Positions 1-64,000 of a stretch of DNA of 64,000 bases are shown piece after piece. The number at the start of each line of letters is the position of its first letter. The first letter of the stretch is position 1. The translations under genes were made by a program, and so were the position numbers. The stretch is from Acetobacteraceae bacterium (GTDB lineage Bacteria > Pseudomonadota > Alphaproteobacteria > Acetobacterales > Acetobacteraceae), in the NCBI GenBank assembly GCA_030041255.1, contig JASHOF010000175.1:1-64000 (forward strand). Reading direction: 5' to 3'. The notes under the pieces are model-generated. The model made no database searches, was not told where the DNA came from, and saw nothing but the letters and a program-made list of their open reading frames with translations.

Positions 1-162
1 GCGCCGATACTTGCGGCGCGTGATCTCGGTCCAGGCCACGATCGAACTCCCGTTGTCTTGGCAAACACGAGAGAATCGCAGCCGACCGGATCACGCAACC
101 TATACCGCTAACCAACTGAGATGACTCGATCCTTCGTTGGGTATCCGTTTCGGGTCAGCCTC
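1..162. other. no gene seen at the left edge
   Basis: This stretch lies downstream of the lactonase gene at the window edge. The minus strand around 100-120 carries a D-arm-like CTCAGTTGGTTAGC and there is a weak T-loop-like TTCGATC near 43-49, but no paired arms or acceptor stem could be built, so no tRNA is called. Confidence 0.4.
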
Positions 163-1071
163 TCAGGGCCGCTGGGCGCCGCTCGTATTCACGAAGATCG
201 AATAGAGCGAGGTATGCCCGCAGATGAAAAGGCGGTTCCGCTTCGTCCCTCCGAAGGCGACATTCGCCACCTTCTCGGGCACCGGTATGCGGCCGATCAG
301 CGCCCCCTCCGGGCTGATGCACTGCACCCCGTTTCCGGAGCTGGTCCAGATATTGCCGTCCATATCGACGCGGAATCCATCCGGAATCCCCGGGCTCACC
401 TCGCAAACGACACGTGACCCGCTGAGCCGTCCATCCGCCCCGACGATGAAGGCGCGGATATGGTGCGGCTTGGAGGGATCCGGCCAGAAGCCGGAATCGG
501 CGATGTAAAGGCTGCGCTCGTCGGGCGAGAAGGCAAGCCCGTTCGGCCGCGAGAAATCGTCGGCTACCACCCCGAGATGCCCGTCCTGCGGATCGACCCG
601 GTACACATTGCAGGTGCCGATTTCGCTTTCCGCCTTGCCGCCCTCGTACTCGGCGCTGATGCCGTACACGGGATCGGTGAACCAGATGCTGTCATCGGAG
701 CGCACGACCACATCATTGGGCGCGTTGAGCCGCTTGCCCTGGTAGCGTTCGGCAATCACCGTGACGCTGCCGTCCCATTCGGTGCGGGTCACCCGCCGCG
801 TTTCATGCTCGCAGGTGACCAGCCGCCCCTGGCGGTCGCGCGTATTGCCGTTCGAGAAATGCGAGGGCGCGCGGAAGGTTGCAACCTGGCCGGTCTCTTC
901 GTCCCACCGCAGCATCCGGTTGTTCGGAATGTCGCTGAAGATCAGAGAGCGCAGGTCCGCGAACCAGACCGGTCCCTCCGCCCAGCGCATTCCGCTGTAG
1001 AGCTTCTCCAGCCAGACAATGGGAATCGTATAGCGCCGGAAGCGTTCATCCAGGATTTCGAATGGCTCCAT
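163..1071 (-). CDS. SMP-30/gluconolactonase family protein
   Basis: Protein of 302 aa of the SMP-30/gluconolactonase/LRE beta-propeller family, which hydrolyses sugar lactones with one divalent metal. Visible signatures are the N-terminal EGPVW (metal-binding Glu), NAPNDVVV in the middle and the later IADSG, all conserved metal-site segments. I chose the ATG at 1071 because GGGAGGAA sits about 6 nt upstream; the GTG at 1089 has no such site. It overlaps the 3' end of the permease gene by 26 nt and is last in a four-gene sugar-import operon, so it probably opens the lactone of an imported or oxidised sugar. The exact sugar cannot be read from sequence. Confidence 0.88.
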   Translation of the reverse strand: MEPFEILDERFRRYTIPIVWLEKLYSGMRWAEGPVWFADLRSLIFSDIPNNRMLRWDEETGQVATFRAPSHFSNGNTRDRQGRLVTCEHETRRVTRTEWDGSVTVIAERYQGKRLNAPNDVVVRSDDSIWFTDPVYGISAEYEGGKAESEIGTCNVYRVDPQDGHLGVVADDFSRPNGLAFSPDERSLYIADSGFWPDPSKPHHIRAFIVGADGRLSGSRVVCEVSPGIPDGFRVDMDGNIWTSSGNGVQCISPEGALIGRIPVPEKVANVAFGGTKRNRLFICGHTSLYSIFVNTSGAQRP

Positions 1072-2155
1072 CTGCTTTCCTCCCTTCACCCCCCGCCGGG
1101 CGCGAACCCGCCTTCAGCTCCAGGCTGGTATCGGCCGCCGTCGCGGCGCGGCGCCGCCGCTGGGCGGCATAGACGGAAAGGCCGACGGCAATGATCAGGA
1201 TGCCGCCGTTGAAGAAGTACTGCACGTAGAACGGCGCCCCGAGCTGCTGCACGCCCGAGAACGAGAACGCGAGAATCAGCACCGCGAGCAGGGTCCCGAC
1301 CACGTTGACACGCCCGGGATGAATGGAGGTCGCGCCGAGCAGGGTGGCGGCGAACGCCGGCAGCAGATATTCCGGCCCGACCGAAGGGGTCCCGGTCTGC
1401 AGCAGGCTGCCCAGCATGATCCCGGCCACACCACAGAGGAACCCCGCCGCGGTGAAGGTGCCGATGATATGCCGCTCGATCCGGATGCCAGTCAGTTCAG
1501 CCGCCCGCGGATTGGCACCGATCACGTAGAGGCTGCGGCCAACCGGCAGGCGCTCCGTGACGATCCACAGCAGGACCGCGGCAACCGCGACGAAAACCGC
1601 CGGCAGCGGTATGTGCAGATAGATCCCGGTCAGCCCGGTGAAACTCGCCGGCAGGTTGTTGCCGGTGATCTGCTGGCCGCCGCTGTACCAGTTGGAGACG
1701 CCGAACAGCAGCGTTCCCACGCCCATGGTCGCGATGAATGAATCGATTCCGAAACGCGCTACCAGGACGCCGTTGACCGCCCCCACCACCAGCGCAAGCA
1801 GCAGGATCGCCACCGCCGCCACCGGCCACGGCACCCCGTACTGTACCTGCAGGCCGACGATCAGCACCTGCGCCATCCCGAGATGGAAGCCGACCGAAAG
1901 GTCGAATTGCCGGGTGGCCAGCGGGATCATCTCCGCCAGCGCCAGCATCGCCGTCACCGACTGGCCGACCAGGATCGTATTGATGTTGATCGCACTGAAA
2001 AACGTGCTCGGCCTGAGCAGCCCGAACAGCACCATCACCAGCACGAACACCAAGGCAAGCCCGTAGGTTGCCGTGAACTCCCCAAGCCGCCGCCCGACCC
2101 CTACCGCCGGCGCCGCCGCCGCAACCGCCAGGCTGCTCGTTTGATCGCTTGCCAT
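1046..2155 (-). CDS. sugar ABC transporter permease (RbsC-like)
   Basis: Inner-membrane permease of 369 aa of the branched-chain/ribose (BPD_transp_2) family. It has about ten hydrophobic segments, starting with YGLALVFVLVMVLFGLL near residue 30, and the family motif LPAFAATLLGATSIHPGRVN in the C-terminal third, which corresponds to the ATPase-contact loop. It lies 11 nt after the double ATPase gene and overlaps the lactonase gene, so it is translated from the same message. The first 25 or so residues are Ala-rich and may be a cytoplasmic tail or a slightly early start. The substrate is probably a pentose, hexose or sugar acid by family, not proven. Confidence 0.9.
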   Translation of the reverse strand: MASDQTSSLAVAAAAPAVGVGRRLGEFTATYGLALVFVLVMVLFGLLRPSTFFSAININTILVGQSVTAMLALAEMIPLATRQFDLSVGFHLGMAQVLIVGLQVQYGVPWPVAAVAILLLALVVGAVNGVLVARFGIDSFIATMGVGTLLFGVSNWYSGGQQITGNNLPASFTGLTGIYLHIPLPAVFVAVAAVLLWIVTERLPVGRSLYVIGANPRAAELTGIRIERHIIGTFTAAGFLCGVAGIMLGSLLQTGTPSVGPEYLLPAFAATLLGATSIHPGRVNVVGTLLAVLILAFSFSGVQQLGAPFYVQYFFNGGILIIAVGLSVYAAQRRRRAATAADTSLELKAGSRPAGGEGRKADGAIRNPG

Positions 2156-2166
2156 CAGCGCCCTTT

Positions 2167-3726
2167 TCAGTCCGCCCCGCTCTCTTCGCGCCCCATCGAG
2201 GAACAGGCGATCAGATTGTCAACGCTGAGATCGCCCCCGTGCAAGTCGGCCGTGATCCGGCCGCGGCCGATCACCAGGGCACGATCGCAAAGCCCGGCCA
2301 CCTCCTCGAAATCGGAGGAAACGACGAGCACACCGGCGCCCCGCGCGGCGGCGTCGCGCAGAAGCTGGTGGATCGCGAACTTGGCCCCGACATCCACGCC
2401 CGCCGTCGGCTCCTCCATGATGAAAAGACGCGCCTTGGACTCGAGCCACCGCCCGACAAAGACCTTCTGCTGGTTGCCGCCGCTCAGCCAGTCGATCAGG
2501 GCGGCCGGGTTGCGCGGCCGCACATCGAAGCGCTCGAGCCGTGCCGCGATGCGCCGCCGCTCGCGCCCCGGCGCAACCCACCGCCACGCCGCCTCGCCGC
2601 CGATGTGCGGGCTTGGCAGCATGTTCTCCTGCACCGACATGCCTGAGAAGGCGCTCTCGCGTCCGCGGTCGCCGGCCAGGAGGGCGATGCCGCGCGCGAT
2701 GCGTTCGGGAATGCCTTCGACTGGCGAAAGGGGCACCCCGTCCAGTCGCAACTCCCCCCTGTCCGGTCGCACCGCGCCGAAGATGGCACGCCCGATATCC
2801 TGCTGGCCGGCTCCGCGCAGGCCCACCAGCCCCACCACGTCGCCGGCGGCAATCTCGAAATCGACCGGGCCGCGCCGGCCGATCCAGAGACCACTCGCCG
2901 CCAGCACCGGCTGGCTCGCCCCGCCCGCCGCGTGCGCCGTCGCTGCCATCCCGATCTCGCGGCCCAGCATGTCCCGCACCAGCGCCTTCGGAGTGGTGTC
3001 GGCAAGCCGCGCCGTGCGCACCTTCCTTCCGTCGCGCAACACCGTGACCCTGTCCGCAAGGCCGGCCAGTTCGTTCAACCGGTGCGAAACATAAATGATG
3101 CCCTTGCCGCTCGCGCGCAGTGTGCGCAGCACCTGGAAAAGATGCTGCGCGTCCGGCTCCGGCAGGGAAGCGGTCGGCTCGTCCAGCACCACGATCTCGC
3201 TCCGCCGTGCCAGCGCCCTGACGATCCCGAGGATCGCCCGTCCGGCAGCGCCGAGCGTGCCCACGGGCAGCCGCGGATCCGGCGCCTCGACCTGCATCGC
3301 CGCATAGATTGCGCGGGCCTGGGACCACACGCCCCGCCAGTCGATCAACCCGCGTCGGCGCGGGAACCCGCTCACCAGGGCGACGTTCTCGCCGACGCTC
3401 AATTCATCGACCAGGCCGAGGTCCTGGTGCACGAACGAGATCGGCAATTCGTGCAGCCATGGTTCAACCCGTGCGCCGTGCAGCCTGATCTCCCCGCCAT
3501 CGGCCTGGTAGATGCCGGCAAGGCACTTGATCAGTGTCGATTTCCCGGCCCCGTTCTCGCCGATCAGGGCGTGGATCTCGCCCCGCTGCAACGTGAGATC
3601 GACGCGGTCGAGTGCAAGCGTGCCGAAGAACCGTTTCGTCAACCCGTCGATCGCCAGTGTCGGCACCGCCCCGGCCTCCATGGCATGCTCTGCCACGGAG
3701 TGCCGGGCCGCGCCGCCCGCCGCCAT
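2167..3726 (-). CDS. sugar ABC transporter ATP-binding protein (RbsA-like)
   Basis: Double-cassette ATPase of 519 aa that powers import of a sugar. The N-terminal cassette has Walker A GENGAGKST, a degenerate signature LGAAGRAIL, and Walker B IVVLDEPTASL. The C-terminal cassette has the usual degenerate Walker A (GLRGAGQQD), the signature LSGGNQQKV and Walker B FIMEEPTAGVD; this asymmetry is normal for RbsA/MglA. It starts 1 nt beyond the stop of the binding-protein gene. An internal Met 45 nt downstream (MEAGAVPTL) is an alternative start because homology begins there. It works with the adjacent permease and binding protein. Confidence 0.93.
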   Translation of the reverse strand: MAAGGAARHSVAEHAMEAGAVPTLAIDGLTKRFFGTLALDRVDLTLQRGEIHALIGENGAGKSTLIKCLAGIYQADGGEIRLHGARVEPWLHELPISFVHQDLGLVDELSVGENVALVSGFPRRRGLIDWRGVWSQARAIYAAMQVEAPDPRLPVGTLGAAGRAILGIVRALARRSEIVVLDEPTASLPEPDAQHLFQVLRTLRASGKGIIYVSHRLNELAGLADRVTVLRDGRKVRTARLADTTPKALVRDMLGREIGMAATAHAAGGASQPVLAASGLWIGRRGPVDFEIAAGDVVGLVGLRGAGQQDIGRAIFGAVRPDRGELRLDGVPLSPVEGIPERIARGIALLAGDRGRESAFSGMSVQENMLPSPHIGGEAAWRWVAPGRERRRIAARLERFDVRPRNPAALIDWLSGGNQQKVFVGRWLESKARLFIMEEPTAGVDVGAKFAIHQLLRDAAARGAGVLVVSSDFEEVAGLCDRALVIGRGRITADLHGGDLSVDNLIACSSMGREESGAD

Positions 3727-3727
3727 C

Positions 3728-4915
3728 TCAGCAGGGGTTGTTGGTGCCCTTCCAGATGTTCAGGTAGTGGCAGGCGAAGTTGTTGCTCGGCACGAGTTCG
3801 TTGCTCTTGCCGCCCTCCTGGTCGACGTTCTCCTTGGTGCGGATATAGGTCGGCTGCACCCATTGCGCGGGAGGCTGCCCCGCCATCGCGCGCACGACCG
3901 CGTCCACCGCCTCGTAGCCGAACAGCGTGCTCGGCTCGGGAACGGTCGCGACCTCATACTCGCCCTTGCGGATCAGCTCGTACGCCGAAGGCGGCGCATC
4001 CGCACCAATCAGCTTCACCCTGTCGAACGGCACGCCGGCAGCCCTGAGCGTCGACGCCACGTACGGATAATAGTCGTCGCAGCAGGTGGTCATCCACCAT
4101 GAGCTGCCATAGCGGGCCAGGAGCCCCGAGGTCGCCGGCCCCACGCGCTGGGCAAGATCGCCGATCGGCACGTTGACCATTTCAAGGAACTTGCAACCCT
4201 TGCAGTTGATGATCGGCGTCGTCGCCGCCTTGGCCTTGAAGCGGGCAATCGCGAAACTGTTGTCCACCATGTGGATGTCGTGCGCGGTGCCGTCCGACAT
4301 CGCGATCACGTAGGCCGCCTGCGATTCGCCGATCTCGGCCGCGCTCGAGGCGATGTTGTCGTAGAGTCCGAGGTCCGGAGCCGGGCCGGGGAAGGCAGTG
4401 GCATGGATCCCGACCACCGGGATGCATTCCTTCATCGCTTCCTGGATCGGCTTCTGCAGCGCATGCGCATCGTCAGGCGTGATGATCGCCGTCACGTGCG
4501 CGGCCAGTGCCTGGTACTCCGCCGCCAGCTCGCCCGCCATCGTGCCGCGCGTATTGAAGGCCCGGAACGTCCAGCCCAGTGCCTTCGTCGCGTCGCGAAC
4601 GCCGTTGCCCCAGCCGTTGTAGGTCGAATAGCCCTGGTCCGCGACCCAGGCGATCGTCACCGGGCCGGCCAGCGCCTTGGGCCCGCTGGTCGGGCCGAGC
4701 CACTTCGTCTGCAGCCCGGTATGCTCGGCCACGAACTGCTTGGCCTGGGCAACCGAAAGCGTCTGCACGATGGTCGGCGCCGGCCACGCCGGATAGGGTT
4801 GCGAGCGCGTCGTGCATGCCGCCCACCCCTGTCCCGAGACCAGCATCCCCCCGGCCGCGATCGCCGCCCCGATCGCGCAACGCCCCCAGTTCCGTAACCC
4901 TTCACACCACTCCAT
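3728..4915 (-). CDS. periplasmic sugar-binding protein of the ABC importer
   Basis: Exported substrate-binding protein of 395 aa of the type I (LacI/ribose-like) periplasmic fold. It opens with an N-terminal signal region (hydrophobic IGAAIAAGGMLVSGQGWA) and contains the segment AWVADQGYSTYNGWGNGVRDA, typical of the first lobe, and IITPDDAHALQKPIQEAM of the hinge-adjacent loop. Unusually for the family it has several Cys residues, including an INCKGCKF motif and a TTCCDDYYPY segment, possibly disulfides in the periplasm. First gene of the operon; its start faces the FadR-type regulator across about 300 nt containing palindromes. Confidence 0.88.
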   Translation of the reverse strand: MEWCEGLRNWGRCAIGAAIAAGGMLVSGQGWAACTTRSQPYPAWPAPTIVQTLSVAQAKQFVAEHTGLQTKWLGPTSGPKALAGPVTIAWVADQGYSTYNGWGNGVRDATKALGWTFRAFNTRGTMAGELAAEYQALAAHVTAIITPDDAHALQKPIQEAMKECIPVVGIHATAFPGPAPDLGLYDNIASSAAEIGESQAAYVIAMSDGTAHDIHMVDNSFAIARFKAKAATTPIINCKGCKFLEMVNVPIGDLAQRVGPATSGLLARYGSSWWMTTCCDDYYPYVASTLRAAGVPFDRVKLIGADAPPSAYELIRKGEYEVATVPEPSTLFGYEAVDAVVRAMAGQPPAQWVQPTYIRTKENVDQEGGKSNELVPSNNFACHYLNIWKGTNNPC

Positions 4916-5113
4916 TGCTTCCTCCCTCCTCGTCTCCCGGCCAAACGGATCTGGCCGCCCGATGGCTCAGGCTGCCGCCGCCTCCGGGCGCTCTGTACCC
5001 CTGTTGCCGTGAACGGGCACGGGCCTCTGTCCCCGCTTCACGATCCCGTACATAGACGATCTCCTTTCGCCCTGCCGCCCAATATCGGCAGCCGGCCGTT
5101 GCCGCAAGCAGCC

Positions 5114-5127
5114 ATCAGATGTCTGAT
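5114..5127. promoter_or_regulatory. operator-like palindrome (site 1) for the FadR-type regulator
   Basis: Perfect inverted repeat ATCAGA-TG-TCTGAT, 6-2-6, in the 301 nt between the divergent sugar importer and the regulator. Short palindromes of this size next to a GntR/FadR gene are typical operators. Binding by the neighbour is inferred. Confidence 0.6.
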
Positions 5128-5184
5128 AGCTTCAGGCTCCGTTCGTCCCGCTGTCAAGCCATCCTGCCCGCTCACGCACCTTGC

Positions 5185-5205
5185 ATCAGTCATCTGATGT
5201 CGGAT
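5185..5205. promoter_or_regulatory. operator-like palindromes (site 2), overlapping
   Basis: Two overlapping elements: ATCAG-TCAT-CTGAT at 5185-5198 and ATCTGATGTCGGAT at 5192-5205, the latter matching site 1 at 12 of 14 positions. It ends 11 nt before the regulator start codon, so occupancy would block the regulator's own expression (autoregulation is an inference). Confidence 0.55.
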
Positions 5206-5216
5206 AGGTCGCGCTC

Positions 5217-6056
5217 ATGCCTCGGCAAGGCCCGCAATCGGCAGGCGCCCCGAGCGATCCGGCAGATGCCATCAAGCCGATCGCGCGGCCCAATCTCGCC
5301 CGCGAAGTGGTGAACGCCATCGCCCGCCTCATCATGGAGCGCGTCTGGGCGCCCGGCGACAGCATCCCCTCCGAGAAGGAACTCGCCACCCGCTTCGGCG
5401 TCGGCCGCTCGACCATCCGCGAAGCGATCCAGAGCCTCGTCACCATGGGCGTGGTCAGCATCCGCCCCGGCGAGGGCTCTTTCATTCGCGAGCCGACTTC
5501 CGAACTGCTCTCGGATGCCTTCCTCTGGGGCCTGCTGCTGAGCCCGCGCAATGTCGGGGACTTCACGGAGTTCCGTATCTGCGTCGAAACGATGTGCGCC
5601 GCCAGGGCCGCCGCCACATCGTCACCCGCAACGATCGGCCAGCTCCGCGAACTCCTCGTCCTGATGAAGCGCGATCAGGCCGACGACCGGCGCTTCAAGG
5701 AGCACGACAACCGCTTCCACGTCACGATCGCCGAGGCAACCGGCAATCCGATCTTCGTCACGGTGGTTGCGACCCTCCTGTCCACGGTCGGCCTCTGGTT
5801 CCCGATCACCTCGCCGCTCACCGGCAGCGTCGAGGACACGCACGCCGAGCATCGCGCGATCGCCGCCGCCATCGCCGATGGCAACGAGTCAAAAGCCCGC
5901 CAGGCGATGCAGGCGCATCTCCTGAATGCGGCCGAGCGCCTCAGCATTCTTCTCCAGCGCAGCAGCCGCGGCATCGCCGGCCGCGCCGCCGTCCTCCGTC
6001 CCTCCGGGACAGCAACGACCCGCCCGCCGCGCATCCGGGCGCGCCGGCCCCTCTGA
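5217..6056 (+). CDS. FadR/GntR-family transcriptional regulator
   Basis: Regulator of 279 aa. The winged helix-turn-helix lies around residues 25-90 with the GntR hallmarks GDSIPSEKELATRFGVGRST and VSIRPGEGSFI. The C-terminal FCD domain shows the metal/ligand-site residues in DNRFHVTIAEATGN, an EHRAI helix and MQAHL. FadR-subfamily members usually sense sugar acids or organic acids, which fits the lactonase in the divergent operon. Upstream palindromes at 5114 and 5185-5205 are likely its operators. The last 30 residues are Arg/Pro-rich and poorly conserved in style. The ligand is unknown. Confidence 0.9.
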   Translation: MPRQGPQSAGAPSDPADAIKPIARPNLAREVVNAIARLIMERVWAPGDSIPSEKELATRFGVGRSTIREAIQSLVTMGVVSIRPGEGSFIREPTSELLSDAFLWGLLLSPRNVGDFTEFRICVETMCAARAAATSSPATIGQLRELLVLMKRDQADDRRFKEHDNRFHVTIAEATGNPIFVTVVATLLSTVGLWFPITSPLTGSVEDTHAEHRAIAAAIADGNESKARQAMQAHLLNAAERLSILLQRSSRGIAGRAAVLRPSGTATTRPPRIRARRPL

Positions 6057-6087
6057 GCGCCGGTGCAACCACGAAAACTGAGCGCTC

Positions 6088-7500
6088 TCAGGCCGCGAAC
6101 AACTCCTTGCCGACGAATTCGCCCTTCGCGATGCCCCGCGGGCAGGCGAATATCCCGCTCCCGACATGGGTCGTGAACTGGTTGAGAAGATCGAGCTTCG
6201 CCATGTTCTCGAAAATTCTGATGAAGCCGGTTCGCGGATCCCGCTGGAAGGCGATGAACAGCAGCCCGGCCTCGTATTCCAGGCCCTGCCGCCAGGGCGG
6301 CCAGCGCTCGGCGATCATGGCCAGGCCATCATTGTAGGAATAGCTGCGCCGCAGGATGCGCGCGCCGCCATTGCTGGAAGCCGCGCCCAGCCGGACATGC
6401 GCGTTGTCGCCGATCACAAGGTTCCCGTCCTTGTCCGTGGCATCGAGATCGAGCGGGGCGAATTCGCCACCGCCCGTCAGCGGCCCGCCGCCGAGCTTCC
6501 GCCGACCGATCACCTGCTCCTGGAAATCGAGCGCGACATTGTCCCAGTGCTGGAGCGCGATCCGGATGCGGCGCACCACGAGGTAGCTGCCGCCTTGCAT
6601 CCACTCCGGCCCCTCTTCGCCGACCCACACCACGTCCTCGAAAGTGCCGTTGCCGGCGAGCTTGCCGCCCGCGCGCGCCGCCGGGTGGGGGCGGCCGGGA
6701 TTCTCGGTGCCGTCCTTGAAGCCGAGCAGATTGCGCGGCGTCTCGCCGGACGGCCCGCCCGGCAGGAAACCGGCCTGGATCCAGCGCAGGACTGCCGCAC
6801 CTTGATGGGCGTCGTACGGAGCCGCAACACCCGCCTGCTTGCCGCCATAGCCGTTGGCGGCATCATTCGGGGCGGCCATCCGGGCAAGCTCACGGATCGC
6901 ATGGAACGCAACCGCGCCGTCGTCGGCGCAAGCCTGGATGCACAGATCCCCGCCGGTGTGCGCCGGGTCGAGCTGGTCGCCGTTGAACCGCGGCAGATCG
7001 ACCAGCGCCGCCGGACGTTTTGCCTTCAGGCCGTAGCGGTCCTTGCCGTCCTTCTCGAACAGGCCCGGTCCGAAACCGAAGGTCAGCGTCAGCCGCCGCG
7101 GCCCGAGCCCGAGTGCGTCCCCGCTGTCAGGGGGTGGGACGGTGGGATCGCCGCCCGCATTCCCCAGCGCCCCGCCCGCCGCCAGGCGCCGGGCGGCCAG
7201 GGTCCAGTCGCGCAGAACACGGACGACATCCTCCGCCCGTTTGGCGACAAGGTCGAAGCTTGCGAACAGGACGTGCGTCTGCTGCGGCGTATCGATCCCC
7301 GCCTGATGACGGCCATGGAACGGAATCGGAGCGCCGTTGCCGCTCGTCCCGCCGACCGTGCGCGGCGCGCTGTTGCCGGCCGAAGGCGCGGCTGTTCCGG
7401 CACCATCGGCTACGGCACGCTCTGCAAACGCCGACGCGGCCAGCACACTCCCGGCCGCGCCAAGAAAACCCCGCCGCGAGGAAAACGGGCAGCCGCCCAT
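6088..7500 (-). CDS. efeB: Tat-exported Dyp-type peroxidase, EfeB/deferrochelatase type
   Basis: Haem peroxidase of 470 aa. It begins with a twin-arginine signal (SSRRGFLGAAG then a hydrophobic run), so it is exported folded. The Dyp hallmark GFKDGTENP is at residues 260-268 (distal Asp263), and the proximal haem His is His368 in IGDNAHVRLG. EfeB family members oxidise or de-chelate haem iron in the periplasm and usually sit with EfeU and EfeO; neither is present here. An AAGGAG site lies just upstream of the ATG. It is the last gene of a three-gene operon with a secreted propeller-like protein and an outer-membrane porin, behind a Fur-like box. Family is sure; iron-uptake role is inferred. 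Confidence 0.9.
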   Translation of the reverse strand: MGGCPFSSRRGFLGAAGSVLAASAFAERAVADGAGTAAPSAGNSAPRTVGGTSGNGAPIPFHGRHQAGIDTPQQTHVLFASFDLVAKRAEDVVRVLRDWTLAARRLAAGGALGNAGGDPTVPPPDSGDALGLGPRRLTLTFGFGPGLFEKDGKDRYGLKAKRPAALVDLPRFNGDQLDPAHTGGDLCIQACADDGAVAFHAIRELARMAAPNDAANGYGGKQAGVAAPYDAHQGAAVLRWIQAGFLPGGPSGETPRNLLGFKDGTENPGRPHPAARAGGKLAGNGTFEDVVWVGEEGPEWMQGGSYLVVRRIRIALQHWDNVALDFQEQVIGRRKLGGGPLTGGGEFAPLDLDATDKDGNLVIGDNAHVRLGAASSNGGARILRRSYSYNDGLAMIAERWPPWRQGLEYEAGLLFIAFQRDPRTGFIRIFENMAKLDLLNQFTTHVGSGIFACPRGIAKGEFVGKELFAA

Positions 7501-7517
7501 TCCGGCGCTCCTTCGCC

Positions 7518-8669
7518 TCAGTGCCCCAGCACCAGCGTATTCACGTCGTCCTCCACGTAATAGAACCCGTCGCCCGCAGGCGTCATGGCGATGCCGAACA
7601 GGTCGCCGCTGCCGGGCGGGGACTGCGCCTTGTCGACGTCAATCCATTGTGCAGCAAGCTGTTTGCCCGTCGCGGGATCGATCTCGACAACCTTCCCGTT
7701 CAGCGCATTGGTTGCGAGCAGATGGCCGTTCGGTGCCATGCACAGCGCGAGCGGCCGCTGCAGCAGCCCGTCCTTGGTCACGTCCTTCCCCGTGCCGGCG
7801 CTCGTCGTGCGGGTGAGGGCGTCGGGGATCGCACCGATGCGGTTGCCGATGGCGTCGGAGACATAGAGCACGCCGTTCTTGCCGAGCGCGAGGCCGGTCG
7901 GGCCGATGATGAACACGCCCTTGTCGGCCTGCTCGCCGAAGCCGCTCCCGATCACCGTCTCGTTGGTGACGACCGGCGGTTTCTCCGCAGAGGCCGAGAG
8001 CGTCAGGCGGACGATCGTTGCCTTGTTCACCACCGGGCTCGAATCCGTCGGCGCGCTGACGCCGAAGCCCGTGTTGCTGACGAAGAGCGTGACCGTGCTG
8101 CCGTTGTCGACGACCGCCACGTTCCCCCAGGGCCCGTCGATGTTCGGGCCGGCGATGGTACCGGCGACCTTGCCCTCGGAGTCGAGCACGATCAGGCAGC
8201 CCGGGCCCTTGGTCTTCGTGGTGCCGTCGTCGCTGGGCAGGCTGCCGACGAGCACCCAGCCTGACTTCAGCATCACCATCGCGGTGGTCAGTCCCACCCC
8301 GCCCGGACATGGCGCGAGATGACGCGGGATGGCGGCGAACAGCGTCATCTTCTTCGTCGTCGGATGGTAGTCGACGATCGTGGTGCCGAGACCCTGGAGA
8401 TTCTTGTCGTCATTGAAATTGTCGACCAGCACGTCACCCTTCCGGATCTTCCCGGCCGAGACCGGGGCGACATAGATGGCGTAGGGATTGACATCGCCAT
8501 TGTCCGGCACGGTCGAGGTGAGCGTGGTGTGCCGGTGGATGGACTGCAGGAACAATGGGGACGCCTGCGCCGGCGCACGCTGCGGCAGGGCCGCGACGGC
8601 AAGCGCCAGGGAAAGCGTGCCGGCAGTCGCCCATGGGAATGATACGCTCGGTGTACGGCTGGTTCGCAT
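7518..8669 (-). CDS. secreted beta-propeller-like (NHL-type) protein of unknown function
   Basis: Exported protein of 383 aa from the ATG at 8669. I prefer this over an upstream start (8714) because it places a normal signal peptide (hydrophobic TLSLALAVAALP, cleavage near APAQA) close to the N terminus, with GGAGG about 10 nt upstream. The mature part has repeated strand-turn units such as GPTGLALGKNGVLYVSDAIG, RPLALCMAPNGHLLATNALN and LFGIAMTPAGDGFYYVEDD, typical of NHL-like propellers. No catalytic motif was recognised. It lies 9-54 nt after the porin and 17 nt before efeB, so it may be a periplasmic partner of the peroxidase. Function unknown. Confidence 0.75.
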   Translation of the reverse strand: MRTSRTPSVSFPWATAGTLSLALAVAALPQRAPAQASPLFLQSIHRHTTLTSTVPDNGDVNPYAIYVAPVSAGKIRKGDVLVDNFNDDKNLQGLGTTIVDYHPTTKKMTLFAAIPRHLAPCPGGVGLTTAMVMLKSGWVLVGSLPSDDGTTKTKGPGCLIVLDSEGKVAGTIAGPNIDGPWGNVAVVDNGSTVTLFVSNTGFGVSAPTDSSPVVNKATIVRLTLSASAEKPPVVTNETVIGSGFGEQADKGVFIIGPTGLALGKNGVLYVSDAIGNRIGAIPDALTRTTSAGTGKDVTKDGLLQRPLALCMAPNGHLLATNALNGKVVEIDPATGKQLAAQWIDVDKAQSPPGSGDLFGIAMTPAGDGFYYVEDDVNTLVLGH

Positions 8670-8723
8670 CGGTCTTGATCCTCCGATCGGGGTAGGATTT
8701 CCAGAGTGCATCACGGGATTTCC

Positions 8724-10223
8724 TCAGAACGTGACAACGGTGCGGAAGCCGATGACGGCCTCGTTGCCGATCCGCGCCGCAGGGTTGTCCGGATTCTGGA
8801 TGCCCCCACCCGGGTTGAAGATATACTGGAAGTCCGGCTGGATAGTCCACCACGGCGCGGCCTGGAACTGGTACGTCAGCTCGAGGAAGGTCTCGGTGCT
8901 TTGCACCGGGTAGGGCATGCCGGTGAAGAAGGCCGTCTGCTGGTCGAGCGCGCTCTTCGCCCCGCTCACTTTGACGATACCGAAGCCGAGGCCGAGCTGA
9001 TCGTTGTCGCGACCCGGCAGCGGATCCGCCAGCACCAGGCCGCCATTGGCGCTCATGGTGATGAAGTTCTGCTGGGCCGGCGCTCCCATCGCACGCAGGA
9101 ACACGCCAAGCGAACGCGGCCCTTGCGGATCCGGCCGCCACACCATCTGGTCCATCACGCCGTAGAAGCTGAAATTGCCCTTGTGCATCCGCGGGATACC
9201 CGTGCTTGCCGGATTGGCGAGCGAGAGGCCCGTATCATCGAATTCCTGGTCCGGGAACGAGCCGGTATCGTACCAGAACCCGAGCTTGTAGGTGCCCGGC
9301 AGGCCGGCAGCCCGATGGCCGTAATCCATCTGGCCGAGGGAAGGCTGGTTCACCGCGTACTGCAATTCGGCGATGATCAGCGCGCCGGTGTTCAGGTTGA
9401 ACCTTGTGCCCCCGGCGTCGAGCGATTGCGGATCGTTGTCGAAGGGTCCGCCCGGCGGGTTGTCGTCGAATACGCCGGCCAGCACGGTGAGGCCGGGCGC
9501 GGGGATGCCCCTTACCCGCACGCCAAGCGAGGAGAGCGGGTAGGCCGGCCCCCCGGCATAGAGATTGTTGGAGGGCAGCGCCGGCCAGCCCATCATCGTG
9601 TTGATGAAGAGGCCGCTGTACTGGCTGACGATGAATTCCTGGTCGAGACTCTGCTGTCCGATCTTGATGTCGAAAGCGCCGTTCGCGAAAGATTGATCGT
9701 ACCAGAGTTCCCAGAGCCGGGTCGCATTCTCCGCCTCGTTGCCGTTCGTGGTCTGGATGGCGCCGAGATAGGAGGCATCGAAGTCGTTGTTTCCGTGGAT
9801 TTGCAGCGCACTCACGTTGAAGGTGCCGCCCGGCAGGCCGAAGGCCGTATCGGTATTGATCTGCAGCGTGGCGGTGGTCAGCCCCTGCATGGTCGCACCC
9901 TGCTTGAAGCCGCCGGAGACGTTGCCGAGCACCGTTTCGGCATCCGTGACGTTGAGCGTAATGCCGTAATTGCCGAGCACGGTGCGCAGCCCGCCCAGCG
10001 TGGGGAAGAGGTTGCTCCGGGAGGGCGCGAAGAGGCCGGTGAAGAAGCCGGGCTCGCTCGGCGCCGGCGCCGCGGTGTCGGTCTGTGCGGCCGCCTTGCC
10101 CGGCACGGCCAGGAGGCCCGTGGCGAAGAGGGCGGCACCCAGGAAACCGCGCGCGGCCCGGACGTGGTGCAACGGCAGGCTCCGATCGGGCGCCTGTTCG
10201 CAGGCTCGCGGGAAGGGCGGCAT
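8724..10223 (-). CDS. OprB-family carbohydrate-selective porin
   Basis: Outer-membrane porin of 499 aa. It has a signal peptide (hydrophobic FLGAALFATGLLAVPG, then AAAQ), many amphipathic beta strands, and a C-terminal Phe (TVVTF), the usual assembly signal. Family features are LWELWYDQSF, IKIGQQSLDQEFIVS and LELTYQFQAAPWWTIQPDFQ near the end, all typical of OprB. I chose the ATG at 10223; a TTG two codons upstream is also open. First gene of the operon that ends with efeB and preceded by a Fur-like palindrome about 45 nt upstream, so it may admit a substrate linked to iron nutrition rather than a sugar. Confidence 0.88.
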   Translation of the reverse strand: MPPFPRACEQAPDRSLPLHHVRAARGFLGAALFATGLLAVPGKAAAQTDTAAPAPSEPGFFTGLFAPSRSNLFPTLGGLRTVLGNYGITLNVTDAETVLGNVSGGFKQGATMQGLTTATLQINTDTAFGLPGGTFNVSALQIHGNNDFDASYLGAIQTTNGNEAENATRLWELWYDQSFANGAFDIKIGQQSLDQEFIVSQYSGLFINTMMGWPALPSNNLYAGGPAYPLSSLGVRVRGIPAPGLTVLAGVFDDNPPGGPFDNDPQSLDAGGTRFNLNTGALIIAELQYAVNQPSLGQMDYGHRAAGLPGTYKLGFWYDTGSFPDQEFDDTGLSLANPASTGIPRMHKGNFSFYGVMDQMVWRPDPQGPRSLGVFLRAMGAPAQQNFITMSANGGLVLADPLPGRDNDQLGLGFGIVKVSGAKSALDQQTAFFTGMPYPVQSTETFLELTYQFQAAPWWTIQPDFQYIFNPGGGIQNPDNPAARIGNEAVIGFRTVVTF

Positions 10224-10265
10224 CGGCAAATCTTTCTCCTCTCTCCCGGGCGGTCGGGACCTAAA

Positions 10266-10287
10266 TGCAAATGAGAGTCATTCGCAT
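10266..10287 (-). promoter_or_regulatory. Fur-like iron box
   Basis: Near-perfect inverted repeat: TGCAAATGA, a GAG spacer, then TCATTCGCA, 8 of 9 pairs matching. This closely resembles the alphaproteobacterial iron-box form found upstream of iron-uptake genes. It lies about 45 nt upstream of the porin start and so would control the porin, propeller and efeB genes. Confidence 0.65.
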
Positions 10288-10465
10288 CTGGTAGAATCGC
10301 CTGATATCGTACCGCTGCGGTCCTGTCAAATCGGCTCTGATTCCAGAGTCGAAGGCCGGATCGGCGATCCGCCGGGCGAGGCGCGACCGCTCTCCCGATA
10401 AGCGCGGAATCGCGCGACGGCCGACGCGCCACGCGTGGGGGAAAAAGCGGCATCCGCGCAAATCA

Positions 10466-10493
10466 TTTAGGCAGTTGCATATTTTTTAGGCAG
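10466..10493 (+). repeat. paired direct repeats upstream of urtA
   Basis: TTTAGGCAG occurs at 10466-10474 and again at 10485-10493, exactly 19 bp apart, within an AT-rich patch about 50-80 bp upstream of the -24/-12 element. The spacing of nearly two helical turns would suit two protein subunits on one face. The binder is unknown. Confidence 0.45.
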
Positions 10494-10545
10494 AAGAGGT
10501 TCAGTGAAGAACCCACTTTGTGCCCAAAAAATGGTCCCGCCCGAT

Positions 10546-10560
10546 TGGCTCCGTTCTTGC
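10546..10560 (+). promoter_or_regulatory. sigma-54 (-24/-12) promoter-like element for the urea operon
   Basis: TGGCTC followed by TTGC places GG (10547-10548) and GC (10559-10560) exactly 12 bp apart, the invariant spacing of RpoN promoters. It sits 80 nt upstream of the urtA start. Urea transport operons are commonly under NtrC/RpoN nitrogen control; no clear NtrC site was found. Confidence 0.5.
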
Positions 10561-10640
10561 TCCAAGGCCAAAGGGCGCTGCCGCCGCGACTGCGGAGGCA
10601 GCGAGGCTTGGTCATGGGACAAAAAACAGAGGAGGCACTG

Positions 10641-11981
10641 GTGGGGCTTGACGGTTTGAAACTGGGACGGAGGGAGTTCGGTGGGCTGGGGATGGGCGTG
10701 GCGGCAGCAGCGGCCACACTCGGCACCGCAAGCCTCGTGAGCCGCGCCGCGCGGGCCGCCGGCGACAAGATCAAGGTCGGAATCCTGCACTCGCTGTCCG
10801 GAACGATGGCGATCAGCGAGGCCCCGCTCAAGGACGTGATGCTGATGCTGATCGATCAGCAGAACAAGACGATGGGCGGCGTGATGGGAAAAGAGTTGGT
10901 CCCCGTCGTGGTCGATCCGGCATCGAACTGGCCGCTCTTCGCGGAAAAGGCGCACGAGCTGCTCTCGGTCGAGAAGGTGGCCGCCATCTTCGGCTGCTGG
11001 ACCAGCGTCTCGCGCAAGTCCGTCCTCCCGGTGTTCGAGCAGCTCAACGGCATTCTCTACTATCCGGTGCAGTACGAAGGCCAGGAGTGCAGCCGCAACG
11101 TCTTCTATACCGGTGCGGCGCCGAACCAGCAGGCGATCCCCGCGGTCGACTACCTGATGAACCAGGTGGGGGTGAAGCGCTGGGTGCTGGCCGGCACGGA
11201 CTATGTCTATCCGCGCACCACCAACAAAATCCTCGAAGCCTATCTCAAGCAGAAGGGCGTCAATTCCGCCGACATCATGATCAACTACACGCCGTTCGGC
11301 TATTCGAACTGGCAGAGCATCATCGCTGAGATCAAGAGCTTCGGCTCGGCCGGAAAGAAAACGGCCGTGGTCTCCACCATCAACGGTGATGCCAACGTGC
11401 CCTTCTACAAGGAGCTCGGCAACCAGGGCATCAAGGCCACCGACATCCCGGTGGTTGCCTTCAGCGTCGGCGAGCAGGAGCTGGCTGGCATCGACACCGC
11501 GCCGCTGGTCGGTCAGCTCGCCGCCTGGAACTATTTCGAGAGCGTCGACACCCCCGCCAACAAAAAGTTCATCGCCGACTTCAAGGCTTTCGTGAAGAAC
11601 GACAAGCGCGTCACCAACGACCCCATGGAAGCCCATTATATCGGCTTCAACATGTGGGTGAAGGCGGTCGAGAAGGCGGGCACGACCGATCCCACTTCCG
11701 TGATCGACGCCATGATCGGTGTCGCCCACCCCAACCTCACCGGCGATTTCGCAACGATGATGCCGAACCACCATCTGAGCAAGCCGGTGCTGATCGGCGA
11801 GGTGCAGGCCAACGGCCAGTTCAGTGTCGTCTATCAGACGCCCGGGCTCGTCGTGGCCCAGCCCTGGTCACCCTATCTGCCGGAATCGAAGAACCTGATC
11901 GGCGACTGGCTTCCGCCGATGTCCTGCGGCAACTACGACGTGGTGGCCGGCAGGTGCCTCGGCAGGACCCAGAAGAGCTGA
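10641..11981 (+). CDS. urtA: urea ABC transporter substrate-binding protein
   Basis: Periplasmic urea-binding protein of 446 aa. I start it at the GTG at 10641 because GGAGG lies 5 nt upstream; the in-frame ATG at 10614 lacks a site. The N terminus carries a twin-arginine-like signal (RREFGGLGMG and an Ala-rich hydrophobic run). UrtA features are KVGILHSLSGTMAISE, NQQAIPAVDYLM, and AHYIGFNMWVKAVEKAG. It heads urtABCDE-ureDABCEFG, all co-directional and tightly packed. A sigma-54-like element and direct repeats lie upstream, consistent with induction under nitrogen limitation (inference). Confidence 0.95.
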   Translation: MGLDGLKLGRREFGGLGMGVAAAAATLGTASLVSRAARAAGDKIKVGILHSLSGTMAISEAPLKDVMLMLIDQQNKTMGGVMGKELVPVVVDPASNWPLFAEKAHELLSVEKVAAIFGCWTSVSRKSVLPVFEQLNGILYYPVQYEGQECSRNVFYTGAAPNQQAIPAVDYLMNQVGVKRWVLAGTDYVYPRTTNKILEAYLKQKGVNSADIMINYTPFGYSNWQSIIAEIKSFGSAGKKTAVVSTINGDANVPFYKELGNQGIKATDIPVVAFSVGEQELAGIDTAPLVGQLAAWNYFESVDTPANKKFIADFKAFVKNDKRVTNDPMEAHYIGFNMWVKAVEKAGTTDPTSVIDAMIGVAHPNLTGDFATMMPNHHLSKPVLIGEVQANGQFSVVYQTPGLVVAQPWSPYLPESKNLIGDWLPPMSCGNYDVVAGRCLGRTQKS

Positions 11982-11991
11982 CCCGCCGCCC

Positions 11992-13617
11992 ATGACGGAG
12001 GGAAACCGGGGCAAAGGACGACGGCTCGGCCGGCTGCTCTTGCTTTGCCTCGGGTTCGCCTTGTTCCGGCCCGCGCCGGCCGCGGCCGCCGACCCGTTCG
12101 CAGGGCTTGCCTCACCCGATTTCTCCCGCATCGAGCAGGCAGTGGAGGCGCTCGCAGCCTCGGGCAATCCTCGCGCCGCTGCGCTCATCGACGCGCTCGC
12201 CGCGAACCGGCTCTACACCTGGCGCTGGCCGCGGCCGGACAATGGTCTCTTCATCAAGGAGCCGGATGGCGGATTTGTCGCCGCGCGCACCGGCGAGAAG
12301 ATTGCAACACCGCCGTTCCCGGTGATCCGGCCCGTCATCGTCAACGACATGGTCAGAAGCGCGATCGAGGCTGCGCGTGGCATGCTCGATCTTCTCTCCC
12401 CGGCGCTCGCGGTGCGGGGCAAGGCGGCAGAGGCGCTGTTCGAAGCTGCCGATCCGGCCTCGTTGAAGCTGATCGACGTCGCCCTCGCGCGCGAGCGCAA
12501 TCCGGGTGTGCGTCGTCTGCTCCTCGAGGCACAGGCGGCGGCGCGACTGAATTCCGCCGCCACGTCAATCGCCGAACGGATCGCCGCGGTTAAGGTCGTC
12601 GCCGGCCGCGGCGATCTGCCCGCGCGCGCCCTGCTCGCCTCCCTCGGCTCGGCGCCGTCTCCGGTTGCCAGGGCCGCCGCCGCCGCGGTCCACCAGATCG
12701 ATCGGACGCTGGCGCTCTGGAACGTTCTCGAAACGGTCTATTACGGGATCAGCCTCGGCTCGGTGCTGCTGCTGGCCGCAGCCGGCCTTGCCATCACCTT
12801 CGGTGTCATGGGCGTCATCAACATGGCCCATGGCGAGATCGTCATGGTCGGCGCCTACACCACGCTCGTGGTGCAGCAGGTGGTGGCCGCGACGTTCCCC
12901 GCTTTCTCCAATGAAAGCCTGATCCTCTCGATACCGGCCGCATTTCTTGTCGCCGGCCTCCTCGGCATCGTCATCGAGCAGACACTGATCCGCTTCCTCT
13001 ATGGAAGGCCGCTGGAAACCCTGCTGGCAACCTGGGGTCTCAGCCTCGTCCTGATCCAGACGGTGCGCTCGATCTTCGGCCCCACCAACCAGGACGTGAG
13101 TTCGCCCGCCTGGATGAGCGGAGCCGTGCATCTCGGCGGGCTCACGCTCACCCTGAACCGGCTCTGGATCATCGCCTTCACCATCGCCACCCTGGCGCTC
13201 CTCATGGCCGTGCTCAGCCACACCCGGCTCGGGCTCTCGATGCGGGCCGTCACCCAGAACCGCCGCATGGCCGCCGCCATGGGCATCCGCACGCCGCTCG
13301 TCGATGCACTCACCTTCGGCCTCGGTTGCGGTATCGCCGGCATCGCCGGCGTCGCCCTCTCGCAGATCGACAATGTGAGCCCCAACCTCGGCCAGAGCTA
13401 CATCATCGACAGTTTCCTGGTGGTCGTCTTCGGCGGCGTCGGCAATCTCTGGGGCGCGGTCGTAGCCGCGCTCATTCTCGGCATCGTCAACATGGTGCTG
13501 GAGCCGATTGCCGGCGCCGTGCTCGGCAAGATTGCCGTGCTCGTGCTGCTGATCCTCTTCATCCAGCGTCGGCCGCGCGGGCTCTTCCCCGTACGCGGCC
13601 GGGCGGTCGAGGCCTGA
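11992..13617 (+). CDS. urtB: urea ABC transporter permease UrtB
   Basis: Permease of 541 aa. After a signal-like segment (LLLLCLGFALFRPAPAAAA) there is an extra soluble domain of about 220 residues rich in short helices (FSRIEQAVEALAASGN and similar), a normal feature of long UrtB proteins; the membrane domain begins near residue 245 with YYGISLGSVLLLAAAGLAI. The LivH-like motif GVMGVINMAHGEIVMVGAY and the C-terminal VVVFGGVGNLWGAVVAALIL are clear. It starts 11 nt after urtA, and the next gene begins 3 nt after its stop. Confidence 0.95.
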   Translation: MTEGNRGKGRRLGRLLLLCLGFALFRPAPAAAADPFAGLASPDFSRIEQAVEALAASGNPRAAALIDALAANRLYTWRWPRPDNGLFIKEPDGGFVAARTGEKIATPPFPVIRPVIVNDMVRSAIEAARGMLDLLSPALAVRGKAAEALFEAADPASLKLIDVALARERNPGVRRLLLEAQAAARLNSAATSIAERIAAVKVVAGRGDLPARALLASLGSAPSPVARAAAAAVHQIDRTLALWNVLETVYYGISLGSVLLLAAAGLAITFGVMGVINMAHGEIVMVGAYTTLVVQQVVAATFPAFSNESLILSIPAAFLVAGLLGIVIEQTLIRFLYGRPLETLLATWGLSLVLIQTVRSIFGPTNQDVSSPAWMSGAVHLGGLTLTLNRLWIIAFTIATLALLMAVLSHTRLGLSMRAVTQNRRMAAAMGIRTPLVDALTFGLGCGIAGIAGVALSQIDNVSPNLGQSYIIDSFLVVVFGGVGNLWGAVVAALILGIVNMVLEPIAGAVLGKIAVLVLLILFIQRRPRGLFPVRGRAVEA

Positions 13618-13619
13618 TC

Positions 13620-14768
13620 ATGCAGCGCGACGCGCATTCCGCGCTCACCGTCGGTCTGATCCTCGGCGGCGCACTGCTGATGGCCGTGCTCGATCTCGGC
13701 ACCGCGGCGACTTCCGCCCTGCACGTGCCCGATTTCGTCGTCAGCCTCGTCGGCAAATATCTCTGCTATGCCATGCTGGCTCTGGCCGTCGACCTGGTCT
13801 GGGGTTTTGCCGGCATCCTCACTCTCGGCCACGCCGCCTTCTTCGCCCTCGGTGGCTATGCCATGGGAATGTACCTGATGCGTGAGATCGGTGCGCGCGG
13901 CGTCTATGCCAATCCGCACCTGCCCGATTTCATGGTCTTCATCGGCTGGAAGGAACTGCCCTGGTACTGGTTCGGCTCGAACCATTTCTGGTTCGCCATG
14001 ATCCTGGTGGTACTGGTGCCGGGCCTGCTCGCCTTCGTGTTCGGCTTCCTGGCGTTCCGCTCGCGCGTCACGGGTGTCTATCTTTCGATCATGACCCAGG
14101 CCCTGACCTATGCGCTGATGCTCGCCTTCTTCCGCAATGACATGGGCTTCGGTGGCAATAACGGGATGACCGACTTCAAGGACATCCTCGGCTTTCCCGT
14201 CAGCGCGCGAACCACGGAAGTGGGCCTGATGCTGCTCTCCGCCGCGATCCTCGCCGCCCAGTTCCTGCTCGCGCGCTGGCTCGTCCGCTCGCGTTTCGGC
14301 CAGGTTCTGGTCGCCGTCAGGGACGCCGAAAGCCGCACCCGCTTCCTCGGCTATCGGCCGGAATCCTACAAGCTCTTCGTCTTCGTCCTCTCCGCCGTGA
14401 TGGCCGGCATCGGCGGCGCGCTCTATGTGCCGCAGGTCGGGATCATCAACCCGAGCGAGTTCGCTCCCGGCAACTCGATCGAAGCCGTGATCTGGGTGGC
14501 GCTCGGCGGCCGCGGCACGCTCTCGGGCGCCATTCTCGGCGCGGTCCTCGTGAATTTCGCCAAATCCTGGTCGACGACCGCCTTTCCGGGTCTCTGGCTC
14601 TACGCCCTCGGCGGACTCTTCATTGCGGTGACGTTATTCCTGCCGCGCGGCATCGTGGGCTCGCTCGCCGCCGGCCTCTCACGCCTCTCTCAGCCATCAG
14701 CAGCACCTCTGGCTGTCGGAGCCCGCCCGGAGCCCGCCTGCCACGCCGCGCCCGAGCCCGCGCCGTGA
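13620..14768 (+). CDS. urtC: urea ABC transporter permease UrtC
   Basis: Second membrane subunit, 382 aa, LivM-like. The ATG at 13620 lies 3 nt past the urtB stop; the open frame extends upstream but only as an overlap with urtB. Motifs include FAGILTLGHAAFFALGGYAMGMYL near residue 60-85, and VAVRDAESRTRFLGYRPESYKLFVF plus WVALGGRGTLSGAILGAVLV, the ATPase-contact and C-terminal segments of this family. Its stop overlaps the start of urtD in a GTGA junction, so the two are translationally coupled. Confidence 0.95.
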   Translation: MQRDAHSALTVGLILGGALLMAVLDLGTAATSALHVPDFVVSLVGKYLCYAMLALAVDLVWGFAGILTLGHAAFFALGGYAMGMYLMREIGARGVYANPHLPDFMVFIGWKELPWYWFGSNHFWFAMILVVLVPGLLAFVFGFLAFRSRVTGVYLSIMTQALTYALMLAFFRNDMGFGGNNGMTDFKDILGFPVSARTTEVGLMLLSAAILAAQFLLARWLVRSRFGQVLVAVRDAESRTRFLGYRPESYKLFVFVLSAVMAGIGGALYVPQVGIINPSEFAPGNSIEAVIWVALGGRGTLSGAILGAVLVNFAKSWSTTAFPGLWLYALGGLFIAVTLFLPRGIVGSLAAGLSRLSQPSAAPLAVGARPEPACHAAPEPAP

Positions 14769-15529
14769 CGGCCGGTGTTGCCGCCGCGGTGTCGCCGCCG
14801 CTGCTCCGGCTCGAGAATGTCAGCGTCACCTTCGACGGCTTCCGTGCCCTGAACGAGCTTTCCTTCTCGCTCAACGAAGGCGAGATGCGTGCCGTGATCG
14901 GCCCGAACGGCGCCGGCAAGACCACGATGATGGACGTCATCACCGGCAAGACCCGCCCCGATTCCGGCCGCGCCCTGTTTGGCATCGAAACAGATCTGAC
15001 CAGCCTCGACGAGGCGGCCATCGCCCGCCTCGGTATCGGGCGGAAGTTCCAGAAGCCGACCGTGTTCGAATTCCACACTGTCTGGACTAACCTCCTCCTC
15101 GCCCTCGCCTCCGATCGCCGTCCGCGCTTCAGCCTCTTCGCACGACAGACGCCGGAAGAGCGCGAACGAATCGAGGTGATCCTGGCAACCATCCGCCTTG
15201 GCGAGCAGCGCCGCATGCCGGCCGGAGCGCTCAGCCACGGCCAGAAACAATGGCTCGAAATCGGCATGCTGCTCGCCCAGGATCCGCGCCTTCTCCTGGT
15301 GGACGAGCCGGCGGCCGGAATGACCGATGCCGAAACCCGCGAGACAGCGGAACTCCTCCGCGAAATCAATCGCGTCCACAGCCTCGTCGTCGTGGAGCAC
15401 GACATGGCATTCGTGCGCGAGCTCGGTGCCACCGTCAGCGTGCTGCACGAAGGCTCGTTGCTGGCCGAAGGTGCGATCGACGAGGTGAGCGAGAATCCGC
15501 GCGTCATCGAGGTCTATCTGGGGCGCTGA
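14765..15529 (+). CDS. urtD: urea ABC transporter ATP-binding protein UrtD
   Basis: Cytoplasmic ATPase of 254 aa, LivG-like. It starts at a GTG that overlaps the urtC stop. Walker A is GPNGAGKTT, the signature appears as LSHGQKQWLEIGMLLAQ, and Walker B is LLLVDEPAAGM followed by a switch His in VVEHDMAFV. These match the Urt type with its LSHGQKQ variant. Works as a heterodimer with UrtE on the UrtBC channel. Confidence 0.95.
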   Translation: MTAGVAAAVSPPLLRLENVSVTFDGFRALNELSFSLNEGEMRAVIGPNGAGKTTMMDVITGKTRPDSGRALFGIETDLTSLDEAAIARLGIGRKFQKPTVFEFHTVWTNLLLALASDRRPRFSLFARQTPEERERIEVILATIRLGEQRRMPAGALSHGQKQWLEIGMLLAQDPRLLLVDEPAAGMTDAETRETAELLREINRVHSLVVVEHDMAFVRELGATVSVLHEGSLLAEGAIDEVSENPRVIEVYLGR

Positions 15530-15533
15530 TGCC

Positions 15534-16229
15534 ATGCTCGAAGTGAGTGGAATCGATCTCCGTTACGGTGCCGCCATCGCGCTCAGCGAGGTCGGCATCG
15601 CGGCCTCGCCCAGGAAGGTCACCTGCCTGCTCGGCCGCAACGGCGTCGGCAAGACAAGCCTCTTGCGCGCGATCGTCGGCGCCCACCCGATCGTCTCGGG
15701 CTCCATCCGCTGGGAAGGGGCGGAGATTTCGCGCCTGCCCCTGTTCGAACGCGCCCGCCGAGGCATCGCCTGGGTCCCGCAAGGGCGCGACATTTTTCCA
15801 TTGCTTACCGTGAAGGAAAACCTCGAGACTGGCTTCTCCGTCCTCGGCCGCCACGCGCGCCGCCTGCCTGACGAAATTTTTTCGCTGTTCCCCGTGCTCA
15901 AATCGATGCTCGGGCGGCGCGGCGGCGATCTCTCCGGCGGCCAGCATCAGCAGCTTGCCATCGCGCGCGCCCTGGTCATGCGCCCGCGGCTGCTGCTGCT
16001 CGACGAACCGACCGAGGGAATCCAGCCCAGCATCATCAAGGAAATCGGCCGCGTCATCGCTCACTTGCGCGATCAGGGAGAAATGGCGATCCTGCTCGTC
16101 GAGCAATATTTCGAATTTGCGCGTGAGCTTGCCCAGGAGATCGCGGTGATGGATCGTGGCCGCATCGTGCTCGCCGGGCCGCTCGCCGCGCTCGACGAGC
16201 AGGATGTCCGCCGCCGCCTTTCGATCTGA
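15534..16229 (+). CDS. urtE: urea ABC transporter ATP-binding protein UrtE
   Basis: ATPase of 231 aa, LivF-like, starting 4 nt after urtD. Walker A is GRNGVGKTS, the signature LSGGQHQQLAIARAL, Walker B LLLLDEPTEGIQPS. The GIQPSII stretch is characteristic of UrtE. Its 3' end overlaps the start of ureD by 26 nt, physically joining the transporter genes to the urease genes. Confidence 0.95.
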   Translation: MLEVSGIDLRYGAAIALSEVGIAASPRKVTCLLGRNGVGKTSLLRAIVGAHPIVSGSIRWEGAEISRLPLFERARRGIAWVPQGRDIFPLLTVKENLETGFSVLGRHARRLPDEIFSLFPVLKSMLGRRGGDLSGGQHQQLAIARALVMRPRLLLLDEPTEGIQPSIIKEIGRVIAHLRDQGEMAILLVEQYFEFARELAQEIAVMDRGRIVLAGPLAALDEQDVRRRLSI

Positions 16230-17046
16230 CCCTCCCTTTCACCCCGAACGCGCACGGGGACGGCTTGAAATCGGCTTCCGCCGTCGCGGCGAGGCAACGG
16301 TGCTCGCCGAATTCCTCCAGGAGGGCTGTCTGAAGGCGCGTTTTCCGCGCCCCGCGCCGGGCGGCTTCGCCATCGCGGTTCCCATCAACAGCTCGGGCGG
16401 CATCGCACCCGGCGATCGCCTTCAGATCTCGGTCAGGCTCGCGGCCGGCGCCACGGCAACCATCGCCGGGCAGGCCGCCGAACGCTTCTACCGCGCCGCG
16501 CCCGGCAGCCCGCCCGCGCATCTCCGCCACTCTCTTCTCCTCGCCCCCGGTGCAGCGCTGGAATGGCTGCCCCAGGAGGCCATTCTCTTCGATGGCACGG
16601 CGCTCGATCGCGCGCTTTCCATCGAACTCGCGGCCGACGCCTCGCTCCTCGTCGTCGAAGCCATCCTGTTCGGCAGGCTGGCCATGGGAGAAGAGGTGCG
16701 GAGCGCTCTGTTTCGCGACCGTGTTTCGGTTCACCGTGCGGGAAAACTGATCTTCGAGGATCGCCTGCGTCTCGCCGGCGCCGTTGCCGAACTGCTCGAT
16801 CGGCCGGCGATCGCCGGCGGCGCGCGCGCCGTTGCCACCATTCTCAAGGTCGGAGGGACCTGCGATCTCGATGCCCTCCGCGCCGCCCTCGCGCTGCCGG
16901 GAATAGAAGCCGGCGTCTCGTCCTTCGACGGCCTCTCGATCGCCCGCCTCACCGCGCGCGAAGGAAGCGCGCTCCGCACCGGAATCCTCGCCGCTCTTGG
17001 CGCACTCCGCCCGGGCCGTCCATTGCCCCGCGTCTGGCTGTGCTGA
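16204..17046 (+). CDS. ureD: urease accessory protein UreD
   Basis: Urease maturation protein of 280 aa that binds the urease apoprotein and, with UreF and UreG, delivers nickel. Start set at the ATG at 16204, just inside urtE; the upstream open frame is urtE shadow. UreD features are RGRLEIGFRRRGEATVLAEFLQEGCLKARFP, then GDRLQISVRLAAGATATIAGQAAERFYRA and EWLPQEAILFDG. A 120-nt gap separates it from ureA, the only sizeable gap in this gene group. Confidence 0.93.
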   Translation: MSAAAFRSDPPFHPERARGRLEIGFRRRGEATVLAEFLQEGCLKARFPRPAPGGFAIAVPINSSGGIAPGDRLQISVRLAAGATATIAGQAAERFYRAAPGSPPAHLRHSLLLAPGAALEWLPQEAILFDGTALDRALSIELAADASLLVVEAILFGRLAMGEEVRSALFRDRVSVHRAGKLIFEDRLRLAGAVAELLDRPAIAGGARAVATILKVGGTCDLDALRAALALPGIEAGVSSFDGLSIARLTAREGSALRTGILAALGALRPGRPLPRVWLC

Positions 17047-17166
17047 AGAGCAGGCCCTGGATGTGCCAAGGCACGGAATGCAAAACCCTGCCTGTCCCGG
17101 CCCCTTGAAGCCCTCTGCATTGGCCGTCACAATGTCTCGGTCTCACACGCATCGACGGGCTTCCCG

Positions 17167-17469
17167 ATGCATCTCACGCCGCGCGAGAAGGACAAATTGC
17201 TGATCAGCATGGCCGCCGTCGTCGCCCGCCGGCGGCTCGAGCGCGGCGTGAAGCTCAACCATCCGGAAGCGATCGCGCTGATCACCGATTTCGTCATCGA
17301 GGGTGCGCGCGACGGGCGAAGTGTCGCGGACCTGATGGCGAGCGGTGCAAACGTGATTTCCCACGATCAGGTGATGGAAGGCGTGGCGGAGATGATCCCC
17401 GAGGTGCAGGTGGAAGCAACCTTCCCCGACGGCACGAAGCTCGTCACCGTGCACGAGCCGATCCGATGA
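17167..17469 (+). CDS. ureA: urease gamma subunit
   Basis: Small structural subunit, 100 aa, full length for UreA. It opens with [13 protein letters not shown] and has the family's [21 protein letters not shown] and [31 protein letters not shown] end. It joins UreB and UreC in the urease trimer. Its stop overlaps the start of ureB by 4 nt, so the structural genes are coupled. Confidence 0.97.
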
Positions 17470-17773
17470 TTCCCGGCGAAGTTCTGACCCGGCCAGGCGA
17501 GATCGAGATCAATGCCGGCCTCGATCGCCTGCATCTCACGGTCGCCAACACCGGCGATCGCCCCATCCAGGTCGGCAGCCACTATCATTTTGCCGAGACC
17601 AATCCCGCACTTCTCTTTGACCGCGAGAGAGCGCTCGGCATGCGGCTCGACATCGCGGCCGGCACCGCCATGCGCTTCGAGCCTGGTCAGAGCCGCGAGA
17701 TCAGCCTCATCCCGTTTCGCGGCCGCCGCGTCGTCTGCGGATTTCGTGCCGCCATGATGAAGGCGCTCGCCTG

Positions 17774-17774
<1 letters not shown>
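17466..17774 (+). CDS. ureB: urease beta subunit
   Basis: Structural subunit of 102 aa, full length. It begins [18 protein letters not shown] and carries [19 protein letters not shown] and the [14 protein letters not shown] segment common to all UreB. The separate gamma and beta genes match the bacterial three-subunit arrangement rather than the fused Helicobacter form. It overlaps ureC by one base (TGATG). Confidence 0.97.
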
Positions 17775-19480
<1,706 letters not shown>

Positions 19481-19924
19481 ATGCGCGCGCACGAGGTCCT
19501 GCGCGCCGGCACCTGGCCCGAGGATCGCGAGGTCGACCGCGTTCGCATCGACTATGACCGGCGGCATCGCCGCCGCATCGTGCTGCAGACACTCTCCGGC
19601 TCCGAACTCCTCCTCGACCTTCCGGCAGCCGAACATTTGCGCGAAGGCGACGGGCTCCGCCTCGAGGAGGGCGGCGTGGTCCGCGTCCTCGCGCTTGCCG
19701 AGCCCTTGCTCGAAATCCGCGCCCCCGATGGCGATGCCCTGGCGCGCATCGCCTGGCACCTCGGCAACCGCCATCTCCCGGTCCAGATCTTGCCGGGCGC
19801 GCTCCGCATCCGCGAGGATCACGTGATCGCGGACATGGTCACCCGCCTCGGCGGCAGTGCATCGCCCGTCCTCGCACCATTCGATCCCGAGACAGGGGCC
19901 TATGCCGGATCACATCACCATTAG
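19481..19924 (+). CDS. ureE: urease accessory protein UreE (nickel chaperone)
   Basis: Cytoplasmic nickel metallochaperone of 147 aa. It has the peptide-binding N-terminal domain and the core segment WHLGNRHLPVQIL, whose His is the interfacial nickel ligand of UreE dimers. The C terminus ends in only three His (GSHHH), far shorter than the long His tail of some UreE proteins, so nickel storage is probably minor. Begins immediately after the ureC stop and overlaps ureF by 23 nt. Confidence 0.93.
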   Translation: MRAHEVLRAGTWPEDREVDRVRIDYDRRHRRRIVLQTLSGSELLLDLPAAEHLREGDGLRLEEGGVVRVLALAEPLLEIRAPDGDALARIAWHLGNRHLPVQILPGALRIREDHVIADMVTRLGGSASPVLAPFDPETGAYAGSHHH

Positions 19925-20540
19925 CCAGGCCACGCTGCTGCGCGTCCTGACCTGGCTCTCTCCGGCTTTTCCCACGGGGGCCTTCGCCTATTCGCACGGT
20001 CTCGAATGGGCCGTAGGGGCAGGCCTCGTTGGCGACGAACGGAGCCTCGATGCCTGGCTCTCCGATCTCATCCGCCACGGCAGCTTCCGTAACGACGTGA
20101 TCCTGCTTCGTTGCGCGCATCGCGGCGAGGATGTCGCAGCACTTGCCTCAGCGCTCGCCGCCTCGCTCGAGCGGCGCCAGGAAACGCTGCTGCAAGGCGA
20201 GGCCTTTGCCGCGGCCTCTGTTCCCTGGGGCGGAACGGAACCGGCCGCTCTGCCGGTCGCCGTCGGCCGGCTCGGCGCCCGCAACGGCACCGACGAAGAC
20301 CTTCTCGCGCTCGCCTTCCTCCACGCATGCGCAGCCAATCTGGTCTCCGCCGCGCTCCGCCTCATTCCGCTCGGCCAGCAGGCGGGCTTGCGCGTGCTCG
20401 CCGCCCTCGAGCCCGCCATCCTCGAGTTGGAAAAAGCCACGCGCGAAGCTTCATCCGACGATCTCGGCGGCTTCTGTTTCCGCTCCGAGATCGCGGCGAT
20501 GCGCCACGAAACCCAGTACACGCGGCTCTTCCGCTCATGA
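19902..20540 (+). CDS. ureF: urease accessory protein UreF
   Basis: Maturation factor of 212 aa, a GTPase-regulating partner of UreG in the UreDFG complex. I start it at MPDHITISQ (19902); the frame is open further upstream inside ureE. Family signatures are [27 protein letters not shown] and the C-terminal [20 protein letters not shown]. Its stop overlaps the ureG start in an ATGA junction. Confidence 0.94.
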
Positions 20541-21148
20541 GTTCAAGCGGTCCCCTGCGTGTCGGCATTGGCGGCCCGGTCGGCACCGGCAAAACGGCGC
20601 TGATGGATGCGCTCTGCAAAACCTTCCGCGACCGTTTCGAGATCGCCGCCATCACCAACGACATCTACACCAGGGAGGATGCCGAGTTCCTGACCCGTGC
20701 CGGCTCGCTCCGTCCGGAGCGCATTCTCGGCATCGAAACAGGTGGTTGCCCGCACACCGCGATTCGCGAGGATGCCAGCATCAATCTCGCCGGCGTGGCC
20801 GAGCTCCGCCGCCGTTTCCCCGCGCTCGAATTGATCCTGATCGAATCCGGCGGTGACAATCTGGCCGCGACCTTCAGTCCCGAGCTTGCGGATCTCACGA
20901 TCTACGTCATCGACGTTTCCGCCGGCGACAAGATTCCCCGCAAGGGCGGCCCCGGAATAACGCGCAGCGATCTTCTGGTCATCAACAAGATCGACCTCGC
21001 ACCTCTCGTCGGCGCCAGCCTCGACATCATGGAGCGCGATGCGAAGCGCATGCGTGGCGATCGCCCGTTCGTCTTCGCCAACCTTCGCGCCGGGCGCGGT
21101 GTTCCTGAAATTGCAGGCTTTATCGAGCGTGCCGGTGGGTTGCGCTGA
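20537..21148 (+). CDS. ureG: urease accessory GTPase UreG
   Basis: SIMIBI-class GTPase of 203 aa that couples GTP hydrolysis to nickel insertion. The P-loop GPVGTGKTA lies near residue 13, the nickel-binding Cys-Pro-His motif in [11 protein letters not shown], the [12 protein letters not shown] switch and the guanine-specificity NKIDL are all present. The upstream open frame is ureF shadow. Last gene of the urea module; the next gene converges on it 9 nt away. Confidence 0.96.
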
Positions 21149-21157
21149 TCCGAAAGA

Positions 21158-22300
21158 TCACTCCGCGAGATCCCGCAGAGTATGATCGAGGAAAAGGTTG
21201 GCGGCGGCGAAGGCCGATGCCTGCTCGGCCGGGAAGTCGATCTGGCCATGAAGCGGAGGCGGGATGGCGCGCGGGTCTTCGCCAATCCAGTCGAAGGGCT
21301 TGCGGTCTTTCTCCTCGGTGTACCGTGCGGCGCGCAGGATGGCCTCCAACGTGCCACCGCCGGCTGCGGCAGCGGCGAGCGCACGGTAGCAGGCGGCCTG
21401 GGCGATGAGGATACGCCACGTGATCGGCCGGCAGGCGGGGTGAAAGGCGCGAAAGATTTCGATCAGCGGGCCGAGCGCACGCTTCATCTCGCCGGCGCGG
21501 CCGGGGGGATCGGCCTCGGCGCGGAGATCGGCACCGGCCAGCGCCTTGGCGAATTCGGCGTAGGTCATGGCGCGGACGGTCGTACTTTCCGTGGCCAGGA
21601 GCGCGCCGACGGCCTCGCTGATCTGGCCCGAATAGAGGCCCTGGCGCCACTTCCAGCGCTGCTCGGCTTCCGAGGGGGGCGTGGCGGGAGGGTTCTCGGG
21701 CGGGGCGTAGTGCACGCCGGCCGCGCCGAAGATGACTGGCGGATAGCGCGGATCGACGAGGGTGTAATCCGAGCGAAGGGCTTCGTAGGCGCGGCCGGCG
21801 ATGAGATGCTGGCCTTGCAGGTCGGAATCGAGCGCGAGATCGAGCAGGGTGAGTTTGCGGGTGATGAGTTCCTGGATGGCGAGCGGCGCGACGAGGTTGT
21901 GGATGACGCTCGTGAAGTAGTAGGGATCGCGGCCGGTGATCCAGTTGTCGGGCCCGGTTGCGAGCGCGCCGATGCGGGTGGCGAGGGCGAGATTCATGAT
22001 GCGATGGCGGGCGCGGCGCGCCGCCTGCTGGAGCTGGTAGGCGAGCGGATAGAGCTCGGTGTAGAGGCGCTTGCGGGCCTCGTATTCGTAGTCGCGTTTG
22101 GCCTTGGCGGCGTCCTGCTCCTCGCCGAGGCGGCTGTTCAGGACCGCGAGGCTGCGCTCGGTCGCGGCTTGCCTTTCGGCCTGCTCGCGGGCGGCGCGGC
22201 CGCCCTGGATGCTGGTCCAGGCGGCCGTGCCGAGCGAAATGAGCGATACGACGATCGCGGCGCCGGCCGCGATCCAGGCCGATTGCACGTCGCCTGCCAT
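21158..22300 (-). CDS. membrane-anchored coiled-coil protein, unknown
   Basis: Protein of 380 aa that I do not recognise. From the ATG at 22300 the N terminus holds one transmembrane segment (SAWIAAGAAIVVSLISLGTAAW), followed by a charged coiled-coil stretch (EQAERQAATERSLAVLNSRL and on) and a mostly helical soluble domain with YAPPENPPATPP linker. The frame stays open to 22576 but that extension is Arg/Pro/Gly-rich and looks non-coding. It converges with ureG. Many bacterial proteins of this TM-plus-coiled-coil shape exist without known role; no enzymatic motif was found. Confidence 0.65.
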   Translation of the reverse strand: MAGDVQSAWIAAGAAIVVSLISLGTAAWTSIQGGRAAREQAERQAATERSLAVLNSRLGEEQDAAKAKRDYEYEARKRLYTELYPLAYQLQQAARRARHRIMNLALATRIGALATGPDNWITGRDPYYFTSVIHNLVAPLAIQELITRKLTLLDLALDSDLQGQHLIAGRAYEALRSDYTLVDPRYPPVIFGAAGVHYAPPENPPATPPSEAEQRWKWRQGLYSGQISEAVGALLATESTTVRAMTYAEFAKALAGADLRAEADPPGRAGEMKRALGPLIEIFRAFHPACRPITWRILIAQAACYRALAAAAAGGGTLEAILRAARYTEEKDRKPFDWIGEDPRAIPPPLHGQIDFPAEQASAFAAANLFLDHTLRDLAE

Positions 22301-22755
22301 GGCTCCTCCCGTGCGGCGCGGCAATGCGACCCCGCCGCGGCCGGGGGATGGTCGCGGGAAAGAAACGAGCTGGCAAGCAGAGCGTTGCGCATCGGAAGCG
22401 CGTGCCTCTTCGTCGGCCTCCGCGCCGGCCTGACCCGGCGGCAGAACCTCGCGATCGCCGAGAACAGTGACCCGCAGAGAGGGCGCCTTTCGCCGCGCCA
22501 AGCGGTCTCGAAGGCAAAGCAGCTTTGCCACCTTCCCACGAAGCCTGGCAGGAGTGGCTGCGATGCGATGCCCCACACCCGGCGGAAGCCGACTGCCTCG
22601 CTTCCAGGCCGGGCGAAACCGGGCGTGCGTTTATGCGGGTTGCCGGCGGCGGTCGCGGCTTCCACGGCACGCTCACCTCGGCTGCATGGTCGGGCGCCGG
22701 AGGGACCGCCCACCCCTCGATAAATCTGGTATCAAGAATAACGGGCCGCCCGGGC
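22301..22755. other. non-coding stretch between the membrane protein and the toxin-antitoxin promoter
   Basis: About 455 nt of GC-rich DNA with no gene I can support. Short open frames on both strands here have shadow-like composition. It holds the likely promoter for the leftward membrane protein, but no clear element was identified. Confidence 0.4.
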
Positions 22756-22799
22756 TTGCGAAAGACGCCTAGCCGCTTATACTGTTAGACGTTTAGACG
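22756..22799 (+). promoter_or_regulatory. promoter and 8-bp-spaced repeats for the toxin-antitoxin operon
   Basis: TTGCGA (22756-22761) and TATACT (22778-22783) are separated by 16 bp, a good sigma-70-like pair. Immediately after lie two copies of TTAGACG (22785-22791 and 22793-22799) at an 8-bp step. CopG-type ribbon-helix-helix proteins often bind repeated short boxes at their own promoter, so autoregulation is likely but inferred. Confidence 0.5.
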
Positions 22800-22816
22800 C
22801 CGATTGGGAGACCCCG

Positions 22817-23077
22817 ATGCCGGAGGACACCACCCGCTGGACCGTCTCGGTCTCCAAGGAGACCGACATCGCCGTCCGCAGCTTCCTCGCCCAGCGCGGC
22901 CTCAAGAAAGGCGACCTCTCGAAATTCATCGAGGAGGCTGTCCGCTGGCGGGTGCTCGATCAGACGATCACCGAAGTCCGCGGCAAGTTTGCCGATCTGC
23001 CTGCCGCAGAACTCGAATCCCTCATCGACGAGGCCGTCTCGTCAATCCGGCAAACAGAGACCTCCAGGCCCGGGTGA
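22817..23077 (+). CDS. CopG-family ribbon-helix-helix antitoxin
   Basis: Small protein of 86 aa. The N-terminal part TTRWTVSVSKETDIAVRSFL gives the beta strand and first helix of a ribbon-helix-helix DNA-binding fold, followed by KGDLSKFIEEAVRWRVL. The C-terminal helix (DLPAAELESLIDEAVSSI) would neutralise the partner toxin. A GGGAG site precedes the ATG. The PIN toxin gene starts 4 nt beyond its stop, the usual antitoxin-first order. Repeats at 22785-22799 are a candidate operator. Confidence 0.8.
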   Translation: MPEDTTRWTVSVSKETDIAVRSFLAQRGLKKGDLSKFIEEAVRWRVLDQTITEVRGKFADLPAAELESLIDEAVSSIRQTETSRPG

Positions 23078-23080
23078 TGT

Positions 23081-23500
23081 GTGCGCATCGTCGTCGACAC
23101 CAATGTTCTCATCAGCGCTTTGCTGATCGAAACATCGCTGCCGGCGCAGCTGATCGTTCTCTGGCGCGAAGGAAGGTTCGACCTTCTCACTTCCGCTGAA
23201 CAGCTCGACGAGTTGCGACGCGTCACCCGGTACCCGAAGATCCGCGAACGCTTGTCACCGGCGCTTGCCGGGCGACTCATCAACGAGCTTCGCGGCCTCG
23301 CGGAATTGGTTCCGAACCTGCCGCCGGTCACGGTCTCTCCCGACCCCTGCGATGATTACCTGCTGGCGACGGCCGCCGCCGGGCGCGCCGATTTCCTGGT
23401 GACAGGCGACAAGAGCGGCCTGTTGGCGCTCGGGCTTTACGAGAGCGCCAGGATCATCACCGTCCGCGCGTTCCTGGACTTGCACCGGCGATTGCCGTGA
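23081..23500 (+). CDS. PIN-domain toxin (putative RNase)
   Basis: Protein of 139 aa of the PIN-domain toxin family (COG1569-like). It begins at a GTG with the metal-binding RIVVDTNVLISALL, and the second acidic set is in DPCDDYLLATAAAGRADFLVTGDKSGLL, all conserved Asp residues present. PIN toxins cleave RNA with Mg2+. Coupled to the CopG-like antitoxin gene upstream. The target RNA is not predictable. Confidence 0.82.
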   Translation: MRIVVDTNVLISALLIETSLPAQLIVLWREGRFDLLTSAEQLDELRRVTRYPKIRERLSPALAGRLINELRGLAELVPNLPPVTVSPDPCDDYLLATAAAGRADFLVTGDKSGLLALGLYESARIITVRAFLDLHRRLP

Positions 23501-23711
23501 GCCGGGAGGCAGTGCAGTTCTTTGGCAACACCCCGCCCGCTGCCATGGCGTCCCATTTTGGTTTAGCGGAATTGATGACAGAACGGGCTTCCGGAGACTG
23601 AAGGCCCGATCGTAGTGAAAATCGATAGGGGCGTTTTCCCGATGTGGTTCTTCCTGGCCGAGTTGAACGCATCGGGTGCCCGCAAGTCCGTTAGAGGAGG
23701 CGTAGTTTGAA

Positions 23712-24560
23712 ATGACCGGCGTATATCTGGTTCCCTATCGTTCATTTCCTCAAACAAATCATCTGGTAGCCGCATCAGGGCGTTTTGCCTGTGTCGGGAG
23801 GGCCATAGTTGCGAACGAATGGCCTTACGACAACGGAGATGACCCTTCCTTTTTTGCTGCGCGGCGCGACCGCGGACCATTGACCTGGGGTGTTTGCCGC
23901 CAAGATGTTCGGAACAATATCCAGCCAGGAAGTATCTGCGTGTTCTTCGCGTTCACGAGGGATCGAGGCAAAACTCGATACCGGATGAGCGCCGTCGCAA
24001 CGGTCTCGGAAACGCTCGACCGCCGAGTTGTGTTCCAAGACCGCCGATTCCGCGGTATGACCTACATCAATGTCCTAATTAGACCGGACGGGAACGGGTG
24101 GGTATACGACGAGAATGATCGCCCCGCTGGTGATCGACATGAGGACTGGCTATGGCGAATAGCCGCGCATGGAGCCACGGGGAAGAGCGAGTTTGACGCC
24201 GACGCCCGAAATGCCCACATACTCGACAATGGGCACTTCATGGACGGCGATGTAGAAATTGCGCGCAACTACGTCGTCTTCTCGAAGCGACCCGACGAGA
24301 CTTACATATCACCACATCCACCTTTAGTTGCCACCGCTAAGAATGGCGCGCACGAAAGGTGGAACACCGATGAACTGAAATGCCTTACGGTATGTGTCGC
24401 GGCTTGTCGGCATCCCAAAAAGCGAGTCTTCCTACGCAGCAAAGGTAGTGGATACGTCCACAGACAATTGACTTTCGAGCTGCCGGTCGGAGAAGCCGTC
24501 CAATGGCGGCGGTTGCTAATCGCTACACTCTGTCGGAAATCAGTTCCAGGCGCGGCTTAA
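23712..24560 (+). CDS. hypothetical protein, lower-GC, possibly horizontally acquired
   Basis: Protein of 282 aa, not recognised. The N-terminal 110 residues show strand-rich segments such as RGPLTWGVCRQDVRNNIQPG and ICVFFAFTRDRGKTRYRMSAVATV, loosely like EVE/PUA-type or nucleotide-modification-associated (Nmad) domains; this is a weak resemblance only. There is a HMD-rich middle (DNGHFMDGDVEIARNYVVFSKR) and a basic C terminus. Its base composition is visibly less GC-rich than its neighbours. AGGAGG lies about 12 nt upstream of the ATG. It stands alone between the toxin-antitoxin pair and the nitrile hydratase genes. Confidence 0.6.
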   Translation: MTGVYLVPYRSFPQTNHLVAASGRFACVGRAIVANEWPYDNGDDPSFFAARRDRGPLTWGVCRQDVRNNIQPGSICVFFAFTRDRGKTRYRMSAVATVSETLDRRVVFQDRRFRGMTYINVLIRPDGNGWVYDENDRPAGDRHEDWLWRIAAHGATGKSEFDADARNAHILDNGHFMDGDVEIARNYVVFSKRPDETYISPHPPLVATAKNGAHERWNTDELKCLTVCVAACRHPKKRVFLRSKGSGYVHRQLTFELPVGEAVQWRRLLIATLCRKSVPGAA

Positions 24561-24917
24561 TCCAACTTGCGCAGTGAGAGGCGGCCTCTTGCATCAGCTT
24601 CGGAAAGTGACAACCGGGAGAGGCTCCGATCGGCGCCGGTCGGGACCCTGCCGCGAACGAAAATCCTGCTGCAATGCCAAGGCGTTGAGCGCGATCCCCG
24701 GGGAGTGGCCAAGACTTGGCCATCGTCGTAGCGTTCCGCGGGCACACGCTGCCGCCGCTGGACGCCGCGACATCGGTCACGCTAGGTTGCTGGGGCGGCA
24801 CACCCGCTTGCGAGATGCATGCGCCCTCCATTAGCTTCGGCCGATGGCATTGCAGGCCACGAAACAGCGGACCGGTTGCGCGAATGCTACCCGTTCAGCG
24901 AGAAGGAGATGAGCGAG
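24561..24917. other. non-coding stretch upstream of the nitrile hydratase genes
   Basis: About 357 nt with no supported gene, rRNA or tRNA. Short frames on both strands lack conserved features. It must contain the promoter for the nitrile hydratase pair, but no clear -35/-10 pair stands out. Confidence 0.4.
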
Positions 24918-25523
24918 ATGGCTGACAACGCCACCCCACCTGCTGCGCCACCCGAGCAGAGGACGGCGGCCATCGAAATGGTCCTCCGACGGCATGGCAT
25001 ACTTCCAGATGGCTTCGTCGGCGAATTCACCGAGCACGCCGACGACGCTTGGGTCACGTCCAACGGGGCGCGCATGGTCGCCCGTGCCTGGACCGATCCG
25101 GCATTCCACACCCGCATGCTCACTGACGGCACCGCCGCCGCACGCGAGATGGGGTTCGAATTCCCGGAACATCACCGGCACCTGGTCGTGCTGGAGAACA
25201 CGCCGGACATCCACAACGTGATCGTCTGCACGCTGTGCTCATGCACCGCCTATACGATCATCGGCGCCGCACCGGACTGGTACAAGGATCTCGACTACCG
25301 CGCCCGCGTGGTGCGCGAGTCCCGGACAGTGCTGCGGGAAATGGGCCTCGACCTGCCGGCCAGCACAGAGATCCGCGTCTGGGACACGACAGCCGATACC
25401 CGCTACATGGTGCTGCCGCTACAACCGCCAGCGACCGAGGGCTGGCCGGTGGAAAAGCTCGCCACCATCGTCACTCAGGATTCCATGATCGGTGCTTCGC
25501 GGCTCGACGAGGTCAAGGGCTGA
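24918..25523 (+). CDS. nitrile hydratase alpha subunit, cobalt type
   Basis: Protein of 201 aa. The metal claw VCTLCSC lies at residues 103-109 (Cys104, Cys107, Cys109, with Thr105 marking the non-corrin cobalt form rather than iron). Nitrile hydratases convert nitriles to amides. After the claw it reads TAY where typical enzymes have YPW, a departure that also raises thiocyanate-hydrolase-like activity as an alternative. Start chosen at the ATG at 24918, 9 nt after AGGAG; an ATG at 24909 abuts the site too closely. The beta gene starts 4 nt after its stop. Confidence 0.88.
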   Translation: MADNATPPAAPPEQRTAAIEMVLRRHGILPDGFVGEFTEHADDAWVTSNGARMVARAWTDPAFHTRMLTDGTAAAREMGFEFPEHHRHLVVLENTPDIHNVIVCTLCSCTAYTIIGAAPDWYKDLDYRARVVRESRTVLREMGLDLPASTEIRVWDTTADTRYMVLPLQPPATEGWPVEKLATIVTQDSMIGASRLDEVKG

Positions 25524-25527
25524 CGCC

Positions 25528-26142
25528 ATGGACAGCCTTCACGACCTGGGCGGCAAGCAAGGCTTCGGCGGTGTGAAGTACCCCGACCTGCCACACCACG
25601 AGACCTGGGAACCGGTGGTGCGCGCGCTGTCCGCCTGTGCGCTGCGCAAGCACCTCTACAACATGGACGAGTTCCGCCACGCCATCGAGCGCATGGCGCC
25701 GCGTCATTACGTCACGGCGGCCTATTACGAGCGCCACCTGACGGCGGTCGCCACACTGTTGGTGGAGAAGGGCGTCGTCACCCACGAGGAGCTTGAGACA
25801 CTGGCCGGCGGCGCCTTCCCGCTCGCCGGGCCGATCGGGCCTGGGCGGCTGCCGGCCGCGCCGCAGAGCTTCGCTATCGGCGAGACGGTGCGGGTTAAGA
25901 ACGAATACGTGCCGGGGCATGTCCGCATGCCCGCCTATATTCGTGGCAAGACCGGTGTGGTGGTGGGCATCTCACCCCCCTATCCGTTCCCCGATGCGGC
26001 CGGGCACGGCATGCAGGCGCCTGGGGAACCCGCATACGATGTGCGGTTCCGTGCCCGCGATCTGTGGGCGGACTCCTGCGATGACGCCATGAACCATGTC
26101 GGCGTCTTCCAGAGCTATCTGGAAAAGGTTGGGGAAGATTGA
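25528..26142 (+). CDS. nitrile hydratase beta subunit
   Basis: Protein of 204 aa, slightly shorter than the usual beta subunit. It opens MDSLHDLGGKQGFG, the family signature, has AYYERHLTAVATLLVEKGV with the conserved Arg that contacts the metal-claw cysteines, and the C-terminal SH3-like barrel (FAIGETVRVKNEYVPGHVRM and VGVFQSYLEKV). A single intact beta chain argues for nitrile hydratase rather than thiocyanate hydrolase, whose equivalent is split in two. No activator or cobalt-loading gene follows within the window. Confidence 0.88.
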   Translation: MDSLHDLGGKQGFGGVKYPDLPHHETWEPVVRALSACALRKHLYNMDEFRHAIERMAPRHYVTAAYYERHLTAVATLLVEKGVVTHEELETLAGGAFPLAGPIGPGRLPAAPQSFAIGETVRVKNEYVPGHVRMPAYIRGKTGVVVGISPPYPFPDAAGHGMQAPGEPAYDVRFRARDLWADSCDDAMNHVGVFQSYLEKVGED

Positions 26143-26229
26143 CGTTTCACGATGCTTTCAGCGATCTGGTTTGGTCGTACGGTGGGGAGTACACTAGCCG
26201 TCCATTGCGGCTGAGCGGAGGTCCTGTCC

Positions 26230-26886
26230 TCAAGGTTTCGTCATGCGATAAAACTGCGTTCCGATCACGATCGCCACGCGACCGTTTGCCCGGCGATGGA
26301 GGTTGGCGTCGCGAAGGGAGTAGGCACAACCGCAATACTCTTGCTGATAGAACTCCTCGCGCTTGCTGATCTCGATCATGCGCTGCGCGCCTCCGCCCTT
26401 GCGCCAGTTGTAGTCCCAGTAAATGAGACCTTCGTAGGCCGATGCCGCGCGGATACCGCACGCATTGATCTGGGCGAGATTCTTCCATCGTGAAATCCCA
26501 AGTGAACTGGTCATCACCGGGAAGCCGTTTTCATGAGCATAAAGTGCTGTGCGCTCGAAGCGCATATCGAAGCACATGGTGCAACGTGCACCTCGCTCTG
26601 GCTCCCACTCCATACCCTTGGCGCGAGCGAACCAGTTGTCGGGGTCGTAGTCCGCGTCGATAAAGGGGACATTGTGCTTTGCCGCAAAGCGGATGTTTTC
26701 CTCCTTGCGGAGATTGTATTCCCGCTTCGGATGGATGTTCGGATTGTAGAAGAAAATGGTGTAGTCGATGCCAGAGGCCAGCATGGCTTCCATGACTTCG
26801 CCAGAACACGGGGCGCAGCAGGAGTGCAGCAGCACCTTCTGTGCCCCGTTCGGGGCAGTCAGGGCAGGGCGGGCAGGATCGCTCAT
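26230..26886 (-). CDS. queH: epoxyqueuosine reductase QueH
   Basis: Protein of 218 aa, DUF208 family, which performs the last step of queuosine synthesis in tRNA. Cysteine pairs sit in [11 protein letters not shown] (Cys23, Cys24, Cys27) and YCGCAYSL, expected ligands of the Fe-S cluster, plus RCTMCFDMR. Start placed at MSDPARP; the frame is open 19 codons further but without homology. Convergent with the nitrile hydratase operon and in a separate transcript from ampG. Confidence 0.9.
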
Positions 26887-27159
26887 GGACAGCACCATTA
26901 GCATGAAGCGCCGGCGAGGTGCATCCTTGGTTACCAAAGACACGTACGAGGCCTGACGTTGCAGGCTCAGCCCGCCTCAATCCAGGACCGCGACGGTCGT
27001 GGTCAAGTGCTGCGCGCTTCGCGGATACACTGGCCTTTCATCGCGCGGACAATTGCGGATTTCGGCGCTCCGGGCTCGTTGGACTGACCCGCCCCGGTCG
27101 GGCAGGCCGGGGCAGGCGGCGCCGTGTATCGCGGAGGATTTGCAGCACCTCGCCGAAGC

Positions 27160-28449
27160 TCACGCACTCTCTTCCGGCGGATAGCGACGCAGCAGGTAGA
27201 TCATCACCCCCATCGCCGGAAACGCGGCGAAGGTCGTCAGCGAATAGAAGAGCTTCCATCCGGCGGCAGCGGCGAGGAACCCGGACAGGCCGCCGACCGT
27301 TCTTAACGCCAGCACCGCCACGGAGGAGAGCAGCGCATATTGCGTCGCCGTGTGGGCGCGCGAGCAGAGGCCGGAGAGGTAGGTGATGAAGGCGGCGTCC
27401 GCGAGGCCCTCGGTGAATGCCTCGACCGCCGAAGTGGCGATCAGCACACGATGATCCCCCGCCGAGTACGCCAGCAGCACGTACATGGCGAGGCACAGCG
27501 TCTGCACCCAGCCGGTGAAGAGCAATGCCCGCCCGACTCCTATCTTCGCGACCAGCCAGCCCCCGAGCGCCGCACCGGCAAGAACCGCCGCCAGAGAAAC
27601 CGGCCCGGAAGCAAGCGCGACCGCCGCCCGATCGAAGCCGAGCGCGCGATAGAACGGCGGCAGCATCACGCCCGCCATCGCCTCGCCGAGCCGGAACAGC
27701 ACGACGAAAGCCAGGATCGGCACCGCTCCCGGCCGCGAGAGGAATTCCTGCAACGGCGCGATCAGCGCCTCCTTAAGGCGCGCGCGGAGGCTCCTGCGTG
27801 CCGCTCCGAGGGATAGAGGCGGCGGAGGCTCGCGCGCCGCCAGGCTCACCGGAATGCCGGCCGCCGCGAGAGCCGCCATCAGCAGCAGGGAAAGATGCCA
27901 CCCGAGCGGCGTCGCCAGCGCAATGGCGCCCGCGCCCGAAATCAACAGCGCCGCCCGATAGCCCCACACATACGCAGCCATCGCCGCGCCCTGCAGGCGT
28001 GGCGGAAACGTCTCGATGCGCCAGGCATCGATCACGATGTCCTGGCTCGCGGAAAGAAAGGCCACCAGCGCCGCCGCAACCGCCGCCGCCAGCGGCGCAG
28101 TCGCCGGCCGCGAGAGCGCCAGCAGCACGACCGAGGCGGCCAGCAGCGGCTGGATCGCCAAAAGCCAGCCGCGCCTCCGTCCGAAGCGCGCGAGAACTCC
28201 CGGCGGCGCCGCATGGTCGAGCAGCGGCGCCCAGAGGAATTTCAACGAATAGGCCAACCCGATCTCGGCAGTCAGCCCGATCGCGCCGAGTGAGACATGG
28301 CCTTCCGCGAACCACTGCCGAAGCGTGAAACCGGATAACGGCAGCGGCAGGCCGGAAGCGAAACCGAACCCGCCCATCAGCCAGAGCGCCGGATCCTTAA
28401 GCGCGCTCCCGAGCGTCGGGATTCTCTCTTCCCTCTCGACCAGGCTCAT
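27160..28449 (-). CDS. ampG: AmpG-type muropeptide permease (MFS)
   Basis: Inner-membrane transporter of 429 aa with about 12 membrane segments. AmpG imports GlcNAc-anhydroMurNAc peptides in cell-wall recycling. Family markers are GFASGLPLPLSGFTLRQWF near residue 30, FGRRRGWLLAIQPLLA between the second and third helices, and FLSASQDIVIDAWRIETF. Its ATG overlaps the stop of the upstream ATPase gene, so it is the sixth gene of the peptide importer operon. A GC hairpin at 27091-27113 lies just downstream. Substrate assignment rests on family only. Confidence 0.88.
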   Translation of the reverse strand: MSLVEREERIPTLGSALKDPALWLMGGFGFASGLPLPLSGFTLRQWFAEGHVSLGAIGLTAEIGLAYSLKFLWAPLLDHAAPPGVLARFGRRRGWLLAIQPLLAASVVLLALSRPATAPLAAAVAAALVAFLSASQDIVIDAWRIETFPPRLQGAAMAAYVWGYRAALLISGAGAIALATPLGWHLSLLLMAALAAAGIPVSLAAREPPPPLSLGAARRSLRARLKEALIAPLQEFLSRPGAVPILAFVVLFRLGEAMAGVMLPPFYRALGFDRAAVALASGPVSLAAVLAGAALGGWLVAKIGVGRALLFTGWVQTLCLAMYVLLAYSAGDHRVLIATSAVEAFTEGLADAAFITYLSGLCSRAHTATQYALLSSVAVLALRTVGGLSGFLAAAAGWKLFYSLTTFAAFPAMGVMIYLLRRYPPEESA

Positions 28450-29450
28450 GCGCGCCCGCCGCCCCCCGCTCGCACGATGCTCTCCTCGGCGCGCCGGCAG
28501 GCCGCGAAATGCCCGGGCGTCAACTCACGCAACGGCGGCACCGCATCGCCGCAGGCAGGCTCCGCGTAGCGGCAGCGGGTGCGGAAGACGCAGCCCGAAG
28601 GCGGAGAGAGCGGGCTCGGCAACTCGCCCTCGAGCAGCATCCGCCCGGCCGCGAGCCCGGTCTCCGGCTCCGGAATCGCGGCGATCAAAGCCTGCGTATA
28701 AGGATGCCGCGGCGCGGCAAAGATCTCGCGCGCCGGCGCGATCTCCATCACCCGCCCGAGATAGAGCACCATCACCCGGTCCGCCGCATAGCCGACGGTC
28801 GCAAGATCGTGCGCGATCACGATCATCGCCAGCTTGCGCCGCCGTTGCGCCGTGATCAGAAGATTGATCACCTGCGCGGCAATCGAGACATCGAGCGCCG
28901 AGACCGGCTCGTCGGCCACCAGCAGAACCGGATCGCACGCCAGCGCCCGGGCAATCCCGACACGCTGGCGCTGCCCGCCCGAAAGCTGGTGCGGCAGGCG
29001 TTGCGCAAGAGCAGCGGCAAGCCCGACCTCCTCCATCAGCGCTGCCACTCTTTCCTTCAGCGCCGCGCGACTCGCTGCCAGGCGATGAATGACGAGCGGC
29101 TCGCCGATGATATCGCTAACCCGCATCCGCGGGTCGAGCGATCCCGCCGGATCCTGGAAGATCGGCTGCGCCGCCCGCCGGAACTCTCGAAGCGGGCCGC
29201 GCGAAAGGAGAAAAACATCCTGGGATCGGAACAGAACCCGCCCCTCGCTCGGTTCGGCCAGGCGGAGCGCGCATTGCCCGATCGTGGTCTTGCCCGACCC
29301 CGATTCCCCGACCAGCCCCAGGATTTCTCCCGCCTCGAGATGGAAGCTCACGCCGCTCACCGCTTGCAGGAACGCCGGGCGGCGGAACAGGCCGCTTCTC
29401 ACCGGAAACCGGACCGAGAGATCCGCAATCTCGAGCAGCCGCCCGCTCAT
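28446..29450 (-). CDS. peptide ABC transporter ATP-binding protein (DppF/OppF-like)
   Basis: ATPase of 334 aa. Walker [10 protein letters not shown] is near residue 45, signature [15 protein letters not shown], Walker [13 protein letters not shown], and the C-terminal OppF cysteine-rich extension reads [18 protein letters not shown] start at the ATG (29450) that overlaps the previous stop (ATGA); the frame is open upstream as shadow. Pairs with the DppD-like ATPase on the inner face of the peptide channel. Confidence 0.94.
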
Positions 29451-30436
29451 GAGGCCAGTTCCCAGGCCCGGAAGCAGCGCACGCTCCGTTCCGTCCCGAA
29501 CGCGCTGAGCGGGGGCGGCGCTCGGTCGCACAGCCCGGGAACGAATGCCGGGCAGCGTGGCGCGAAGGCGCAGCCGGGTGGAAGATGGGCCGAATCCGGC
29601 ACCGCGCCCCCGATCGCCGGCAGGATCGTCTGGTTCTTGTTCGCGCCAAGCCGCGGCACCGATTGCAGCAACGCGCGCGTATAGGGGTGAAGGGGCCTCG
29701 CGATCACCGCCGCCGCCGGACCGACCTCTACCACCCGCCCGGCATAGAGCACGAGAATCCGCTGTGCAACTTCCCGCGCCACGCCAAGGTGATGCGTGAT
29801 GAACAGGAGCGCCATTCCGCGCTCTCTACAGAGCCGCTTCAGAAGCTCGAGAATTTGCGCCTGGATCGTGACATCGAGCGCGGTCGTCGGCTCGTCGGCG
29901 ATCAGCAGCGACGGATTGCAGACCAGTGCGATCGCAATCATCACCCGCTGGCGGAGCCCGCCCGAAAGTTCGTGCGGGAACGCCTCCATCCGCCGCGCCG
30001 CCTCGGGCACTCCGAGATGCGCGAGCAGCGCCGCCGCCCGCTCGCGCGCCGCCGCCCGCGGCAGCACTTCGTGGGTACGCAGTGCCTCGATGATCTGCTC
30101 GCCGATGCGATAGACCGGGTTGAGGCTCGTCATCGGCTCCTGGAAGATCATGCCGATCTCCCTGCCGCGCAGCCGTTGCAGGCTCGCCGCATCCGCCGCC
30201 GCGAGCTCCGTGATCGCGCCGTCACGCCCCCGGAAGCGGATCGCCCCGCTCGTGATCCGCGCCGTGCGCGGCAGAAGCCGCATCACGGCCAGCCCGAGCG
30301 AGGATTTCCCGGACCCCGATTCGCCGACGATGACGAGGCTCTCCCCGCGCCCCACGCTCAGCGAAACATGCCGGAGCGCCGGCACTTCCCCGTAGGCCAG
30401 CGACAGATCGTCGACGGCAAGCAGCGGCTCGCTCAT
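29447..30436 (-). CDS. peptide ABC transporter ATP-binding protein (DppD/OppD-like)
   Basis: ATPase of 329 aa with Walker A GESGSGKSS, signature LSGGLRQRVMIAIAL, Walker B LLIADEPTTALD and a C-terminal zinc/cluster-like GCAFAPRCPAFVPGLCD. Start at 30436 overlaps the permease stop by 4 nt. Partner of the DppF-like subunit; together they power the peptide channel formed by the next two upstream genes. Confidence 0.94.
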   Translation of the reverse strand: MSEPLLAVDDLSLAYGEVPALRHVSLSVGRGESLVIVGESGSGKSSLGLAVMRLLPRTARITSGAIRFRGRDGAITELAAADAASLQRLRGREIGMIFQEPMTSLNPVYRIGEQIIEALRTHEVLPRAAARERAAALLAHLGVPEAARRMEAFPHELSGGLRQRVMIAIALVCNPSLLIADEPTTALDVTIQAQILELLKRLCRERGMALLFITHHLGVAREVAQRILVLYAGRVVEVGPAAAVIARPLHPYTRALLQSVPRLGANKNQTILPAIGGAVPDSAHLPPGCAFAPRCPAFVPGLCDRAPPPLSAFGTERSVRCFRAWELAS

Positions 30437-31284
30437 CGGGCGCGCGGATCGAACTCGCGCCGGAGTGCATCGCCAAGCAGGTTGAAGCCGAGCACCGCAA
30501 TGAAGATCGCAAGCCCCGGGAAGGTCGCGATCCACCACGCCGTCAGGAAATAGTTCTGCCCGTCTGCGAGAAGTGCGCCCCAGTCAGGCGAGGGCGGCTG
30601 CGCGCCGAGGCCAAGAAAAGAGAGCCCCGCCGTCTCCACAACCACCGATCCCGCCTGCAGCGTCGCCATGACGACGACAGGGGAAAGGCTGTTCGGCGCC
30701 ACGTGGCGGAGCACGATCCTCCCGCTCGAGGCGCCGAGCGCACGCGCCGCCCGCACGAAATCCGATTGCCGCACGCTCAGCACCTGCCCCCGCACCAGCC
30801 TCGCATATTGCGGCGTATAGACGATGCCGATCGCGATCATCGAGTGCAGCAGGCTCGCTCCGAGCGCCGCCACGATGATCAGCGCCAGCAGCAGGTAGGG
30901 AAAGGCCAGCAGCACATCGGTGACACGCATGATGACGGCATCCGCCGCGCCCCCGAGATAGCCGCCCACCAGCCCCATCGCAGTGCCGAGCGCGAGGGCG
31001 AGCCCGTCGCCCACCATGATCGCCAGGAGCGCATAGCGGGCGCCGTACAGCACCCGGCTTGCCACGTCCCGCCCGTACTGGTCGGTGCCGAGCAGGTGGG
31101 TCGACGAAGGCGGCTGAAGTGCGCTCATCAGCTCCTGCTCATAGGGATCGTGCGGGGCGATCAGCGGGGCTGCGGCGCAAAGAAAAAGAAACAGCAGCAC
31201 GATGCCAAGCCCGATCCGCGCCGCCGGCCTCGCCAGCGCGCCACCGAGCCTCGCCGGGCCGCCGACGAGGGCGCTCTCGCTCAT
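30433..31284 (-). CDS. peptide ABC transporter permease (DppC/OppC-like)
   Basis: Permease of 283 aa. The start at 31284 overlaps the DppB-like stop (ATGA); the longer upstream frame is shadow. It has the OppC N-terminal helix (GIGLGIVLLFLFLCAAAPLIAP), the LLGTDQYGRDVASRVLYGARY motif after it, and the EAA loop (VRAARALGASSGRIVLRHVAPNS). Six membrane segments expected. Substrates are peptides by family; direction of import inferred. Confidence 0.94.
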   Translation of the reverse strand: MSESALVGGPARLGGALARPAARIGLGIVLLFLFLCAAAPLIAPHDPYEQELMSALQPPSSTHLLGTDQYGRDVASRVLYGARYALLAIMVGDGLALALGTAMGLVGGYLGGAADAVIMRVTDVLLAFPYLLLALIIVAALGASLLHSMIAIGIVYTPQYARLVRGQVLSVRQSDFVRAARALGASSGRIVLRHVAPNSLSPVVVMATLQAGSVVVETAGLSFLGLGAQPPSPDWGALLADGQNYFLTAWWIATFPGLAIFIAVLGFNLLGDALRREFDPRAR

Positions 31285-32285
31285 TGGCGGCGGATTCGCG
31301 GGTCGAGCACGGCGTAACAGAGATCGACGCCGAGATTGACCAGCACGAAAACGGTGGCCACGAATACCGCACCCGCCTGCACCACCGGATAATCGCGCGC
31401 GAGAATCGCGTCGACCATCAGCCGCCCGAGACCCGGCAGCGAGAAGATCGTCTCGGTGAGAACGGCACCCGACAGCAACAGCCCGAGTTGCAGGCCGATC
31501 ACCGTCAATACCGGAATGAGGGCGTTGCGCAGGATATGCGCGCGGATCACCCGGCCCTCCGGCAGTCCCTTCGCCCGTGCGGTCCGCACATACTCGAGAT
31601 GCATGCTGGCAAGCATTTCGCCCCGCGTGATCCGCGTGATCAGCGCCAGCGGAATCGTCGCCAGCGTCGCCGCCGGCAGGATCAGATGCAGCACCGCTTG
31701 CCAGACCAGCGCTGCCCGCCCGGAGAGTGCCGCATCGACAATGCTGAGCCCGGTCGGCCGCGCCATGTGGATGCCGATCGGCATCATCCCGCCGACCGGC
31801 AGCCACCCGAGCTTTTCCGAGAACAGCAACAGCGCCATCAGCCCCAGCCAGAAAACCGGCATCGAGACCCCGAACAGGGTCGGCGTGGTGATCGCGGTGT
31901 CGATCCAGGTGCCCTCCTTCAGGGCCGCGACCACGCCGAGCGGCACGCCGATGGTGACCGCCAGCAGCAGCGCCGAAAGGGTCAGCTCGAGCGTCACCGG
32001 GAAGGCCGCGAGCACTTCGCCGAAGGCGGGACGGTTGTCACGCAGCGAGGTGCCGAAATCGCCGGAAAGCGCGCCCGCAAGAAAGCGCCAGTACTGCACG
32101 ATCACCGGCTGATCCAGGCCAAGCTGATGGCGAAGCCTCGCCAGCGACGCCGCCGTCGCCCGATCGCCGAGCAGAAGCGTCGCCACATCCCCGGGCAGGA
32201 GATGCATGGTCACGAATACGACCACGCTCACCCCGAACAGGACCAGCAGAAGTTGCCCGAATCGCCCGGCCAGGTAATCGAGCAC
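31281..32285 (-). CDS. peptide ABC transporter permease (DppB/OppB-like)
   Basis: Permease of 334 aa. It begins with the typical MLDYLAGRFGQLLLVLFGVS helix, and has HQLGLDQPVIVQYWRFL and GDFGTSL of OppB, and the EAA motif VRTARAKGLPEGRVIRAHILRNALIPVLTVIG. It follows the substrate-binding protein gene by 38 nt and is coupled to the next permease. Confidence 0.94.
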   Translation of the reverse strand: MLDYLAGRFGQLLLVLFGVSVVVFVTMHLLPGDVATLLLGDRATAASLARLRHQLGLDQPVIVQYWRFLAGALSGDFGTSLRDNRPAFGEVLAAFPVTLELTLSALLLAVTIGVPLGVVAALKEGTWIDTAITTPTLFGVSMPVFWLGLMALLLFSEKLGWLPVGGMMPIGIHMARPTGLSIVDAALSGRAALVWQAVLHLILPAATLATIPLALITRITRGEMLASMHLEYVRTARAKGLPEGRVIRAHILRNALIPVLTVIGLQLGLLLSGAVLTETIFSLPGLGRLMVDAILARDYPVVQAGAVFVATVFVLVNLGVDLCYAVLDPRIRRQ

Positions 32286-32323
32286 GTAACGCTCGTCTCA
32301 GGCCGCGCCCACCGGCCGGACGA

Positions 32324-33925
32324 TTAGGCGAGCGAGACTTTCTCCATGTCGAAGAACATCTGCGTCGGGTTCAGTCGATAGCCCAGGACCCGCTTGCTGA
32401 TCGCCCGCGCCTGCAGGACCGAGTTGATGAAAATCCACGGCGCCGCATCGAGGATGATCCGCTGCGCCTGCTGGTAGATTTTCACCCGCTCGGCATAGCT
32501 GTTGCTCTGCAGGCCCTTGACGAACAGCGCATCGAGCGCGGGGTTGCGGTAGCGCACGGTGTTGGTGACAGGAATGTTGGTGCCGCCGTAGAGCGCGTTC
32601 AGGAAATTGTCGGGGTCGCCATTGTCCCCGGTCCAGCCGACCAGGAATATCCCCTTGTACTGGCTCGAGCGGATGGTGGTGAGATAGGCGCCGAACTCGA
32701 TCTTCCGCACCGTCGCCTTGATCCCGACTTTTTCGAGATAGCCCTGCACGGCGACCGCGAGATCGGGCCCGATCGGGTTGTAGCCGCGGCCGGAATTGTA
32801 GGCGAGGATCTCGATGGGGAAGCCGGGAGCCACACCGGCCGCGGCCAGCAGCGACTTCGCCTTGGCAGGATCGTACGGATAGCCCTTCAGCGAGGCATCG
32901 AAGCTCCACTCCGAGGCCGGCAGCGGCGAGGTCATCATCTGGGCCAGGCCCTTGTACAGCGCCTTGTCGATCGCGCTCTTGTCCACGGCATAGTTGAACG
33001 CCTGGCGCACCCGCACGTCCGTGAAGGGTGGCGTATCGCACGGCATGCCCACGCCGCTCGTCGCCAGCCCGGGCTGGGTCAGGATTTCGAGGTCGTGGTC
33101 GGCACCGATCGCCGGCAGAAGCTCCGTGCTGGTGTCGGCCCAGATCTGCATGTCGCCGCTTTTGAGTGCCAGCAGTCCGGCGGACGGATCCGGATATTCC
33201 TTGAACACGAGCTTGCCGATCCGCGGCTTGCCGTTCCAGTAGTGGGGATTGGCATCGAGCAGGATCGCATCCCGTGGCCGCCATTCGCGGAAGATGTAAG
33301 GTCCGGTGCCGACCGGGTGCTGGCGGAAATCCTGGCCGTATTGTGCGGCCGCTGCCGGGCTCACCACGCCGTTCCACACCATGGCGAGGCTGGTCAGGAA
33401 CGGCGCATTCGGTGCCCTGAGCACGAAGACGACGGTCATGTCGTCCCTGGCGGTATAGGAGGCAACCGAGCCGTATGTGAAGTCGATATATCCTTCGACC
33501 GGCCCGGTGTTGAAGATCGAGATCGGGCTCTTTTTGTTCAGCAGCCGGTCGATGCCGGCGAGATAGCTCCTGGCGTTCAGCGCCGTTCCGTCGTGGAAAG
33601 TGACGTTCGGACGCAGCCGGAACGTATAGGTCAGCCCGTCGGGAGAGACGGTGTACGATTCCGCAAGCCCCGCCACAGGATCGGTCGTGCCGGGCTTGTA
33701 CTTCATCAGGCTGTCGAACACCGTCGCCATGACGAAGCCGGACGTATTGTTCAGCACCGCCTCGGGGTCGAAGCCGGTCGGATCGGCGGCGATTCCGACA
33801 ACCAGCGTGTCCGCCGGTTGGGCGGCCTCGCTTGGCGCCGCCAGCCCGATCCCGCTCAGCACCGCGCCTGATCCAAGGGCGAAGGAACGGCGGGCGAAGG
33901 AACGGCGCGTCAACGTCCGGCTCAT
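32324..33925 (-). CDS. peptide ABC transporter substrate-binding protein (SBP family 5)
   Basis: Periplasmic binding protein of 533 aa. The N terminus has a twin-arginine-like export signal (TRRSFARRSFALGSGAVLSG). Family 5 markers are VVGIAADPTGFDPEAVLN, TYTFRLRPNVTFHDGTALN and the later RVRQAFNYAVDKSAIDKALYKG. Start at 33925 has GGGGAGAG upstream. First gene of the peptide import operon that ends with ampG; the ligand could be a dipeptide, oligopeptide or murein peptide. Confidence 0.9.
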   Translation of the reverse strand: MSRTLTRRSFARRSFALGSGAVLSGIGLAAPSEAAQPADTLVVGIAADPTGFDPEAVLNNTSGFVMATVFDSLMKYKPGTTDPVAGLAESYTVSPDGLTYTFRLRPNVTFHDGTALNARSYLAGIDRLLNKKSPISIFNTGPVEGYIDFTYGSVASYTARDDMTVVFVLRAPNAPFLTSLAMVWNGVVSPAAAAQYGQDFRQHPVGTGPYIFREWRPRDAILLDANPHYWNGKPRIGKLVFKEYPDPSAGLLALKSGDMQIWADTSTELLPAIGADHDLEILTQPGLATSGVGMPCDTPPFTDVRVRQAFNYAVDKSAIDKALYKGLAQMMTSPLPASEWSFDASLKGYPYDPAKAKSLLAAAGVAPGFPIEILAYNSGRGYNPIGPDLAVAVQGYLEKVGIKATVRKIEFGAYLTTIRSSQYKGIFLVGWTGDNGDPDNFLNALYGGTNIPVTNTVRYRNPALDALFVKGLQSNSYAERVKIYQQAQRIILDAAPWIFINSVLQARAISKRVLGYRLNPTQMFFDMEKVSLA

Positions 33926-34026
33926 GTTTCTCTCCCCGTCGCTGCGGCAAGGATCCACCGCGCGCCGATTATAGGCGTGCAGAGGCACCCGGAAAGGGCG
34001 GCGAGAGGAACCGGGCGCTCTCTCCG

Positions 34027-34554
34027 TCAGGCAAGGCTCGGTGCCGGAACGATCGGGCTGCCCGTGCCCTGGGCACGGCGGCTTTGCCAGAGCGCGACGA
34101 AATCGATCGGCGCCAGCAGCACCGGCGGAAATCCGCCGTCACGTGTCAGATCCGAAACGATATTGCGGGCGAACGGAAACAACAGCCGCGGGCATTCCAC
34201 CAGCAGCACCGGCTCGACGGCATTCTCGGGCACTGCGCCCAGCGTGAAAATGCCGGCATAGGTCAGCTCGGCGATGAACACCGTCTGCTTCGGCCCCGTC
34301 GCCTCCTGGCCGTTTCCGCTCCCCGGCAGGCTCGCTTCGGCGCGCACCACGAGTGCCACCTCGAAGACCGGCTGCGCCTCCTGCAAGCGCCGCGCCTGCA
34401 CGTCCATGTTGATGGCAACCTGCGGCGGACTCCTGAGCTGAGTGAAAATCTGCGGGCCGCCCGGCACCTCGAATGAGAGATCCTTGATGTACTGAAGGTT
34501 GACGGTCAGCGGCAGGGTCGTCACCTGCGCGCTGCTGCTCGTGGTTTCCGACAT
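34027..34554 (-). CDS. secB: protein-export chaperone SecB
   Basis: Cytoplasmic chaperone of 175 aa that keeps preproteins unfolded for SecA. Family segments are VNLQYIKDLSFEVPG at the N terminus, VFEVALVVRAEA in the middle and LLFPFARNIVSDLTRDGGFPPVLLAPIDFVALW at the C terminus, as in alphaproteobacterial SecB. Neighbourhood with a Tim44-like protein and MltA is typical for this class. Confidence 0.95.
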   Translation of the reverse strand: MSETTSSSAQVTTLPLTVNLQYIKDLSFEVPGGPQIFTQLRSPPQVAINMDVQARRLQEAQPVFEVALVVRAEASLPGSGNGQEATGPKQTVFIAELTYAGIFTLGAVPENAVEPVLLVECPRLLFPFARNIVSDLTRDGGFPPVLLAPIDFVALWQSRRAQGTGSPIVPAPSLA

Positions 34555-34583
34555 CTCTTCCTCTTGCCGCTTCCGGCTTGCAA

Positions 34584-35138
34584 TCAGGGTTTCCAGACGA
34601 GTTCCGCGGGTGGCGCCACCTGAGGGTCACAGCAGAGCCACGCTCCGTTCTGCACGCTCTGGCCGGTGAGCGCCAGGATGAACCCCCAGTGGCTGACCAC
34701 GAGGCACCGTTCCGCCTCCTCATCCGCCGCCATCTCGGCGCGAAAGCGCGCCGCCCGCCCGATCACGTCATCGTGCGGCTCGGTGGCTTGCGGCCACCAG
34801 ACCTCGGGAAGGGTGGCGAAATCGTGCTCCGGCCAGCGCCGCTCCAGCACCGAGCGCGGCGAGCCGATATCGCAGGTGAAGGCGAAGCGCTCCCGCACCA
34901 AGGGCTCTACCGCCACCGGCACGCCGAGCAGTCCGGCCAGCGGAGCAGCCGTCTCGAGTGCACGCGTGTAGGGTGAGACGATGATGCGGCTGATCGCCAT
35001 CCCGGCCAGCGCCGCCACCGCCTCTTCCACCTGCGCGCGCCCGCGCTCGGTCAGCGCCGGGTCGCGGATACCCGGGTCGCGCCTGGTCACCGAGAAGTGC
35101 CGGTTGAACTCGCTCTCGCCGTGGCGAAGCAGGATCAT
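34584..35138 (-). CDS. histidine phosphatase family protein
   Basis: Protein of 184 aa of the phosphoglycerate-mutase-like superfamily. The phosphorylated His lies in the N-terminal LLRHGESEFN, the second His in CLVVSHWGFIL, with the TERGRAQVEEA and SPYTRALETA signatures between. Substrate is unknown; short length argues for a broad phosphatase rather than a true mutase. It lies 29 nt upstream of secB on the same strand. Confidence 0.88.
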   Translation of the reverse strand: MILLRHGESEFNRHFSVTRRDPGIRDPALTERGRAQVEEAVAALAGMAISRIIVSPYTRALETAAPLAGLLGVPVAVEPLVRERFAFTCDIGSPRSVLERRWPEHDFATLPEVWWPQATEPHDDVIGRAARFRAEMAADEEAERCLVVSHWGFILALTGQSVQNGAWLCCDPQVAPPAELVWKP

Positions 35139-35355
35139 CGCCGCTCCTCCTCCACCGTAGCGCGGCTGGCCGGTAAGGGCTCGCGCGATGGAGGCAGGAC
35201 CGGGAACCGGAGCTTGCTGGCCATGCCCGGCAATCGTCTAGCCACCGCCGTCTCCTCCGGCAACCACGCCCCCGGGCAACCACGCCCTTGTCATCCCGAT
35301 TCTGTTGTCTCCCGCACCCCCTCCGCTTATGTCATGCGGCTGAAGGAGATGCTCC

Positions 35356-36024
35356 ATGGGCCAGGGTGGATTCCCGATCGACCTCGTGCTGTTCGGCCTG
35401 ATCGCCGTCTTCCTGGTGCTCCGGTTGCGCAGCGTGCTGGGCCGGCGCACCGGCTTCGAGCGGCCACCGATCGACGTGCAGGCCGCCCCCGCGGGCCCGC
35501 GTCCCGGCCCGGTGATCGAAGGCCGCGCCGAGGCACCGGCCCCGGCTCCCCAACGGCCGATGCCCGACCCCGCAAGCCCGGTTGGCGCGGCTCTCGCGCG
35601 CATCGGCAGCATCGACCGCGGTTTCGATCCACGGCGCTTCCTCGCCGGCGCCGAGGCGGCCTTCCGCATCATCGTCACCGCTTTCGCCGCCGCCGACCGC
35701 TCCGCACTCCGCCCGCTCCTTTCCGAGGAAACCTACCGCACATTCGACGCCGCGATCGCCGAGCGCGAAAGCCGCGGCGAGACGCAGAAAACCGATATCC
35801 ACAGCATCAACGCCGCGACTATCGAGAATGCCGAACTGGCCGCCACCACGGCCCGCATCACCGTCCGCTTCGTCTCCGACCAGGTCAACGTCACCCTGGG
35901 CCGGGACAGCCAGCCGGTCGCCGGCACCGATGCCGTGACCGAGATCAACGATCTCTGGACGTTCGAGCGCGATATCTCCACCCAGGACCCGACCTGGCGG
36001 CTGGTCGGCGCCCGCAGCGCGTGA
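35356..36024 (+). CDS. Tim44-like domain protein
   Basis: Protein of 222 aa. One N-terminal membrane helix (PIDLVLFGLIAVFLVLRL), a Pro/Ala-rich linker, and a Tim44/MRPL45-like domain (FLAGAEAAFRIIVTAFAAADRSALRPLLSEETYRTF and onward). Mitochondrial Tim44 anchors the import motor; in alphaproteobacteria this family member (often called TimA) lies beside secB and mltA, as here. AAGGAG precedes the ATG. Its stop overlaps the mltA start (GTGA). Confidence 0.85.
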   Translation: MGQGGFPIDLVLFGLIAVFLVLRLRSVLGRRTGFERPPIDVQAAPAGPRPGPVIEGRAEAPAPAPQRPMPDPASPVGAALARIGSIDRGFDPRRFLAGAEAAFRIIVTAFAAADRSALRPLLSEETYRTFDAAIAERESRGETQKTDIHSINAATIENAELAATTARITVRFVSDQVNVTLGRDSQPVAGTDAVTEINDLWTFERDISTQDPTWRLVGARSA

Positions 36025-37217
36025 GAGGGGTCTTCGCACCGGCTGCGCTCATCGCATTGGGGCTTGGCATCGCCGGATGCACGGTAGAGGCGCCGCCCGG
36101 GCAGCCGCCCGCCATGGCACTCGAGCCGGTAGCTCTGGAGTCACTTCCCGGCTTCCACGGCGACCAATTGGCAATGGGCTTCATCGCCTTCCAGGAAAGT
36201 TGCGCGGAGCTTCTGACATTGCCGGCCGATCAGAAGCTCGGCGGTGCCGGCCTCGCCCGTTCGCTCGGCGGCACTGCCGGGCAGTGGGCGAACGCCTGCA
36301 CCGCCGCGCGCGCCGTCTCGCCCGCCGACGGCGCGGCGATCCGTGCCTTCCTCCAGGATTATCTCGCCGCCTACCGCATCAGCGCCAACGGCGATTCGAC
36401 AGTGCAGTTCTCGGGCTACTTCGAGCCCGTGGTCGAGGGATCGCTGAGAGAGACGGCCCACGACGACACCCCGCTTTATGGCCGGCCGCCTGATCTCGTG
36501 CAGGCCAATCTCGGCACTTTCAGCCCCGCTCTCTCCGGCCACCTGATCGCCGGCCGGGTGCAGGACGGCCGACTCGTTCCCTACTTCACCCGCTCCGAGA
36601 TCACGGCCGGCGCGCTCCAGGGCCGACATCTCGAGATCGCATGGCTCGCCGATCCGGTGGATGCGTTCGTCCTCGACATCGAAGGGGCGGGCCGAATCCG
36701 CCTCCCCAACGGAGAAATGGTGCGCGTCGGCTACGACGGCGAGAACGGCCAGCCCTATGTCCCGATCGGTCGCATCCTCGCCGATCGCGGCGCCATCCCG
36801 AACGGCGCCATCACGCTCAGTTCCATCGTCGCCTGGCTCCATTCCCATCCGGATCAGGCAGAGGCCGTGATGGATGAGAACCCATCCTACGTCTTTCTCC
36901 GCATCCTCGACGGGATTCCCCCCGACCTCGGCCCCCCCGGCGCCCTCGGCGTGCCGCTCGCGCCGGCTCGCGCCCTGGCGGTGGACCGCACCTACATCCC
37001 GCTCGGTGCGCCGATGTGGGTGGCGACCACTCAACCGGAAGGCGATAAGCCGCTCCAGCAACTGATGGTTGCGGAGGATATCGGCGGTGCCCTCGCCACG
37101 CCCCTCAGGGCGGACATCTTCTTCGGCTGGGGCGCTGCCGCCGCCGCCGAAGCCGGCGCGATGAGCCGGCCCGGCCAGGCCTACCTGCTGCTGCCCCGGC
37201 CCCCCGCCAAACCCTGA
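36021..37217 (+). CDS. mltA: membrane-bound lytic murein transglycosylase A
   Basis: Lipoprotein of 398 aa that cleaves peptidoglycan to anhydro-muropeptides. The GTG start overlaps the Tim44-like stop; the lipobox is LGIAGC at about residues 16-21. MltA domain features are YFEPVVEGSLR, YFTRSEI, VDAFVLDIEGAGRIRLPNGEMVRVGYDG and the 3D domain TYIPLGAPMWV with AEDIGGA. The ampG gene of the peptide operon lies about 8 kb away and could handle its products. Confidence 0.93.
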   Translation: MRGVFAPAALIALGLGIAGCTVEAPPGQPPAMALEPVALESLPGFHGDQLAMGFIAFQESCAELLTLPADQKLGGAGLARSLGGTAGQWANACTAARAVSPADGAAIRAFLQDYLAAYRISANGDSTVQFSGYFEPVVEGSLRETAHDDTPLYGRPPDLVQANLGTFSPALSGHLIAGRVQDGRLVPYFTRSEITAGALQGRHLEIAWLADPVDAFVLDIEGAGRIRLPNGEMVRVGYDGENGQPYVPIGRILADRGAIPNGAITLSSIVAWLHSHPDQAEAVMDENPSYVFLRILDGIPPDLGPPGALGVPLAPARALAVDRTYIPLGAPMWVATTQPEGDKPLQQLMVAEDIGGALATPLRADIFFGWGAAAAAEAGAMSRPGQAYLLLPRPPAKP

Positions 37218-37254
37218 GTTTCCGCCTCGCTCATCACGGCATTAGGATACGGTC

Positions 37255-38055
37255 ATGTCGCACGCTCGCCCGCGCGTCGGGCTGTTCGTCACTTGCCTGG
37301 TCGATTTCCATCGCCCGACGGTCGGTTTCGCCGCCATCCGCCTGCTGCAGGACGCCGGCTGCCAGGTCGAAGTGCCGCGCTCGCAGACCTGCTGCGGCCA
37401 GCCCGCATACAATTCCGGCGATCGCACCACGACGCGCGAGATCGCGCGCGGCATCCTCGACGCCTTCGGCGGCTTCGATTACGTGGTCGTACCCTCCGGT
37501 TCGTGCGGCGGGATGCTGAAGCGGCATCTGCCGCACCTGTTCGATGATGATCCCAATCTCCGCGAGCAGGCCGCCGTGCTCGCCGATCGTACCTACGAAC
37601 TGGTGAGCTTCCTCACCGACGTCCTCGGGATCGATGAGCTTCCCGCCCGCTATCAGGGCACGGTCACCTATCACGACAGTTGCTCGGGCCTGCGCGAACT
37701 CGGCATCAAGTCGCAGCCGCGCCGGCTGCTGGCGAAAATCGCGGGCCTCACGCTGAAGGAGATGGCCGAGCCCGAGGTCTGTTGCGGCTTCGGCGGCACT
37801 TTCTGCGTGAAATATCCGGACATTTCCGTGCGCATGGTCGCCGACAAGGCTGAGGACATTGCCGCCACCGGCGCCGACACCCTGCTCGCCGGAGACCTTG
37901 GCTGCCTTCTTAACATGGCGGGCAGGCTCTCGCGGGAAGCGAGCCCGGTAAAGGTGCGCCACGTCGCCGAGGTGCTGGCCGGCATGACCGGGGACGTGCC
38001 GCCGATCGGCGTGCCGCGCGCGACGACAGAGCCGCCCGGCACGCCCGCGAACTGA
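37255..38055 (+). CDS. (Fe-S)-binding protein with two CCG domains (LutA/YkgE-like)
   Basis: Protein of 266 aa with duplicated CCG domains: TCCGQPAYNSGD near residue 45 and CCGFGGTFCVKYP near residue 180, with single Cys in VTCLVDF and YHDSCSGLREL. Such proteins are electron-transfer subunits of lactate or glycolate-type dehydrogenases. The usual partners LutB and LutC are absent here, so it either works alone or with distant genes. Convergent with glnD. Confidence 0.85.
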   Translation: MSHARPRVGLFVTCLVDFHRPTVGFAAIRLLQDAGCQVEVPRSQTCCGQPAYNSGDRTTTREIARGILDAFGGFDYVVVPSGSCGGMLKRHLPHLFDDDPNLREQAAVLADRTYELVSFLTDVLGIDELPARYQGTVTYHDSCSGLRELGIKSQPRRLLAKIAGLTLKEMAEPEVCCGFGGTFCVKYPDISVRMVADKAEDIAATGADTLLAGDLGCLLNMAGRLSREASPVKVRHVAEVLAGMTGDVPPIGVPRATTEPPGTPAN

Positions 38056-38095
38056 CCTCGCGGCTCGTGGGGGCGCGGCTCCCGGAGAGCAGGCT

Positions 38096-40906
38096 CTACG
38101 CGACGCTCCGGGCGCGCCGCCGGCGCGGGGCAGGCACGCTCTCCGCGGTCGCCTCCGCCGCCGGGACAATGGCGGCTAGCAGGGCTTCGCGCAGTTGCGC
38201 GAGCTTCTGCTCGCTGGTGATCTTCAGGCCGAACATGTCCTTGACATAGAACACATCCACCGCGCGCACGCCGTACGTGCTGATGTGCGCAGAGGCGATC
38301 GTCAGCCCCTGCGCGCTGATCGCGGCCGTGATGTCGTGCAGAAGCCCCGGCCGGTCGCGTCCGTTCACTTCGATCACCGTGTGCGTGTTCGAGGCACGGT
38401 TGTCGATCACCACCCGCGCCGGAACGTGGATCGCGCGCATCCGCTGACCCAAGAGCGCGTTCGTCACCTTGCGGATTTCGGCCGCAAACTTGAGCCGCCC
38501 CGAGAGCGCCTGCTCGATCAGCACGGAAAGCCGGGCCAGCCGATGCGGCGCATCGAACGCGCCCCCGGCCGCGTCCTGGATCCAGAACGTATCGAGCGCC
38601 ATGCCATTCGTCATCGTGTGGATGCGCGCATCGACGATCGAGGCGCCGGCCACCGCCAGCGCACCGGCAATGCGGCTGAAAAGGCCGGCATGATCGGCGG
38701 TGTACACCGTCACTTCGGTCACCGCGCGGGTCGGCAGCACCGCGCTCTCCACGGTGAGCGGCGCCCCGCGCCCCTCTGCATCGCGCACCATCCGCGCGTG
38801 CCGCACATGCGTCTCCGGATCGAAGGCGAGCCAGTAGCCGGGATAGCCGAGGCCGAGGAAATTCTGCACTTCGGCTTCCGTCCAGTCGGTGAGCAGCGAC
38901 GCCGTCGCGCGCCGCGCACGCAGCACCCGCTGATCGCGCTCGGTCGTGGCAAGCCCGCCGGCCAGCACCTCCGCCACCCGCACGTAAAGCTCGCGCAGCA
39001 AAGTCGCCTTCCAGGCATTCCACACTTTGGGCGATACCGCCCGCATGTCGGCAACCGTGAGAATCAGAAGCAGCCTCAGCCTTTCCGGGGACTGCACCGT
39101 GTCGGCGAGGTCGAGGATGGTCTTCGGGTCGTCGATGTCGCGCTTCAGCGCCGTCTGGCTGAGCAGGAGATGGTGCAGCACCAGCCACGACACCATCTCC
39201 GTCTCTTCGGTGGAAAGGCCGAGCGCCGGGCCCACATTCAGCGCAATGCGCGCGCCGATCTCCGAATGATCCCCGCCGCGGCCCTTGGCGATGTCGTGCA
39301 GCAGCATCGCAACGTAAAGGGCACGCCGCGACTGCAGCTGGTCCATCAACCCGGAAGCCACCGGCGCAATCTCGGACAGAGCTCCCTTCTCGAGCGTGTT
39401 GAGAACCCGGATCGCTTCGATCGTGTGCTCATCGACAGTGAAGACATGGTAGGTATCGAACTGCATCTGCCCGACGATCTGCGCCCAATCGGGAAGCAGC
39501 CGGCCGAGGATTCCCGCCTCGTTCAGGATGGTGAGCCAGCGCGCTCCGTCCGCACGGTTGTGCTCGGCATCACGCCCACACAGGAGGTCGAGCAGGATCG
39601 CCGCCGCCTCCTCGTTTCCACGGAGCGCGATGGCATTCCGCTCGTTGCGGATCATGGCGCGAAGCGCCAGCGGATGCAGCTCGAGCGCGCGGTCGCGCGC
39701 CGTCCGCAGAAGCCGCAGCATCCCGATCGGCGCCCGCGCGAAATCCGTCTCCGGCCTGAGCGCCAGCTTGCCTTCCTCGAGCATGAACCCGTCTGCGGCA
39801 AGTTGCGCGTCGCCCGCTGCGCCCGCCACTGCCGGCGGACCGAGAGCGGCACGCAGGATCGCCGGTTCCAGCACCCGCGTAAGCCGCGTCACCTCGCGCG
39901 CGGTGAGGAAATAATGGCGCATGAATCGCTCGACCCCGTTCTGCCGGCGGTGACGCGTATAGCCCATGCGCGCACCGATCACCGGCTGCAGATCGAACGT
40001 CAACCGCTCCTCGGCACGTCCGGTGACGTAATGCAGGTTGAGGCGCACCGACCACAGGAAGTCGAGCGAGCGGCGGAAGCGCCGCGCCTCGTATGCGGAC
40101 AGAATTCCGTCTGCCATCGGCAGCGTATCGAGATCCGCGATGCTCGGGACATTGAAGGCCGCCTTGGCCATCCAGTAGAGAGTCTGCAGGTCGCGCAGGC
40201 CGCCGCGGCCTTCCTTGATGTTCGGCTCGACCAGGAACGGACTTTCCCCGTATCGCTGATGCCGCGCCGTGCGCTCGGCTATCTTGCCAGCGAGAAAGGC
40301 GCTCAGCGCCGACTCGACGCACTCCTTGCGAAACCGCGCGAGGAAGCGCGCGAAGAGCTTGTGATCTCCTTCCAGCAGGCGGGCGTCCAGAAGCGCCGTG
40401 CGCACCGTGAGATCGCCCGCCGCAACAGCGATGCAGTCGGCAATCGAGCGCGTCGCATGGCCGACCTTCAGCCCCAGATCCCACAGGAGATAGAGCAGGA
40501 ATTCCACCACCTGCCGCGTCGGGCCCCGCGGTTCCTCGTCGCACAGGAACAGGAGGTCGAGGTCGCTGGAAGGCGCGAGCAGGCCACGCCCGTACCCTCC
40601 CGTCGCCACCAGCGCGAGCGGCTGGTCGAGCTTCGCTCCGGAACGCGCCAGCGCATATTCGAAGATCGACCGGATCAGTCCGTCGGTGAGAGAGGAAAGC
40701 AGCGTTGCAGCGCCGAGCCCGGAAAGCTCGCCACGCTCGAAACGTTCTCCGACGGCTGCTTGCATCCGCGCCGAGTGGCGGCGGAACACGCCGAGCGCCT
40801 GGTCTCGCTTGATGGCGCCAAGCCGCACGTCCAGCTCGCCCATCGCCTCGGCGAGGGCGGCATTCGCTGCCGCCGGTTCGGCGGGCATGGACGGTGTTAT
40901 CAGCAT
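38096..40906 (-). CDS. glnD: bifunctional [protein-PII] uridylyltransferase/uridylyl-removing enzyme GlnD
   Basis: Nitrogen sensor of 936 aa. The nucleotidyltransferase motif GYGRGLLAPSSDLDLLF spans residues 104-120 (Asp115, Asp117); the HD hydrolase motif LLHDIAKGRGGDHSEIG is near residue 535; two ACT domains at the C terminus (about 700-900) sense glutamine. Length is normal. Its ATG overlaps the mutS stop by 7 nt, so the two are probably co-transcribed. The C terminus ends in an Arg/Ala-rich tail. Likely input to control of nitrogen operons such as the urea module. Confidence 0.95.
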   Translation of the reverse strand: MLITPSMPAEPAAANAALAEAMGELDVRLGAIKRDQALGVFRRHSARMQAAVGERFERGELSGLGAATLLSSLTDGLIRSIFEYALARSGAKLDQPLALVATGGYGRGLLAPSSDLDLLFLCDEEPRGPTRQVVEFLLYLLWDLGLKVGHATRSIADCIAVAAGDLTVRTALLDARLLEGDHKLFARFLARFRKECVESALSAFLAGKIAERTARHQRYGESPFLVEPNIKEGRGGLRDLQTLYWMAKAAFNVPSIADLDTLPMADGILSAYEARRFRRSLDFLWSVRLNLHYVTGRAEERLTFDLQPVIGARMGYTRHRRQNGVERFMRHYFLTAREVTRLTRVLEPAILRAALGPPAVAGAAGDAQLAADGFMLEEGKLALRPETDFARAPIGMLRLLRTARDRALELHPLALRAMIRNERNAIALRGNEEAAAILLDLLCGRDAEHNRADGARWLTILNEAGILGRLLPDWAQIVGQMQFDTYHVFTVDEHTIEAIRVLNTLEKGALSEIAPVASGLMDQLQSRRALYVAMLLHDIAKGRGGDHSEIGARIALNVGPALGLSTEETEMVSWLVLHHLLLSQTALKRDIDDPKTILDLADTVQSPERLRLLLILTVADMRAVSPKVWNAWKATLLRELYVRVAEVLAGGLATTERDQRVLRARRATASLLTDWTEAEVQNFLGLGYPGYWLAFDPETHVRHARMVRDAEGRGAPLTVESAVLPTRAVTEVTVYTADHAGLFSRIAGALAVAGASIVDARIHTMTNGMALDTFWIQDAAGGAFDAPHRLARLSVLIEQALSGRLKFAAEIRKVTNALLGQRMRAIHVPARVVIDNRASNTHTVIEVNGRDRPGLLHDITAAISAQGLTIASAHISTYGVRAVDVFYVKDMFGLKITSEQKLAQLREALLAAIVPAAEATAESVPAPRRRRARSVA

Positions 40907-43521
40907 TTTCGTGACTGTAGCCGCTCCGCTCCCCCGGGAACAGGAAGGAGCGCCTTGAGTCGATAAAGAATTTCGTGTGCCTCGCGCGGCGTCAGCGCAT
41001 CGATGTCGAGCTCGGCAACCAGCGCGTGCACGGGATCGGCTTCTACGGCCGCATCCGGTTGTGCCGCCGCGAAAAGCGGCAGTTCCGCCGCCGCCGTCAG
41101 CGCCGCTCCGCGCTCTTCGAGCCGCGCCAGCAACGCCGCCGCCCGCGCCACCACTTCCTTGGGCACGCCGGCCAGCTTCGCCACCGCGACACCGAAGCTC
41201 CTTCCCGCCGCGCCTTCCGCCACTTCATGCAGGAAGACAACGCCCCCTTGCCATTCCTTGACCCGAATCGCGTGCGGGCGAAGCCGCGGCAACTCCGTGG
41301 AAAGTCGCGCCAGCTCATGGAAGTGCGTGGCGAAGATCGTCCGGCACCGCAGCGTCGAATGCAGCGCTTCGAGCACCGCCCAGGCGATCGCCAGCCCGTC
41401 CAGCGTCGCCGTGCCGCGCCCGATTTCATCGACCACGACCAGGCTCCGAGGACCTGCCTGGCGCAGAATGGCCGAGGTCTCGACCATCTCCACCATGAAG
41501 GTGCTCTGCCCGCGCGCCAGATCGTCCGCTGCGCCGACGCGCGAGAACAGCCGATCGATCAACCCGATCTCCGCTTTCTCCGCCGGCACCGGCAGCCCGG
41601 CCTGGGCGAGAATGGCGATCAGCGCATTCTGCCTGAGATAGGTGGATTTGCCGGCCATGTTGGGCCCGGTCAGCAGAAGAAGGCGCCGCTCCGGCCCGAG
41701 ATCGCAGTCGTTCGGCACGAACGCGGCACCCCTCCCCAGCGCCGCCTCGACCACCGGATGCCGGCCCTGCGAGATGCTGAATTCGTTCCCGCCCGTCACC
41801 AGCGGGCGGCACCAGCGCCCGCCTTCGGCAAAGAGAGAGGCCGACTGCGCGACATCGAGTTCCGCCAGTGCCTCGGCCGCCCCGGCGATCGCCTCGGCTT
41901 CGGCAAGCGCGGCCTCGGCGAGTTCCCGGATCAACGCCTGCTCGCGCTGGCCGGCCCGCTCGGCGGCGGCACTGATCCGCCGGTCGAGTTCCACCAACTC
42001 GGGATTGCTGAAGCGCGCTCCGTTCGCCATGCCCTGGCGCAGCACGAAGCCGCTCTCCGCGCTCAACCGCTCGACCGCCGCCGTCGGCACTTCGATCATG
42101 TAGCCAAGCTGCGCATGGTAGCGGATTTTCAGCCCGCTGGCGCCGAATCGCGCGGCCAGTTCCCGCTCCAGCCCGGCCAGTACCCGCCGCGTGTCATCGC
42201 GAAGTGTCCGCTCCGCGTCGAGTTCCGCATCGAAGCCGGCGGCAATGGCGCCCTCCTCGTCGGCCCGTCCCGGCAGCCGCGCGGCAAGCGCCGCGCCCAG
42301 CCTCGCGGCCAGTTCCCGGCCCGCCCCGAGCGCCTGGCGCATGGCCTCGATGCCGGGCGGCGCCGGTGCCCGGAGCGCCGCCTCGATACGGTGCGCAACA
42401 GTGAGCCCGTCGCGGATCGAGGCCAGCTCGCGCGCCCCGCCGCGCCCCAACGAAAGCCGTGCCAGGGCCCGGCTCATGTCCGGGCTCCCCGCCAGCCCGG
42501 AACGCAATTCTCCGGCCATCCCCGCCACCGAGAGCAGCCAGCACCAGGCCTCCTCGCGGGCCATGATGGTGGCCAGATCCCGGGACGGCGCGGCGAGCCG
42601 CCGTGCCAGGAGGCGCGCGCCGGCCGGCGTCAAAGTCCGATCCAACGCCCAGGCCAGCGTATGTTCGCTGCGTCCGTCGCGGGTTCGCAGAATTTCGAGG
42701 CTGGCTCTTGTCGCCGCATCCATCGCCAGGGCCGCCTCGCTGCTCTGCGGCGCCGGCGGAGCCAGGCGCGGCAGGCTGCCGCCCTGGGTCGTCCGCACAT
42801 AGCTCACGGCCGCTGCCGCCGCGACCGCCTCGCGGTCGGTGAAGCTGCCGAAGGCATCGAGACTCGCAACGCCGAACGCATCGGCTAGTTGCCGCCGCGC
42901 AAGTTCTGGCACACTGCCTGCCGCAAGCGGCGTGCGCCGGGATGAAAAATCCCCCAAATCCAGGCTCGTCGGGGCAAGGATTTCGGCCGGGTCAAGGCGG
43001 CCGAGCAGGCCTGCAAGGCCGGCCGGTGAAAGCGCCTCGGTCTCGAACAGCCCGGTCGAAATCTCGAGCCAGGCCGCACCGAGCCCCTCCTTCAGGATCG
43101 CAATCGCGAGCAGCAGGTTGGGCCGGGCAGGCTCGAGCAGCGCTTCTTCGGTCAGCGTTCCGGGCGTCACCAGGCGAACCATCTCCCGGCGGATCGGCCC
43201 GCCCGGCCTCCGCTCGGCCGCGCTCTCGAGCTGCTCCGCGACCGCCACCCGGAAGCCGCGCCGGATCAGCCGGCCAAGATAGAGATCTGCCGCGTGCGCC
43301 GGCACACCGCACATCGGCACCGGCTGGCCCTGATGTTCGCCGCGCTGCGTCAGCGCGATATCGAGCGCGGCAGCCGCCGCTTCGGCATCCTCGAAAAACA
43401 GCTCATAGAAATCGCCCATTCTGAAAAACACCAACGCATCAGGGTTTTGCTCTTTGATGCTAAACCACTGTGCAAGCGCCGGAGTGGCGCTCTTCGCCGT
43501 TGCCCTCGGGGGCCTCTCCAT
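40900..43521 (-). CDS. mutS: DNA mismatch repair protein MutS
   Basis: Mismatch recognition ATPase of 873 aa. N-terminal FFRMGDFYELFFEDA carries the Phe-x-Glu mismatch-probing motif; the ATPase has Walker A TGPNMAGKSTYLRQ near residue 617, LVVVDEIGRGTATLDGLAIAWAV, and ATHFHELARL. Full length for MutS of this group. It is followed by glnD in the same direction, a common alphaproteobacterial pair. Confidence 0.97.
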   Translation of the reverse strand: MERPPRATAKSATPALAQWFSIKEQNPDALVFFRMGDFYELFFEDAEAAAAALDIALTQRGEHQGQPVPMCGVPAHAADLYLGRLIRRGFRVAVAEQLESAAERRPGGPIRREMVRLVTPGTLTEEALLEPARPNLLLAIAILKEGLGAAWLEISTGLFETEALSPAGLAGLLGRLDPAEILAPTSLDLGDFSSRRTPLAAGSVPELARRQLADAFGVASLDAFGSFTDREAVAAAAAVSYVRTTQGGSLPRLAPPAPQSSEAALAMDAATRASLEILRTRDGRSEHTLAWALDRTLTPAGARLLARRLAAPSRDLATIMAREEAWCWLLSVAGMAGELRSGLAGSPDMSRALARLSLGRGGARELASIRDGLTVAHRIEAALRAPAPPGIEAMRQALGAGRELAARLGAALAARLPGRADEEGAIAAGFDAELDAERTLRDDTRRVLAGLERELAARFGASGLKIRYHAQLGYMIEVPTAAVERLSAESGFVLRQGMANGARFSNPELVELDRRISAAAERAGQREQALIRELAEAALAEAEAIAGAAEALAELDVAQSASLFAEGGRWCRPLVTGGNEFSISQGRHPVVEAALGRGAAFVPNDCDLGPERRLLLLTGPNMAGKSTYLRQNALIAILAQAGLPVPAEKAEIGLIDRLFSRVGAADDLARGQSTFMVEMVETSAILRQAGPRSLVVVDEIGRGTATLDGLAIAWAVLEALHSTLRCRTIFATHFHELARLSTELPRLRPHAIRVKEWQGGVVFLHEVAEGAAGRSFGVAVAKLAGVPKEVVARAAALLARLEERGAALTAAAELPLFAAAQPDAAVEADPVHALVAELDIDALTPREAHEILYRLKALLPVPGGAERLQSRKC

Positions 43522-43618
43522 CGGCCTCGTCTACCTGCCTTTGCCGCAACTGCGAAGCGCGGGCTTTGCGTTGCCGGCCCGTATCGTCATGATGGGGTGG
43601 TAATAAGGAGGGACGCCC

Positions 43619-45952
43619 ATGGCCGATGGCAACATCGATCAGCGAACGGCGCGTATCTCGGCCGAGGAGGCCCTGGCGCTGCACGCAATGGGGCGGCCGG
43701 GCAAGCTCGAAACGCGGATCAGCAAGCCGCTGACAACGGCGCGCGATCTCTCGCTCGCCTACTCGCCGGGCGTCGCCGAGCCCTGCCTGCATATCGCCCG
43801 CGACCCCATGCTCGCCTACGACTACACCACCCGCGGCAACATGGTGGCGGTGATCTCCAACGGCACCGCCGTGCTCGGCCTCGGCAATCTCGGCGCCCTG
43901 GCCTCGAAGCCGGTGATGGAGGGCAAGGTCGCCCTCTTCAAGCGCTTCGCCGACATCGACGGCATCGACCTCGAAATCGCGACCGAGGACGTGGACGAAT
44001 TCGTCGCCGCGGTTCGCCATCTCGGCGCCAGCTTCGGCGGCATCAACCTCGAGGATATCCGCGCCCCCGAATGCTTCGTCATCGAAAGCCGCCTGCGCGA
44101 ACTGATGGACATTCCCGTCTTCCACGACGATCAGCACGGCACCGCCATCGTCGCCATCGCCGGCCTGATCAATGCCTGCCACCTCACGGGACGCGCGTTC
44201 CGCGACCTTCGCCTCGTCATCAACGGCGCCGGGGCAGCCGGCATCGCCTGCGCGGAACTTCTGAAGGCGATGGGCGTGCGCGGCGACAACCTGCTGCTCT
44301 GCGACCGTTCCGGCGTGATCTACCAGGGCCGCGAGCAGGGCATGAACCAGTGGAAATCAGCCCATGCCGTGCCCACCGCCGCGCGCACGCTCGCCGAGGC
44401 GCTCGACGGCGCCGACGTCTTTTTCGGCCTTTCCGCCAAGGGCGCGCTGACCAGGGAAATGATGAGCCGCATGGCGCCAAGGCCGATCATCTTCGCCATG
44501 GCCAACCCCGATCCCGAGATCACGCCCGAGGAAGCCCGGGCCGTCCGCCCTGACGCGATCATCGCCACCGGGCGCTCTGACTATCCGAACCAGGTCAACA
44601 ACGTGCTCGGTTTCCCGTACATCTTCCGCGGTGCGCTCGACGTCCGCGCGCACACCATCAACGAGGCGATGAAAATCGCCGCCGCCGAGGCGCTGGCCAT
44701 GCTCGCCCGCGAGGATGTGCCGGACGAAGTCAACACCGCCGCCGCCGGCAGCCGCCTGAAATTCGGGCCGGACTACATCATTCCGAACGCCTTCGACCCG
44801 CGCCTGATCTCTCACCTTCCCCCGGCGGTCGCCAAGGCGGCGATGGACAGTGGCGTCGCCGCGCGCCCGAGCGCCGATCTCCGCCGCTACGGCCGCGAGC
44901 TTTCCGGCCGGCTCAACCGCATCGCCAACGCCCTCGATGCGATCATGGAACGGGTGCGCAGCGAGCCCAAGCGCGTCGTCTTCGCCGAGGGCGAGGAAGA
45001 AAAGGTGGTGCGCGCCGCCGCCGCCTTCCGCAACGCCGGATACGGCTCCCCGGTCCTGATCGGCCGCGACGAGCGGGTCACCGCGACGATGGCGAGCCTC
45101 GGCCTTTCCCAGGTGCACGGCATCGAAATCCATAACGCCCGCCTCTCCGGCCAGAACCGCAAATATGCCGAGTTCCTCTACTCCCGCCTGCAGCGGCACG
45201 GATTCCTCGCCCGCGATTGCCAGCGCATGGTCAATCAGGACCGCAACGTCTTCGCCGCCTGCATGGTGGCGACCGGCGATGCCGACGCCATGGTCACCGG
45301 CGTCACCCGCTCCGCCGCGGTCTGCCTCGAGGATATCGGCCACGCCATCGATCCCGGGCGCGGCCTCATCCCCTTCGGCCTCACCCTCATGCTCGGCGAA
45401 CACGGTGGCACCCTCTTCGTCGCCGACACCCTGATCCACGAGCGCCCGACCCCGGTCGAGCTCGTCGGCATCGCCAAAGGCGCCGCCGCCGCTGCCCGCC
45501 ATCTCGGCGTCGAGCCGCGCGTGGCGCTCCTCTCCCACTCGACATTCGGCAATCCGCGCCACCCGACCGTGGACAGCCTGCGCGAAGTTGCCAGCATCCT
45601 GCAGCGCCAGAAGGTGGATTTCGAGTTCGATGGCGAAATGAGCCCGGACGTCGCACTCGATCCCGCCTATCGCGCGCTCTATCCTTTCTGCCGCCTCTCC
45701 GGCACCGCCAACGTGCTGATCATGCCCGGCCTGCATGCCGCCCATATCGCCACCAGGCTCGCACCGCGATTGGGCGGCGGCTCGGTGATCGGCCCGCTCC
45801 TCCTCGGCCTCGCCCATCCCGCCCAGATCGTGCCGCTCGATGCCTCGGTCAGCCAGATCGTCGATCTCGCCTGTCTCGCCGCCTATCAGGCGTTGCGCCG
45901 GGAGGCCAGGCCCGGCCGCCAGCGCGCCGCTGCCGCCGGGTCGGGCGCGTAA
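43619..45952 (+). CDS. maeB: NADP-dependent malic enzyme with phosphotransacetylase-like domain
   Basis: Fusion protein of 777 aa. Residues 1-430 form the malic enzyme (TTRGNMVAVISNGTAVLGLGN, then VFHDDQHGTAIVAIAGLINA and the NAD(P)-binding VINGAGAAGIACAELL), converting malate to pyruvate and CO2. Residues 440-777 are a phosphate acetyltransferase-like domain (RVVFAEGEEEKVVRAAAAFRN), usually inactive and regulatory in this family. AAGGAGGG precedes the ATG. Supplies pyruvate and NADPH, which fits the PHA-type reductase gene downstream. Confidence 0.95.
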   Translation: MADGNIDQRTARISAEEALALHAMGRPGKLETRISKPLTTARDLSLAYSPGVAEPCLHIARDPMLAYDYTTRGNMVAVISNGTAVLGLGNLGALASKPVMEGKVALFKRFADIDGIDLEIATEDVDEFVAAVRHLGASFGGINLEDIRAPECFVIESRLRELMDIPVFHDDQHGTAIVAIAGLINACHLTGRAFRDLRLVINGAGAAGIACAELLKAMGVRGDNLLLCDRSGVIYQGREQGMNQWKSAHAVPTAARTLAEALDGADVFFGLSAKGALTREMMSRMAPRPIIFAMANPDPEITPEEARAVRPDAIIATGRSDYPNQVNNVLGFPYIFRGALDVRAHTINEAMKIAAAEALAMLAREDVPDEVNTAAAGSRLKFGPDYIIPNAFDPRLISHLPPAVAKAAMDSGVAARPSADLRRYGRELSGRLNRIANALDAIMERVRSEPKRVVFAEGEEEKVVRAAAAFRNAGYGSPVLIGRDERVTATMASLGLSQVHGIEIHNARLSGQNRKYAEFLYSRLQRHGFLARDCQRMVNQDRNVFAACMVATGDADAMVTGVTRSAAVCLEDIGHAIDPGRGLIPFGLTLMLGEHGGTLFVADTLIHERPTPVELVGIAKGAAAAARHLGVEPRVALLSHSTFGNPRHPTVDSLREVASILQRQKVDFEFDGEMSPDVALDPAYRALYPFCRLSGTANVLIMPGLHAAHIATRLAPRLGGGSVIGPLLLGLAHPAQIVPLDASVSQIVDLACLAAYQALRREARPGRQRAAAAGSGA

Positions 45953-46031
45953 CGCCAGCCTTGCAACGCAATCCCCGCGCTTCGGGTCGGAACGGCCGCG
46001 CCGCTCCGCCAGCCCGAACAGGCAAGGCGCC

Positions 46032-46067
46032 CAACAACAGCAGGCGATACAGCAACAGCAAGCGATG
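46032..46067 (+). repeat. imperfect 18-bp tandem duplication before phaB
   Basis: Two adjacent 18-bp units, 46032-46049 and 46050-46067, match at 15 of 18 positions and each contain a CAACAGCA-type core ending in GCGAT. They lie 11 nt upstream of the phaB start and may be a slipped-strand duplication in its leader. Confidence 0.6.
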
Positions 46068-46078
46068 AGGAGAAAGGG

Positions 46079-46801
46079 ATGTCACGGCTCGCATTGGTCA
46101 CCGGCGGCACGCGCGGCATCGGCGCCGAGATCAGCAGGGCACTCCAGGCGGCCGGGCGCACGGTCATCGCGAACTACACCTCGAACGACAAGGCGGCCGA
46201 GAGCTTCGCCGCCGAGACCCGCATCGCTGTCGAAAAGTTCGACGTCGCCGACTTTGCGGCCTGCGAGGCAGCGGTCGCGCGCATCGTCGGCGTGCACGGC
46301 CCGGTCGAGATTCTCGTCAACAACGCCGGCATCACCCGTGATGCCACCCTCGCCCGCATGACCCGCCACATGTGGGATGCGGTGATCGATACGAATCTCG
46401 GCTCCTGCTTCAATTTGTGCCGTCTCGTCTTCGAAGGCATGCGCCAGCAGAACTTCGGGCGGATCGTCAATATCGGCAGTGTCAATGGCCAGGCAGGCCA
46501 GTACGGCCAGGTCAACTATGCGGCTGCCAAATCGGGCATCCACGGCTTCACCAAGGCGCTCGCGCAGGAAGGGGCGCGCTACGGCATCACCGTCAACGCG
46601 GTGGCGCCAGGATATGTCGATACCGATATGGTTCGCGCGGTTCCGCCGGACGTGCTGCAGAAGATCATCGCCCGCATTCCGGTCGGCCGGCTCGGGCACG
46701 CCAGCGACATCGCGCGCGGCGTCGTGTTCCTCACCGCCGACGAGGCCGACTTCATCACCGGATCGACCCTCTCCATCAATGGCGGCCAGCACATGTACTG
46801 A
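46079..46801 (+). CDS. phaB: acetoacetyl-CoA reductase (NADPH), PHB synthesis
   Basis: Short-chain dehydrogenase of 240 aa. Cofactor motif TGGTRGIG is at residues 9-16, NNAG near 81, and the catalytic Tyr/Lys in QVNYAAAKSG with Ser in NIGSVNGQAGQYG, the PhaB signature. It reduces acetoacetyl-CoA to 3-hydroxybutyryl-CoA. No thiolase (phaA) or synthase (phaC) is adjacent. The start has GAGGAGAAAGGG just upstream. Confidence 0.93.
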   Translation: MSRLALVTGGTRGIGAEISRALQAAGRTVIANYTSNDKAAESFAAETRIAVEKFDVADFAACEAAVARIVGVHGPVEILVNNAGITRDATLARMTRHMWDAVIDTNLGSCFNLCRLVFEGMRQQNFGRIVNIGSVNGQAGQYGQVNYAAAKSGIHGFTKALAQEGARYGITVNAVAPGYVDTDMVRAVPPDVLQKIIARIPVGRLGHASDIARGVVFLTADEADFITGSTLSINGGQHMY

Positions 46802-46830
46802 AAGCACGTCTTTGACCGTCACGGGCCAAA

Positions 46831-46855
46831 AGATCCCTGAAATGTGTCGGGATCT
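46831..46855. terminator. possible hairpin downstream of phaB
   Basis: AGATCCC at 46831-46837 pairs with GGGATCT at 46849-46855 over an 11-nt loop, 30 nt after the phaB stop. There is no T-run after it, so it is a weak terminator candidate. The rest of 46802-47095 shows no other clear element. Confidence 0.3.
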
Positions 46856-47095
46856 GTAAACACCTTCTCTCTCGAGACGAATCAACCAAAGAAGATTTGC
46901 ACAAGAGGCATCGGGCGGCGCTTCCCCGGCCGCCGGCGTCCTGCCGCTCCAGGGACTTCAATCGGGGACGGTCGATGGCCACATTGTAGACGCCAACGCT
47001 GCGCTGAAGTCTTCCCGGTGTGATGGCAGGCGCTCACGACACCGGGGCAGGCCGCTCGGCACGCAAATTCCATCAACTTTATCGGGACGACCCGG

Positions 47096-47791
47096 GTGAC
47101 GGAACCTGACCCACTACTCGAACGGTTACTGGCGAAGGACGAGACCGCCTTCAAGGCTCTGGTCAGGCGCCATCACGGGATGATGGTGAGCATCGCGCGC
47201 AGTTTTGTTGGCAGCCATGCCATCGCCGAAGAAGTCGCGCAGGATGCCTGGCTCGCGGTGATCGATGGCTTGCCACGATTCGAGGGCCGGTCGACATTGA
47301 AGAACTGGATTTTCGCCATTCTTGCCAACAAGGCACGGACAAGAGCAGAACGGGAGGGCCGAATCCCCGATTTCACGGCAGTCGACAGCGATCCCCCGGC
47401 AACCGTCGACCCGGACGGGTTCGCGCCGGACGGAAGTTGGGCAGTGCTCCCCGTAGCCTGGGAGGAGCTTGACCCCGAGCGCATCGTCGCCGGTCGTCAA
47501 CTCATGGCTCACGTTGCCGATCTGCTTGACAGCCTGCCGGCGGCTCAGCGGAGCGTCGTGGTGCTGCGGGATTTTGAGGGCCTGGAGCCGGAGGACGCCC
47601 GTCGAATCCTGGGTGTCAGCGAAGCGAACCAGCGCGTCCTGCTGCACCGCGGACGCTCTCGCATCCGCAATGGGCTGATGGCGCTCCTTGCACGATCTCC
47701 GGACCAGGGACACATCGCGCAGCAGCGATCAATCTCAAAAAAAGTGAACAGTGATGGTAACGCTGGACCTCGAAATGTGACATTATATTGA
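47096..47791 (+). CDS. ECF-type RNA polymerase sigma factor
   Basis: Sigma factor of 231 aa starting at GTG. Region 2 (FKALVRRHHGMMVSIARSFVG with EEVAQDAWLAVIDGL) and region 4 (LPAAQRSVVVLRDFEGLEPEDARRIL, then GVSEANQRVLLHRGRSRIR) are complete. The C-terminal 30 residues are an unusual low-complexity tail. Its anti-sigma partner follows about 78 nt later. The controlled genes are not evident. Confidence 0.9.
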   Translation: MTEPDPLLERLLAKDETAFKALVRRHHGMMVSIARSFVGSHAIAEEVAQDAWLAVIDGLPRFEGRSTLKNWIFAILANKARTRAEREGRIPDFTAVDSDPPATVDPDGFAPDGSWAVLPVAWEELDPERIVAGRQLMAHVADLLDSLPAAQRSVVVLRDFEGLEPEDARRILGVSEANQRVLLHRGRSRIRNGLMALLARSPDQGHIAQQRSISKKVNSDGNAGPRNVTLY

Positions 47792-47869
47792 AATGCCATC
47801 GGATGCGGGTGGCGGCGTTGGCGCGACGGCATGGTGGGGCTCTTACTCGCACCGTCCTGGAGGCTTGCA

Positions 47870-48190
47870 GTGCTGACATGCCGGGAAGTCACTGAACTGG
47901 CGGGTGATCATCTCGATCGGGAGATCTGCACGGGGGCGGGCCTGCAGGTTCAGCTTCATCTTGCCTTGTGCCAGCCCTGCCGGCTGTTCGTCCACCAGCT
48001 TGCGAAAACGGTCGAACTGGTGCGGCAGGTTGAGGGGCAGCCACCCGACCCGGAAACGGAGTGCCGGCTTCTGAAGGCCTTCAGGCCGGCAGCCGAATGT
48101 CAACCGCCGCCGCTCTCCGAGCCACTGTCTGCGATCCCTGACGACCCTGACTCGTCGTCTTCGAGCGGCACTGCCATCGCGCTTTGCTGA
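47870..48190 (+). CDS. zinc-finger anti-sigma factor
   Basis: Protein of 106 aa starting at GTG 47870, where GGAGG lies 6 nt upstream; an upstream ATG at 47831 lacks a site. It begins MLTCREVTELAGDHLD, and Cys4 with His30, Cys34 and Cys37 (HLALCQPC) form the HC2-type zinc site of anti-sigma factors. No membrane segment is visible, so it is a cytoplasmic rather than membrane-bound type. The acidic C terminus (PDDPDSSSSSG) is unusual. It pairs with the ECF sigma factor upstream. Confidence 0.82.
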   Translation: MLTCREVTELAGDHLDREICTGAGLQVQLHLALCQPCRLFVHQLAKTVELVRQVEGQPPDPETECRLLKAFRPAAECQPPPLSEPLSAIPDDPDSSSSSGTAIALC

Positions 48191-48380
48191 GAAGTGCACC
48201 TGCACGCACGACCCGATGCTGCCAGGCAAGAGTGCTGAACCGGCCCTCCAAGCGAACTCTTCAGGTGACGTTGGCAGCCGCCTGCACGCGGACGCTCAAT
48301 ACGCGCCTGGTCAGCGTGGAATGGCCTCCTTGGGGAAACGAGCGCCGCAATTTCCACCTTGATGATAGGTACGACAGAAC

Positions 48381-48407
48381 GGGGCGCGGAGCCAGGCTCC
48401 GCGCCCC
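48381..48407. terminator. strong bidirectional hairpin
   Basis: A 12-bp perfect stem closed by CAG: arm GGGGCGCGGAGC (48381-48392) pairs with GCTCCGCGCCCC (48396-48407). It sits between the converging anti-sigma and small secreted protein genes and can stop both directions. No T-run follows on either side. Confidence 0.6.
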
Positions 48408-48468
48408 ATTCCGTGGCAGGAACGGGATGGTGATCAGCCTCTCTTTCCCGTTCGCCGGGGGATTCGCT

Positions 48469-48777
48469 TCAGTGGCCGCCGCCCCTCTGGTTGGCGACCG
48501 ACATCGCGTTGTTGATCGGCGCCGCACTGCTACCCGGCTGCGACTGGTAGGCCCCGGCCATGGGTTGAATGCCGCCGCTGGCGTCGGTGTACGGCGTTAC
48601 CCCAGTCCTCGCCAAGGCGAAGTCCGGCTGGTTCGTTGAAGGGCCGGCAATGGCTGCCGTCACGGGGCGCGCGCCGGCCCCGGCCAATCCGCCACCCCCA
48701 CTGCCGTTTCCGGCCAGGGCCATTGCGGGGGCCGAGAGGAGCAGCACACCGAACGCCGCACCATGAAATCGTTTCAT
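48469..48777 (-). CDS. small secreted Gly/Ala-rich protein
   Basis: Protein of 102 aa. Start at 48777 has an AGGAAC site and gives a clean signal peptide (MKRFHGAAFGVLLLSAPAMA). The mature part is Gly-rich (GNGSGGGGLAGAGA) with TNQPDFALARTGVTPYTD and ends RGGGH. No homology recognised. It converges with the sigma and anti-sigma genes and may be a target of that sigma factor, but this is only proximity. Confidence 0.6.
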   Translation of the reverse strand: MKRFHGAAFGVLLLSAPAMALAGNGSGGGGLAGAGARPVTAAIAGPSTNQPDFALARTGVTPYTDASGGIQPMAGAYQSQPGSSAAPINNAMSVANQRGGGH

Positions 48778-48802
48778 CGCAACAGTTCCTTTTCTGGATT
48801 GA

Positions 48803-48822
48803 CGGGCCGGCTTCCCGGCCCG
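48803..48822 (-). terminator. hairpin downstream of the Mla-type operon
   Basis: CGGGCCGG (48803-48810) pairs with CCGGCCCG (48815-48822) around a 4-nt loop, an 8-bp GC stem between the lipoprotein gene and the small secreted protein gene. It probably ends the leftward Mla-type operon message. T content after it is low. Confidence 0.5.
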
Positions 48823-49035
48823 CTCGAACACACCACCAGGTGGTGCCGAGCCTCCTGGTCGAGGATCAGAAAAGGCAGCCGGACGACATGCGATCATTGC
48901 ATGTAACGGAATCCCGGGGCGCATCTTCTCTGGCCAGCGCCGGTGCAGCACGCGACACGGACCCTCCGTCAGTGGGTGCCCCGTCCCGCGCCATGATCGA
49001 GGCGCCAGGCGCGGCCGGGTCGAGCACGCTGCGGG

Positions 49036-49635
49036 TCAGGCGAAGCGTGCCAGGGCCGCCGCCGTCTCGCGAAACACCTCTGCGAGCGCGGCAAGCTGTG
49101 CCGCGACATCCGCCGTCGCGTCCGCCCCGGCTGCGAGCGGGCTCGTTGCCGTTTCGGTCGTTTGCAGCAGCACGCGCGGACTGGCACTCGCCGTCGCCAG
49201 CAACACGATCGAGAGCGACGCCACTGCCCGTCCGGCTCCTGGCTCGGCCCAAAGCTGCATCAGCTCCGCCTCCAGCGTGAGGCCAGCCGGGGCAAGGCTG
49301 CCGGGGGCCAGGACGGCAGCGAAAAGTCCGCTCTGGGCAAGATACTGCCGAAGCGCAGAGCCCACCCCTTCGGCAGGCGAAACGGCCCAGCGATTGTAGA
49401 AGTCGCTCTGCATCACGCCGTCCGGCTGCAGCGTTATCAATCCACGATCGCCAAGCGATGGGGCCGCCTGCAGGCTCCGCACCAGCAGCACCTTGCCGCC
49501 CTGCCGCGGCGGTCGTGCCGGGGGGGCCGGAACAGCGAGTGCCCAATCCTCTCGCTGCAGGTAGGGCCGGTTCAGAACCCCGCCACAGCCGGCCAGCGCC
49601 AGCGGCAACCCGATGAGGCAGTCCCTCCGCCTCAT
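49036..49635 (-). CDS. ABC-type transport auxiliary lipoprotein (PqiC-like)
   Basis: Lipoprotein of 199 aa. Lipobox LALAGC near the N terminus (MRRRDCLIGLPLALAGCGG), then the family core YLQREDWALAVP and a strand-rich middle (KVLLVRSLQAAPSL). Members of this family (PqiC/YmbA) sit in the outer membrane and pair with MCE proteins. Its start overlaps the MlaD-like stop, and it closes the lipid-transport operon. Confidence 0.8.
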   Translation of the reverse strand: MRRRDCLIGLPLALAGCGGVLNRPYLQREDWALAVPAPPARPPRQGGKVLLVRSLQAAPSLGDRGLITLQPDGVMQSDFYNRWAVSPAEGVGSALRQYLAQSGLFAAVLAPGSLAPAGLTLEAELMQLWAEPGAGRAVASLSIVLLATASASPRVLLQTTETATSPLAAGADATADVAAQLAALAEVFRETAAALARFA

Positions 49636-50672
49636 CTTCCTCCCCCGCTGTTGACACCGCCCTGGCGCGGCGGCGGCCCGCCGAACAGCACGCCGGCCGG
49701 ATACGCACGCAGCGTGTCGGTGGTTTCGCGCAGGTTCGAGGCGGTTGCTGCAAGGTCACGCAGGATCGGAATCATGCTCCGTTCGAAGTCCGCCGTCGCC
49801 GTGTCGGTACGTTCCGCCGTCCGCGAAAGAGTGGTGACGAGTGGCGGCAGCGCGCGCGTCACCGCGGCAATCTCGGCGGCAGCCTTGTCGGCATTGGTCC
49901 CGATCGCTTCGAGCTTGCCGCCGCGCAACAGCGCGCTGAGCGCCGCGCTGTCCTGGCGAATGCCGGCAGCGAGGCCGGCCAGGTCCGCCTTCTCGATTAC
50001 CTCATTGAGGTGGGACACGAGGGTCCGCGTCGCCGTCAGCGTCTGGTGTGCCTCCCCGCTCTTCACCTCCTGCTGCAGCTCCTGGATCAGCCCGAGCAGT
50101 GCGGCGGCAATATCCCTGAAGTCGATATCCTTGAGTTGGTCGGCAAGCTGCTCCGCCGCACTCTGCACCTGCGAGAACGTGCTCGGCGCCGACGGCACAT
50201 AGGGGTAGCGCGGCGCCCATGGCACTTCGAGCGGAGGAAATTGCGCAGGATTGACGAAATCGAGCGCAAGATAGCTGATTCCGGTGATCCCCTGCGTGAC
50301 GATCCGCGCCCGAAAGCCGATCTTCACGGCATCCGCGATCCGCGCCTCGCTGAGCGAGCGGCCAATCCGGTTCGCCGAGACGACAAAACGCACGACCACC
50401 ATGCGATACGTGGCGCGCCGCAGAGTGGTCGGCGCATTGCGGAAATACTCGGCCGTGACCAGCCCGATATCCGTGACCCGGCCCACCGTTACGCCGAGAT
50501 AACTCACCGGCGCGCCGACGCTGAGGCCCTGCACCGATTCGCTGAAGTAGGTCTCCATCTGCGTCGCATTCTGGAGATTCTCGCCGCCGAGGAACAGGAC
50601 AAGGCCGACCACGGCCGCGATCCCGATCACGATCAGAAGGCCGACGCGCAGATAGATTGCTCGCGATCCCAT
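49632..50672 (-). CDS. mlaD: MCE-domain protein (MlaD-like) of a lipid transporter
   Basis: Protein of 346 aa with one N-terminal membrane helix (LRVGLLIVIGIAAVVGLVLFL), then the MCE domain (VQGLSVGAPVSYLGVTVGRV and on) that forms a hexameric lipid tunnel in the periplasm. The C-terminal 150 residues are a long helical part (LADQLKDIDFRDIAAALLGL). Longer than typical MlaD (about 180 aa), nearer the larger MCE proteins. The start at 50672 overlaps the ATPase stop (TGATG). Confidence 0.88.
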   Translation of the reverse strand: MGSRAIYLRVGLLIVIGIAAVVGLVLFLGGENLQNATQMETYFSESVQGLSVGAPVSYLGVTVGRVTDIGLVTAEYFRNAPTTLRRATYRMVVVRFVVSANRIGRSLSEARIADAVKIGFRARIVTQGITGISYLALDFVNPAQFPPLEVPWAPRYPYVPSAPSTFSQVQSAAEQLADQLKDIDFRDIAAALLGLIQELQQEVKSGEAHQTLTATRTLVSHLNEVIEKADLAGLAAGIRQDSAALSALLRGGKLEAIGTNADKAAAEIAAVTRALPPLVTTLSRTAERTDTATADFERSMIPILRDLAATASNLRETTDTLRAYPAGVLFGGPPPRQGGVNSGGGR

Positions 50673-51421
50673 CACAGCACCTCGCGGTGGAAGAAGGCGT
50701 GGACGACCGGATTCGTGCTCTCCGCTTTCAGCCGCCCGGGCCGGCCTTCGGCGATCAGCCCCCCGGCATCGCGATCGAGCATGATGCAGCGATCCGCAAT
50801 CGCCATGATCGAGGCAAGCTCGTGCGTGACAACGATGAAGGTGACACCGAGCGCATCGCGCAGCTCGAGAATGAGCGCATCGAGCCCGGCAGAGGTGATC
50901 GGGTCGAGGCCCGCCCCCGGTTCGTCGAGAAAGAGCAGCGGCGGATCGAGCGCCATCGCCCGCGCGATGCCGGCGCGCTTCGCCATCCCTCCGGAAATCT
51001 CTGCCGGCAGCAGCGACGCGGATGCCGCCAGCCCGACCAGCCCGAGCTTGGTCCGCGCCACGCTCTCCCGTGCCGCCGGCTGCAGGCCGGTATAGATCTC
51101 GAGCGGCAGCATGACATTCTCGAGCAGTGTCATCGAGCCGAACAGCGCTCCCGACTGGAACATCACGCCGATGTGCGGCAGCACGCTCTCCCGTTCGCGC
51201 AGCATGTCGTGGCCCAGCACCTCGATCGACCCCGTACTCGGCGCAACGAGGCCGATCAGTTGCTTCATCAGCGTCGACTTGCCGCAGCCCGATCCGCCGA
51301 GAATGACGAACACTTCCTTTTCCGTGACCGTGAAGGAGACATCCTGGAAGATCGTCCGCGATCCGAATCGCTGCCCGACACCTTCCGCCCGCACCACCAC
51401 GGCACGCGATCCCCCGCTCAT
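50672..51421 (-). CDS. mlaF: lipid ABC transporter ATP-binding protein (MlaF-like)
   Basis: ATPase of 249 aa with Walker A GGSGCGKST, signature ISGGMAKRAGIARAM (characteristic of MlaF rather than other ABC ATPases) and Walker B LLFLDEPGAGLDP. Couples to the MlaE-like permease. Starts inside an ATGA overlap with the permease gene. Confidence 0.94.
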   Translation of the reverse strand: MSGGSRAVVVRAEGVGQRFGSRTIFQDVSFTVTEKEVFVILGGSGCGKSTLMKQLIGLVAPSTGSIEVLGHDMLRERESVLPHIGVMFQSGALFGSMTLLENVMLPLEIYTGLQPAARESVARTKLGLVGLAASASLLPAEISGGMAKRAGIARAMALDPPLLFLDEPGAGLDPITSAGLDALILELRDALGVTFIVVTHELASIMAIADRCIMLDRDAGGLIAEGRPGRLKAESTNPVVHAFFHREVL

Positions 51422-52671
51422 AGCCCGAGCCGGTAGAAGAGCAGGGCGAACAGACCATCGAGCAGGATGGTGGCGACAATGCCGCCGACCACCGCCGCGG
51501 TGGCCGAAATACCCACCGCGCGCGGGCCTCGCCCGGTCGCAAGCCCCCGGTTGCAGCCGATCGCGGCGACCACAGCGGCGAAGCAGAGCGCCTTGAAGAG
51601 GCCGCCCGCGAAGTCGCCGATCGTCGTCGCCCCCTGCACCTGCGCGACCACCGCCGCCAGCGGGTAGCCGAACAGTTTCAGCACCACCGCCATGCCGACC
51701 AGTCCGGCAAGCTCGAGGCCGATCGTCAGCATCGGCATCACCAGCACGGCAGCGCAGAGCCGCGGCAGCACCAGCATCGTCATCGGGTCGAGGCCCATGG
51801 TCGAGAGCGCATCGATCTCCTCGTTGACCTTCATGGTGCCGATCTCGGCGGCAAACGCGGATGCGGTGCGTCCGGCAAGGATGACCGCCGCCAGCAGCGG
51901 TCCGAGTTCGCGAAAGAGACCGATGGCAACCAGGTTCGCAACAAATATGACGGCGCCGAAGGTGCGCAGCGGAATCGCCGACTGGAAGGCCAGGATCAGT
52001 CCGATCAGGAAGCCGAGCAGGAGGACGAGCGGCATTGCCTTGACCCCCGCCTGGTCCGCCGCACCAAAAATATCGACGGGTCGCAGCATGCGGAGGCGCC
52101 GTGGCGCCAGGAAGATCGCCACCGCTGCTTCGCCGAGAAATGCAATGCCGTTGGCGGCCGTGGCAAATCCGCTCCACAGCAGGGGTATCAGGCGAAGCCT
52201 CTCGCTCGCGGCCTTCGCTTGCGCCGGCTCCTGCAACGCCTCGCGCACGCGTGCAATCAGCGCCGCCATCGCCTCGTCGGCTCCCTCCAGCTCGGCCCGG
52301 CTGCCATGCGCGTTCTCTGCCGCTACCAGGAGCGTCGCTCCCGCCGTGTCGCAGAGCGAGACCCCCGAGAGGTCGAACATCAGGGCGCGTTCCTTCGCCC
52401 CGCTCGCCGCCTTCAGGGTCGGCGTCCAGAGCAGCCCCGCCCCGGCCGCGTCCAGCCGCCCGGCGAAGACCAGCGCAAGGCGGTCCGCCCGTTCGGTGGG
52501 CGCAACGGTCGCCGTCTCGCCCGCCCGCGCCGGCGTTGCCCTCGTGCTCACGGCCGGGGTGTCGCCCGCGCAAGCCGCCGGGCGCCTGATCGAGGCTCGG
52601 CCGAGGGTGGAAATCTCGTGCACGTCATGCCTGGGATGCGAGACGTTGAGAGGACCTCGTGCAGTTGCCAC
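51418..52671 (-). CDS. mlaE: lipid ABC transporter permease (MlaE-like) with N-terminal STAS-like domain
   Basis: Membrane permease of 417 aa. About 130 N-terminal residues look like a STAS domain (LMFDLSGVSLCDTAGATLLVAAEN), here fused to the permease although MlaB is often a separate gene. The permease core starts near residue 165 and has GRTASAFAAEIGTMKVNEEIDALSTMG, the MlaE signature. The start is uncertain: a GTG at 52551 gives a shorter N terminus. It opens the MlaE-MlaF-MlaD-lipoprotein operon. Confidence 0.88.
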   Translation of the reverse strand: MATARGPLNVSHPRHDVHEISTLGRASIRRPAACAGDTPAVSTRATPARAGETATVAPTERADRLALVFAGRLDAAGAGLLWTPTLKAASGAKERALMFDLSGVSLCDTAGATLLVAAENAHGSRAELEGADEAMAALIARVREALQEPAQAKAASERLRLIPLLWSGFATAANGIAFLGEAAVAIFLAPRRLRMLRPVDIFGAADQAGVKAMPLVLLLGFLIGLILAFQSAIPLRTFGAVIFVANLVAIGLFRELGPLLAAVILAGRTASAFAAEIGTMKVNEEIDALSTMGLDPMTMLVLPRLCAAVLVMPMLTIGLELAGLVGMAVVLKLFGYPLAAVVAQVQGATTIGDFAGGLFKALCFAAVVAAIGCNRGLATGRGPRAVGISATAAVVGGIVATILLDGLFALLFYRLGL

Positions 52672-52758
52672 AAAACGAAGCCATTATACCAAGGCTCTGC
52701 CAAGGTCACGCGGCCGGCCGTGCCGCGTGCGCTTCGCTGCAAGGGAGAAGATCATACG

Positions 52759-53763
52759 ATGGAGAGGCACGTCGTCGCTGACCGCGATCAGCGGATCGGG
52801 CGCATCAGGCTCAACCGCACTGCGGCGCTGAACGCGCTCGACCTTTCCATGGTCCGCGCGATTCGGGCGGCGCTCGACACCTGGCACGATGCGCCCGCCG
52901 TGCACGCGGTCGTTATCGAATCAACGGACTCCCGCTCGTTCTGCGCCGGCGGCGATGTGCGCGCGATGCGGGCTGCCGCCCTGGCCGGCGACGACGCGGC
53001 GATCTTTTCGTTCTTTTCCGAGGAATATGCGCTGAACCGCACCATCGCCGAATATCCGAAGCCCTATATCGCGCTGGTCGACGGGATTTCCATGGGCGGC
53101 GGCATCGGCATCTCGGTGCACGGATCCGCACGCGTCGCGACCGAGCACGCCTTGTTCGCAATGCCGGAAACGGCCATCGCCCTCTTCCCCGATATCGGGG
53201 CCAGCTATCTCCTGCCACGGCTGCCGGGTGCGCTCGGCTCCTGGCTCGCCCTCACGGGCACGCGGCTCCAAGGCGCCGATGCCGTGCACGCCGGCCTTGC
53301 GACGCACTTCGTCCCGCGTGCCAGGCTCTCCGCCCTTTCTCGGGCACTGGCAGAAGATGGCACCGGCGTGCTCGCCGCCTTCGCCGAGCCGCTTCCGCCT
53401 TTCACCTTCGCCGCGCTGAGGCCGGCCATCGACCGCTGTTTCGCTGCTCCCTCCGTTGCCGCCATCTTCCAGCGGCTCGCCGCCGAGCCTGGGGACTTCG
53501 GCCGTGATACTCTCGCGAGCCTCGGCACCTTTTCCCCCTCTTCCATTTTATGGAGCTTCGAAATCCTCCGTCGCGGCGCCGCCTCCACTCTCGGCGAAGC
53601 GCTCGCGACAGAACTCCGCCTCGTCAGGCGCGTGGTCCGCCACCCCGACTTCGCCGAAGGCGTGCGGGCAATGGTGCTGGACAAGGACCGCTCGCCCCGC
53701 TGGACGCCGCCCGGCATCGAAGAGGTCGATCCGGCAGCCATTGCTGCCATGTTCCGGGAGTAG
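52759..53763 (+). CDS. enoyl-CoA hydratase/isomerase family, 3-hydroxyisobutyryl-CoA hydrolase type
   Basis: Protein of 334 aa. The crotonase motif SFCAGGDVRAMR and the IALVDGISMGGGIGISVHGSARVATEH stretch with FPDIGASYLLPRLPG are typical of 3-hydroxyisobutyryl-CoA hydrolase, an enzyme of valine breakdown. The C-terminal part ends KDRSPRWTPPGIEEVDPAAI, as in this subfamily. Start at ATG 52759 with GGGAG upstream. A generic enoyl-CoA hydratase is the alternative. Confidence 0.88.
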   Translation: MERHVVADRDQRIGRIRLNRTAALNALDLSMVRAIRAALDTWHDAPAVHAVVIESTDSRSFCAGGDVRAMRAAALAGDDAAIFSFFSEEYALNRTIAEYPKPYIALVDGISMGGGIGISVHGSARVATEHALFAMPETAIALFPDIGASYLLPRLPGALGSWLALTGTRLQGADAVHAGLATHFVPRARLSALSRALAEDGTGVLAAFAEPLPPFTFAALRPAIDRCFAAPSVAAIFQRLAAEPGDFGRDTLASLGTFSPSSILWSFEILRRGAASTLGEALATELRLVRRVVRHPDFAEGVRAMVLDKDRSPRWTPPGIEEVDPAAIAAMFRE

Positions 53764-53768
53764 GGAAA

Positions 53769-54596
53769 ATGCCGGCGCATATCTGCGTCACCTGCGGCAC
53801 CCAGTACCCGCCCGCCGCTCAGCCTCCATCCGCCTGTCCGATTTGCGAAGATCCGCGCCAGTACGTGAATCCCCTTGGCCAGGGCTGGATCACGCCGGAG
53901 CGTCTGGCGGAGACGCACGCCAACGCCTTCCGCCTGCTCGAGCCTTCGCTCTTTTCCCTCACCACCCTGCCTGCCTTTGGCATCGGCCAGCGCGCGCTTC
54001 TGATTTTGAGGGCGGAAGGCAACGTGCTCTGGGATTGCCTCTCTCTCCTCGATCCGGCGAGCAGGGAATTGATCCGTTCGCTGGGCGGCCTTTCCGCGAT
54101 CGCCATCTCGCATCCGCATTTCTACGCCTCGATGGTCGATTGGGCCACCGCATTCGCCTGCCCGATCCACCTCCATGCCGCCGACCGGCAATGGGCGATG
54201 CGGCCCGATCCGGCAGTCCGTTTCTGGGATGGGGAGACATTGGCGCTTGGCCCCGGCATCACCCTGATCCGCGGCGGCGGGCATTTCGCAGGAGGAACGA
54301 TGCTGCACTGGGCGGAAGGAACAGGGGGGAAGGGTGCGCTTCTCTCGGGTGACATCCTCCAGGTTCTGCCCGATCGGCGCCACGTTTCCTTCATGCGGAG
54401 CTATCCCAATCTGTGGCCGCTTTCCGCGCCGGCTGTGCGGCGGCTTGTCGCGGCGTTGGATGCTTTCTCTTTCGTATCGATCTACGGCGCTTTCGCGGGC
54501 CGCGAGATTCGCAGCGCAGGAAAGCAGGCGCTGGCGGCCTCCGCCGGGCGCTATCTCGCCGCGCTCGCGGGAGACGGCAGCGCGGAAAATGTGTAG
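53769..54596 (+). CDS. zinc-ribbon plus metallo-beta-lactamase-fold protein
   Basis: Protein of 275 aa starting 5 nt after the hydrolase stop. The first 30 residues form a Cys4 zinc ribbon (ICVTCGTQYPP and ACPICEDPRQY). The rest is a metallo-beta-lactamase fold, but the usual HxHxDH is HPHFYASMVDW and later IRGGGHFAGGTMLHW and LSGDILQVLPDRRHVSFMRSYPN; several metal ligands differ. Function unknown; it may be a degenerate or specialised hydrolase. Coupled to the acyl-CoA hydrolase gene. Confidence 0.8.
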   Translation: MPAHICVTCGTQYPPAAQPPSACPICEDPRQYVNPLGQGWITPERLAETHANAFRLLEPSLFSLTTLPAFGIGQRALLILRAEGNVLWDCLSLLDPASRELIRSLGGLSAIAISHPHFYASMVDWATAFACPIHLHAADRQWAMRPDPAVRFWDGETLALGPGITLIRGGGHFAGGTMLHWAEGTGGKGALLSGDILQVLPDRRHVSFMRSYPNLWPLSAPAVRRLVAALDAFSFVSIYGAFAGREIRSAGKQALAASAGRYLAALAGDGSAENV

Positions 54597-54667
54597 CAGC
54601 CTGTCCTCTGATCGCTATCATTGCAGAGTGCACGCTCAGGCGCGCCATACCAAGGGAGATCCCTTCC

Positions 54668-55150
54668 ATGCTCGGCGAAGCGCCCTCTCCGTCGGCAGAA
54701 ACGCGTGGCATGCAACCGATGTGTTCGTTTCTCGGGCGTGTGCACGCAACCCTTCGCCCGATCGGCTACCCGCTGATGCGAATCGCCGTCGGCCTCGCTT
54801 TTGTGCCGCACGGCTACCAGAAGCTTTCGCTTTTCCTTAGTGGGCACGGCGGCGGCTTCGCCTATTTCTTTGCCGCGCACGGATTTGTCCCGGGCATGTT
54901 CTGGACCATCGTGGTCGGCTGCGTCGAGTTTTTCGGCGGCCTGATGCTGGCCGCAGGCCTCCTCACCCGCCTGGCCGCGCTCGCCCTCGGCGTCGATCTC
55001 CTGCTGGCGCTCGTCACCGTCCTCCTCCCGGCCTCCCGCCTCAGCCCGGTCAACCAGCTCGTCCTGATGTGGGGTTGCATGGTCTTCGGAATCGGCTGCA
55101 TCGGCGGCGGACCGTCCTCGCTCGATGCGATGATCGGCAGGGAATTCTGA
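54668..55150 (+). CDS. DoxX-family membrane protein
   Basis: Protein of 160 aa with four predicted membrane segments: IGYPLMRIAVGLAFVPHGYQKL, MFWTIVVGCVEFFGGLMLAAGLL, LAALALGVDLLLALVTVLL, and LVLMWGCMVFGIGCIGGGP. The PHGYQKL motif is typical of DoxX, which relates to quinone or redox chemistry in some systems but is mostly uncharacterised. The extended N terminus of about 30 residues may mean a later start. Confidence 0.78.
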   Translation: MLGEAPSPSAETRGMQPMCSFLGRVHATLRPIGYPLMRIAVGLAFVPHGYQKLSLFLSGHGGGFAYFFAAHGFVPGMFWTIVVGCVEFFGGLMLAAGLLTRLAALALGVDLLLALVTVLLPASRLSPVNQLVLMWGCMVFGIGCIGGGPSSLDAMIGREF

Positions 55151-55158
55151 TCACCCGC

Positions 55159-56067
55159 TCAGCTTACGGCCACGACCAGCGCCGCCCCGCCCATCACCAG
55201 AAGAAGGCCGGCAACCTCGCGCCGCCGGATCCGTTCATGCAGCAGGAAGTGGCTGAACACCAGCACGAGCGGAATCTCGACCTGGCCGAGCGTCCGCACG
55301 AGTGCCACCGGCGCCAGCGTGAAGCCGGTGAACCAGCAGGCCGACCCTGCCGCGGAAAGAAGCCCGACCCAGCCCGCCCGCCGCCAGGCGCAAACGGCAG
55401 CCATCAGCCCGCCGCGTTCCCGCATGGCCATCCAGCCGCCCTGCATCGCCGTCTGCATGACGTTCATCACCATCAGCGTGACCAGCGCCCGCAGCACCGG
55501 GTTTCCGGCCCCCAGTGACCCGCTCGCCGCCTTGATGAAGATCGCAGTCCAGGCAAAGCAGAAACCGGCGCCGAGCCCGGAGAGCGCGGCCGGATGGCGG
55601 CTGGCCCTGATGAGGGAGTGAAAGCCGGCCGCCTCGCCCGCCAGGGAAAGCGCGATCACGCCGCCGGCGGCGAGCGCGATGCCCAGCCACTCGAGTGGCC
55701 TGAGCGCCTCGCCGAGCACGAGCCAGGCAAAAAGCGCCATCTGGATCGCTTCGGTCTTGGCATAGGCGGTGCCGACCGCGAAGTTGCGGTATCCAAACGA
55801 GAGCAGCAGCAGGATCGTGGCAACGATCTGCGCCAGCCCGCCGGCCGCGGCGGCGATCAGAAAACGCGGCCCGGCGTGCGGCAGATTCCATCCGCTCGCC
55901 GCCAGCCAGACCCCGAGCAGCAGCACATCCGCCGGCAGCGCAAAGAAGTAGCGAACGAAGCTCGCGCCGTTCACCGAAAGCTCCCGTCGCAGCCGTTGCT
56001 GCAACGCGGTGCGCCACACCTGGAACAGGGCTGCCGCCAGCGTCACCGGGATCCAAAGCGGAATCAT
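55159..56067 (-). CDS. EamA/DMT-family transporter
   Basis: Membrane transporter of 302 aa with about ten short hydrophobic segments in two halves, as in EamA (RhaT-like) exporters. Markers are YRNFAVGTAYAKTEAIQMALFAWLVLGE in the first half and LVRTLGQVEIPLVLVFSHFLLHERI in the second. Substrate unknown. Convergent with doxX 8 nt away and divergent from the SIMPL gene. Confidence 0.85.
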   Translation of the reverse strand: MIPLWIPVTLAAALFQVWRTALQQRLRRELSVNGASFVRYFFALPADVLLLGVWLAASGWNLPHAGPRFLIAAAAGGLAQIVATILLLLSFGYRNFAVGTAYAKTEAIQMALFAWLVLGEALRPLEWLGIALAAGGVIALSLAGEAAGFHSLIRASRHPAALSGLGAGFCFAWTAIFIKAASGSLGAGNPVLRALVTLMVMNVMQTAMQGGWMAMRERGGLMAAVCAWRRAGWVGLLSAAGSACWFTGFTLAPVALVRTLGQVEIPLVLVFSHFLLHERIRRREVAGLLLVMGGAALVVAVS

Positions 56068-56212
56068 GGGACCCCGCGCAGCGCGGCAAACGGCACCAGC
56101 GTCTCCGATCTTTCCTCGCCATACCGGAGCGTAAGGTCCGATCGAACCTGGTCAAGTCGGCTTGCGTCTCTGCTACGTCGGAGGCAGTCTCCTGGCTGCC
56201 CGGAGAAGACAG

Positions 56213-56890
56213 ATGCGATATGCACGGAATGGCTTCATTGCGACGTGGTTCACGCTCGCACTGCTCATCGCAGCCGCGCCCGCCCGCGCCGCAACCATCC
56301 TTCATCTTTCCTCGAGCGCGACCGTCAAGGTGATGCCCGATCAACTCGAAGCCACGCTCGCCGCCGAGGTCGGTGCGCCAACACCCGTCCAGGCGCAGGC
56401 CGCCGTCAACGCGATGGTAAGCCGCGCGCTGGCCGAGGTGCGAGCGGTCAGCGCCGTCACCGCTTCCACGGGCGGCTATTCCGTCTGGCACGTCAGCGAC
56501 CCGCACTCCGAGTGGCGGGCCAGCCAGGCGATCAATCTCAGCGCCACCGACGGCCCGGCGCTGCTTGGCCTGGTCGGAACGCTGCAAGCCGATGGCCTCG
56601 CGGTTTCCTCGCTTGCCTGGACCCTCAAGGATGAAACCGCCGAGGCGGCGCAAGACAAGGCCCAATCGATGGCGCTCACAGCTTTGAAGGGGAAGGCCGA
56701 GCGGGCGGCGAAACTGCTCGGCATGCATTTCGCAGGCTTCCGCAGAATCTGGCTCACCCCGCCGGAAGGACCGCCCATGCGGCCAATGCCGATGATGGCG
56801 GCGCGCGCCATGCCGGAACCGAGCGCCGTGCCGGGTGAGACATCGGTGACCGCAACGGTGACGGCAGAAGCGAGACTCGACGACCAGTAG
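56213..56890 (+). CDS. SIMPL (DUF541) domain protein, periplasmic
   Basis: Protein of 225 aa. Signal peptide (FIATWFTLALLIAAAPARAA) then the SIMPL domain (LHLSSSATVKVMPDQLEATLAAEVGAPTPVQAQAAVNAMV and YSVWHVSDP, then ETAEAAQDKAQSMALTALKGKAERAAKLLGM). The family occurs widely in Gram-negatives and is linked to envelope stress, but without a known activity. Start at 56213 fits the signal peptide. Confidence 0.82.
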   Translation: MRYARNGFIATWFTLALLIAAAPARAATILHLSSSATVKVMPDQLEATLAAEVGAPTPVQAQAAVNAMVSRALAEVRAVSAVTASTGGYSVWHVSDPHSEWRASQAINLSATDGPALLGLVGTLQADGLAVSSLAWTLKDETAEAAQDKAQSMALTALKGKAERAAKLLGMHFAGFRRIWLTPPEGPPMRPMPMMAARAMPEPSAVPGETSVTATVTAEARLDDQ

Positions 56891-56916
56891 GAACTGTCCC
56901 TGCCGTCCGCCCCGGC

Positions 56917-57120
56917 TCAGGAAAGGGCGAGCGGCACCAGCGCCGCGCGCCACCGCCGCTCGAGCACCCGCTCGCGGAAGTGGAGCAGTTCACGCCTTGC
57001 CGCGGCCGTCAGGCAGCCCTCGGGAATGTCCTGCCCGGACGCTCCGGCGGTCGCGTAGCCGGGCGGCAATGGCAGTTCGCCCCTCTGCCCACCGGCCTTG
57101 CCTCGGTCGGGAGGAGGGCA
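56917..57120 (-). pseudogene. possible C-terminal coding remnant (unidentified)
   Basis: A 67-codon open frame on the minus strand with no start codon, GC-rich third positions, and a plausible helical end (ARRELLHFRERVLERRW). Upstream it meets stops at about 57121. It may be the tail of an unrecognised gene truncated in the same event as its neighbours, or chance coding. Confidence 0.3.
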
Positions 57121-57179
57121 TCAGCGCGCATCCCGCTATGCGGTGCGGCGCCGACAGGAACCCGGGTTTCGTTGGCACC

Positions 57180-57251
57180 AAGCGCCTGGTCGAGATCGGC
57201 GAGAATGTCGTCGATATGTTCGAGACCGACGCTGGGGCGAATCATCTCCGG
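57180..57251 (-). pseudogene. C-terminal remnant of a Cys/Met-metabolism PLP enzyme
   Basis: Twenty-four codons read PEMIRPSVGLEHIDDILADL then DQAL, an exact style match to the C-terminal end of O-acetylhomoserine sulfhydrylase / cystathionine gamma-synthase-type PLP enzymes (usual form P-E-L-I-R-L-S-V-G-L-E-H...). The body of the gene, including the PLP-binding Lys, is gone; upstream is another gene's remnant. The frame runs on past the normal end. Truncated pseudogene. Confidence 0.7.
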
Positions 57252-57479
57252 CCGCTCCAAGGAGCTGATCATTCGTTTCGGTTTCAATGTCTACCCGGCC
57301 GAGATCGAGGCGGTGCTGAACCGGCATCCCGACGTGCTGCAATCGGCGGTGTTCGCCCGCCGCATGCTGCGGCGGGCGAACTCGCCCCCTACAAGCGCCC
57401 GAGCCGGATCGTGCTCGTATCATCTCTGCCGAGCACCGCGTCCGGCAAGGTCCGCACGGCGGCGATGAAGGCGCGGATC
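57250..57479 (+). pseudogene. C-terminal remnant of an AMP-dependent acyl-CoA ligase, frameshifted
   Basis: First part, 57250-57369, reads GRSKELIIRFGFNVYPAEIE and on to VLQSAVFARR, the start of the ligase C-terminal domain. After an internal deletion and frame shift, 57375-57479 reads GELAPYKRPSRIVLVSSLPS then TASGKVR, the end of the same domain with its catalytic Lys. The large N-terminal domain is missing. The sequence is antisense to the 3' end of trpF. Not functional. Confidence 0.75.
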
Positions 57480-58072
57480 AGTCGGGGGTCCTTGACGCCA
57501 GGTCCGCGTTCGACGCCGGATGAGACATCGACCGCGGTGGCGCCGGTCTCTGCCATCGCCCGGGCGACATTTTCCGCCTCGAGCCCGCCCGCCAAGAGCC
57601 AGGGTGCCGGCGCGCGCCAGCCCGCGAGCTGCGACCAGTCGAAGCGCATGGCATTGCCGCCTGGCCGCGTGGCCTCCGCTGAAGCCTTAGCCTCGATCAA
57701 GAGGGCGTCCGCGCCTTCCGCCGCGGCCGGCAAGTCATCCCGCGTGGCCACGCCCACCGCCCGCCAGACCGGCCGTCCGAAGCGCTTGCGCAACGAAGCG
57801 GCCCGTATCGGCGGCGCATAGATTTGCAGCGCATCAAGCGCCACTGTTTCGAGTGCAGTGCCGATTTCCGCCTCGGTGGGCAAGACGAAAAGGCCGACCC
57901 GTTCCGGTCCGCCGGCGTGGCGGCGGGACAGTTCGGCCGCCCGCGCGGGCGTGACGTAGCGCGGCGAGGGCGGGAAGAATACGAAGCCGATCCAGTCCGC
58001 TCCTGCATCGATGGCGGCATCGAACGCCGCTTCGCTGTTGATTCCGCAAATCTTTACGCGCAGGCGATTCAT
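57389..58072 (-). CDS. trpF: phosphoribosylanthranilate isomerase
   Basis: Tryptophan biosynthesis enzyme of 227 aa, start at MNRLRVKICGI (58072). Catalytic Cys is in VKICGI, catalytic Asp and phosphate loops in LLAGGLEAENV and AVDVSSGVERGPGVKD. The normal enzyme should end near IRAFIAAVR; about 20 further residues up to the stop are antisense to the ligase remnant, so the original stop was probably lost. trpB and trpA, which usually follow, are not here. Overlaps the LapA-like gene (ATGA). Confidence 0.9.
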   Translation of the reverse strand: MNRLRVKICGINSEAAFDAAIDAGADWIGFVFFPPSPRYVTPARAAELSRRHAGGPERVGLFVLPTEAEIGTALETVALDALQIYAPPIRAASLRKRFGRPVWRAVGVATRDDLPAAAEGADALLIEAKASAEATRPGGNAMRFDWSQLAGWRAPAPWLLAGGLEAENVARAMAETGATAVDVSSGVERGPGVKDPRLIRAFIAAVRTLPDAVLGRDDTSTIRLGRL

Positions 58073-58374
58073 GGCCTGGGCGGCTCGGCCGGGAGCGGCA
58101 GCCGGGCCCTCGGCCCGGCCTCGAGGAGCCGCGCCTCGAGCAGCCTCGCCGCATTCTCGGCGCGCCGCGCACGGCGCCGCTGGCGGAGCGCCTCGCCCCA
58201 CACCAGAAGGCCGCCGGCGACGAAGGCGATCGCCATCGCGGCGAGCACGGCGAGCGAAAGCGGCAGCCGGAGGGCCAGGTCGGTCGGCCAGAATCCGAGC
58301 GCCACGGGCGCGGTGTTGGAAAGCGCGAACAGCACCAGGATCAGCAGGAATGGCGCCGCGAGCAGCAGACGCAT
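58069..58374 (-). CDS. LapA-domain (DUF1049) membrane protein
   Basis: Protein of 101 aa with two N-terminal membrane helices (LLLAAPFLLILVLFALSNTAPV and LPLSLAVLAAMAIAFVAGGLLVWG), the LapA arrangement, and an Arg-rich tail. LapA proteins influence envelope assembly. It lies between ihfB and trpF, the standard order in this class, and overlaps the trpF start. Confidence 0.85.
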   Translation of the reverse strand: MRLLLAAPFLLILVLFALSNTAPVALGFWPTDLALRLPLSLAVLAAMAIAFVAGGLLVWGEALRQRRRARRAENAARLLEARLLEAGPRARLPLPAEPPRP

Positions 58375-58393
58375 CAGCGGGCCTGTCGCTCTC

Positions 58394-58714
58394 TCAGCCT
58401 CTCGCCCGGCCGTCCACCAGCCGCTGCGCCGGGCGGCCGCGGTTCACCCTGTCGCGCAGCTCCTTGCCGGCCTTGAAGAAGGGGACGAATTTTTCCTCGA
58501 CGGCCACCGCTTCGCCGGTGCGCGGGTTGCGCCCGGTCCGGGCATTGCGCCGCTTGACCGTGAAAGCGCCGAAGCCGCGTAGCTCCACGCGGTCGCCGTT
58601 GGCAAGGGCGGTGATGATCTCCTCGAACACGGTTCCCACGATCCGCTCGGCGTCGCGCGCCAGGAGATGCGGATTGGCCGCCGCCAGTTCGGCAATCAGC
58701 TCGGACTTGGTCAT
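58394..58714 (-). CDS. ihfB: integration host factor beta subunit
   Basis: DNA-bending protein of 106 aa. It has the HU/IHF core [38 protein letters not shown], the DNA-intercalating loop [15 protein letters not shown] with Pro, and [15 protein letters not shown]. Length and basic arms fit IhfB. IHF could assist sigma-54 promoters such as the one before urtA, a general link only. Confidence 0.95.
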
Positions 58715-58743
58715 CCGCCTCCCTCACGGGAAAAGCTTTGTGG

Positions 58744-59670
58744 CTATGGGAATTGTTCGGCAGGCTGCCAGAGCGCCTCCGCGCCGTCAAGATTAACCCG
58801 TTGTGATAGCAGGACATTCAACAGGCCCCCGAAGACCCGTCCGAAACCGGGCCAGGCGAAGCCCGGGCGGGCGACGCCGACCTCGGGCAGCCTGGCGGAA
58901 ACACCCCTGGCGGAGGCAAGCCATGCCCGCGCCTGGCCCATGCCGCCGATGGCGTCGATCAGCCCGAGCTTCAGCGCCTGCTGGCCGGTATAGGGGCGGC
59001 CGTCCGCCAGCGCCTTCACGGCATCGATGCGCATGTGCCGCCCGGCCGCGACCATGGCCACGAACTGCGCATAGAGATTGTCGACGATCCCTTGCAGCAC
59101 CTCACGCCCGGCCGGGGTGATTGGGGCGGTGAGGCTCGGCTGGTCCTTGAGCGGGCCGGAGACGATCGTTTCGGGGGCAATGCCGAGCCTGGCCAGGAGG
59201 CCGGAAATCTCGCCCGCCTGCAGGAGCACGCCGATCGAGCCGGTCAAGGTTGCCTCGCGGGCGAAGATGCGGGCCGCCGGCACGGCGATCATGTAGGCGG
59301 CCGAGGCCGCGACCGGCCCCATCACGGCCACCACCGGCTTGGCGGCGGCGACGCGGCCGATCGCGTCATGCAGGGCCTCGCCGCCGGCGACGCTGCCGCC
59401 GGGGCTGTCGATGACGACGATCAGCGCCTTCACTGCCGGGTCGCCGGCGAGCCCGATGACCGCCGCGTCGCGCGCCGCGTCGTCGGTGATGATGCCGTCC
59501 ACGCGCAGCACGGCGACGTGGGCCCGGCCGGCCGGCCAGAGCATGAGGCCGCTTCGCCCGACTGCCAGCAGCACCGCGGCGAGCAGGAAGACGATCGCCG
59601 CCGCCCGCCAGAAGACCAGCCTCTGCTTGAGCCGGCGGCGATCGAGCAGGAGATCGATCTCGGCGCTCAT
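58744..59670 (-). CDS. sppA: signal peptide peptidase SppA
   Basis: Membrane serine protease of 308 aa. One N-terminal membrane helix (AAAIVFLLAAVLLAVG), catalytic Ser123 in GPVAASAAYMIAV and catalytic Lys175 in VSGPLKDQPS. Length fits the short SppA form. Start chosen at MSAEIDLLL; an upstream GTG at 59682 is possible. It follows rpsA by about 28 nt on the same strand. Confidence 0.9.
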   Translation of the reverse strand: MSAEIDLLLDRRRLKQRLVFWRAAAIVFLLAAVLLAVGRSGLMLWPAGRAHVAVLRVDGIITDDAARDAAVIGLAGDPAVKALIVVIDSPGGSVAGGEALHDAIGRVAAAKPVVAVMGPVAASAAYMIAVPAARIFAREATLTGSIGVLLQAGEISGLLARLGIAPETIVSGPLKDQPSLTAPITPAGREVLQGIVDNLYAQFVAMVAAGRHMRIDAVKALADGRPYTGQQALKLGLIDAIGGMGQARAWLASARGVSARLPEVGVARPGFAWPGFGRVFGGLLNVLLSQRVNLDGAEALWQPAEQFP

Positions 59671-59698
59671 CCCGCCGCTCACGCGCTCCCCGGGGCCG

Positions 59699-61450
59699 CT
59701 ACTTGTTTTCCTGTTCCGCCTGCTGGTTGCGCCGACGGATGGCGGCGCCGAGGATATCGCCGAGCGAGGCGCCGGAGTCGGAGGAGCCGAAATCGGCCAT
59801 CGCCTGTTTCTCCTCGTCCATTTCCTTGCCCTTGATGGTCAGGCCGAGCCGGCGCGCCGCGCGGTCGATCGAGACCACCTTGGCGTCCACCTTCTCGCCG
59901 ACGGCGAAGCGGTCCGGCCGGTTCTCCGCCTTGTCGCGGGCGAGTTCCGCGCGGCGGATGAAGCCGGTCAGCACGTCCTCGACGGAGACCTCGATGCCGT
60001 TCGACTGCACCGCCGTCACGACGCAGGTGACGATGTCGCCCTTGTGGACGCGTTCGAGTGCGCTGGCCGCCGGATCCTCGCGCAACTGCTTGATGCCGAG
60101 GCTGATCCGTTCCTTCTCCACATCGACGTCGAGCACCTTCGCCTTCACCATGTCGCCCTTGTTGAAGCGGGTGATGGCCAGCTCGCCCGAATCGTCCCAC
60201 GAGATGTCGGAAAGATGCACCATGCCGTCGAGTTCAGCCGCCACGCCGATGAAGAGCCCGAACTCGGTGATGTTGCGGACCTCGCCTTCGACGGTCGAGC
60301 CGACCGGATGCGCCTCCAGGAACGCCTCCCAGGGGTTCTGGCTGACCTGCTTCAGGCCGAGCGAGATGCGCCGTTTCGCCGCATCGACATCGAGCACGAC
60401 CACCTCGACTTCCTGGCTGGTGGCGACGATCTTGCCGGGGTGGACGTTCTTCTTGGTCCACGACATCTCGGAGACATGCACGAGCCCCTCGACGCCGGGT
60501 TCCAACTCGACGAAGGCGCCGTAGTCGGTGATGTTGGTGACGCGCCCGGTGAACTTGGCGCCGGGCGGATATTTTGCCGCGACACCGTCCCACGGATCCG
60601 CCTCGAGCTGCTTCATGCCGAGGCTGATCCGCTGGGTTTCCGGGTTGAAGCGGATCACCTGCACGCGGACCGGCTGGCCGATCGCAAGCGCCTCGGAGGG
60701 ATGGTTGATTCGCCGCCAGGCGATGTCGGTCACGTGCAGGAGGCCGTCGACCCCGCCGAGATCGACGAAGGCGCCGTAGTCGGTCACGTTCTTCACCACG
60801 CCGTCGAGGATTTGCCCTTCCTTGAGGCCCTGGATCAGTTCGCTCCGCTGTTCGGCCCGGGTCTCTTCGAGGACGGCGCGGCGGGAGACGACGATGTTAC
60901 CGCGGGCGCGGTCCATCTTCAGGATCTGGAACGGCTGCGGCGTTTCCATCAGCGGGGTCACGTCGCGCACCGGGCGGATATCGACCTGACTGCCCGGCAG
61001 GAAGGCGATGGCGCCGCCGAGATCGACGGTGAAGCCGCCCTTGACCCGGCCATAGATGCGGCCGGTGACGCGCTGATTGGCCTCGAACGCCTTCTCGAGA
61101 TTGGTCCAGGCTTCCTCGCGTCGCGCTTTTTCGCGCGAGAGCACGATCGATCCGTCCCGGTCCTCGTAGCGCTCGACATAGAGTTCGACCACGTCGCCCG
61201 GATGGACCTCCGGCGTCGTGCCGGGAGAGGCGAATTCCTTGAGCAGCACGCGCCCTTCGCTCTTCAGCCCGACATCGACGATGGCAAATTCGTCGGTCAG
61301 CCGCACAATTCGCCCGGTGACGACGGATCCTTCGAAACCGCTGTCGCGTCCGAGGGTTTCGTCGAGCAGCGCGGCGAAGCTCACCCCTTCTTTCGGCGCG
61401 GTCCCCGGGCGCGCGCGTTCGGTGGGGACGGTCGCTGTGGCGGATGACAT
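59699..61450 (-). CDS. rpsA: 30S ribosomal protein S1
   Basis: Protein of 583 aa with six S1 RNA-binding repeats. Typical phrases recur: GYGAFVDLGGVDGLLHVTDIAW-like blocks such as VTDYGAFVDLGGVDGLLHVT, ITDYGAFVELEPGVEGLVHV and ITEFGLFIGVAAELDGMVHL. Start at 61450 (MSSATATVPT). It holds mRNA on the small subunit. A promoter-like pair lies 190 nt upstream in a 277-nt leader; S1 often represses itself through such leaders. Confidence 0.97.
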   Translation of the reverse strand: MSSATATVPTERARPGTAPKEGVSFAALLDETLGRDSGFEGSVVTGRIVRLTDEFAIVDVGLKSEGRVLLKEFASPGTTPEVHPGDVVELYVERYEDRDGSIVLSREKARREEAWTNLEKAFEANQRVTGRIYGRVKGGFTVDLGGAIAFLPGSQVDIRPVRDVTPLMETPQPFQILKMDRARGNIVVSRRAVLEETRAEQRSELIQGLKEGQILDGVVKNVTDYGAFVDLGGVDGLLHVTDIAWRRINHPSEALAIGQPVRVQVIRFNPETQRISLGMKQLEADPWDGVAAKYPPGAKFTGRVTNITDYGAFVELEPGVEGLVHVSEMSWTKKNVHPGKIVATSQEVEVVVLDVDAAKRRISLGLKQVSQNPWEAFLEAHPVGSTVEGEVRNITEFGLFIGVAAELDGMVHLSDISWDDSGELAITRFNKGDMVKAKVLDVDVEKERISLGIKQLREDPAASALERVHKGDIVTCVVTAVQSNGIEVSVEDVLTGFIRRAELARDKAENRPDRFAVGEKVDAKVVSIDRAARRLGLTIKGKEMDEEKQAMADFGSSDSGASLGDILGAAIRRRNQQAEQENK

Positions 61451-61635
61451 CGTTTCGGTGTTGTCCTCATGCGGGCCGGGATCGGCCCAAGGGTTTGCGC
61501 GTTCCGCCAATTCGGCGGGACACGGCGTGCCTGTGGCGGAAGGAAAGAGCGCACAGGCCGGGTTGGCGATCAGGGATGCGGGGCGGCGAGCCCCGGCGTC
61601 TCACCCGCGCGGGCAAATCCGCGCGGTTGAGGGCA

Positions 61636-61663
61636 GAAATACCCTCGAGGCCCCGCAAGTCAA
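61636..61663 (-). promoter_or_regulatory. promoter for rpsA
   Basis: On the minus strand TTGACT (61663-61658) and TATTTC (61641-61636) are 16 bp apart, a good sigma-70-like pair, about 190 nt upstream of the rpsA start and downstream of the cmk stop. The long leader between could host autogenous control. Confidence 0.5.
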
Positions 61664-61702
61664 GGGAAACCCCGGATCGGGGCTGGCCGGCGCGACATTC
61701 AT

Positions 61703-61732
61703 GCCCGGGCATTCAAGGCCCGGGCATTCAAG
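61703..61732. repeat. 15-bp perfect tandem duplication at the cmk stop
   Basis: GCCCGGGCATTCAAG occurs twice head-to-tail (61703-61717, 61718-61732). The cmk stop codon lies inside the second copy. The GCCCGGGC core is self-complementary, so each copy could fold. Likely a replication-slippage duplication. Confidence 0.7.
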
Positions 61733-62387
61733 GTTGGGCGCCGAGGTGCGCGTTCACGGCGGCCAGGGCAGCGGCGAAGGCCGCTTCGGGATCGAGATCG
61801 GTGGTGTCGATCGTCACGGCTCCCTCGGCCTTGACGAGGCGCCCGACCGGGCGGCTCTGGTCCTGGGTGTCGCGTTCGGCGATCTCGGCGGCGATTGCTG
61901 CCCGCTCGACGGCGATGCCGCGCCCCGTCAACTCCCGCCAGCGCCGTTCGGCGCGTGCTTCCGGGCTTGCGGTGACGTAGAGCTTCACGGTCGCCTCGGG
62001 GAAAATCACGGTGCCGATGTCGCGCCCGTCCATGACGGCGCCCCGCGCCGGCGGAAAGCGTCTCTGGAAGGCACGAAGCGCTGCCCGGACGGCGGGGCGG
62101 GCGGCGACGATGCTGGCCGCGCGATCGACTTCCGGGGTGCGCAGGTCGCGGCGGTCGAGTTCGCTTACATTGAATTCCTGGGCATCGAGGGCCCTGGCCG
62201 CCCGTTCGGCTGCCTCGGCGTCGGCCGGATCCTGGCCCCGATCCAGCATCCTGCGCGCCACCGCCCGGTAGAGAAGCCCGGTATCGAGATGCGGCAGGCC
62301 GAAATGTTCGGCCAGCCGCCGCGCCAGCGTGCCTTTGCCGGCGGCGGCCGGGCCGTCGATGGCGATGACCAGCGGGCGCCCCGTCAC
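61728..62387 (-). CDS. cmk: cytidylate kinase
   Basis: Enzyme of 219 aa that phosphorylates CMP and dCMP. P-loop [21 protein letters not shown] at the N terminus, [16 protein letters not shown], and [29 protein letters not shown] are standard. Start overlaps the aroA stop (ATGA). The cmk-rpsA pair is conserved. Confidence 0.95.
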
Positions 62388-63721
62388 GCCGGTTCGAAGC
62401 GGGCCCCGAGCGCCGCCATCTGGCGGGCGAAGCCGGGAAAGCTGGTGTCGATGAAGCTCGCATCGTCCACACCCACGGGCTCCGCGCTCGCCAGGCCGAG
62501 GACGAGGGCGCTCATCGCGATCCGGTGGTCCATGCCGGTTTCGATGCGGGCGCCGCCCCGGGGCGGGGCGGCGGTGCCATGAACGAGCAGGGTATCGCCC
62601 GCGACCTCGGCACGGATTCCGTTTTCGGCCAGCAGGCGCCAGCTTGCCGCCAGCCGGTCGCTTTCCTTGACGCGGAGTTCGCCGAGGCCGAGGAGGCGCG
62701 TGGTGCCGCGGGCGAAGGCCGCCGCCACGGCCAGGATCGGGTATTCGTCGATCATCGTCGGCGCGCGCTCGGCCGGCACCTCCACCGCGGTCAGCGGACC
62801 GTGGCGGACCACGAGATCGCCGATTGGTTCGCCGCCCTCGAGGCGGCGGTTCTTGATCGAGATCGGGGCTCCCATCTCCTCGAGCGTCGTCAGAAGCCCG
62901 GTGCGCAGTGGATTGAGACCGACGGCTTCCAGCCGGATCGCGGAGCCCGGTACCAGGAGGGCGGCGACGAGCGGAAAGGCGGCCGAGGAGGGGTCTGCCG
63001 GCACCCGGACATCGGCTGCTTTCAGCTCGGGTTGCCCGGTGAGGGCGATCAGCCGCCCGCTGCCCGCCGCCTCGACGCTCACCTCGGCGCCGAAATGGCG
63101 AAGCAGGTTCTCGGTATGGTCGCGGGTCGGGGCCGGCTCATCGACCTCGGTCCGGCCGCGGGCGTTGAGGCCGGCCAGCAGCACGGCGGATTTCACCTGC
63201 GCCGAGGGGAGGGGCAGGCGATAGGAGAGCGGCAGGGCGTCCGCGGTGCCCTCGATGGCCATCGGCAGGAGGCCGCCGGCGCGGGCGGTGAAGCGGGCGC
63301 CGCAGGCCTTGAGCGGCTCGATCACGCGCCGCATCGGGCGGGAACGGAGGCTGGCGTCTCCGGTGAGGACAGAAAAGATCGGGTGGCTGGCGAGGATGCC
63401 GGAGAGGAGCCGCGCAGCGGTGCCCGAATTGCCCATATCCAGCACGTTCGCGGGTTCGACGAGGCCGCCCACCCCGCGGCCGGCGACCAGCCAGAGGCCG
63501 TTCTCGCGGGTGACCTCGGCGCCGAGGGCACGCATGGCTCTCGCCGTCGCCAGCACGTCCTCGCCTTCGAGCAGGCCGCCGATGCGCGTCTCGCCGACCG
63601 CGAGCGCCCCGATCATCAGGGCGCGATGACTGATCGACTTGTCTCCGGGCACCCGGATGGTTCCACTGAGCGGCCCCGGGGGGCGAGATGCCTGCAGCGG
63701 GCCTTTGAGTGCGGCGTCCAT
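62384..63721 (-). CDS. aroA: 3-phosphoshikimate 1-carboxyvinyltransferase (EPSP synthase)
   Basis: Shikimate-pathway enzyme of 445 aa from [10 protein letters not shown]. It has [19 protein letters not shown] (catalytic Lys28), [24 protein letters not shown] and [18 protein letters not shown], typical of the class II-type sequence. In the PEP-site loop [11 protein letters not shown], Gly100 stands where the glyphosate-tolerant CP4 enzyme has Ala, so tolerance is not expected on this residue. Upstream frame to 63919 is shadow of the divergent gene. Confidence 0.94.
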
Positions 63722-63820
63722 CACGGCGGGCGAGAAACCTGATGCGTTGCGAAGAAGGTTTGACAGGCTCTCGCGTCGGTGGCAAGGCGCCGCTCCGTTT
63801 CCGCAAAGAGACCGCGAGCG

Positions 63821-64000
63821 ATGGTGAAACCCGAATTCGGAGCCAAGCGCGTCTGCGTCGCCTGTGGCACGCGGTTCTACGATCTTGGCCGCGCGCCGGC
63901 CGTCTGCCCGAAATGCCATACCGAGCAGCCGGCCGAGCAGCCGCGCCTCAGGCGCCCGCCCGGCCTGCCGGAGGAGCGGCGGCCGAAGAAGCCGGCCCCG
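63821..64000 (+). CDS. TIGR02300-family zinc-ribbon protein (partial)
   Basis: Only the first 60 codons lie in the window. It begins [20 protein letters not shown] then [17 protein letters not shown], a Cys4 zinc ribbon with FYDLGR, the hallmark of the alphaproteobacterial TIGR02300 (FYDLN-acid) family. The acidic tail expected later is cut off by the window edge. Divergent from aroA with about 99 nt between; function unknown. Confidence 0.85.

Follow-up and report, generated by a model that had tools for sequence, protein, structure and literature searches.

On balance, an operon of an Acetobacteraceae genome that encodes an OprB-family porin, a secreted beta-propeller protein and an EfeB-like DyP peroxidase appears to be a Fur-type, iron-repressed and non-siderophore iron route that resembles EfeUOB but is built from other parts. 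Judged from gene content, we read the propeller and the ferric transporter FbpABC as taking the places of EfeO and EfeU, with a dedicated OprB porin added.

The operon was analyzed in a window of 64,000 nucleotides, the whole stretch of DNA presented, from a draft genome of 4.35 Mb that is 100% complete. The three genes lie on the minus strand in the order porin, propeller, peroxidase, and the intergenic gaps are 9 nt (porin/propeller) and 17 nt (propeller/DyP) when the longest starts are taken (Table 1). Pfam matches, a fold prediction and the Tat motif confirmed, at their positions, the porin, the propeller and the EfeB-type peroxidase named in the original prediction. On the porin side, a divergent gene for the urea ABC transporter component UrtA (window 10518-11981) begins about 230 nt from the Fur-like box; the opposite flank (163-6056) is occupied by an ABC transporter of the sugar type (about 163-4915) together with a GntR/FCD regulator (5217-6056).

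Table 1. Features of the porin-propeller-peroxidase operon (window positions)
Feature	Position	Strand	Details
Possible promoter, TTGACA (10324-10329), 17 nt, TATCAG (10301-10306)	10301-10329	-	found by eye
Fur-like box TGCAAATGAGAGTCATTCGCA	10266-10286	.	palindrome; immediately 3' of the candidate -10
OprB-family porin with signal peptide	8724-10229	-	start TTG 10229 or ATG 10223; PF04966
Secreted beta-propeller protein, NHL-type	7518-8714	-	start GTG 8714 or ATG 8669
EfeB-like DyP haem peroxidase	6088-7500	-	Tat signal SSRRGFL; D263, H368, R385
Terminator-like hairpin, then TTTT	6078-6091	-	DyP gene end; closes the operon

The porin covers the Pfam OprB model over its full length (PF04966; E = 9.6e-93, domain positions 1-372 of 372) and is distantly related to the structurally known Pseudomonas OprB (4gey; E = 2e-17). 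The OprB family is annotated as carbohydrate-selective. Identity outside the genus amounts to about 44-63% in the porin and 46-60% in the peroxidase, which carries the Dyp_perox_N/C domains of Pfam and retains a Tat motif and the haem/catalytic residues (Table 1). The top NCBIfam model for the peroxidase was the EfeB deferrochelatase TIGR01412, with 399.9 bits against a cut-off of 428. This score is probably lowered by an insert of ~23 residues (about residues 209-233; window 6799-6876), which among the aligned orthologues was present only in the window and in locus L037, because the Chromobacterium orthologue reached 442.8 bits, above the cut-off. In Telmatospirillum (L029, 8071-12129), the three genes are followed by those for a RidA/chorismatase-like protein, an FMN_bind protein and ApbE, an arrangement that suggests a flavin-based electron-transfer add-on.

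In Pfam, the propeller gave one weak NHL repeat and a sub-threshold match to DUF7302, and nothing else. Its N-terminus contains a signal-peptide-like stretch, and the predicted fold is a six-bladed beta-propeller of the NHL / SMP-30 type. The closest structural matches were the TRIM71 NHL propeller, the designed Pizza6, Drp35 and DFPase, from which it is set apart by a sequence identity of 10-18%. Profile and fold searches of the PDB returned generic NHL/SMP-30/WD propellers, so that no function could be inferred from structure. Nevertheless, the propeller is the best conserved member of the trio, with about 60-77% identity across classes, and its alignment sets it apart as a separate, tightly conserved family. 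Two cysteines (C136 and C173) are invariant in this alignment and probably form a disulfide; there is no invariant histidine, and no sequence proof of metal binding. The closest named relative is a metagenome-assembled Acetobacteraceae bacterium, whose propeller is 96% identical. In the draft genome G004, two contigs (L017 and L018) break off at one and the same residue of a propeller gene with 96% identity, and their upstream DNA differs, which reflects either a duplication of the propeller or an assembly fork. Distant relatives of the propeller occur in Burkholderia (L085, 8001-9116; L086, 8001-8933; 33-36% identity), and no porin, DyP or Fbp gene is linked to these paralogues.

A near-perfect Fur-like palindrome had been predicted ahead of the porin gene, and our recount gave the same 8 of 9 matching pairs, arranged around a 3-base centre. 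When TGCRAATGANNNTCATTYGCA was searched at up to three mismatches, the box, with 0 mismatches, was the single match in the 64 kb, against 0.04 expected per window. Given the candidate TTGACA and TATCAG elements just upstream, the box would overlie the transcription start; a consensus promoter scanner called no promoter at these elements, and both, with their 17-nt spacing, are also kept in the sister species represented by L017. Downstream of the candidate -10, the box would be well placed for repression.

The whole 4.35 Mb genome was then scanned with TGCAAATGAGAATCATTCGCA at up to three mismatches. Matches were found at the porin operon and at one other distinct place, the start of the fbpABC operon on contig C69; an apparent extra box at one end of C38 was discarded as a duplicate of the C69 site, since the two contigs overlap. 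The shorter TGCRAATNATTYGCA at up to one mismatch added one site, which lies slightly more than 100 nt ahead of the gene for a TonB-dependent receptor. The box family thus has three distinct genomic sites, at the trio operon, fbpA and the TonB receptor, and because the latter two precede iron-acquisition genes, we regard the box as a putative iron (Fur-type) box, for which this sharing is the best evidence. Among orthologous operons, 15 of 23 upstream regions had a TGCRAATNATTYGCA site at up to three mismatches, against 0.8 expected from shuffles and none in 23 gene-internal control regions, in a test that is not independent because the consensus was drawn from these very loci. The E. coli 19-mer Fur consensus separated the upstream regions from shuffles moderately, and the 7-1-7 box TGCRAATNATTYGCA did so far better; some Chromobacterium sites fitted the classical Fur consensus as well. 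Some orthologous upstream regions have no good box, which counts against an iron-repressed system.

Using the propeller as bait, we searched genome collections and obtained 29 loci whose contigs permitted a check of the neighbours, a few of them perhaps from the same species. In every one of the 29, the propeller gene has the DyP gene as its neighbour, and a porin gene is adjacent in 26, so that the co-occurrence of the three genes elsewhere, proposed as a check of the original prediction, was indeed found. Their hosts include Acetobacteraceae, Acidocella, Telmatospirillum, Chromobacterium and Aquitalea, as well as Bordetella metagenome bins, Paraburkholderia and Caballeronia. The propeller family is rare (4 of 398 Pseudomonadota genomes, the source genome counted), and its distribution over relatives is uneven (12 of 60 genomes). 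At loci with the trio only, the neighbouring genes (ATP synthase, LIV-type ABC transporter, lyase) looked unrelated and were not retained as partners. No published porin-propeller-EfeB(-FbpABC) cluster was found in the searchable literature, which took in few subscription papers, and the Chromobacterium iron literature examined does not mention the cluster.

Genes of the fbpA/fbpB/fbpC type lie in the cluster or divergently from it in 16 of the 29 loci, in several arrangements and in both alpha- and betaproteobacteria. They are located 3' of the DyP gene in Chromobacterium, Aquitalea, Paraburkholderia and Caballeronia, ahead of the porin gene in L020, divergent from it in L023, and immediately ahead of the propeller gene in L032, L075 and L076, which are without a porin, and in L033, where the porin comes last. 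An annotation deposited for Paraburkholderia independently lists, in this order, a carbohydrate porin, a hypothetical protein, efeB, and the substrate-binding protein, permease and ATPase of an iron ABC transporter. The binding proteins match structures of HitA, SfuA and FbpA with E-values down to 2e-80, and the QH and YYW motifs of the iron site are retained in the operon-linked FbpAs. In the Chromobacterium and Aquitalea proteins (L024, 9358-10362; L025-L028; L035), the segment SPADVYFASNS corresponds to SPADVFFTENS of the source genome; the Glu of the latter, a residue that serves as an iron ligand in Neisseria FbpA, therefore seems replaced. Instead of fbpABC, an EfeO-type cupredoxin stands beside the porin together with FTR1 in L068 and without FTR1 in L067. 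L072 (5083-6222) encodes a 379-aa polypeptide in which an FTR1 permease is fused to a C-terminal EfeO-type cupredoxin domain.

The source genome has one close fbpABC, under the same box as the trio operon. Its FbpA, on contig C69, matched HitA at E = 2.3e-80 and keeps both motifs, and its gene is followed by fbpB and then fbpC. The operon had been described as lacking EfeU and EfeO, which holds for its surroundings, with EfeO (cupredoxin and/or M75) absent from the operon and its window neighbours, and extends for EfeU to the entire genome, where a search for FTR1 (PF03239) gave no match while control genomes were positive. FeoB (FeoB_C, PF07664) was likewise without a match in the source genome and was detected in 7 control genomes. 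Since there is neither FTR1 nor FeoB, and two TonB plugs are present, FbpABC is the obvious inner-membrane partner, one that was out of sight for the original prediction. Among the 60 relatives, a close FbpA was found in 7 of the 12 trio genomes versus 2 of the remainder (Fisher about 6e-5, an indicative value because the genomes are related). Against an iron route of the EfeUOB kind stand the TIGR01412 score of the window DyP, which is below the cut-off, a trio genome with neither FTR1 nor a close FbpA (G005), a sister species with fbpABC and no trio (G001), and the Telmatospirillum DyP (L029), in which GFKDGT is changed to GFSNGK and the catalytic Asp is lost.

Periplasmic ferric iron is the common denominator of the linked permeases, and together with the precedents of EfeB and FeoP it led us to propose the following route. 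Upon iron shortage, the repressor would leave the box that the operon shares with fbpABC, and the products of both would be made together. The OprB porin may then pass a small iron species, most likely Fe(II), without TonB energy, as the FeoP precedent suggests. In the periplasm, the Tat-exported peroxidase would use H2O2 to convert Fe(II) to Fe(III), by analogy with B. subtilis EfeB, and the propeller, in the place of EfeO, may bind or hand over the product or scaffold the peroxidase. FbpA, which belongs to the ferric-binding family, would finally carry Fe(III) to FbpBC for import, a pairing suggested by gene linkage. An iron function of the trio is very likely on these sequence grounds; we infer that the chemistry is oxidation of Fe(II) and not dechelation of haem, and likewise infer the role of the propeller.

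The original prediction had envisaged a porin-linked route for iron or haem. Its iron half is supported by the conserved trio, the recurrent boxes, the presence of the box on fbpABC and the TonB receptor gene, and the linkage to ferric permeases. The haem half found no support: none of the examined loci has a linked haem receptor, a haemophore or an ABC transporter for haem, and FbpABC, FTR1 and cupredoxin, which are the partners, handle ionic iron. Passage of haem through an OprB pore is itself unlikely. We thus consider it improbable that the DyP frees iron from haem as a deferrochelatase, with the propeller holding haem or protoporphyrin and FbpABC or FTR1 importing the iron; the propeller offers no invariant histidine for such a role, just the Cys pair. 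In favour of this scheme, the TIGR01412 model carries the name deferrochelatase, and E. coli EfeB and S. aureus FepB were reported to release iron from haem (PMC3577903). The activity of the EfeB family is disputed, which counts against the Fe(II) route: besides the release of iron from haem, B. subtilis EfeB is reported to oxidise Fe(II) and to supply EfeU with the Fe(III) (Miethke et al. 2013, as summarised in PMC4481299), and ferric iron reduction has also been reported for an EfeB relative (PMC4481299).

It is similarly doubtful that the porin imports small ferric chelates of citrate, gluconate or other sugar acids, from which DyP and propeller would strip the ligand, or whose redox state they would change, before transfer to FbpA. 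Such a route would suit a sugar pore in acid-forming Acetobacteraceae, and OprB is annotated as carbohydrate-selective. FbpA-type proteins take free Fe(III), which would also fit. However, chelate binding has no direct support, the FTR1- and cupredoxin-linked versions point to an oxidase-coupled Fe(II) pathway, and the system is equally present in Chromobacterium and Burkholderiaceae. Least probable is an iron-responsive module for oxidative stress or the cell envelope, with the peroxidase serving to remove H2O2 and the iron permeases lying nearby through co-regulation alone: DyPs are peroxidases and the transport role is deduced from sequence, but repeated linkage to two unrelated permease families in several arrangements would be unexpected from co-regulation alone, and a dedicated porin would be hard to account for.

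The Fe(II)-oxidising route that we favour is akin to EfeUOB / FepABC / YwbLMN in its iron-regulated operon, here by prediction, with a Tat-exported EfeB-like DyP, and in the two trio loci with linked FTR1 and/or an EfeO-type cupredoxin. It differs in adding the propeller and the porin and in its usual partner, which is FbpABC and not EfeU; with no EfeU in the genome and no EfeO in the operon, the trio falls outside EfeUOB as that system is defined. FbpABC / HitABC / SfuABC systems are represented through the linked transporters, the shared box in the source genome and a binding protein that is clearly in the family, but here have a peroxidase, a propeller and a dedicated porin at their side. 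Known Fbp systems usually receive their iron from TonB receptors or from other periplasmic sources. In Acidithiobacillus, FeoP is an OprB-family porin under a Fur box, beside the iron importer genes feoABC (PMC2631029). That arrangement parallels the present porin, box and importer, whereas its importer is FeoB, which the source genome lacks, and a peroxidase or propeller is not mentioned there.

The most interesting part of the system is the conserved propeller family, and the partner permease FbpABC is what is new here. The propeller could well represent a new periplasmic iron-handling family which, with the peroxidase and the porin, would form a modular, TonB-independent route from the outer to the inner membrane, able to work with either of two unrelated permeases, FbpABC or FTR1; modular iron uptake of this kind has not been described as such in the literature that we could search. 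A likely role is thereby offered for a strongly conserved family of 'hypothetical proteins', and some porins annotated as sugar pores may be iron pores. The natural linkage between EfeB and FbpABC also bears on the disputed role of EfeB in iron uptake: an EfeB-type peroxidase tied genetically to FbpABC, a well understood ferric transporter, argues for the delivery of Fe(III).
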